A stretch of DNA of 26,320 bases from IMG/VR virus record IMGVR_UViG_3300029787_000276, positions 1-26,320 of that record; one strand, given 5' to 3'. The translations under genes and the position numbers were made by a program. The number at the start of each line of letters is the position of its first letter. Position 1 is the stretch's first letter. Under the pieces are notes generated by a model, which was not told the origin of the DNA, did no database searches, and saw nothing but the letters and a program-made list of their open reading frames with translations. Source of the stretch: a virus. This document shows, in pieces, positions 1 to 26,320 of this stretch.

Positions 1-719
1 CAAGAATTTAAATCACTTGTCATGTAGTTGACTACTAAATCTTCTGCTGGAATAAACTTAGATACTGCTCTATCCATCAACTCATCAAAATAAACTTTTT
101 TAAATGTAGAACCTGCTAGAGGTAAATAAAATAACATTTGATCAAAATCAGTGGTGTAGTCTTCCATTATATTCATCAACTGATAGTTCATGAACTCTTG
201 AACACGTTGTGATTGAGAATATTTTTCAGGAGTCTCCTCTCCCATAACTGCTGTTCGCACAGGACCGTTAGCAGGTAAAAGTTCTTTAAATGCTGAAGCT
301 TGAAATTGTGTAGCACTTTCAGCTAACAAAGGATGAGTAACACCACTAGCTCCTGCAAAAGGTCTAGTTCTTTGCTCATACTTTAGTCCGAGTAAATCTA
401 ATCCTTTAATGTAACTGTCTTCCCAATCTTTTCGAGAAGAGCGATCATTTTCTAATTCAGAAAGTAATTCATCAGATATTACACCTAGCTTTTGATCGTC
501 CATCACTTCAGCTAAATTAGAATAAAACTCTACTTCATCAGGTAAATCAGACATAGGATCAAAATCAAGAGTTGCTCCTCCCTCTTCATCCATTTCAATT
601 TCTAATCCTTCAGGGGTAGGGACTCGTTGTCCGTCAATTTCTACTTCAGTTTCTTTTTTTAAAATTTCAAGTTCAGGCTTATCACCTAGGTCTAGAGACT
701 TATCAATATTATCTGCCAT
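1..719 (-). CDS. Phage portal protein, N-terminal part (cut by window edge)
   Basis: The reading frame starts at ATG 719-717 and runs open to position 1, giving about 239 residues without a stop. After an acidic N-terminal 60 residues, the region around RPFAGASGVTHPLLAES and the following stretch (ELLPANGPVRT, then FYLPLAGSTFKKVYFDE, then FIPAEDLVVNY) matches my memory of P22-like portal proteins of marine phages. The portal is the dodecameric ring at the capsid vertex through which DNA is packaged. The family identification is from memory of conserved segments, not a search. It follows the methyltransferase-like gene by 28 bases, with AGGTGG about 12 bases before the start. TerL and TerS lie upstream on the same strand, the usual packaging-gene context. 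The C-terminal part lies outside the window. Confidence 0.82.
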   Translation of the reverse strand, partial: MADNIDKSLDLGDKPELEILKKETEVEIDGQRVPTPEGLEIEMDEEGGATLDFDPMSDLPDEVEFYSNLAEVMDDQKLGVISDELLSELENDRSSRKDWEDSYIKGLDLLGLKYEQRTRPFAGASGVTHPLLAESATQFQASAFKELLPANGPVRTAVMGEETPEKYSQSQRVQEFMNYQLMNIMEDYTTDFDQMLFYLPLAGSTFKKVYFDELMDRAVSKFIPAEDLVVNYMTSDLNS

Positions 720-747
720 TTTTTATTTATACCACCTAATTAGCCTT

Positions 748-2181
748 TTACAACATGTCTATTTTTGGAATAGAAATAGGTCCTCCTCTTTTCTTTTTGT
801 CTATTTTAGGGGTTACATATCTAGGGGTTTCCACATTAGAAAAGTCACTGTTAAGATCCACCATATTATCTAAAAATTTTGTAATTGTATCTGCGCTGTC
901 AGAAACAACATATCCTCCAAAGTTTCCTGAATCCCAATACTGAACTACATTGTTAAAGTTATTCATTAACACCTTTTCAAAAGATTCAGAAGTCACCTGT
1001 CTCTCATTCATACCTGTCAAAACAACCTCTTCTTTTTCAGTTATTTGTTGAGAATCGTAATACTGAGATTTAAACTCGTTCTTCTTTGCCTCATTAGCAT
1101 TCCACACAGGATCTTGTTTAGATGTAAAAAATTTTTCTTCAAAGACAGCAAAGCCAGTATCTGTTAGTTTGTCAGCAATCAATTTAACTTTAGAAGCTCT
1201 CTCGTTATCAATAAATTGAAATACCATTTTCTCTGAGAAAGCATCAACAGAATTATCAGGAATCTCATTAGGATCAAAGTAGTCGATATCTACTCCTTCC
1301 TCTGTAAAAGCATATTTACCAAACTCTTCAGGATTAGTTGTAAACGCTTCACGAATAAATTCTGTGTTAGGAAGGTTCTGATTTAGAAAAGATTCTTGAG
1401 CTTTAGGATTAGGATCTAAAACGATACCTTCGATATCAGGATTAAGTTCTGCTATCGTATTTATAAAACCTCCTTCGGTTCCTCCAATATCAATAATAGT
1501 TCCTCCTTTAGGAAGAGTCTTTGATATTGCTTCAGCAGTTGCTATCTGAGCTTCTTTAAAAACAGGAATAGAAGTGTAGATGTGATTTTCAAAATTACCT
1601 GTTCTCTTCTCATTGAAGATCTCTGTTGCTTCCAAAGCGTCAGAAGTATCAACAAACTGCTCATAATCTTTTTTAGGAACATAAAGTTCTCCTCCTAAAA
1701 TATCAGAAAAGAAAGTAACGCCTTGTTCTTGAGAAGCTTTGACTAGAGGTAATTGGCCACTAACCGTTGTTTCTCTTCCTTGGTTAGATTGTTGTATGCC
1801 TGATCCACGGTCCGTGGTTTGCGATTCGAGATTGGACGAGACTGATTCTTTAGTCTCTTCGCTTTGGCTAGTTGTAATAGGCTTTGTTTCATCTTCTTCC
1901 TTTCTATCAGTATTTATAAGGTTGAGCAAGTCCAATGGATCATTGTCAGGTGTCTTTGGATCTTCGTCATCTTTTTTTGGTGGTAAGTTATTGGACTTAT
2001 CTAAATCTTTTAAAAAGTTGAGTGCATTTGGCGCCGCAAAATTTTCTATGATATCGTATACATTATCTAAAGTTATATTACCGAGGGCCAAGTTTCGTTG
2101 TATCTGACTAGCTTGTTGCGCTCCCACAGTGGCCACGAGCAACGGCCCGAGGATCGCGGGATTAGTAATATATTGAATCAT
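748..2181 (-). CDS. Class I SAM methyltransferase-like protein with disordered N-terminal half
   Basis: The protein has 477 residues. Residues 1-60 are fairly hydrophobic and helical. Residues about 62-150 are rich in D, E, K, S, T, Q and N and look disordered. From about 205 a Rossmann-type methyltransferase fold is suggested: IIDIGGTEGGF (229-239, motif I), an acidic residue at the end of strand 2 (VLDPN, D256), and a late VFEEKFF segment. The extreme C-terminus is KKKRGGPISIPKIDML. The start is one base after the TerS stop, so translation is probably coupled. Its place between TerS and portal suggests a virion or packaging-associated protein rather than an early enzyme; this is inference. 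The codons for about residues 8-22 (2116-2160) are GC-rich against an AT-rich background. The target of methylation cannot be read from the sequence. Confidence 0.6.
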   Translation of the reverse strand: MIQYITNPAILGPLLVATVGAQQASQIQRNLALGNITLDNVYDIIENFAAPNALNFLKDLDKSNNLPPKKDDEDPKTPDNDPLDLLNLINTDRKEEDETKPITTSQSEETKESVSSNLESQTTDRGSGIQQSNQGRETTVSGQLPLVKASQEQGVTFFSDILGGELYVPKKDYEQFVDTSDALEATEIFNEKRTGNFENHIYTSIPVFKEAQIATAEAISKTLPKGGTIIDIGGTEGGFINTIAELNPDIEGIVLDPNPKAQESFLNQNLPNTEFIREAFTTNPEEFGKYAFTEEGVDIDYFDPNEIPDNSVDAFSEKMVFQFIDNERASKVKLIADKLTDTGFAVFEEKFFTSKQDPVWNANEAKKNEFKSQYYDSQQITEKEEVVLTGMNERQVTSESFEKVLMNNFNNVVQYWDSGNFGGYVVSDSADTITKFLDNMVDLNSDFSNVETPRYVTPKIDKKKRGGPISIPKIDML

Positions 2182-2182
2182 C

Positions 2183-2710
2183 TTAGTTACCTGTCATAGC
2201 ATCTTTATCATCGTCAATAATTAATTTTGTATCATGAGTGATACCATGCTTGTCATAGTTCTCTAAAACTTTTATCAATTCGTCTTTACTCATGTTTTCT
2301 AGAGGAGTGTCGCTTTGAACCTTGTTATCGTAAAAGCCAGCAACCTTACCTCTGTTGACTTCAGCAGCCACGGCCGCCGAATAGTGTTTATGTTCTCTTG
2401 CTTCCTCTCTAATTTGTTTTAAGGAGGCCAAATGAGATGCAGTAGACACTCCATACATTTGATGCAGATCTTGTTTCATCTCATTAACAGCCTCCACTAC
2501 GAAAGGATTTAATTGAGGATTCATTAGATCAGTAGCAGTTTGACGTGCACGGTTCATTGAATAGCCCGCTTTCCGTGCTGCTTCGGCCGCGGAACATTCA
2601 CCGAGAAGAACTTTATGAACATACTCATAAACAAAAATCATCTGCTTTGGTGTCAGCTTTTGTTTAAGTCTCCTGTCATCAGGATTAATTAATTTTTTAA
2701 TAGTACTCAT
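2183..2710 (-). CDS. terS: Terminase small subunit
   Basis: The protein has about 175 residues from the chosen start MSTIKK. The segment LTPKQMIFVYEYV followed by EAARKAGYS and a helix resembles the N-terminal DNA-binding helix-turn-helix of phage terminase small subunits. A helical middle and an acidic C-terminus (IIDDDKDAMTGN) follow. TerS recognises the packaging site and loads TerL. The frame extends upstream to ATG 2752, but that start would overlap TerL by 56 bases and has no Shine-Dalgarno sequence. ATG 2710 overlaps TerL by 14 bases and has a purine run (AGGAAGAGA) upstream, so I prefer it. The order TerL then TerS is the reverse of many phages, though seen in some marine groups. Confidence 0.8.
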   Translation of the reverse strand: MSTIKKLINPDDRRLKQKLTPKQMIFVYEYVHKVLLGECSAAEAARKAGYSMNRARQTATDLMNPQLNPFVVEAVNEMKQDLHQMYGVSTASHLASLKQIREEAREHKHYSAAVAAEVNRGKVAGFYDNKVQSDTPLENMSKDELIKVLENYDKHGITHDTKLIIDDDKDAMTGN

Positions 2711-4166
2711 ATTTTCGTTTTTCTCTTCCTTCCATGTCATCTTCGTCATCATGCAAAGAAATAAAGCTTCCCTGCCTGTATCTTAACAGTGCTAAGGTGG
2801 TTGCGTCAACAAGATCATCGTGTTCTCCATAAGGAAAAGATGCTAACTCTTCTTGCACTTCTTCAGCCCAATCGTGCTCTGTTCTCCATACGTGGCCAGC
2901 TTCAAAGATAGGGGAAACAGAATTTAATCGAACATGTTTATCCATACCACGGTTAGGAGAGAAAGCTTGAGCGTACACTCCAAATCGCCTGAGCTCCTGT
3001 ATCAAGGGTGTCCCTGATGCTTTTGCTTCAATAATCACACTATCAGGGTTGTATATCTGAAGTTGTTCCTTTGCGACCTGTTTAAGCTCAGGAAAATCCC
3101 ATCTACCTTTTCGAGAGTTCAATAATATCAAATGAGTCTCAGTTCCTTCGTTTGGATGAAACACTCCCCAAGTTGTAATAGCTGAATAGTCAGCAGACTC
3201 CTTTTTTGAGAAAGCAGTATCATAACTTTGAATAGTATAAGCACACTCAGGTGGGTCATCCTTTTTCCAAATGTTCCACCATTCACGTTTAATGATACTT
3301 GTGCCATCAAAAGTAGGATTTTGTTGCCATTGTGCGCTCCACTTGGTTGGAACAAGAGAAGCTTTTACTTTATCAAGCTCATTAAGCTTCCAATACTGTG
3401 GCCAAATAGGTTTTCTCTTCTTTTCGTCATCATCATCTAAAATTGCCGGGAATTCTATGACATCCCACTTGTCTGCTTTCATATCTCCCATCTTTTTAAT
3501 CAAATTTCCTGTAAGATCCTTGTTTGACCAACGAGTCATAACAATAACAATACTTCCCCCAGGTTGCATACGCTGTCTAGGTCCTGATGTGTACCATTCG
3601 TAGGCGTTATCCATGGCTGTATCAGACAAAGCATCTTGTTCACTATGTGGATCATCGATAATTAATAGATCAGCACCCCTTCCTGTAATAGCACCACCAA
3701 CACCTGCCGCGAAATACTCACCTCCAAGGTTAGTTTCCCATCTTCCTGCTGCTTGATTATCAGTTCTAAGAGATACATCAGGAAATACTCCACGATACTC
3801 TTTGGTGTTCATTAAGTTTCTAACTTTTCTACCAAATCGAATAGCAAGTTCACCTGTGTGAGTCGCTTGAATAATTTTTAGCCGGGGATTTTGCCCTATC
3901 ATCCATGCCGGGAATAAAAATGAGGCAAACTCACTTTTTGTGTGTCGTGGAGGCATGTTCACAATCAACCTTTGATTCTTTCCTGTCAAAAACTTTTGAA
4001 ATTTTTCTGCAATCTTCTTGTGATGTGGTCCTTCTACAAACTCAGGCCACATAGATTTAACAAATCGCATGAAAGTACCACGTGCTTGTTCTTGTTCCAC
4101 TCTCTTTCTAAGCAATATCATCGCCTTTAATTGATTAGGATCTAGTTTTGAATAGTCTGTGTGCAT
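2697..4166 (-). CDS. terL: Terminase large subunit (packaging ATPase and nuclease)
   Basis: The protein has 489 residues, normal length for TerL. The ATPase shows a Walker A variant MPPRHTKSE (71-79), Walker B LLIIDDP (167-173) and a coupling motif VMTRW (209-213). The C-terminal RNase H-like nuclease shows D316 (SYDTA), E380 (VIIEAK) and the D450/D451/D454 cluster (HDDLVDA). TerL pumps DNA into the prohead through the portal and cuts the concatemer. TAGGAGT ends five bases before the ATG. Upstream lies a 212-base gap with an odd GC-rich block, described separately. The downstream TerS overlaps its 3' end. Confidence 0.95.
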   Translation of the reverse strand: MHTDYSKLDPNQLKAMILLRKRVEQEQARGTFMRFVKSMWPEFVEGPHHKKIAEKFQKFLTGKNQRLIVNMPPRHTKSEFASFLFPAWMIGQNPRLKIIQATHTGELAIRFGRKVRNLMNTKEYRGVFPDVSLRTDNQAAGRWETNLGGEYFAAGVGGAITGRGADLLIIDDPHSEQDALSDTAMDNAYEWYTSGPRQRMQPGGSIVIVMTRWSNKDLTGNLIKKMGDMKADKWDVIEFPAILDDDDEKKRKPIWPQYWKLNELDKVKASLVPTKWSAQWQQNPTFDGTSIIKREWWNIWKKDDPPECAYTIQSYDTAFSKKESADYSAITTWGVFHPNEGTETHLILLNSRKGRWDFPELKQVAKEQLQIYNPDSVIIEAKASGTPLIQELRRFGVYAQAFSPNRGMDKHVRLNSVSPIFEAGHVWRTEHDWAEEVQEELASFPYGEHDDLVDATTLALLRYRQGSFISLHDDEDDMEGREKRKYEYY

Positions 4167-4378
4167 TTTTTACTCCTATAGTGTGTGTATGTGGCCAGGA
4201 CAAGGCCAGGGTCGTGCGGAACGGGCCCAAATTTTGGGGGTCCGGTAATTGTTGATTTAATTGACGTTTTCATTTGGTCTAAGTACCTAGGATATTTGTT
4301 GCATAATCTATATTATAGGGCCAATAATAGCTATATTTATCAACGTTTTTAGCGTTTCGTTTATTATATGGTCTAGAT
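4167..4378 (-). promoter_or_regulatory. Leader and putative promoter of terL with a GC-rich block
   Basis: There is no gene here. Read on the minus strand, a TATAAT-like -10 lies at 4317-4312 inside an imperfect AT inverted repeat (TATTAT 4311-4316 with ATAATA 4324-4329). No convincing -35 is seen. Closer to terL, about 4193-4252 is strongly GC-rich against the AT-rich surroundings. It holds a direct repeat GGCCAGG (4193-4199 and 4204-4210) and the near-palindrome CCCAAATTTTGGG (about 4227-4239). It could be a structured 5' leader, an operator, or the cos/pac site beside the terminase genes. Confidence 0.35.
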
Positions 4379-4771
4379 CTAGTGGTCATGGTTCAAAAAA
4401 ACACGCATCAGGGACCATGGTTGACCCACGTGGACCGTGCAAAGTGGTTCATTTACAACGTTTTCTGTCAAGAAGTCCAATTGGTCCGATCTATACAGAA
4501 AAAAGGCCCTCTCTTTGAGGGACCTTTGTAAGATAAACAATCCGTTCATAATATGTTTGTATTTGTGATGAAATGCTTTTTGGTGAGGCCTGAGAGACTG
4601 CAACAGTCTAGAACGTTCACAAACCTTGCATTCAATAAAAATAGGGTTTTTATTTTCGTTAAATAAAATTAAATCAGGGAAGCCATTTATTGTAGTTGTT
4701 TCAATCCTTATGGGGTTAAAATCAGGTAATTTTTCTTTTACCATTTTATATAAATTCTTTTCAGCACTCAT
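4379..4771 (-). CDS. VRR-NUC-type nuclease
   Basis: The 130-residue protein shows the compact restriction-endonuclease-like core of VRR-NUC domains: GFPDLILF (30-37), then IFIECKV (44-50), then the RPHQKAF helix (61-67). The likely metal and catalytic residues are D33, E47 and K49, with Q64 as the family glutamine. Stand-alone VRR-NUC proteins of phages are thought to act on branched or flapped DNA, for example resolving replication junctions before packaging. It is the first gene of the leftward block, which fits such a role. There is no strong Shine-Dalgarno sequence. The C-terminal coding region contains CACGGTCCACG (minus strand, 4439-4429), a motif recurring in the window. Confidence 0.8.
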   Translation of the reverse strand: MSAEKNLYKMVKEKLPDFNPIRIETTTINGFPDLILFNENKNPIFIECKVCERSRLLQSLRPHQKAFHHKYKHIMNGLFILQRSLKERAFFLYRSDQLDFLTENVVNEPLCTVHVGQPWSLMRVFLNHDH

Positions 4772-5371
4772 TAAAAATACACCGTGTCACTTTACAGATA
4801 TTTAAACAATTTGGTACTAGAGAATTTTCAAGATCTTCTTTTAAAATAATCAATTTGAAAAAAGTGTTCAATTACCTAGGGGATCAAAAAAGCCAATAAA
4901 ATCAACAACCACCCTTCACACTATGCACACTACTAAAAATGAGAAGTGTGATGGGTAAAACCCACCTAATTAAAGTTAAAACTGTTAAGCGGACACTATC
5001 ACACTTGTTTTAAAATATTTTTATTTTTTATTTTTATTTTTTCAAAAAAACCTAAGTACTGTGAAGGTGTGTCTATTTTGTTCGTACTTTGTTTGTTCGT
5101 ATTCTGTCCACGGTCAACGGTCCCTGTCGCAATTTGCAATAAATTATAACAACTTCCCATAAAAAAAATACCCTTTAAATCCCTTTTAAGAGCCATAGAG
5201 CATATAATAAATTATCATATAAAATCATACACGGACCTTTTTAAAACGCTCTAAAAACGCAAAAAAATGCCTGTGGATAACTTCAACTTTTTTTCATTTT
5301 TTTTAATATTTTTATCTTTTTTTATAATAATTTATTTTACTTTTCGATAAAAATCAGTATTCTTTTTAACA
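4772..5371. other. Divergent intergenic region with candidate replication origin
   Basis: These 600 bases carry no convincing gene. Short symmetrical elements occur at the left: CCCTTCACACT (4912-4922) facing AGTGTGATGGG (4945-4955, one mismatch), the hairpin TGGGT-AAA-ACCCA (4952-4964), and ATCACACTT (4998-5006), an inverted copy of AAGTGTGAT (4944-4952). At 5107-5123 lies TCCACGGTCAACGGTCC. At 5272-5280 TGTGGATAA is the exact reverse complement of the consensus DnaA box TTATCCACA. It is followed by about 60 bases of almost pure A/T (5287-5345), like a DNA unwinding element. Early genes leave rightward and late genes leftward, so this is the control hub of the genome. Confidence 0.5.
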
Positions 5372-5497
5372 ATGACAAACCATACTTTAGAAACCACGCT
5401 AGAAAACAATAAGCCAAGCACCTCATTTGAGGATAGGTCTAATGCCCACGATATTCTAGCCATTGGGTCTAAGGTGCTAAAACACTTAACCAATTAA
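5372..5497 (+). CDS. Possible 41-residue protein, unrecognised
   Basis: ATG 5372 opens a 41-codon frame beginning MTNHTLETTLENN and ending LKHLTN. It is hydrophilic, with no signal peptide or known motif. It lies downstream of an AT-rich tract with a TATAAT (5323-5328) but without a clear Shine-Dalgarno sequence (TTTTTAACA precedes the ATG). It could be a real small early protein, a leader peptide of the folded region after it, or chance. Confidence 0.3.
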   Translation: MTNHTLETTLENNKPSTSFEDRSNAHDILAIGSKVLKHLTN

Positions 5498-5700
5498 ATT
5501 TGGGGGTAGCCTCTTCTTGAGGTCCTTGTGGGTTGCTAAGGCTAGACACTACATACTCGTCTCTTAGTGCATAGATAACTCGAACCAATCGAGGTAAGCT
5601 TCCAAACCTTATCTTGAAACGCTTAGAGGGAGTCTACAGAGCAAAGGGCTCTAATCGGTGACACCGATAAGGAAACAGTCAAACAGAAAATCTTTATGTA
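5498..5700 (+). ncRNA. Folded 5' leader RNA before the small-gene cassette array (putative)
   Basis: Many short complementary arms lie in tandem, unlike the flanking A/T tracts: TAGCC 5507-5511 with GGCTA 5540-5544, enclosing CCTC 5510-5513 with GAGG 5519-5522 as an alternative; CACTA 5547-5551 with TAGTG 5565-5569; CTCGA 5579-5583 with TCGAG 5589-5593, competing with AGGTAAG 5592-5598 and CTTATCT 5608-5614; AGAGC 5638-5642 with GCTCT 5648-5652; ATCGGT 5654-5659 with ACCGAT 5663-5668. No conserved ORF covers it. It may be a cis-acting leader for the operon starting at 5766 or an independent small RNA. No riboswitch class is recognised. Confidence 0.4.
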
Positions 5701-5765
5701 TTTTTAATAAGGTCACTAAGTTGGCCTTATTATGAATACGTAAGTATTCAGAAAGAGAGCAAACG
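5701..5765 (+). repeat. Double-hairpin intergenic element, copy 1
   Basis: Hairpin 1 is AATAAGGTC (5706-5714) with GGCCTTATT (5723-5731), nine pairs including one G-U. Its sequence differs from the other copies but the fold is kept. Hairpin 2 is GAATAC-GTAA-GTATTC (5734-5749). The conserved translation start AGAAAGAGAGCAAACG follows, directly before ATG 5766. The other copies begin with the TAAATA stop-codon box, which is absent here because no gene precedes this copy. Confidence 0.85.
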
Positions 5766-6056
5766 ATGAATAAAAAAGAACTAGAAAAAGCATTAGCTGA
5801 GTATCATGATTATGGTTCAGCTAAAGACATTTGGGACGAGCCTGAGCATACATTAAGTTGGTGTTTCAGAAATTCACTAGGTCACGATAATTCAAAGAAA
5901 GTTATCGAGAACGCTAGTCTATCAAACGCTTTTGTAAGAGTTTTACAGCTTTTTAAAAAGAACGATAGCTTATCAGTAGGTCAGATTTTAAGGACTCACT
6001 ATTTTTTAGAGTTAAACGACATCGACCCTAAACATAAATTACCTGATAGTTTATAA
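5766..6056 (+). CDS. Hypothetical protein, first cassette gene
   Basis: The 96-residue protein (MNKKELEKALAEYHDYGS... to LPDSL) is soluble, mildly acidic and predicted mostly helical. It has no motif I recognise. The start is fixed by the repeated AGAAAGAGAGCAAACG translation signal. Its TAA stop (6054-6056) forms the first bases of repeat copy 2. It is one of several single-gene cassettes bounded by double-hairpin elements, and its role is unknown. Position near the start of the rightward operon suggests immediate-early expression. Confidence 0.75.
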   Translation: MNKKELEKALAEYHDYGSAKDIWDEPEHTLSWCFRNSLGHDNSKKVIENASLSNAFVRVLQLFKKNDSLSVGQILRTHYFLELNDIDPKHKLPDSL

Positions 6057-6119
6057 ATACTTTTGATTACTCGTTTTGAGTAATCATGAATATTTATTTA
6101 TTCAGAAAGAGAGCAAACG
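6054..6119 (+). repeat. Double-hairpin intergenic element, copy 2
   Basis: It begins with the stop codon of the upstream gene (TAAATA). Hairpin 1 is TGATTACTC (6064-6072), loop GTTTT, GAGTAATCA (6078-6086). Hairpin 2 is GAATA (6088-6092) with TATTC (6099-6103). AGAAAGAGAGCAAACG and ATG 6120 follow. Hairpin 1 has no U-tract after it, so it is not a standard terminator. Confidence 0.9.
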
Positions 6120-6626
6120 ATGAAAAAACTAGAAATATCTCTACCAAGAAATGAGAGAGATCAAGAATTAGTTGACGACCTTACAGAAGCAACAAACTTG
6201 TTTCTTAGTGAGTTAGTATCTAAAAGACTTCAAAACACTTTGAAGATTAAGATCCACGTAAGAAAGACCACAATCAAAAGTGAGGGTGTTCACTTAGCCA
6301 ACGCAAAAGGTTCTGACCCTGATAAATATCATAAAATTATTATTCACAATGACTCTGATATTTTTGAAACTTTGGCCCACGAATTAGTTCACGTCAAACA
6401 AATTGCAACAAAGCAATTTCAACAACGTTGGTGGAAATCTGACAACGAACTCCACGCACGTTGGGAAGGTAAAGAACTAGGCCCAAAGAGACGTATTCCT
6501 TACAGACAACGACCTTGGGAAATCGAGGCATTTAACTTAGAAGGTAAATTACTCAGTAAGTGGAAGAATAGACTTATCGATAGACTTTATCTTACTTATA
6601 AGAAACAAGCTGAACAGTCAGCATAA
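6120..6626 (+). CDS. SprT-like zinc metallopeptidase domain protein
   Basis: The 168-residue protein carries the zinc-peptidase motif HELVH (87-91) within ETLAHELVHVKQ. About 43 residues later is PWEIEAF (132-138), where E134 or E136 could be the third metal ligand, as in SprT/Spartan-like and related phage proteins. SprT-like proteins cut proteins bound or crosslinked to DNA. In phages the substrate is unknown, and both protease and DNA-binding roles are possible. The C-terminal half is very basic (KRRIPYRQR), which fits nucleic-acid contact. The gene is bounded by repeat copies 2 and 3. Confidence 0.75.
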   Translation: MKKLEISLPRNERDQELVDDLTEATNLFLSELVSKRLQNTLKIKIHVRKTTIKSEGVHLANAKGSDPDKYHKIIIHNDSDIFETLAHELVHVKQIATKQFQQRWWKSDNELHARWEGKELGPKRRIPYRQRPWEIEAFNLEGKLLSKWKNRLIDRLYLTYKKQAEQSA

Positions 6627-6691
6627 ATATTTTAGATAACTCGTTTTGGGTTATCTTGAATATTTACAAATATTCAGAAAAGGAGCAAATA
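6624..6691 (+). repeat. Double-hairpin intergenic element, copy 3
   Basis: This copy shows the best compensatory changes. Hairpin 1 is AGATAACTC (6634-6642) with GGGTTATCT (6648-6656): both arms differ from copies 2, 4 and 5 yet pair, with one G-U. Hairpin 2 is GAATATT (6658-6664) with AATATTC (6669-6675). The translation signal is AGAAAAGGAGCAAATA before ATG 6692. Confidence 0.9.
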
Positions 6692-6850
6692 ATGAACTTA
6701 GATAAATATCAACAAACTTACTTAATTGACTTAGTAAAACATCAATTAAAAATAGAGCGTAAACTTCACGCAGACTTAAAAAATATATCTTGGGAAACTA
6801 ACTTAAAAGAAATCATTGATATATTAACAAAACAGCTTAAAGGCGAATAA
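6692..6850 (+). CDS. Hypothetical protein, 52 residues
   Basis: The protein (MNLDKYQQTYLIDLVKHQ... to LKGE) is predicted all-helical with repeated basic and aliphatic residues, possibly a short coiled coil. No known family. An upstream in-frame TTG at 6656 lies in hairpin 2 of repeat copy 3 and would add 12 residues. ATG 6692 is chosen because it sits at the same place after the repeat's AAAAGGAGCAAATA signal as the starts of the sister genes. The stop TAA is part of repeat copy 4. Confidence 0.7.
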   Translation: MNLDKYQQTYLIDLVKHQLKIERKLHADLKNISWETNLKEIIDILTKQLKGE

Positions 6851-6913
6851 ATACTTTTGATTACTCGATCTGAGTAATCATGAATATTTATATATTCAGA
6901 AAGAGAGCAAACG
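6848..6913 (+). repeat. Double-hairpin intergenic element, copy 4
   Basis: It starts with the stop TAA of the gene before. Hairpin 1 is TGATTACTC (6858-6866), loop GATCT, GAGTAATCA (6872-6880). Hairpin 2 is GAATAT-TTAT-ATATTC (6882-6897). AGAAAGAGAGCAAACG precedes ATG 6914. Confidence 0.9.
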
Positions 6914-7186
6914 ATGAACTTACCAAATATTAAAATAACTCTTAGAACTGTTTTTAATTTGTTCAAGAGTCAGGACTTACACCAAGACGGTAGTTTTACC
7001 GAATGGTTAAACGATCAAATAAATAACAATGATTTTTTTGATCTTAAAGATACTTATAATTTGCACGATGTTTTAAAAGAACTTGAGATTGATCAAGACT
7101 ATTTAAAAACTCATGAAAAAGGTTTTACTTATAAATACTTCAATGAGGGACCAAGAGTCTTAATTAAAGAAGCACAAAAAAGATAA
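6914..7186 (+). CDS. Hypothetical protein, 90 residues
   Basis: The protein (MNLPNIKITLRTVFNLFK...) has an amphipathic, basic N-terminus followed by an acidic, aspartate- and asparagine-rich middle (residues about 20-65) and a basic end (KEAQKR). No family is recognised. The start follows the standard repeat translation signal, and the stop TAA 7184-7186 lies in repeat copy 5. The function is unknown. Its small size, early position and acidic core would fit an inhibitor of a host protein, but nothing in the sequence proves it. Confidence 0.72.
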   Translation: MNLPNIKITLRTVFNLFKSQDLHQDGSFTEWLNDQINNNDFFDLKDTYNLHDVLKELEIDQDYLKTHEKGFTYKYFNEGPRVLIKEAQKR

Positions 7187-7256
7187 ATACTTTTGATTAC
7201 TCGATCTGAGTAATCATGAATATTTATTTATTCAAATACAGAAAGAGAGCAAAACA
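7184..7256 (+). repeat. Double-hairpin intergenic element, copy 5
   Basis: Hairpin 1 is identical to copy 4 (TGATTACTC 7194-7202, GAGTAATCA 7208-7216). Hairpin 2 is GAATA (7218-7222) with TATTC (7229-7233). Six extra bases (AAATAC) separate it from AGAAAGAGAGCAAAACA and ATG 7257, so the spacing between fold and ribosome site can vary. Confidence 0.88.
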
Positions 7257-7715
7257 ATGCAAATCAAACTAGTAAACAAAAACGAAAAGTTGTTGCCTAA
7301 CAAAGTTGGCAAACATTTCGGAAGCGTCAACAATTGGATCGCTTCTATAACTTGGTATCCATACGATGCCTTGACCATTGGCAACGGTGCGACAGCCTAT
7401 TTTTGGTCGGACCGACACGCTTGTACGGTTGTTGAAATCTTCAACCGTAATAAAAAACGCTACGTTGTGGTTCAACAAGACCACGCCAAGCGTACCGATA
7501 AGAATGGCTTTTCAGAAAGTCAGACTTATGACTTCACTCCTAACCCTAAGGGTAGGAAATTCATTTCTGAGGTTCTCGACATCGAGACTGAAGACGGTCA
7601 ACGAGGCTTTATCTTAGAGCCTAGAGTATTCAACCCTAAGACTAATCGTTTTAGGAAAGAGGGTACTCGTATTGGCCTCGGTCAACGGTCCGAGTATTGG
7701 GACCCCTCATTCTAA
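7257..7715 (+). CDS. Conserved phage hypothetical protein (ends near LGQRSEYWDPSF)
   Basis: The 152-residue protein looks beta-rich: an early ITWYPYDALTIGNGATAYFWSDRHACTVVEI part, then strands around YVVVQQDHAKR, and a C-terminal LGQRSEYWDPSF. I recall similar proteins in many marine phages, with a conserved ending resembling LGxRxxYxDPSF, always without known function. The gene is visibly richer in G+C than its neighbours in the cassette array (for example 7315-7420), suggesting separate acquisition. CGGTCAACGGTCC (7679-7691) also occurs at 5111-5123. A double stop TAATAA ends it, the second TAA opening repeat copy 6. Confidence 0.78.
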   Translation: MQIKLVNKNEKLLPNKVGKHFGSVNNWIASITWYPYDALTIGNGATAYFWSDRHACTVVEIFNRNKKRYVVVQQDHAKRTDKNGFSESQTYDFTPNPKGRKFISEVLDIETEDGQRGFILEPRVFNPKTNRFRKEGTRIGLGQRSEYWDPSF

Positions 7716-7770
7716 TAAATATTTTTGATTACTCGCTATTGGGTAATCATGAATATTTACGGATATTCAA
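7716..7770 (+). repeat. Double-hairpin intergenic element, copy 6 (last, diverged downstream)
   Basis: It begins TAAATA after a TAA stop. Hairpin 1 is TGATTACTC (7726-7734) with GGGTAATCA (7741-7749), including a G-U pair. Hairpin 2 is GAATAT-TTACGG-ATATTC (7751-7768). The usual AGAAAGAGAGCAAACG-ATG is missing. AACGAGAAGCG follows, then a 19-codon frame. This marks the end of the array. Confidence 0.87.
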
Positions 7771-7938
7771 CGAGAAGCGTATCTTAAATGTCGTTAGCTT
7801 GTACTAGGTTTACCCTTTATGAAGACAGTTATTTTATCGTGAGGTAATTTAATTGGACCGTGAGACTTCTCAAAAAAAGCTTGGTGGTGCTTTGGGTGAA
7901 ATTCCCCTAAACCACCATAAAAACAAAAGGAGACAAAA
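7771..7938 (+). promoter_or_regulatory. Leader with stem-loops before the 7939 gene
   Basis: The 170-base gap holds a 19-codon frame (7788-7847, MSLACTRF to FIVR) with only a weak GAGAAG ribosome site, probably a leader peptide or chance. Arms TTACC (7810-7814) and GGTAA (7843-7847) can pair. A stronger hairpin is TGGTGGT (7882-7888) with ACCACCA (7911-7917), enclosing GGG/CCC; no U-tract follows. TGGACCGTGAG (7854-7864) is a relative of the dispersed CACGGTCCA motif. AAAAGGAGAC before ATG 7939 is a clear ribosome site. Confidence 0.35.
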
Positions 7939-8199
7939 ATGACTACACATTACTTAAATACGACTAAATCACTAAGAGAAGAATGGAACGGATCAAATCA
8001 TCTTAGTATCTTTTACTCTTATGCGACCCCTGTCGCTTTCAGACATTACGGAAGCCTTACAGTAAGTGAAAACGTTTGGTCTAGGACTACAGGTAAGCAC
8101 TTAACTCAGATTGACGGTGGAGCAAAAAAAGAAAGAGTTCCACACGAAGAATTTGAGAAACTTTTAAACAATGCTAAAGAGTTGAGCGATAATGTATAA
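7939..8199 (+). CDS. Conserved hypothetical protein (phage/plasmid family with SY-TPVAF and TTGKHL motifs)
   Basis: The 86-residue protein has the pattern FYSYATPVAF (25-34), then NVWSRTTGKHL, then IDGG, with a helical end. I recall this arrangement in small proteins widely spread in phages and plasmids, function unknown. AAAAGGAGACAAAA gives a strong ribosome site. The 3' end overlaps a possible 34-residue membrane protein by eight bases. First gene of a second run of small early genes without the double-hairpin elements. Confidence 0.78.
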   Translation: MTTHYLNTTKSLREEWNGSNHLSIFYSYATPVAFRHYGSLTVSENVWSRTTGKHLTQIDGGAKKERVPHEEFEKLLNNAKELSDNV

Positions 8200-8296
8200 A
8201 AAACCGAAATCAGAAATTATAATAGACCGATTTATTATCGGTCTATTTGTTTTTAAAGCAATTTATATTGCTTACTTAATATCAACAGGAGGCTAA
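8192..8296 (+). CDS. Possible 34-residue membrane protein overlapping a terminator-like hairpin
   Basis: ATG 8192 overlaps the previous stop and opens a 34-codon frame: MYKKPKSEIII, then a hydrophobic stretch of about 20 residues (FIIGLFVFKAIYIAYLIS), ending TGG. The charge pattern is that of a single-pass membrane peptide. Its last codons contain AGGAGG, the ribosome site of the next gene, so coupling is plausible. Within it lies the 11 bp hairpin 8221-8247 followed by TGTTTTT. Either the ORF, the terminator, or both may be real. Confidence 0.45.
   Translation: MYKKPKSEIIIDRFIIGLFVFKAIYIAYLISTGG
8221..8254 (+). terminator. Rho-independent terminator-like hairpin inside the small frame
   Basis: AATAGACCGAT (8221-8231), loop TTATT, ATCGGTCTATT (8237-8247), followed by TGTTTTT. 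The stem is eleven perfect pairs, though AT-rich. It could terminate or attenuate transcription between the genes at 7939 and 8299. Its overlap with a plausible membrane-peptide frame makes the assignment uncertain. Confidence 0.55.
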
Positions 8297-8298
8297 TC

Positions 8299-8493
8299 AT
8301 GAGAGTAATAACTAGTAAAAGAAAAGACGGTCATACTTTAGCACTTATTAGAGTGTTAAGAGAGGGCCATGACCATGTGTTAGTGCATGATCATAAAGTG
8401 TATTTACAAAAAGATGTCAATGGCGTTGAGCATTTAGTGACTCAACACAGGGACGGAAAAATAGAAACAATAGAGAGGATAGAGGACAAATGA
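8299..8493 (+). CDS. Hypothetical protein, 64 residues
   Basis: The protein (MRVITSKRKDGHTLALIRVL... to IERIEDK) is basic, rich in histidine (GHDHVLVHDHK) and valine, and probably beta-stranded. The HDH spacing could bind a metal but no family is known to me. ACAGGAGGCTAATC before the ATG is a near-perfect ribosome site. The stop overlaps the next start as ATGA, so translation is coupled. Confidence 0.68.
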   Translation: MRVITSKRKDGHTLALIRVLREGHDHVLVHDHKVYLQKDVNGVEHLVTQHRDGKIETIERIEDK

Positions 8494-8645
8494 AATATAA
8501 TTATGTTCTTTGGATTGGTGGAGTTGATGACTACTACACCGATTTGGATCAAGCTGTTCAACACTTTTGGGAATGGATTGACAAAGGTTATGAAGACGTA
8601 ATTCTTCAAGAATTAAAAACAAATAAAATATTAAAGAGAGGATAA
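8490..8645 (+). CDS. Conserved small acidic phage protein, 51 residues
   Basis: The frame begins MKYNYVLWIGGVDDYY and continues QAVQHFWEWIDKGYEDV to LKRG. It overlaps the preceding stop by four bases (ATGA) and is preceded by GAGGATAGAGGAC. The W-I-GGVDDYY plus FWEWxxKGYxDV pattern resembles small proteins I recall from marine phages. The compact alpha/beta arrangement suggests a folded domain. Function unknown. Confidence 0.72.
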   Translation: MKYNYVLWIGGVDDYYTDLDQAVQHFWEWIDKGYEDVILQELKTNKILKRG

Positions 8646-8649
8646 TAGA

Positions 8650-8874
8650 ATGAAATATAGCACAAACTTAATAGGGTATGACGTTCACGTTAAAGAGTTA
8701 TTTGACGATGAGTCATCTTCTATTCCGACAAGATACAGGATAACAGCAGAAGACGATTTACATTGGTTTATTCAGTATTACGACATTAAAAAAGAAGACT
8801 ACAGTCGTTCCAATGTGAGTGACTATCTTCAAAAATTTAAACAACACATTATCGAAGAAGAAAGGAAACTATAA
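8650..8874 (+). CDS. Hypothetical protein, 74 residues
   Basis: The protein starts MKYSTNLIGYDVHVKELF, has an acidic middle (AEDDLHWFIQYYDIKKEDY) and ends in a charged helix (IIEEERKL). Its first ten nucleotides, ATGAAATATA, are shared with the genes at 8490 and 8874, suggesting either duplication or selection on the start region. AAGAGAGGATAATAGA precedes the start. The stop overlaps the next ATG by one base (TAATG). Confidence 0.68.
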   Translation: MKYSTNLIGYDVHVKELFDDESSSIPTRYRITAEDDLHWFIQYYDIKKEDYSRSNVSDYLQKFKQHIIEEERKL

Positions 8875-9056
8875 TGAAATATAGTGCATATATTAATGGG
8901 GTCGAAGACAGAAAATGTGATCCTAAAATTGACGGTATTGACTTCGAAGATGAAAACGAAGCCAAACAATTTGTGATTGATGAATTCAAAGATAAGTGGG
9001 GAGTTGATCTTTTAGAAGATCAAGTTGAAATCTTTGAGAACGCTAGTCAAAGATAG
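8874..9056 (+). CDS. Hypothetical protein, 60 residues
   Basis: The protein begins MKYSAYINGVEDRK and is strongly acidic from residue 17 to 53, with a helix EAKQFVIDEFKDKWGVDLLEDQVEIF. The N-terminal INGVED resembles IGGVDD of the 8490 product, so the two may be distant paralogues. The AAGAAAGGAAAC ribosome site lies in the end of the previous gene. No known motif. Confidence 0.68.
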   Translation: MKYSAYINGVEDRKCDPKIDGIDFEDENEAKQFVIDEFKDKWGVDLLEDQVEIFENASQR

Positions 9057-9069
9057 AAAGGAAAATATA

Positions 9070-9357
9070 ATGGCAGATCATATAAATAACTTAGTCGAGA
9101 TTTACGATCGTTGGCTAAGTAAAGAAGAAAACAAAAACGTAGATAAAGGATCAGCAGATGATGTTCTATATGATAATCTTTTTACAAATTCTTTAACTGA
9201 TTATCAAAAGAAATGGATTGAACGTTTTGTCTATACTTGGGAGTTAGCACAAGAACACGAACAAACACTTCCTCACGTGGTTGAACAAATCAAGGAAGAA
9301 AAACAAAGAGCAAAAGAAGATGCTCTTTATGATATAAAGAGAGAATATGAAAAATAA
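9070..9357 (+). CDS. Hypothetical helical protein, 95 residues
   Basis: The protein begins MADHINNLVEIYDRWLSKEE and ends in a charged helix KEEKQRAKEDALYDIKREYEK, probably coiled coil. ATG 9070 follows AGAAAGGAAAATATA. An in-frame ATG at 9025 would overlap the preceding gene and lacks a good ribosome site, so the later start is preferred. It is the last gene before the ncRNA locus, and its stop is followed after three bases by the long hairpin at 9361. Function unknown. Confidence 0.7.
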   Translation: MADHINNLVEIYDRWLSKEENKNVDKGSADDVLYDNLFTNSLTDYQKKWIERFVYTWELAQEHEQTLPHVVEQIKEEKQRAKEDALYDIKREYEK

Positions 9358-9360
9358 TAT

Positions 9361-9399
9361 ACATTTTCTAAGACTCCGATTTGGGGTCTTAGACAATGT
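9361..9399 (+). repeat. Long hairpin after the 9070 gene, possibly a diverged double-hairpin element
   Basis: ACATT (9361-9365) pairs with AATGT (9395-9399), and TCTAAGACTCC (9367-9377) with GGGGTCTTAGA (9383-9393), loop GATTT. That is 16 pairs with one mismatch and one G-U. It follows a TAA stop by three bases, as hairpin 1 does in copies 2-6, and its loop region (CTCCGATTTGGG) recalls their CTCGATCTGAG. No U-tract follows, so it is more likely a protective or processing hairpin than a terminator. Confidence 0.7.
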
Positions 9400-9760
9400 G
9401 TAATTGATGCTTTTTACATATTGTAGTGGATTGGTTTAAGGGGTTGCCCCTAGTTTTTCACAACCACTTTAAAAAAAGCAAACTAAAAGCAAGGCACGTG
9501 GGTTGTCTATAGTGAACTAAAATGATTTCCTAAGTTTCAAGGGTCATCACCTTGGCTTTCGTTATCAATCTTCACAAACCCACTGACTAAAATAAAATGT
9601 GTGCATACTAAGTACGATTGAGATTGAGAATAATCACTCAATCAATAGACGTATCTATGGTCCCTCCCATTTATAATGGCTTGGGTAGTGCCATACGTGT
9701 AGACACCGAGAGAACTCCGTGGCGAAAATTAAAACTACCCATTGATCAAAATAATTGGTT
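9400..9760 (+). ncRNA. Multi-domain structured RNA (putative)
   Basis: No gene is visible here. Complementary arms are dense: AGTGG 9425-9429 with CCACT 9464-9468 enclosing AGGGG-TTG-CCCCT 9439-9451; GTGGGTT 9498-9504 with AACCCAC 9577-9583, directly enclosing GTGAA 9512-9516 with TTCAC 9571-9575, in turn enclosing CAAGG 9538-9542 with CCTTG 9550-9554; GATTGAG 9616-9622 with CTCAATC 9637-9643; CCATT-TAT-AATGG near 9667-9679; TGGGTAGT 9682-9689 with ACTACCCA 9734-9741 enclosing GCCA 9690-9693 and TGGC 9720-9723. Properly nested arms of this number are hard to explain by chance. No known class is identified. A large phage ncRNA of the GOLLD/ROOL kind is one idea to test. Confidence 0.55.
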
Positions 9761-9808
9761 GAAAAAAAAATAAAAATACACATACATACAGTAAGAGATA
9801 AAAAAAAC

Positions 9809-9838
9809 TTGAATTTTTTCATGATGTCTCGATATAGT
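9809..9838 (+). promoter_or_regulatory. Sigma-70-type promoter for the ncRNA
   Basis: TTGAAT (9809-9814), an 18-base spacer and TATAGT (9833-9838) match the vegetative promoter pattern. The start would fall near 9845, a few bases before the left arm of the 12 bp closing helix at 9853. Upstream is A-tract-rich DNA (9758-9807), which could act as an UP element. Confidence 0.55.
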
Positions 9839-10090
9839 AAGTATAAGAAATAAAGAAAGACCTAGAATCGAACAATTTGCAAGTTGTTTGTGGGCGCTCT
9901 GACTGAATAACGATTACAAAACAGAGTCGTAAGGTATTGATCTTAGGAAGCATGGCCAAATGGCTGAGGGCCTAAGAGGTAAGTGCGAGTAGATGAGAAA
10001 CTATCTGTTCTACCGAAAGTTGGGGGTAGCAAGTTCAAATCCCCTAAGCGCTTATAGGTCTTTCTTCGTTTCAATAAAGGAGGTTCTATA

Positions 10091-10120
10091 ATGTTAATTA
10101 TAGTACTTGACCCATGGTAG
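10091..10120 (+). CDS. Nine-codon minigene with perfect Shine-Dalgarno (MLIIVLDPW)
   Basis: AAGGAGGT (10077-10084), a full complement of the 16S rRNA tail, lies seven bases before ATG 10091. The frame reads MLIIVLDPW then TAG, and the stop lies inside the left arm of the terminator hairpin. The ATG is in the hairpin 10086-10103, partly in its loop. It resembles an attenuation leader peptide for the operon starting at 10162. A ribosome-sequestering minigene is the alternative. Confidence 0.4.
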   Translation: MLIIVLDPW

Positions 10121-10139
10121 CCCTTAGGGGCTACTTTTT
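10116..10139 (+). terminator. Rho-independent terminator of the ncRNA
   Basis: GTAGCCC (10117-10123), loop TTAG, GGGCTAC (10128-10134), followed by TTTTT. A compact GC-rich stem plus U-tract is the classic form. It lies between the ncRNA and the gene at 10162, so that operon needs read-through, antitermination or its own promoter. Confidence 0.85.
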
Positions 10140-10161
10140 CATTAAAATAAAAGGAGAGCAA

Positions 10162-10485
10162 ATGACTAGAGAAGACATACATGAACTCGTATGGGATTAT
10201 CTTTTTGATAAGGCATACGATGAGGACAAGCTATTCGATGAGATCCAATGGCTATTAACAAACTTTGATACGTGGTGTGGATATACTCACCAAGACATTT
10301 CAGAGTTTTGGATTAATGAAAGAAAAAGATATGAATTCGGAGATGAATTTATTCCTTTTGTTATTGATCATATTACGCTTCAAAACAGGAATTATGAAGT
10401 TGAAGGTCTTAAAATTACTCCAACAATTAAAAAACAATTAACTTTTTTCAAGAATAAACTTGAAGAAAAAGAGAGGATCAAATAA
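10162..10485 (+). CDS. Hypothetical protein, 107 residues
   Basis: The protein (MTREDIHELVWDYLFDKAYDED...) is acidic in its N-terminal half and basic at the end (KKQLTFFKNKLEEKERIK). It is probably mostly helical, with aromatic-rich segments. No family is recognised. ATG 10162 follows AAAAGGAGAGCAA. An in-frame ATG at 10114 lies within the terminator region and would translate the hairpin, so it is rejected. First gene of a tightly packed run reaching 12429. Confidence 0.72.
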   Translation: MTREDIHELVWDYLFDKAYDEDKLFDEIQWLLTNFDTWCGYTHQDISEFWINERKRYEFGDEFIPFVIDHITLQNRNYEVEGLKITPTIKKQLTFFKNKLEEKERIK

Positions 10486-10486
10486 A

Positions 10487-10555
10487 ATGTTAGAAATTAT
10501 ATTATTTATAACTATAATAGTTGTATCGTTTATAATAGCAAAGAAGGGAGACTAA
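10487..10555 (+). CDS. Possible 22-residue membrane peptide
   Basis: ATG 10487 lies one base after the previous stop, with GAGAGGATC upstream. The frame reads MLEIILFITIIVVSFIIA followed by KKGD: a textbook single membrane span with a positively charged end. Its last codons (AAGGGAGAC) provide the ribosome site of the next gene at 10559. Such tiny membrane peptides are common in phage early regions and easily missed by annotation. Confidence 0.55.
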   Translation: MLEIILFITIIVVSFIIAKKGD

Positions 10556-10558
10556 GAA

Positions 10559-10810
10559 ATGGCAACAGAAAGACTAGCTAAAAGAAGATCAATTCAAGGA
10601 AAGAGAATAGGATACAGGACCAACAATCCACAAATAAAACTTGAAGTGATTAGAGAGTCCAATGGTTATTTACTATTGGATTTTAGTTCAACAAAATACT
10701 CAGGGAAGGCCACAATAAAAGTCAAAGTGGACGGACTTGATAAAAAATTTTATCGTCATTATTTAGATGATAGAAAAAACCATACGTGGTCAAAAGAAGG
10801 GAGGCTATAA
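10559..10810 (+). CDS. Hypothetical basic protein, 83 residues
   Basis: The protein begins MATERLAKRRSIQGKRIGYR and is strongly basic throughout, with beta-like segments (YLLLDFSS, GKATIKVKVDGL). It may bind nucleic acid, but no motif proves it. AAGGGAGACTAAGA precedes the start. It is separated from the next gene by one base. Confidence 0.68.
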   Translation: MATERLAKRRSIQGKRIGYRTNNPQIKLEVIRESNGYLLLDFSSTKYSGKATIKVKVDGLDKKFYRHYLDDRKNHTWSKEGRL

Positions 10811-10811
10811 A

Positions 10812-11000
10812 ATGGAAGCAAAAAAGAAAGCACTTTCAAACGGTTGGATAAATAATCTTGATCACTCTTTTAAATATTGGAGTAGTCAAATTAATTTGAA
10901 GCACGTTAAAAACATTCTTGATCAAAAAGAATGGAAAAACAACAATCAGCTTTATTTAAGAAGACTTAAAGCTAATTCACGATTAACGGTCAAGGGCTAA
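10812..11000 (+). CDS. Hypothetical basic protein, 62 residues
   Basis: The protein (MEAKKKALSNGWINNLDHSF... to LTVKG) is basic and rich in lysine, asparagine and tryptophan, with a helical middle. ATG 10812 follows AAGGGAGGCTATAAA. An upstream in-frame start at 10767 lies within the previous gene and is less likely. Function unknown. Confidence 0.65.
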   Translation: MEAKKKALSNGWINNLDHSFKYWSSQINLKHVKNILDQKEWKNNNQLYLRRLKANSRLTVKG

Positions 11001-11010
11001 GGAGGACTTA

Positions 11011-11325
11011 ATGACTTGGACTATACATCGTGGCTATTTGGGAGATCCACAAGGTCTCCCTATAGCTGACAAACTGATTTTTGTAAAACACAAAGACAGA
11101 AGCTACGAAGCAGTCGCTCTTTATACAGGGGAACATCGCAACGTTTATAAGAAAGATAAAAATAAACTTTTCGATTACTTATCGACTCCCCTCGTTTGGA
11201 GCAAAGATCATGTTGAAAATTTTATGCACAAAAATTCAAGATTTATGCAAAGAATTTTTAATCAAAATAACAGGACCCTAGAGATAAAAAAGTTTCTAGA
11301 GTCAGAAATAGAGAGGACTAAATAA
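11011..11325 (+). CDS. Hypothetical protein, 104 residues
   Basis: The protein (MTWTIHRGYLGDPQGLPIAD...) has a likely beta-stranded N-terminal half (KLIFVKHKDRSYEAVALYTG) and a basic helical C-terminal half (FMHKNSRFMQRIFNQNNR, then KKFLESEIERTK). No family is recognised. AAGGAGGACTTA is a perfect-type ribosome site. The stop overlaps the next ATG by one base (TAATG). Confidence 0.7.
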   Translation: MTWTIHRGYLGDPQGLPIADKLIFVKHKDRSYEAVALYTGEHRNVYKKDKNKLFDYLSTPLVWSKDHVENFMHKNSRFMQRIFNQNNRTLEIKKFLESEIERTK

Positions 11326-11531
11326 TGCGTGATATAAAGAAAGTAATACCAAAAGATCACCATGTAAGTGGTGTGGAAGTTCATAAATCTTTATCAGGAG
11401 ATAAAGATCAATATTGGAGAGTAAGAGTAAAAATAACTCATAATAAATGGGAAACTGAAAAATACGGAGATTACAATAAAGATTACTTTGTATTTGGAAT
11501 AAAAGAAGGAGGACTATTTATAGATGACTGA
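11325..11531 (+). CDS. Hypothetical protein, 68 residues
   Basis: The protein (MRDIKKVIPKDHHVSGVEVH...) is probably a small beta-sheet protein: alternating patterns QYWRVRVKITHNKWETEKYG and DYFVFGIKEGGLFIDD. No family is recognised. It is coupled to both neighbours, with a one-base overlap upstream and an eight-base overlap downstream. Confidence 0.68.
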   Translation: MRDIKKVIPKDHHVSGVEVHKSLSGDKDQYWRVRVKITHNKWETEKYGDYNKDYFVFGIKEGGLFIDD

Positions 11532-11733
11532 TCAATATAGTTGGAAAGACGCAATGCAGAATATCGTTAATGCCATTAATTTGGGTATTGCAAAAGAAAC
11601 TGCAAAACTAAAAAAAGACGAAAAATTACATGTGGAGATTTTAGATAAAAAAACTCACGCAGTGGTCAACGTCACAAGAGTATATGATCCTGAGTCTCTA
11701 TTAACCATTCAAAAAGAAAAGGAGAAAGAATAA
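11524..11733 (+). CDS. Hypothetical protein, 69 residues
   Basis: The protein (MTDQYSWKDAMQNIVNAINL...) starts with an amphipathic helix, then a strand-like region (KLHVEILDKKTHAVVNVTRVYD) and a lysine/glutamate-rich tail. The ribosome site AAAAGAAGGAGG lies inside the preceding gene. The stop overlaps the next ATG by one base. Function unknown. Confidence 0.68.
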   Translation: MTDQYSWKDAMQNIVNAINLGIAKETAKLKKDEKLHVEILDKKTHAVVNVTRVYDPESLLTIQKEKEKE

Positions 11734-11948
11734 TGGACGATCAATTAAAAACAGTTGGCATGGTATCAGCTATGTTTGGTATTATGTCAGGAGACGATAA
11801 AGAAGGTAAAGTGAAATATCAAAAAAGATTTTTTGAAACAGTCAAGGGAATGCATTTTCCTGATGATTGGGATAGCTTACCTTTAGAAGAAAAAGAAAGA
11901 AGACTAGAAGAAGTGCAAAAGTTAGCACTAGAACAGGGGAAAGAATGA
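11733..11948 (+). CDS. Hypothetical protein, 71 residues
   Basis: The protein (MDDQLKTVGMVSAMFGIMSG...) has a methionine-rich, moderately hydrophobic N-terminus (residues 7-19), too short and broken for a sure membrane span, then a charged helical region (SLPLEEKERRLEEVQKLALEQ). AAAAGGAGAAAGAATA precedes the start. The stop overlaps the next start as ATGA. Confidence 0.67.
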   Translation: MDDQLKTVGMVSAMFGIMSGDDKEGKVKYQKRFFETVKGMHFPDDWDSLPLEEKERRLEEVQKLALEQGKE

Positions 11949-12232
11949 CAAAAATAACAGAAGATGATTACGGTTTTAGCAAGACTATAAACATAACTTA
12001 TATAGATGCACCTTATGATATTCATATTGTTCAAACTAATAACGAAGAAGTTAATGTTTATGATCACGGTAATTATTTGTATTCCACAAAGATACCTAGG
12101 GTAGATGTCAAATATGTTTCTAATGCTCGTGAGTTAAAAAGAGCTCGTGAGAATAAACTTATTGATGACGCTAAGAAAAACATTACTTGGTTTCATGATG
12201 ACACTTTACCTGTTGGTAAGGAGGCAAATTAA
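11945..12232 (+). CDS. Hypothetical protein, 95 residues
   Basis: The protein (MTKITEDDYGFSKTINITYI...) looks beta-rich up to about residue 60 (IHIVQTNNEEVNVYDHGNYLYSTKI in part), followed by a basic helix (NARELKRARENKLIDDAKK). No family is recognised. A four-base overlap with its predecessor suggests coupling. Its final codons (GGTAAGGAGGCA) give the ribosome site of the next gene. Confidence 0.68.
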   Translation: MTKITEDDYGFSKTINITYIDAPYDIHIVQTNNEEVNVYDHGNYLYSTKIPRVDVKYVSNARELKRARENKLIDDAKKNITWFHDDTLPVGKEAN

Positions 12233-12234
12233 CC

Positions 12235-12429
12235 ATGAACTGTGAGTCAGAAAATCAATGGAGATATCTTCACGGAAAAAGAAAAAGTAAAGTAATTTCT
12301 CTTTTAGAGAAATATATAAAAGTGAGAAATGTATCTAAAATTGATATACTTAATGAGAAGTTTGATCACGAGATCGCAAAACTTCGCAATGAACTAACTG
12401 ATATTAACAAAATATTAGATATAATTTAG
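12235..12429 (+). CDS. Hypothetical coiled-coil protein, 64 residues
   Basis: The protein (MNCESENQWRYLHGKRKSKV...) is a basic N-terminus followed by a heptad-like helix from about residue 20 to the end (ILNEKFDHEIAKLRNELTDI). It probably forms a short coiled coil. AAGGAGGCAAATTAACC is the ribosome site. Last gene of the run, with a terminator seven bases after its stop. Confidence 0.68.
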   Translation: MNCESENQWRYLHGKRKSKVISLLEKYIKVRNVSKIDILNEKFDHEIAKLRNELTDINKILDII

Positions 12430-12435
12430 TTCTTT

Positions 12436-12470
12436 AATGGGGGGCAAAAGTCCCCCATTTAATCTATTTT
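12436..12470 (+). terminator. Rho-independent terminator ending the early small-gene operon
   Basis: AATGGGGG (12436-12443), loop GCAAAAGT, CCCCCATT (12452-12459), followed by TTAATCTATTTT. The G-C stem is strong, the T-run interrupted. It closes the operon 10162-12429. A TTGACT (12475-12480) just after it may be the -35 of a promoter for the next gene, but the -10 in the following AT-rich stretch is unclear. Confidence 0.8.
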
Positions 12471-12527
12471 AAAATTGACTAATATATTATATAAATAAAT
12501 AACTTATTTTATGAAAGGGATATTGTT

Positions 12528-12692
12528 ATGACTAAAACAACAAAAAAAGACGCTCAAAAATGGGTGTCACAGATAATGTCAAAAGACACTCAAACGTTAT
12601 TAGAGAAGATATGTAAAGACACAATGAGAACAAAACCGACTCAATTGCACATGATTGTTAAAGAATACCACGATAAACTAGCAAAAGTTTAG
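12528..12692 (+). CDS. Hypothetical basic protein, 54 residues
   Basis: The protein (MTKTTKKDAQKWVSQIMSKD...) is basic and predicted as three short helices, ending YHDKLAKV. The start follows GAAAGGGATATTGTT. It stands alone after the terminator and possible promoter at 12475, so it may be expressed separately from the preceding operon. Three short helices with many lysines would suit a small DNA-binding regulator, but no recognisable helix-turn-helix can be shown. Confidence 0.6.
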   Translation: MTKTTKKDAQKWVSQIMSKDTQTLLEKICKDTMRTKPTQLHMIVKEYHDKLAKV

Positions 12693-12693
12693 T

Positions 12694-12713
12694 ATAAATT
12701 ATCTATAATTTAT
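12694..12713. promoter_or_regulatory. Perfect inverted repeat overlapping a TATAAT
   Basis: ATAAATTA (12694-12701) and TAATTTAT (12706-12713) are perfect inverted arms with a four-base centre. TATAAT (12704-12709) lies within, 19 bases before ATG 12728. A dyad over a -10 box is the usual design of an operator. It could also be a weak hairpin. Confidence 0.35.
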
Positions 12714-12727
12714 GATAAATTTCAAGA

Positions 12728-12934
12728 ATGTTGGAGATATTAAAAGATAATCCACACTTCTTTGAGAAGACTGTATATAAGGTTGAATACGTTGACGTAC
12801 CTGACGAAGAAGAAAATATTGTTCAAAAAGTATTAGTAGAATTTACTGACGGATCAGAAAAATTGTATGATTTTAGTTTTTGGAAAAAAATAGCTGAAAA
12901 AGGAAAAGAAATATTGGAACGTAGGAGAAATTAA
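12728..12934 (+). CDS. Hypothetical protein, 68 residues
   Basis: The protein (MLEILKDNPHFFEKTVYKVE...) is probably beta-beta-beta then helix: VYKVEYVDV, VQKVLVEFTDGSEKLYDF, then KKIAEKGKEILERRRN. No clear Shine-Dalgarno sequence is seen; transcription may start close to the ATG from the TATAAT at 12704. It ends tail-to-tail with a minus-strand gene, the two stops sharing the palindrome TTAA (12931-12934). Confidence 0.62.
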   Translation: MLEILKDNPHFFEKTVYKVEYVDVPDEEENIVQKVLVEFTDGSEKLYDFSFWKKIAEKGKEILERRRN

Positions 12935-13080
12935 TCTCCCATACTCGGTCCATGTGGAATTCTATTCCACCACTCTTCTGTTTGGCTGTCTTCTTGTTTG
13001 TACTCTTTGTAAGCACTTTGTTGGGCAATTACGTCTTGTAAGTAAGCTATAATTAGCTTGTTTTCTTGTTCTTCGTTCAT
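12931..13080 (-). CDS. Hypothetical small acidic protein, 49 residues
   Basis: The protein is MNEEQENKLIIAYLQ... to IPHGPSMGD: a helical first half (IAYLQDVIAQQSAYKEY) and a polar tail with EEWWNRIPHGPSMGD. ATG 13080 follows AAGGAGATTCAA, an excellent ribosome site. A longer frame from 13146 would add 22 residues but lacks a ribosome site. A TATACT at about 13114-13109 (minus strand) may be its -10. Function unknown. Confidence 0.65.
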   Translation of the reverse strand: MNEEQENKLIIAYLQDVIAQQSAYKEYKQEDSQTEEWWNRIPHGPSMGD

Positions 13081-13187
13081 TTGAATCTCCTTTTTTTTAG
13101 CGTGAACGATCAGTATATCAAATTCGTTGTATAAAAAGCCACACATTTATTTTTGATTTTGATAAATAAATGGTTTGACTTTTATGT

Positions 13188-13193
13188 TATAGT
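13188..13193 (+). promoter_or_regulatory. Extended -10 promoter giving a leaderless transcript
   Basis: TGT-TATAGT (13185-13193) is an extended -10 pattern. Its expected start point, about seven bases downstream, coincides with ATG 13200. No -35 or Shine-Dalgarno sequence is visible, which suggests a leaderless mRNA for the following gene. Confidence 0.4.
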
Positions 13194-13199
13194 TGTTCC

Positions 13200-13415
13200 A
13201 TGCTTAAATTTTTCTTAATTGGTTGGGCTTGTGTCTATTCAGGGACTCAGGAACAGTGTGTTAGAATGGGATCTGAAGTAATTCATGAAACCATTGAAAG
13301 CTGTGAACAACATTATGAAGTTATATTGGAAGAAATTTCAAAAGTAAAAGATGTGGAAATAAAACTGACTTGTGTTAGTTCAGGAGTAATAGAAGATTAC
13401 ATCTTACAGTTTTAA
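13200..13415 (+). CDS. Small secreted or periplasmic four-cysteine protein
   Basis: The 71-residue protein opens with a short hydrophobic segment (MLKFFLIGWACVYSG) that could be a signal or anchor. Four cysteines follow at about positions 11, 21, 36 and 59 (WAC, EQC, ESC, LTC), compatible with two disulfides after export. I recall the layout of a W-x-C near the N-terminus followed by three spaced cysteines from small proteins of marine phages, function unknown. Its 3' end overlaps the opposing nuclease gene by 12 bases. Possible roles at the envelope, such as superinfection exclusion, are only inference. Confidence 0.65.
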   Translation: MLKFFLIGWACVYSGTQEQCVRMGSEVIHETIESCEQHYEVILEEISKVKDVEIKLTCVSSGVIEDYILQF

Positions 13416-13766
13416 CCACTTTGCTAATTTGGATCGAGTTGGAAGAATTTTAAATTTCTCTCCACGGTCCACGATCATCAATACAACATCATATATTTTT
13501 TGCTCTTTGGTGGGGACCCTGTATATCATTTCCCCACTTCTTCTATAAGTACCACTACAAGTTTTAATGTCACTAACTCTTCTTGAAGCAGTTTTAACAT
13601 CAATTCTAAAAGTTTCATTCTCAGGAGACACAGCTATAAGATCTATAAATCCGTGAGGTGCTACATTTTTAAAAACTAAAAAACCTAATTCTAATAATTT
13701 ATTTATTGCAATATATTCTGAAACAGTTCCTGATAAATGTTTTTTATTTAAGAAAGTTTTCTTCAA
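13404..13766 (-). CDS. PD-(D/E)XK-type nuclease (resolvase-like)
   Basis: The 120-residue protein has the order E17 (TVSEYIAINKLLELGF), D42 (GFIDLIAV), then IDVKTA (D56, K58), as in Holliday-junction-resolvase-like and other small PD-(D/E)XK enzymes. The strand FRIDVKT followed by a basic loop (ASRRVSDIK) fits DNA binding. This gives the window two small nucleases of this superfamily, the other being the VRR-NUC at 4379. The start overlaps the preceding gene by 23 bases. It contains TCCACGGTCCACGATC (13461-13476), a dispersed motif of this genome. Confidence 0.72.
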   Translation of the reverse strand: MKKTFLNKKHLSGTVSEYIAINKLLELGFLVFKNVAPHGFIDLIAVSPENETFRIDVKTASRRVSDIKTCSGTYRRSGEMIYRVPTKEQKIYDVVLMIVDRGEKFKILPTRSKLAKWLKL

Positions 13767-14010
13767 GTAAAATTACTTTCTTTATCCAAGACTTAGGAAT
13801 AAGTTGAACTCTACCACAATCAGAATCACCCTTGCGACCCTTATCAGCAGAAATTGTTATAAATTCTTTAGTTTCTTTTACTATATATCCGAGACTCCAA
13901 ATTTTTGGTGGAGTAATTTTTAAAGCATCTTCTAGTTCATGCCAACCACTACCCAATTCATAGGCATCAATCCATTCTATTTCTACTTTATTTTCTAAAG
14001 GTTCTTTCAT
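13744..14010 (-). CDS. Conserved phage hypothetical protein, 88 residues
   Basis: The protein (MKEPLENKVEIEWIDAYELG...) has the pattern VEIEWIDAYxxxxGWHELED, then LGYIVKETKEFITISADKG, then RVQLIPKSWIKKVILL. It resembles small beta proteins I recall in many phages, with WxDA near the start and an IPxxxIxxI ending. Function unknown. It is upstream of and overlapping the nuclease at 13404, so the two are likely co-expressed. Confidence 0.7.
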   Translation of the reverse strand: MKEPLENKVEIEWIDAYELGSGWHELEDALKITPPKIWSLGYIVKETKEFITISADKGRKGDSDCGRVQLIPKSWIKKVILLEENFLK

Positions 14011-14046
14011 GTTTAGAATTTTATTTCTAAACTAAGAAAACATCAA

Positions 14047-14679
14047 TTATTTAAAATAATTTTCAGGGGTTATTTTTATATATTTTTCCTTATTTTCCTG
14101 ATTTTTTCCTTTATAAGCCATGCCATAGGCCTCTTTTCCTTGCATTATCATGTAATCAGGAACTTTATCCTTTAAAGCAACCTCAGTTGCCTTACTAACT
14201 GACTCCATATACATGTCATCAAATAACATGATTCCGTCATCTTTTAGCTTTGGCCACCAATTATTAATATCGTTCATGACTGCCTCATATTCGTGAGCAC
14301 CGTCTACAATAATTGCATCAAAAAATTCTTCATCAAAACTATCTAATGTTTTCTGATCATCAGATCTGCTTTTAACTAGATGTAAAAATCCCTGATCAAT
14401 AAAAGGACTTAAATGTTTTTTTGTAGCTTCATAAAATGTTCCGTCATTTCCTACAAAATCTTTCAACATGGCATGTTCTGAAGATCCTTCAAAAGTATCT
14501 AACGCCCAAACATTTATATCCATTCTGTTTGTATTAACTATATTGGTACACATGTAATTTGTGGACCTACCATAAAAACAACCAATCTCTAAAATTTTTC
14601 CGTTTAAAGGACAAAAATCGACTGCTTTATCATAATGTTCATATCCATTGAACCACCCTGGTATTTCATAATATTTCAT
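14047..14679 (-). CDS. Class I SAM-dependent methyltransferase (Methyltransf_24-like)
   Basis: The 210-residue protein shows ILEIGCFYGRST (29-40, SAM-binding motif I), WALDTFEG (58-65, acidic D61), DAIIVDGAHEYEAV (121-134), D138 and MLFDDMY (151-157). This pattern is typical of Methyltransf_24-type enzymes, which act on small molecules or sugars, as in capsule and glycan modification. In phages the substrate is usually unknown. It overlaps the preceding small gene by four bases and sits in the leftward accessory patch below the SNF2 helicase. Divalent-metal binding by the Asp/His motifs is likely from the family. Confidence 0.82.
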   Translation of the reverse strand: MKYYEIPGWFNGYEHYDKAVDFCPLNGKILEIGCFYGRSTNYMCTNIVNTNRMDINVWALDTFEGSSEHAMLKDFVGNDGTFYEATKKHLSPFIDQGFLHLVKSRSDDQKTLDSFDEEFFDAIIVDGAHEYEAVMNDINNWWPKLKDDGIMLFDDMYMESVSKATEVALKDKVPDYMIMQGKEAYGMAYKGKNQENKEKYIKITPENYFK

Positions 14680-14861
14680 TCTTTTAATTTCTCCGTTATT
14701 GACTCAGCTAATTGTATTGCAGTTTCATGAATTGTGTTAGCCATGGACCACTTTTCATATTTATCTAAACTTTCTTGCATTTTAATTAGTTCATTAAAGC
14801 ACTCACATGCTTCTTTTAACTTTCTATGGTCTATCTTTTCTCTGTTAGGACTCAAGATCAT
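14676..14861 (-). CDS. Hypothetical helical protein, 61 residues
   Basis: The protein (MILSPNREKIDHRKLKEACE...) is almost wholly helical, with two long amphipathic helices around KMQESLDKYEKWS and AIQLAESITEKLKE. ATG 14861 overlaps the helicase stop as ATGA and has AAGGAG eight bases upstream. A GTG at 14870 lies directly against that ribosome site and is rejected. Function unknown; coupled to the helicase. Confidence 0.66.
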   Translation of the reverse strand: MILSPNREKIDHRKLKEACECFNELIKMQESLDKYEKWSMANTIHETAIQLAESITEKLKE

Positions 14862-16318
14862 ATTAACCACTCCTTAAATTCTTCACCCATTATTTCAGTG
14901 GCGATGTTAATTTTAGAACGCAGACTTTTAATTATATTTTCGTCTACTGTTCCCTCACAGATAAGATCGACATAAGTCACTTTCTTTTCTGTACCAATTC
15001 TATGATTTCTAGCTTCTGCTTGTTCTCTTATTTCGAGATCATAGTCATTAGAATAAAATATCATAGTACTAGCTATATTTAAAGTAAGACCATATCCCCC
15101 TGTTCTTGGGTGGCCCACTAAAAATCTCATATGATGATCAGGATTTTTAAATCTATCTAAAATCTTAGGTCTTTCTATAGAGGGAGTCTCACCATAAAAA
15201 CCCTCTGCTGAACCTTTTCCATATTTCTTATCTAAGGCTTCTATAACTGTTCTGATATTGTGCCTGTAAGAGCACCATATAATTATTTTTCCGTCAGCCT
15301 CTTCGACTGTATCTATCAATTCTTTAATTCTATTTTCTGAAAAATCAATTAGTTTTCCCTCATCGGTTGTCATGTACCCACAAGATATTTGATGCAGTCT
15401 TTTTAGTTGAGCAATCAATGTAGCAGTGGTTAATTGTTCTCCGTCAATTTCAGCTAATGCTAATTTTTTCATCATCACGTATGCTTTCAATTGGTTATCG
15501 GTCATCGGTACACGTCTCTTTAAATAAATTTTATCAGGCAAATCTAAAGCTTCATCTTTAGTGACACGATAAGAAAAGTCTCTTATCTTTTCTGTCAGCT
15601 CATCTAAACGTTTATACCCTGTCACTTTGTTAAAACTTCTTCCACCAAAACTCATTTTAACTTGATCACAATATCTAGCTCTAAAAGTATAGATAGAACT
15701 GAAACCCAATAGGTCCTCACTTAAAAAAGCACATTGAGAATATAAGTCTTCAGGTGATTTAGTTATAGGAGACCCTGTTAAAATCACTCTATAACGAGCA
15801 TAGGACCCTATCTTAATACATCTCTTAGTTCTTTTAGCTGATCCATTTTTAATTATAGTGGACTCATCAACACACATTAAAGTTTTATCTGTGTATGTAA
15901 ATTTTTCTGCAACGTCACTTCCATTTTTAGTTATGATAGAATCGATATTCATAATTAAAACTTTCAGTTTGTTGTCAGTTGAAAATAATTTCTCTCTAAT
16001 TTCTGCTTGTTCTTTTTTTGTTTTGGCCCCTTCCCAAACATGAACATCGTATTCAATATGCTCTGCTAAATGTTTTGCTAATTCTTCTCGCCAATTATAT
16101 TTAATTCCATTGGGACAAATGACTAAAAGATTACTGACTTTTCCATTGTCAAATAAAATTGAAATACCGTCTATTAAAACTTTTGTTTTACCACAACCCA
16201 TTTCCATAAACAAAGCATACTCAGGTTTATCTTTATCAAATGAATTCATCATTCCCGCAAGACCCACCAATTGATGTTCCATAGGCTTAGTTTTGAACTT
16301 GTATTTTTCTACCAACAT
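14858..16318 (-). CDS. SNF2-family (SF2) helicase/translocase
   Basis: The 486-residue protein carries SF2 motifs: MEMGCGKTK (38-46, Walker A), LLVICP (64-69), DEST (151-154, in place of DEAH), LTGSPI (180-185), and near the C-terminus EQAEARNHRIG (432-442, motif VI). It resembles the two-RecA-domain ATPases of phage SNF2-like proteins, without extra domains. Such proteins move along double-stranded DNA and may remodel forks or recombination intermediates. ATG 16318 is chosen: the frame runs on to 16372, but that would cross the divergent gene starting at 16356. No Shine-Dalgarno sequence precedes 16318. It is opposite in direction to the main replication genes. Confidence 0.88.
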   Translation of the reverse strand: MLVEKYKFKTKPMEHQLVGLAGMMNSFDKDKPEYALFMEMGCGKTKVLIDGISILFDNGKVSNLLVICPNGIKYNWREELAKHLAEHIEYDVHVWEGAKTKKEQAEIREKLFSTDNKLKVLIMNIDSIITKNGSDVAEKFTYTDKTLMCVDESTIIKNGSAKRTKRCIKIGSYARYRVILTGSPITKSPEDLYSQCAFLSEDLLGFSSIYTFRARYCDQVKMSFGGRSFNKVTGYKRLDELTEKIRDFSYRVTKDEALDLPDKIYLKRRVPMTDNQLKAYVMMKKLALAEIDGEQLTTATLIAQLKRLHQISCGYMTTDEGKLIDFSENRIKELIDTVEEADGKIIIWCSYRHNIRTVIEALDKKYGKGSAEGFYGETPSIERPKILDRFKNPDHHMRFLVGHPRTGGYGLTLNIASTMIFYSNDYDLEIREQAEARNHRIGTEKKVTYVDLICEGTVDENIIKSLRSKINIATEIMGEEFKEWLI

Positions 16319-16355
16319 ATATAAAATTTTTATTCTATATAAGAGAATATAATAA
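16319..16355. promoter_or_regulatory. 37 bp divergent gap between helicase and replication module
   Basis: The only space between the start codons 16318 (minus) and 16356 (plus) is 37 A/T-dominated bases with TATATAA (16336-16342) and TATAAT (16348-16353). Both promoters must overlap each other or lie within the neighbouring coding ends. Leaderless or very short leaders are expected on at least one side. Confidence 0.4.
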
Positions 16356-16703
16356 ATGATAGATAAAAGCAAAGTTTATGTTGTGCAGAATGTTATAAGA
16401 AAATATCCTGACGGAACTTTAAGATCACTAGATTACAGTCAGGCTGAAAGATTTGGAGAAGTTATATTTTTGTTTGACGGAAGCAAACAAGTTGTAATGT
16501 CTCCACAACCAACAATAAGAAAACTCAAATCTCTTCTAAAAGACTTTAAAGACAACGATTATTTACTTTTAGTTGGAGACCCCGCTTTGATAGGCTTGAC
16601 TTGTTCTGTTGTAAGCACTATATCTAATGGTAGATATAATATGTTAAAATACGATAGAATAGAAAAAGATTACTTTCCTATTCGAGTTGACATTTATAAT
16701 TAG
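16356..16703 (+). CDS. Conserved phage hypothetical protein, 115 residues
   Basis: The protein begins MIDKSKVYVVQNVIRKYPDG and has SQAERFGEVIFLF, then LLKDFKDNDYLLLVGDPALIGL, then KYDRIEKDYFPIRVDIYN. I recall this pattern (VYVVQN..., AERFGE, DDYLLLxGDPxLIG) from marine phage replication regions, always without known function. The LLLVGDP segment resembles a Rossmann-like strand and loop but no nucleotide-binding motif is complete. It opens the rightward replication module. Confidence 0.75.
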   Translation: MIDKSKVYVVQNVIRKYPDGTLRSLDYSQAERFGEVIFLFDGSKQVVMSPQPTIRKLKSLLKDFKDNDYLLLVGDPALIGLTCSVVSTISNGRYNMLKYDRIEKDYFPIRVDIYN

Positions 16704-16724
16704 AATAAAAAAAGGAGAATTAAT

Positions 16725-17267
16725 ATGGCTATTAATTTAAGACGTGAGGTAAAGGATTTTCAAGTCACTGAAATAGATCCTATATCTAAAGGCTCTCAAG
16801 ATTATTTGAAAGCTGAAAAAGAAGTAGAGGACTTAGAGGCTTTACTTAAAGTTAAAAAAGAACTTTTACGCAGAGCAAATGAAAACTTAGTTCAATTGTT
16901 TGAAGAGCGTGGAGTGACTTCTATTAAAATGAAAGACGGTTCTAACGTAGAAATAAAACCGTTTTATACAGGATCAATATCCAAAGACAAACAAGAAGAG
17001 GCTTTTGTATGGCTTCGAGAAAATGGATATGAAGACGTAATTAAAAATCAAGTGATTGTAAAGTTTGGCAGAGCTGAAGATGATAAAGCACAAAATCTTT
17101 TTTCTGATTTAGCTAACCAAGGGTTGGACACTGACAGAAATGTTAAAGTCGAACCGTCCACTCTTAGAGGTCTCATTCGTGAAATCAAAGAGAGTGGTAA
17201 AGACATTCCTACTGAAACTTTTGGAGTTTACGTAGGGCACAAAGTCAATATCAAGAAAGGTAAATAA
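16725..17267 (+). CDS. Conserved hypothetical protein with coiled coil, replication module
   Basis: In the 180-residue protein, residues about 25-65 form a coiled coil (YLKAEKEVEDLEALLKVKKELL). A beta segment follows (VTSIKMKDGSNVEIKPF), then a helical C-terminal part with KDIPTETFGVYVGHKVNIKKGK. The architecture recalls phage Gp157-like proteins, but I cannot claim homology. AAAAAAAGGAGAATTAAT is the ribosome site. Its stop TAA directly abuts the ATG of the SSB-like gene, so the two are co-translated and may act together on single-stranded DNA. This is inferred from context. Confidence 0.7.
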   Translation: MAINLRREVKDFQVTEIDPISKGSQDYLKAEKEVEDLEALLKVKKELLRRANENLVQLFEERGVTSIKMKDGSNVEIKPFYTGSISKDKQEEAFVWLRENGYEDVIKNQVIVKFGRAEDDKAQNLFSDLANQGLDTDRNVKVEPSTLRGLIREIKESGKDIPTETFGVYVGHKVNIKKGK

Positions 17268-18095
17268 ATGACAGAGACAGTAAAAAAGCAAGTAGCGAAA
17301 AGCGAAAATAAAGGAGTCGTGCAATTAGGTGCACTTCTAAAATCAGCACCACTTTCAAAAAGAGAAGCTGATGATTATCAAATACCTTATTTAAATATGT
17401 TAAGTAAGGGCTCACCTCAGTGTGAGGACGATAATGAAAAGTACATTAAAGATGCTAAGAAGGGACAGATCTTTAATACAGTCACAGAAAATCTCTATGA
17501 CGTTCTAACAGTCTTACCTGTTTATTACAGAAGAAGATATGTTGAATGGAACAATGATAGATCCAAAGGTGCACCTGTTAATGAATACACACCTGAAGAA
17601 TTTCAAGCTTTTCAAAAAGACGGAAAAGTTGTTCGTGGAGATGACTACAAAGATCGATTTGTTGGTAAACCTGAGACTTATATTGAAAACACTGCTGAAC
17701 ATTACGTTATCGCAATTGACGGTCAGGGTTGGTATAAGGCTCTCATTAAAATGAAGGGTTCACAACTTAAAAAATCTAGACAGTGGAATTCAGTAATGGC
17801 TAATCAAAGACGTGTGGAGGGTGATGAAATATATCAGCCAAAAGACTTTGCAATGTCTTATAACTTGTCAGGAAGACCTGAAAAAAATGATCAGGGAACT
17901 TGGCATGGTTGGGTTATTAGTCAAAACAAATGGGTTGACGAATTAGGTTTAGCTAAGGTTGAGGACATCATAGCTGACGCAAGTCAATTCGAAAAAAGTA
18001 TTCATAGTGGGGAGTTAAAAGTTGCTCCTCAGGCAGATGAAACAAGTTCCCCTAAGGGGGAGTCCTCGCAGAACGGTGATAACATTCCGTTCTGA
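17268..18095 (+). CDS. Single-stranded DNA-binding-like protein with IPF tail
   Basis: The 275-residue protein has a basic N-terminus, a central region rich in aromatic and basic residues (VYYRRRYVEW at about 85, then the WYKALIKMKGSQLKKSRQW region), and a disordered tail (SSPKGESSQNGD) ending NIPF. Bacterial SSB ends in an acidic IPF tip that recruits partner proteins, and this tail looks like a mimic (GDNIPF). Position just before primase, helicase and polymerase genes supports an SSB role. The core fold is not proven by motif. The stop is followed within one base by the structured RNA element at 18096. Other phage SSB families have a similar size and tail. Confidence 0.65.
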   Translation: MTETVKKQVAKSENKGVVQLGALLKSAPLSKREADDYQIPYLNMLSKGSPQCEDDNEKYIKDAKKGQIFNTVTENLYDVLTVLPVYYRRRYVEWNNDRSKGAPVNEYTPEEFQAFQKDGKVVRGDDYKDRFVGKPETYIENTAEHYVIAIDGQGWYKALIKMKGSQLKKSRQWNSVMANQRRVEGDEIYQPKDFAMSYNLSGRPEKNDQGTWHGWVISQNKWVDELGLAKVEDIIADASQFEKSIHSGELKVAPQADETSSPKGESSQNGDNIPF

Positions 18096-18219
18096 TTAAT
18101 AGCCGCGTAAGGTAAGAGCGTGTTTCTTTTGTTCACGTTCTTGGTTTGATCTTGGCACGTATTTTTCGAGCCTCCTTTCGATTCGTGCCTTGATCAAATT
18201 ATTTATTTAAAGCTATTAA
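18096..18219 (+). ncRNA. Three-helix RNA element with anti-Shine-Dalgarno-like loop
   Basis: P1 is TTAATAGC (18096-18103) with GCTATTAA (18212-18219). P2 is AAGAGCGTG (18114-18122) with CACGTTCTT (18134-18142), nine pairs with one G-U. P3 is TTTGATC (18145-18151) with GATCAAA (18192-18198), then a TT/TT internal loop, then GGCACG (18154-18159) with CGTGCC (18184-18189). TCGA/TCGA (18166-18169 with 18178-18181) caps P3 and exposes GCCTCCTT, which resembles the 16S anti-Shine-Dalgarno sequence. The primase ribosome site GAGGG (18221-18225) lies two bases after P1 and could pair with CCTC in this loop as a pseudoknot. Probably a cis-regulator of primase translation. Confidence 0.7.
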
Positions 18220-18229
18220 CGAGGGTACT

Positions 18230-19789
18230 ATGGAGCCAATATTAGTCACCAAATTTAAAGATATATTCACAGGGTTGGAGAGAGCCCATGGTGTATTTGA
18301 AAAAAAGAATGAGCCACAAGAAGGTTTGAAAGTGGAAGCTCATATGAAAACGGTCCACGAGCCACCGTCCTTGGATAAATTTGAAAGACATTTAAAAGGT
18401 GAATATCCTGCTATGGGTATCGTACCTATAAACGATGAGGATAAATGTAAGTTTGGTGCAATAGATATTGATATCTACCCTCTTGACCACAAAGAATTAC
18501 TTAAAAAAATAAAACAAAAAAAGTTTCCATTAATTATGTGTCTATCAAAAAGTGGTGGTGCACATTTATATTTATTTACAAAAGATTATGTCTCAGCAAA
18601 AGACATGCAAACTAAACTTAGCGAAATGGCAACTGCTATTGGCTATCCTAAAGCTGAAGTATTCCCTAAACAAATTGAGTTATATCAAAGAGAAGGGGAA
18701 GAAAAAAGAGATACAGGAAGTTGGATTAATCTACCTTATCACGGAAGAAGTCGTTATGGACTTAACAGTGTTGGTAGTGCCCTCAGTTTAGAAGAGTTTC
18801 TTTCTTACTACGATAACCTTGTTGTTGGTGCTCTCAAGTCGATTAAAACCGATTTCAAGAACGAGGTTATTAAAGACGGACCTCCATGCCTACAAATACT
18901 TACTGAACAGGGTGTTGCCGATGGCTCTCGCAACAACGCTCTGTTCAATGTAGGCGTATATTATCGTAAAGCAGATCCTGATAGTTATAAAGAGCTAATA
19001 GAAGAGTATAATAGAAGTTATATAACACCACCTTTAAAATCAGACGAAGTATTGATAGTTATAAAACAAGTTAGTCAAAGTGATAATAACGGTGCTCCTA
19101 AGTATATGTATCGATGTTCTCAGCCTCCTATTGAGTCTTTATGTAATAAAAGACTTTGTAAGAAAAGAAAGTTTGGCATTGGTAGTGAAGGTGATAGAGA
19201 CCACCCTGTCTATTCTGATTTGAAAGTTTATAAATCTGATCCTCCAAGATATTTCCTTAACGTTGATGATAGAAGAATTGAAATATCTAATACTGAAGAT
19301 TTGATGACACATAAAAAAATTATTCAAGCATGTTTAGAACAGCTTAATTCAGGGATTATGAATATGAGTTCTGCTGAGTGGAATCAAACATACAGTGATT
19401 TATTCGAGTCTATATCAATAGACTATCCTCCTGAGGAAGTCACAAAGAAAGGTGAGTTTAAAGAACTGTTAGAAGAGTTTTGTTTACACCAAGGAGAGGC
19501 TCTAACTATAGCTGATATATTTCTAGGAAAATCTTACACCGAAGACGGTTTTACTTATTTTGCTTTGAAGGATTTAATGGACCATTTAAAAAGAAACGAT
19601 TTTAAGGAGGCTAGACCTTGGGTGACAATGAGATTGAAAGAAGAATATACTGCTGAAGATTTGATTAAAACTATAAAGAATACAAGAGTGAGATTATGGA
19701 AAATAAAACAACTTACAATTGAAGAAGTTGAATTAGAAGTTCCTGAAATGAAAAAACAAAAAGATATAGAGGAGGATATACCGTTTTGA
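18230..19789 (+). CDS. Archaeo-eukaryotic-type primase (AEP/PrimPol-like)
   Basis: In the 519-residue protein the AEP catalytic set is visible: GAIDIDIYP (76-84, metal ligands D79 and D81), SKSGGAHLYLF (106-116, H112), and WINLPYHGR (165-173). GSRNNALFNVGVYYRK (231-246) looks like a PriCT-type helical domain. YRCSQPPIESLCNKRLC (293-309; C295, C304, C309) looks like a zinc- or cluster-binding site. The C-terminal 200 residues are unassigned. It has no helicase domain, unlike T7 gp4, so the primase and helicase functions are on separate genes here. The last residues, DIEEDIPF, copy the SSB C-terminal tip, and their codons also contain AGGAGG, the ribosome site of the next gene. Translation may be controlled by the RNA element at 18096. 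Confidence 0.85.
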   Translation: MEPILVTKFKDIFTGLERAHGVFEKKNEPQEGLKVEAHMKTVHEPPSLDKFERHLKGEYPAMGIVPINDEDKCKFGAIDIDIYPLDHKELLKKIKQKKFPLIMCLSKSGGAHLYLFTKDYVSAKDMQTKLSEMATAIGYPKAEVFPKQIELYQREGEEKRDTGSWINLPYHGRSRYGLNSVGSALSLEEFLSYYDNLVVGALKSIKTDFKNEVIKDGPPCLQILTEQGVADGSRNNALFNVGVYYRKADPDSYKELIEEYNRSYITPPLKSDEVLIVIKQVSQSDNNGAPKYMYRCSQPPIESLCNKRLCKKRKFGIGSEGDRDHPVYSDLKVYKSDPPRYFLNVDDRRIEISNTEDLMTHKKIIQACLEQLNSGIMNMSSAEWNQTYSDLFESISIDYPPEEVTKKGEFKELLEEFCLHQGEALTIADIFLGKSYTEDGFTYFALKDLMDHLKRNDFKEARPWVTMRLKEEYTAEDLIKTIKNTRVRLWKIKQLTIEEVELEVPEMKKQKDIEEDIPF

Positions 19790-20883
19790 AAAAATTAACG
19801 TCCCAAGTACAAGTCGACAATATCACTGACGAAATTAGTAAAATGTTTGATTATAATTTTGACGGTCAAACAGAATTTACAGTTCCTAATTTTAGAAATA
19901 TAAATAAGGATTTTAATATAGGTCTTATAGTCGGTGCATCAGGCACAGGAAAATCAAGTCTATTAAAAGATTTTGGAGAGGAAGAGAATATAGAGTGGGA
20001 CCAAAACAAGGCTGTTTGCTCTCACTTTGAAACATCAGAAGAGGCTCAAGAAAGATTATCATCAGTGGGGTTTAATACTATTCCCTCTTGGATGAAACCT
20101 TATCACGTTTTAAGCACAGGAGAAAAGTTTAGAGCAGACTTATCAAGACGCATAAAAGAAAATGCAATCATTGATGAGTTTACAAGTGTGGTAGATCGTA
20201 ATGTAGCTAAGTCTTGTTCTAATGCCTTGCAAAAATTTATAAGAAATAAAAATATTAAAAATGTTGTCTTTGCTTCTTGTCATTATGACATCATTGATTG
20301 GTTGCAACCTGATTGGGTTTTCGATACGAACTCAAGCAAAGTTGTGACAAGGGGGTTACTTAGGCGACCCAAGGTCGTTTTGGAAGTCGTTCCTTGTTCA
20401 CCCAAAATTTGGCCATACTTCGCTGACCATCACTATCTCACAGGACACATCAGTAATGCATCACGATGTTGGCTTGGAACATGGCAAGGAGTTCCAGTTG
20501 GATTTGCTTCAGTCATCTTCTTCCCCTCAGGAACAATCAAAGAAAAAGCATGGAGAGAACACAGGACAGTGATATTACCTGACTTTCAAGGATTGGGATT
20601 AGGAGTTCGTTTATCGGAAGCAGTAGCACAACAATTCACGAAGATCGGTCATCGTTTCTTTTCTAAAACAGCACATCCTCGTTTTGGTGAATATAGAGAA
20701 GCACATCCTGAAAAATGGAGACCAACAACACATAACAAACAAAATAGAAAAGATGATTACGAAAAAGAATTAAAAAGGTTAGAAGAAGGTAAAACAAAAA
20801 TTAGAACTTTTGGTGGTTATTCTCAAGAACTAAGAGAAAGACACAAAGAGAGGGTATGCTACGCACATGAGTTTATTGGTTAA
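19786..20883 (+). CDS. ABC-type ATPase fused to GNAT (possibly Mom-like) domain
   Basis: The protein has 365 residues with a TTG start (TTGA overlap with the primase stop, AGGAGG about ten bases upstream). Residues 1-190 are an ABC-type ATPase: GASGTGKS (50-57, Walker A), LSTGEKFRADLSRR (109-122, signature), NAIIDEFTS (126-134, Walker B) and H166. Residues about 195-320 are a GNAT domain: PYFADHHYLTGH (210-221), then WLGTWQGVPVGFASVIFF, then HRTVILPDFQGLGLGVRL (259-276, acyl-CoA-binding motif A). The C-terminus is a basic helix. Phage Mu Mom, which modifies adenine in DNA, is a GNAT relative, and this fusion in a replication operon makes a DNA-modifying enzyme plausible. Substrate unproven. 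Confidence 0.82.
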   Translation: MKKLTSQVQVDNITDEISKMFDYNFDGQTEFTVPNFRNINKDFNIGLIVGASGTGKSSLLKDFGEEENIEWDQNKAVCSHFETSEEAQERLSSVGFNTIPSWMKPYHVLSTGEKFRADLSRRIKENAIIDEFTSVVDRNVAKSCSNALQKFIRNKNIKNVVFASCHYDIIDWLQPDWVFDTNSSKVVTRGLLRRPKVVLEVVPCSPKIWPYFADHHYLTGHISNASRCWLGTWQGVPVGFASVIFFPSGTIKEKAWREHRTVILPDFQGLGLGVRLSEAVAQQFTKIGHRFFSKTAHPRFGEYREAHPEKWRPTTHNKQNRKDDYEKELKRLEEGKTKIRTFGGYSQELRERHKERVCYAHEFIG

Positions 20884-22471
20884 GAAAACTCCTACAGTTA
20901 TCATCGGTCCCCCTGGGACAGGAAAGACAACATTTATTCTTGATAAAATAGAAGAGTATCTCGCTAAAGAAGTTTCTATAGATGAGATAGCTTTCTTTTC
21001 TTTTTCTAATAAAGCAGTTGATGAGGCCAAACAAAGAGCCTCTCAAAAGTTTAAGGTTCCCATGAGTCATTTGGAGCACTTCAGCACGATGCACTCTTTT
21101 GCTTTAAGACAAATGGCTTTAACACGAGAACATATAATGAGTAATAATGATTGGAGGAACATATCAAATGAACTTAGGATTAATATTAACGTTAATAATG
21201 ATGATGACATATTTTTCAACAACTATGACGACAAGTATGTTGATTTAATAGAAAAATCAAAAAGAAGAGACATCTCTTTAAGAGATTGTTGGGCTATGTT
21301 TGCTAAGGATATAATTTGGCATAAACTAGAATACATAGATAAGGGCCTAAAAGACTATAAAAATTTCGGATATAAGAGCTTTACAGACGGTACAAATGGA
21401 TATCTCGTAAAAGATCAAGGGCCTAAAATAGACTTTACAGACCTTATAAAAAACTATGTAGAGGGAAGCTTTTATAAACCTTTTAAAGTAGTTTTCTTTG
21501 ACGAGTCTCAGGACATGTCCACGATACAATGGAAAATGGCAGAAAAGATTTGGAAGAATTCTGAGGAGTCTTATTTGGCTATGGACCCTAATCAAGCTAT
21601 CTATACTTGGGCTGATGCTGACGTAGCAAAGGCCATAGAAATAAAAGAAGAAGCAGAAAATTTAATTGTTTTGGATCAATCAAAAAGAGTGCCAAGAAAA
21701 GTATGGGAGATAGTCAATCGTGTTGAAGAACAGATTATTGGATACGATGATATCAAATGGTCACCAGCAAATAGAGACGGTTCGGTAGAATTTATTAGAG
21801 GTATTTATCATTTAAACATGGATGACGGAACTTGGCTTATTATGGGTAGAACAAGAACTATTCGTGATGACCTAGAAGAAGTCATGAGAAAGAAAAATAT
21901 TTTTTTTAGAGTCAAATTAAAAGATAGTAAGTACAGATATTCAGTTAAAACTCAGGAAAGAAATGCTATACTAACTTGGAAAGATTTGATGAGAGATGAA
22001 AAGAATGAGGTTCCTATTAAACTAATAGAAAATTTATATAAGTGTCTTGGAAAAGAATTTGTTTTAAGAGGTAATAAGAAAAAAATATCTGAACAAAGAA
22101 AAGCTTTTCCTGATAAGAAGTTATCTTTTACAGAACTCAAAGATGATTTTGGATTACAATCTGAGTTCGGAACTCCTTGGACTAGTGTAATGACAACGAT
22201 TAATACAGAAACAGTTGCTTATTTAGAAAATTTAGAGTCTAGGGGAGAAAATTTAGCTTTAGAGCCACGAGTCACATTATCTACCATACACCAACAAAAA
22301 GGTGGAGAGGCTGACAATGTTATCGTGTCTTTAGACATAGGAAAAATGGCGTATGAGGAATATAGGACGAACCCTATAAGTGAACACAGACTTTTCTATG
22401 TGGCGTTTTCAAGGGCTAAAGAAAACCTTTACATAATAACACCACAATCAAGAGAGGCTTATAGAATATGA
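20867..22471 (+). CDS. UvrD-like SF1 DNA helicase
   Basis: The 534-residue protein carries SF1 motifs: GPPGTGKTT (14-22, motif I), FFSFSNKAVDEA (43-54, Ia), FFDESQD (210-216, II), AMDPNQAIYTW (238-248, III), LDQSKRVP (269-276, IV), STIHQQKGGEADNV (V region) and FYVAFSRAKENLYI (VI). It is shorter than bacterial UvrD and has the 1B/2B domains reduced, as in phage versions. It overlaps the upstream gene by 17 bases and the polymerase by four (ATGA). With no DnaB or gp4-type helicase visible, it may be the replicative helicase of this phage. Confidence 0.9.
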   Translation: MSLLVKKTPTVIIGPPGTGKTTFILDKIEEYLAKEVSIDEIAFFSFSNKAVDEAKQRASQKFKVPMSHLEHFSTMHSFALRQMALTREHIMSNNDWRNISNELRININVNNDDDIFFNNYDDKYVDLIEKSKRRDISLRDCWAMFAKDIIWHKLEYIDKGLKDYKNFGYKSFTDGTNGYLVKDQGPKIDFTDLIKNYVEGSFYKPFKVVFFDESQDMSTIQWKMAEKIWKNSEESYLAMDPNQAIYTWADADVAKAIEIKEEAENLIVLDQSKRVPRKVWEIVNRVEEQIIGYDDIKWSPANRDGSVEFIRGIYHLNMDDGTWLIMGRTRTIRDDLEEVMRKKNIFFRVKLKDSKYRYSVKTQERNAILTWKDLMRDEKNEVPIKLIENLYKCLGKEFVLRGNKKKISEQRKAFPDKKLSFTELKDDFGLQSEFGTPWTSVMTTINTETVAYLENLESRGENLALEPRVTLSTIHQQKGGEADNVIVSLDIGKMAYEEYRTNPISEHRLFYVAFSRAKENLYIITPQSREAYRI

Positions 22472-24348
22472 GTAAACAAATTGGAATGTTTAAACCAAAA
22501 TCTGAATGGGTTCCACCTATGGATTTTCCTAACATTAAAGACGCTGACAAAATTGCAATTGATTTAGAAACTAAGGACCCAAACATTATGGAGAAAGGCC
22601 CAGGGTGGGCCACGAATGACGGAGAGATTATTGGTGTTGCTATAGCTGTAGACGGTTGGAAGGGTTATTATCCTATCAGGCATGAGACAGGATTTAATCA
22701 CGATCCACGGGTCGTGTTTGATTGGCTTAATGAAATGCTCTCAGGAGAAGGAGAAAAAATAGCTCATAATGCCACTTATGATTTCGGTTGGTTAGAAGCT
22801 GAGGGAGTTAAGTGGAATGGGCGTATCATTGATACAATGATAGTAGCTCCTCTTATTAATGAAAATAAATTTAGTTATTCTCTTAACGCAGTGTCTAAAG
22901 AGTATCTAGCTGAAAGTAAAAGCGAGTTCTTATTAAATGAAACTGCAGCACAATGGGGTGTTAATCCTAAAAGTGAGATGTTTAAAATTCCTTCTCAGTA
23001 TGTGGGAGAATATGCAGAACAGGACGCTGTGCTTTCTTTAAAGCTATGGGATAGATTAAAACCTGAGATTTCACAACAAGATTTAGAAACTGTATTTAAT
23101 TTAGAAACTGACTTAATTCCTATTCTTATGAAGATGAGAAAAAAAGGAGTGAGAATAGATTTAGAAAGATTAAAAAAAGCAGAAAAGACTTTTGTAAAAA
23201 AAGAAAATGAGCTTTTAAAATATGTTTTTGATGAGACTAATTTAAAGTGTGATATATGGGCGGCTCGTTCTATTGCTACTATATTTGATCAATGTAAAAT
23301 AGATTATCCTAAAACAGACAAAGGTAATCCTTCTTTTACAAAAAGCTTTCTAGAGTTTCATCCTCATCCTGTTCCAAAAGCAATTGTTCAAGCTAGAAAT
23401 TTCAACAAAGCACGGACCACGTTCCTCCATACGATAGAGAGATATCAGCATAAAGGTAGAATACACGCTAATGTTAATCAGCTACGAACAGAGAACGGTG
23501 GTACTTTGACAGGGAGATTTAGCTATTCTAACCCTAACCTTCAACAAATTCCTGCTAAAGATGATGCTGAGTCTGACATAAAAATAGGTTCTTTAATTAG
23601 AGGTTTATTTTTACCTGAAGAAGGAGAGAAATGGGGTTCTTTTGACTACTCACAGCAAGAGCCAAGACTTGTTAGTCATTACGCTAACATTGTTAAGTTA
23701 GAAGGAGCTGAAAAGATTGTTAAAGCTTACAACGAAGACAAGACTACAGACTTTCATACAATCATGGCTGAGATAGGTAACATACCTCGTAAGAGTGCTA
23801 AAACGATAAATTTAGGACTATTTTATGGCATGGGTGTGGGTAAACTATCTGATCAGTTAGGTATTGATCCTGAAGAGGGTAAATCTTTAATTAAACAATA
23901 TAATGAGAGAGTTCCTTTTGTAAGACAATTGGCTGATGCAGTATCAAATCATGCTCAGAAAAAAGGGGCTGTTAAAACTTTCTTAGGTAGAAGATGTCGT
24001 TTTGAGTTGTGGGAACCTAAGGCATTTGGTTCTTACAGGGCTTATCCTTTGGATAGGGCTAAAGAGGAGTATGGTGAATATACTCCTTTGAAAAGGTCAG
24101 GGACGTATAAGGCTCTCAATAGACTTATACAAGGCTCTGCTGCAGATCAAACAAAGAAAGCTATGGTAGATTTATATAAGGAAGGGATAACGCCTATGAT
24201 TCAAATTCATGATGAACTAGCCATTAGTTTCAATGGTGATAAAGAAGTTCAAAATAAAATAGTAGAAATAATGGAAAACACTATCGAAATGAGTGTTCCT
24301 TCTAAGGTTGATGTGGCCTTGGGAAAAAATTGGGGAGAAGCAAAATGA
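22468..24348 (+). CDS. polA: Family A DNA polymerase with 3'-5' exonuclease
   Basis: The 626-residue protein has an intact exonuclease: D32/E34 (IAIDLETK), D105 (NATYDFGWL) and Y182/D186 (EYAEQDA). The polymerase has motif A FDYSQQEPRLVSHY (D393), motif B RKSAKTINLGLFYG (441-454) and motif C QIHDELA (H581, D582, E583). There is no 5'-3' exonuclease domain, as usual for phage polymerases. In motif B the residue matching E. coli Phe762 is Leu449, a class common in marine viral surveys and linked there to slower or temperate-type replication. It is coupled to the helicase upstream and to a small gene downstream. Confidence 0.95.
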   Translation: MSKQIGMFKPKSEWVPPMDFPNIKDADKIAIDLETKDPNIMEKGPGWATNDGEIIGVAIAVDGWKGYYPIRHETGFNHDPRVVFDWLNEMLSGEGEKIAHNATYDFGWLEAEGVKWNGRIIDTMIVAPLINENKFSYSLNAVSKEYLAESKSEFLLNETAAQWGVNPKSEMFKIPSQYVGEYAEQDAVLSLKLWDRLKPEISQQDLETVFNLETDLIPILMKMRKKGVRIDLERLKKAEKTFVKKENELLKYVFDETNLKCDIWAARSIATIFDQCKIDYPKTDKGNPSFTKSFLEFHPHPVPKAIVQARNFNKARTTFLHTIERYQHKGRIHANVNQLRTENGGTLTGRFSYSNPNLQQIPAKDDAESDIKIGSLIRGLFLPEEGEKWGSFDYSQQEPRLVSHYANIVKLEGAEKIVKAYNEDKTTDFHTIMAEIGNIPRKSAKTINLGLFYGMGVGKLSDQLGIDPEEGKSLIKQYNERVPFVRQLADAVSNHAQKKGAVKTFLGRRCRFELWEPKAFGSYRAYPLDRAKEEYGEYTPLKRSGTYKALNRLIQGSAADQTKKAMVDLYKEGITPMIQIHDELAISFNGDKEVQNKIVEIMENTIEMSVPSKVDVALGKNWGEAK

Positions 24349-24575
24349 GAATAATGTATCAAAATGGTGAGTTATTGTTGAGTCTCACAAGAGATGAAGT
24401 AGATCACGTTAGTGAGAATAAAGGAACACCTGTTAAAATGGATATTAAAATGCTGAAGGTTCTTCACGAAGATATATCGAAAGCTGTTTTAAATCATTGG
24501 TCTAACGTAGAAGTTTGGGATGCAATAGAGGAGCACCTGAAGTCTCATAAAAACAAATCTAAAATTAAAAGATAA
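24345..24575 (+). CDS. Hypothetical protein, 76 residues
   Basis: The protein (MRIMYQNGELLLSLTRDEVD...) has strands at the start, then helices (MDIKMLKVLHEDISKAVL, WDAIEEHLKSHK) and a lysine-rich tail. ATG 24345 overlaps the polymerase stop as ATGA, with GGGGAGAAGC upstream. A longer frame from 24330 is less likely. It may be a polymerase accessory factor by position only. Confidence 0.66.
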   Translation: MRIMYQNGELLLSLTRDEVDHVSENKGTPVKMDIKMLKVLHEDISKAVLNHWSNVEVWDAIEEHLKSHKNKSKIKR

Positions 24576-24606
24576 ATGTATGTTCTCTATCGAATAGGAG
24601 AATATA

Positions 24607-24774
24607 ATGATCAAAATTTTAAAAACACTATCAAACTTTTTTACCTTAGAGCATGACGCTGATAGAGCTGTTAAACAATGGCTACAAACTGAGTATAAGA
24701 AAGATTGGCATGGTGCTTACGTTCAATTTAAAATGGACGGAACACTACCAAATCACGTCAGAAGAACTCTTTAA
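24607..24774 (+). CDS. Hypothetical protein, 55 residues, last rightward gene
   Basis: ATG 24607 follows AATAGGAGAATATA, a strong ribosome site. The frame begins MIKILKTLSNFFTLEHDADR and ends DGTLPNHVRRTL. It is basic, with one amphipathic helix (AVKQWLQTEYKK). Its stop and that of the opposing lysozyme share the palindrome TTAA (24771-24774), so the early and late transcription units meet with no intergenic space and no visible terminator. Confidence 0.66.
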   Translation: MIKILKTLSNFFTLEHDADRAVKQWLQTEYKKDWHGAYVQFKMDGTLPNHVRRTL

Positions 24775-25220
24775 GTATTAGCTACTATTTCAGCCAAATG
24801 CTCACATCTGTTAGTGGTCTGTTTATGCCACCTAGAATCTTTCATTTCTTCAGCTGCTTCTTTCCATTTCTTGACTCTCATATTTTTCCACATCTTGGAG
24901 AAGTTTCGAACACCTTGGGTTCCTAGCTGGAAAACCATTTCAACGATTACATGTTCTATGTGGGTAGGCAAATCGTGACCAACTTTTTCTTCTATCAATA
25001 GGTCAGCTCCTGCTGCTGCTCTATTTATGTCTAAATCAAACAGTTCATCTATCTCTTCTCTAGAAATCTTTTTTCCCTCAGGAAATCTCTCTTTTTCGTG
25101 TGGCTTTATAAGATGACCTATCCCGATAGTGGCTTTACCTAAACTATCTAAATAGACATGATCAACTATTCCCTCCGCAGAAGTGACTCGAGCCTTTAGC
25201 TCATCAGTTATTTTAATCAT
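24771..25220 (-). CDS. T4-type lysozyme (GH24 endolysin)
   Basis: The 149-residue protein has the GH24 catalytic set E16 (SAEG), D25 (YLDSLG) and T31 (ATIGIGH). The spacing 9 then 6 residues is identical to E11-D20-T26 of T4 lysozyme, and GIGH is conserved. The enzyme cuts peptidoglycan for release of progeny. There is no signal peptide, so a separate holin would be needed; none is seen next to it. AGAAAGAAGGAGT precedes the start. It is preceded on the same strand by a structural gene, suggesting late expression. A virion-associated muralytic role is the alternative. Confidence 0.9.
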   Translation of the reverse strand: MIKITDELKARVTSAEGIVDHVYLDSLGKATIGIGHLIKPHEKERFPEGKKISREEIDELFDLDINRAAAGADLLIEEKVGHDLPTHIEHVIVEMVFQLGTQGVRNFSKMWKNMRVKKWKEAAEEMKDSRWHKQTTNRCEHLAEIVANT

Positions 25221-25238
25221 AAGTTTTACTCCTTCTTT

Positions 25239-26255
25239 CTATCTAAGTTTATATCCTAAACCACTATATTTGTCTACGGTCCCACCGTCTTTAAACATTA
25301 AACTTGCACCAAAACCAAGATTACCACCTTTTCCTATATTAGCACTTAAATCAACAGGAACACCATTAATCATAACAGTATTACTGTATCCAATTCTTGG
25401 ATCTCCTGTAAAGGCATTGTCCAATCTAAAGTTGCCCATGTTAGTGTTTATTTGAGGATTTTGACTAAAATTATATAAGTCTAATAGACTTGGTAGTCCC
25501 ACATTATCTGCTCTATAATCATTAATATTTGTATTACTTAAATATTTCATAACTTCGTTTTCAAAAGTTTGATCATCCATTTTACTTGGAGGAAAAATAC
25601 TGTCTAAACGATTAGGATTAATTTTTTGATCATTAAAGGTGGGGCCTACAAAAGCTCCTCCTGTTGCATCTGCTCCACTTGAAAAAGGATCTCTTGCCTG
25701 TGAAGTATCAAACTGACTTTCACCTTTCAAAGCACTTGGAATACCTTGAGTGAAAAAATCTTTTCCTTTGCCATATAATCCTCTTAACAAAGATATTAAA
25801 GGAGTTCCCTTTTCAGCGAAACCTTTAGCAATACTTCCAAGACCATAGCCAATATCTCCTACTATTTCTTTAGGAGTAGGGCCAAATCGAAAAGCCAAAT
25901 CTTTCGCAACATCGGATACGTTTCTACCTCCTGGTGTCTCAGATAAAAATATAGGTTCTCCAGTATTCGTGTTTAAAACTGTATTACCTTTAGAATCTTT
26001 TAAAACTCTGTCATTTCTTATCAAAGAATCTTTAAACTGTCTTAGATTTCCCTCTTGACGAGTTCTTCTATCAATTCTTTCTGTAGGTATGTCTCTACGA
26101 TCACCAAAGAATTTTTGTCTTTGAAGTTCTCTAAAAGCAGATTTTTTTCCTTCAGAGGGTATAGAACTACTGCCTCCTGCTTGACCACGATTAGCTCTTA
26201 AACTAGCTGCATATGCTTTCTTACCAGCATCATATTTTTCTTGCAAAGTTGCCAT
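25239..26255 (-). CDS. Putative virion structural protein with glycine-rich C-terminus
   Basis: In the 338-residue protein the first 80 residues are very basic and polar (MATLQEKYDAGKKAYAASLR..., with FGDRRDIPTERIDRRTRQEG). The middle is glycine- and serine-rich with low complexity. The last 60 residues look like short amphipathic strands (VMINGVPVDLSANIGKGGNLGFGASLMF) ending KDGGTVDKYSGLGYKLR. No family is recognised. Position between the lysozyme and another late gene suggests a tail or internal virion protein. Its start overlaps the upstream stop by one base (TAATG). The KDGG-x-VD-x-Y end is shared with the gene upstream. Confidence 0.6.
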   Translation of the reverse strand: MATLQEKYDAGKKAYAASLRANRGQAGGSSSIPSEGKKSAFRELQRQKFFGDRRDIPTERIDRRTRQEGNLRQFKDSLIRNDRVLKDSKGNTVLNTNTGEPIFLSETPGGRNVSDVAKDLAFRFGPTPKEIVGDIGYGLGSIAKGFAEKGTPLISLLRGLYGKGKDFFTQGIPSALKGESQFDTSQARDPFSSGADATGGAFVGPTFNDQKINPNRLDSIFPPSKMDDQTFENEVMKYLSNTNINDYRADNVGLPSLLDLYNFSQNPQINTNMGNFRLDNAFTGDPRIGYSNTVMINGVPVDLSANIGKGGNLGFGASLMFKDGGTVDKYSGLGYKLR

Positions 26256-26320
26256 TATGCTACCACCTGTGGTCTTTTAAATTTTTTAGACTCATAGAGG
26301 TCCACGATACCTCCATCTGC
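26255..26320 (-). CDS. C-terminal end of a late protein (cut by window edge)
   Basis: Only the last 21 residues are visible, ADGGIVDLYESKKFKRPQVV plus A, ending in TAA 26257-26255. The ending ADGGIVDLY closely parallels KDGGTVDKY of the next gene. A function cannot be read, but operon position and the shared tail suggest a virion protein. Confidence 0.6.
   Translation of the reverse strand, partial: ADGGIVDLYESKKFKRPQVVA

Follow-up and report, generated by a model that had tools for sequence, protein, structure and literature searches.

A conserved branched RNA between the SSB-like and primase genes of an uncultured phage group, with a proposed role in coupling primase translation to ssb translation

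A conserved branched RNA structure almost certainly occupies the gap between an SSB-like gene (ssb) and a primase gene in a 26-kb viral fragment from an uncultured virus (IMG/VR record IMGVR_UViG_3300029787_000276, positions 1 to 26,320 of which are referred to here as the window). Comparison with relatives identifies its two hairpin arms, P2 and P3, as conserved branched RNA that belongs to the mRNA strand and keeps a fixed place between ssb and primase. The element is a real, covariation-supported phage RNA of no established class; most likely it applies a known principle of control in a new way, one that as far as could be checked has not been described before. We lean, with some reserve, toward the hypothesis that it is a cis-acting mRNA element that would tie translation of the primase to translation of ssb by acting as a coupling lock.

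The 124-nt gap (18096-18219, + strand) has a folding energy of -40.1 kcal/mol, compared with a shuffle mean of -21.6 (z = -5.63; 0 of 200 dinucleotide shuffles were equally low), and P1, P2 and P3 are all present in both its MFE and its centroid structure (Table 1). A preliminary description of this DNA, made from its letters alone, had drawn three nested helices in the gap, which these predictions and the covariation in P2 and P3 bear out. For P3, its two helices around a TT/TT internal loop stand, and the lengths of 7 + 6 bp are corrected to 9 + 6 bp, two G·U pairs having been omitted. It had also equated the element with the gap, which runs from the ssb stop (ending at 18095) to the primase Shine-Dalgarno sequence (SD; GAGG, beginning at 18221); those limits are right for the gap and too narrow for the element, as the predicted structure extends into the ssb coding sequence (18048-18095) and the primase RBS (18220-18225). 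The extended element, from the ssb end to the primase RBS, has a fold z of -5.19. Fold energy alone is not decisive, because several other segments of the record gave similar z-scores in a coarse scan with 16 shuffles each. The other strongly negative segments in that coarse scan were 7516-7760 (+), 9256-9440 (+), 10936-11060, 14956-15080 (-) and 3196-3320 (-).

Table 1. Features of the ssb–primase junction and its flanking genes in the window
Feature	Coordinates	Strand	Basis or remarks
SSB-like gene (ssb), Pam3_Gp34/phrog_2402	17268..18095	+	GDNIPF acidic tip at C-terminus
HP-a, hairpin UCCCC/GGGGA in ssb codons	18048..18061	+	94% of cells paired, nearly invariant; GCAA loop in several relatives
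P0 5' strand, UCCUCG (ssb codons TCC TCG), predicted SD partner	18063..18068	+	Folding with ssb sequence; xCC codon kept
HP-b, 8-bp hairpin, last ssb codons into stop codon	18069..18094	+	98% of cells paired; both sides changed in one pair
P1 5' strand, UUAAUAGC, directly 3' of ssb stop	18096..18103	+	8 bp with 18212-18219, 7 of these in the MFE of the gap alone; core AAUAGC invariant
J1/2, contains GCGUAA	18104..18113	+	GCGUAA kept in most members
P2 hairpin, 9 bp (18114-18122/18134-18142)	18114..18142	+	Sequence highly variable, covariation strong
P3 hairpin, 9 + 6 bp flanking UU/UU internal loop in the window (18143-18159/18184-18200)	18143..18200	+	Strong covariation; tandem U·G/G·U in many relatives
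Apical loop, CCUCCUUU	18171..18178	+	Invariant; anti-SD letters; GCCUCCUU (18170-18177) lies inside the apical loop of P3
P1 3' strand, GCUAUUAA	18212..18219	+	Fold and conservation
P0 3' strand, CGAGGG, the primase Shine-Dalgarno (GAGG 18221-18224), adjoins P1	18220..18225	+	Folding with ssb sequence
AEP primase gene (AEP-TOTE + PriCT_1, phrog_21866), presumed regulated gene	18230..19789	+	Domain and family matches

A scan of the element against Rfam 15 returned no family at gathering score; the best sub-threshold matches were snoRNA models at other positions and arose by chance. A tRNA search of the gap found none, and neither promoter nor terminator was detected in a search of its + strand, on which an intrinsic terminator (a GC-rich hairpin followed by a U-run) is absent, the J3/1 sequence included.

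The arms of the structure are best seen in the relatives. A covariance model built from eight relatives, with the window unseen, finds the window at E ~1e-11 and also finds every other gap of the group to which the window's closest relatives belong (group A, defined below). On the alignment made by covariance model, which comprises 19 distinct rows, 95.0% of cells are paired, compared with 37-46% when the alignment is slid. Both-sided changes occur in 19 of the 31 pairs (nine in P2, ten in P3 and none in P1), and the doubly changed cells number 69 against 18.7 +/- 3.6 in shuffled controls, none of 500 of which reached as high. Since the structure itself had shaped the model alignment, P2 and P3 were also assessed independently of it; cognate P2 and P3 arms outpaired swapped arms (P <= 0.0001), a result that also holds with seven lineage representatives. 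MAFFT with RNAalifold alone misses P2, since this variable arm is misaligned, and segment alignment and a covariance model were used instead. The six core pairs of P1 are invariant in 19 of 19 distinct rows, and P1 shows no covariation because it never varies; on this comparison P1 is conserved, yet not proven by covariation. The preliminary description had proposed an Rfam scan and a covariance search, holding that gaps without compensatory changes or a confident family match would speak against it; P2 and P3 do carry compensatory changes, P1 is invariant, and no Rfam family matches.

Base-pair composition indicates which strand is selected. A hand segmentation gave 355 pairs on the + strand, with 36 G·U and no A·C among them, so that selection acts on the mRNA-sense strand, in agreement with the structured RNA originally proposed; the + strand also folds better than the - strand. 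The tandem U·G/G·U kept in many members points to RNA rather than DNA. These observations weigh against an alternative that we regard as very unlikely, in which the element is a DNA site for single-strand initiation by the phage primase, comparable to ssiA and ssiB of RSF1010. There, too, a folded element adjoins a gene for an AEP-type primase, and RSF1010 RepB' uses a hairpin ssi site (PMC4434180); in our case the AEP primase gene is adjacent and the pyrimidine loop could template a primer. However, the RSF1010 sites are DNA sites of ~40 nt with a hairpin, whereas the covariation found here is RNA-like, with conserved G·U pairs of a kind typical of RNA, and the element is fixed in position relative to a stop codon and an SD. 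In two long relatives the GC skew shows no extremum where the element lies, which is a weak test. A replication origin at the element was considered by the same weak test and rejected, as the skew tracks gene direction.

Protein searches of IMG/VR sorted the relatives by primase identity into group A (89-95%), group B (79-81%), group C (75-77%) and distant phages (33-40%). Among these relatives the three-way junction is confined to group A, where it occupies the same place between ssb and primase and is shared by 18 further distinct relatives besides the window. Two pattern scans of all viral contigs returned only this locus and two chance matches. Run on ten long records, the covariance model found one copy in each of seven group A records and no element in the three from group C. 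A search for prophage copies found no primase relatives among genome contigs.

Structure of other kinds is predicted at the same place outside group A. In the group B gap, AUCAUUUAUU and AAUAAAUGAAUGAU are predicted to pair and form local structure at the primase start; local structure is likewise predicted around the primase AUG in group C; and distant phages, the named phages DSL-LC04 and HTVC027P among them, usually carry one strong hairpin in the gap. Because sister groups and distant phages also have predicted structure there, a structured ssb–primase gap is a recurrent feature, of which the three-way junction is, by this comparison, the version of group A. The individual gaps differ in detail. 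Two group B records (L024 2865-3030 and L025 2906-3030) have different gap hairpins, among them one that covers the primase AUG, and a loop that contains CUCC; in L077 (2940-3020) a long predicted helix joins the last ssb codons and the stop to the primase start codons and encloses a terminator-like hairpin; and in the Pelagibacter phage HTVC027P (L140 1452-1503) the GC-rich gap hairpin includes GGAGG, a possible primase SD.

That most distant relatives have one strong hairpin in this gap, and that the gap hairpins of three of them (L084, L085 and L099) look like typical terminators, would also be expected if the hairpins served to end or protect the ssb message, through RNase III cleavage or as a barrier to exonucleases, and so gave much SSB and little primase. 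We think such a role in message processing or stability unlikely, as the window gap has no + strand terminator and as the invariant loop, the invariant P1 and the SD pairing described next would be left unexplained.

When ssb sequence is included in the fold, the primase SD is predicted to pair with codons near the end of ssb in a helix, P0, that is contiguous with P1 on the 3' side and has HP-b within it. With 50 nt of ssb included, the most probable partner of the SD is CCUC at the same ssb codons in 15 of 15 sequences, across which the unpaired probability of the SD is 0.00-0.28; in the same context the accessibility of the window's primase SD (0.01) is the lowest among the window's 25 SDs. 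A block on CCUC carries an energy cost of 1.6-6.8 kcal/mol. An xCC codon is kept at the P0 site in 11 of 11 representatives despite a Ser/Ala change, and the codons concerned are rare (TCC, 12 of 265 Ser; GCC, 20 of 240 Ala). When only these two codons are swapped for synonyms, the natural P0-site codons lock the SD better than the synonym mean in 10 of 12 relatives; in L004 and L014 the lock is no better than with synonyms. Natural ssb ends are more stable than synonymous recodings in all 12 (P from 0 to 0.093), and synonymous conservation is raised over the last 30 ssb codons.

Other results temper the case for P0. Once the last 17 ssb codons are recoded throughout, the SD is often able to pair elsewhere, and measured against these full recodings the natural sequence is significantly more locked only in the window and in L001; in folds that lack the CCUC segment, the partners of the SD include the IPF-tip codons. 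The four core pairs of P0 are invariant, so the lock has no covariation to offer, and the covariation signal of HP-b is weak because the protein sequence constrains it. Sister group B lacks the P0 pairing and has AAGGG as its SD. Because of the invariant P0, the recoding results, L004 and L014, and group B, we hold the coupling lock only as the reading that we lean toward.

The SD had originally been assigned a different partner, the CCUC of the P3 apical loop, in a pseudoknot that might be controlled by a ligand. CCUC and GAGG do occur in every member, but their pairing amounts to ~4 bp, the complementarity is not above chance (P mostly 0.1-0.7), and the nested P0 pairing competes with it; since both strands are invariant, loop–SD pairing also lies beyond the reach of covariation. 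For the ligand-controlled form there is no ligand candidate, and both neighbouring genes serve replication. CCUC in the last ssb codons is the better-supported partner, and we consider the pseudoknot highly improbable. A second candidate pseudoknot, between the P2 loop and J3/1 (CCUCC/GGAGG in L010, L011, L016 and L018), was rejected, as cognate sequences paired no better than swapped ones (P = 0.28).

The position of the element suits control of primase translation, as was first suggested, and the coupling lock would work as follows. P1 is predicted to fold away the 124-nt gap and so to place the primase SD beside the end of the ssb gene, where the SD and the last ssb codons would form P0, a helix stacked on P1 and closed around the hairpin at the ssb stop. 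In untranslated mRNA the primase start site would be closed. A ribosome that reads to the end of ssb and stops there would melt P0, HP-b and the adjoining strand of P1, freeing the SD for a new 30S subunit, so that only messages under translation for ssb would yield primase, and would yield it at a lower rate. A second, backup partner for the SD may be offered by the CCUCCUUU loop.

Translational coupling through mRNA structure has been best worked out in small RNA phages, and the coat–replicase pair of MS2 is the textbook parallel. In MS2, as is proposed for the present element, translation of the upstream gene undoes the structure that masks the start region downstream, and a bulk nucleic-acid-binding protein is linked to a replication enzyme. 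Unlike that precedent (PMC9894550), the present case concerns a double-stranded DNA phage, the predicted lock is held by a nested three-way junction that fills a 124-nt gap, the sequence is unrelated, and the MS2 repressor is without a demonstrated counterpart. Two routes to coupling are recognised, unwinding by upstream ribosomes and re-initiation (PMC7538156). Re-initiation would be less likely here because 134 nt separate the ssb stop from the primase start, and the predicted layout of P0, P1 and HP-b at the stop codon suits the unwinding route. If the coupling lock is correct, the element would be a covariation-supported RNA device that couples two replication genes in an uncultured dsDNA phage clade, and it would do so at the ssb/primase junction, where stoichiometry matters most, SSB being needed in bulk and primase sparingly. 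The hairpins in the same gap of far relatives raise the general and testable question of whether phages adjust the SSB:primase ratio by mRNA structure at this junction, and a new RNA family is gained for annotation.

Coupling alone does not explain why P1 and the CCUCCUUU loop never vary. The letters of this loop are those of the 16S rRNA 3' tail (the anti-SD), and the anti-SD-like apical loop pointed out in the preliminary description proves to be invariant. We consider it quite unlikely that the loop, presented on P3, acts as a mimic of that tail, competing for the SD against the ribosome or the ssb-codon strand, or binding a factor that recognises the 16S 3' end, and that it thus senses the supply of ribosomes or SSB and switches the primase; if true, the element would represent a new class of switch, based on an anti-SD mimic. 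A phage-encoded bS21 was sought as a partner for such a mimic in 11 records, and none was found.

The same invariant loop, together with a U-rich bulge conserved among element members and the adjoining SSB-like gene, could instead mark an operator for the SSB-like protein, excess SSB putatively binding the pyrimidine-rich apical loop and the bulge, spreading over the RBS and repressing the primase to tune replication. There are precedents in T4, where a pseudoknot operator in the gp32 mRNA is bound by gp32 itself, and in M13, where gp5 acts as a repressor of the message for the replication protein gp2 (PMC535899, PMC5405960). Like the T4 gene 32 operator, with its pseudoknot and A/U-rich leader, the element is a structured RNA beside an SSB gene and near an RBS, but it lies 3' of the SSB gene, would act on the primase, and has no supported pseudoknot. 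With the M13 gene V protein and its gene II operator, the message for another replication protein is under the control of an SSB, as it would be here; the operator differs, and SSB binding is putative here. Since the known cases are 5' leader operators, and since distant phages with related SSBs carry other hairpins and loops, we find an SSB operator rather unlikely. SSB-mediated repression could, by analogy with coat repression in MS2, be superimposed on coupling.

The flanking genes agree with their first assignments, an SSB-like gene upstream and an AEP primase downstream. An acidic tip (DNIPF in the window) ending in PF closes the SSB-like protein in most relatives, and its predicted structure has a pLDDT of 78. 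Its best PDB fold matches are mostly RPA or RPA-containing and individually weak (E 0.009-0.08), and two of the viral matches carry the name single-stranded DNA-binding protein; a search by sequence for relatives with solved structures found none. From the acidic tip, the weak RPA matches and the viral matches, "SSB-like" is therefore a fair name, not proof. Downstream of the primase follow, in order, a GNAT-like protein, a UvrD-like helicase and a family A DNA polymerase.

Several further features of these genes and of the window were observed. The primase C-terminus is also acidic (...EEDIPF) and resembles the SSB tip, its IPF being nearly invariant in relatives; it may be a mimic of the SSB tail or a competitor with it for a shared partner. 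In the first 15 ssb codons (17268-17312), synonymous identity is 0.94, compared with an average of ~0.62, which suggests a further RNA constraint at the ssb start. Elsewhere, four small ORFs are preceded by a near-identical leader, ttcagaaagagagcaaacg-ATG or a close variant (5735-5765, 6089-6119, 6883-6913 and 7226-7256), which makes a repeated RBS/leader cassette that may include repeated promoters.
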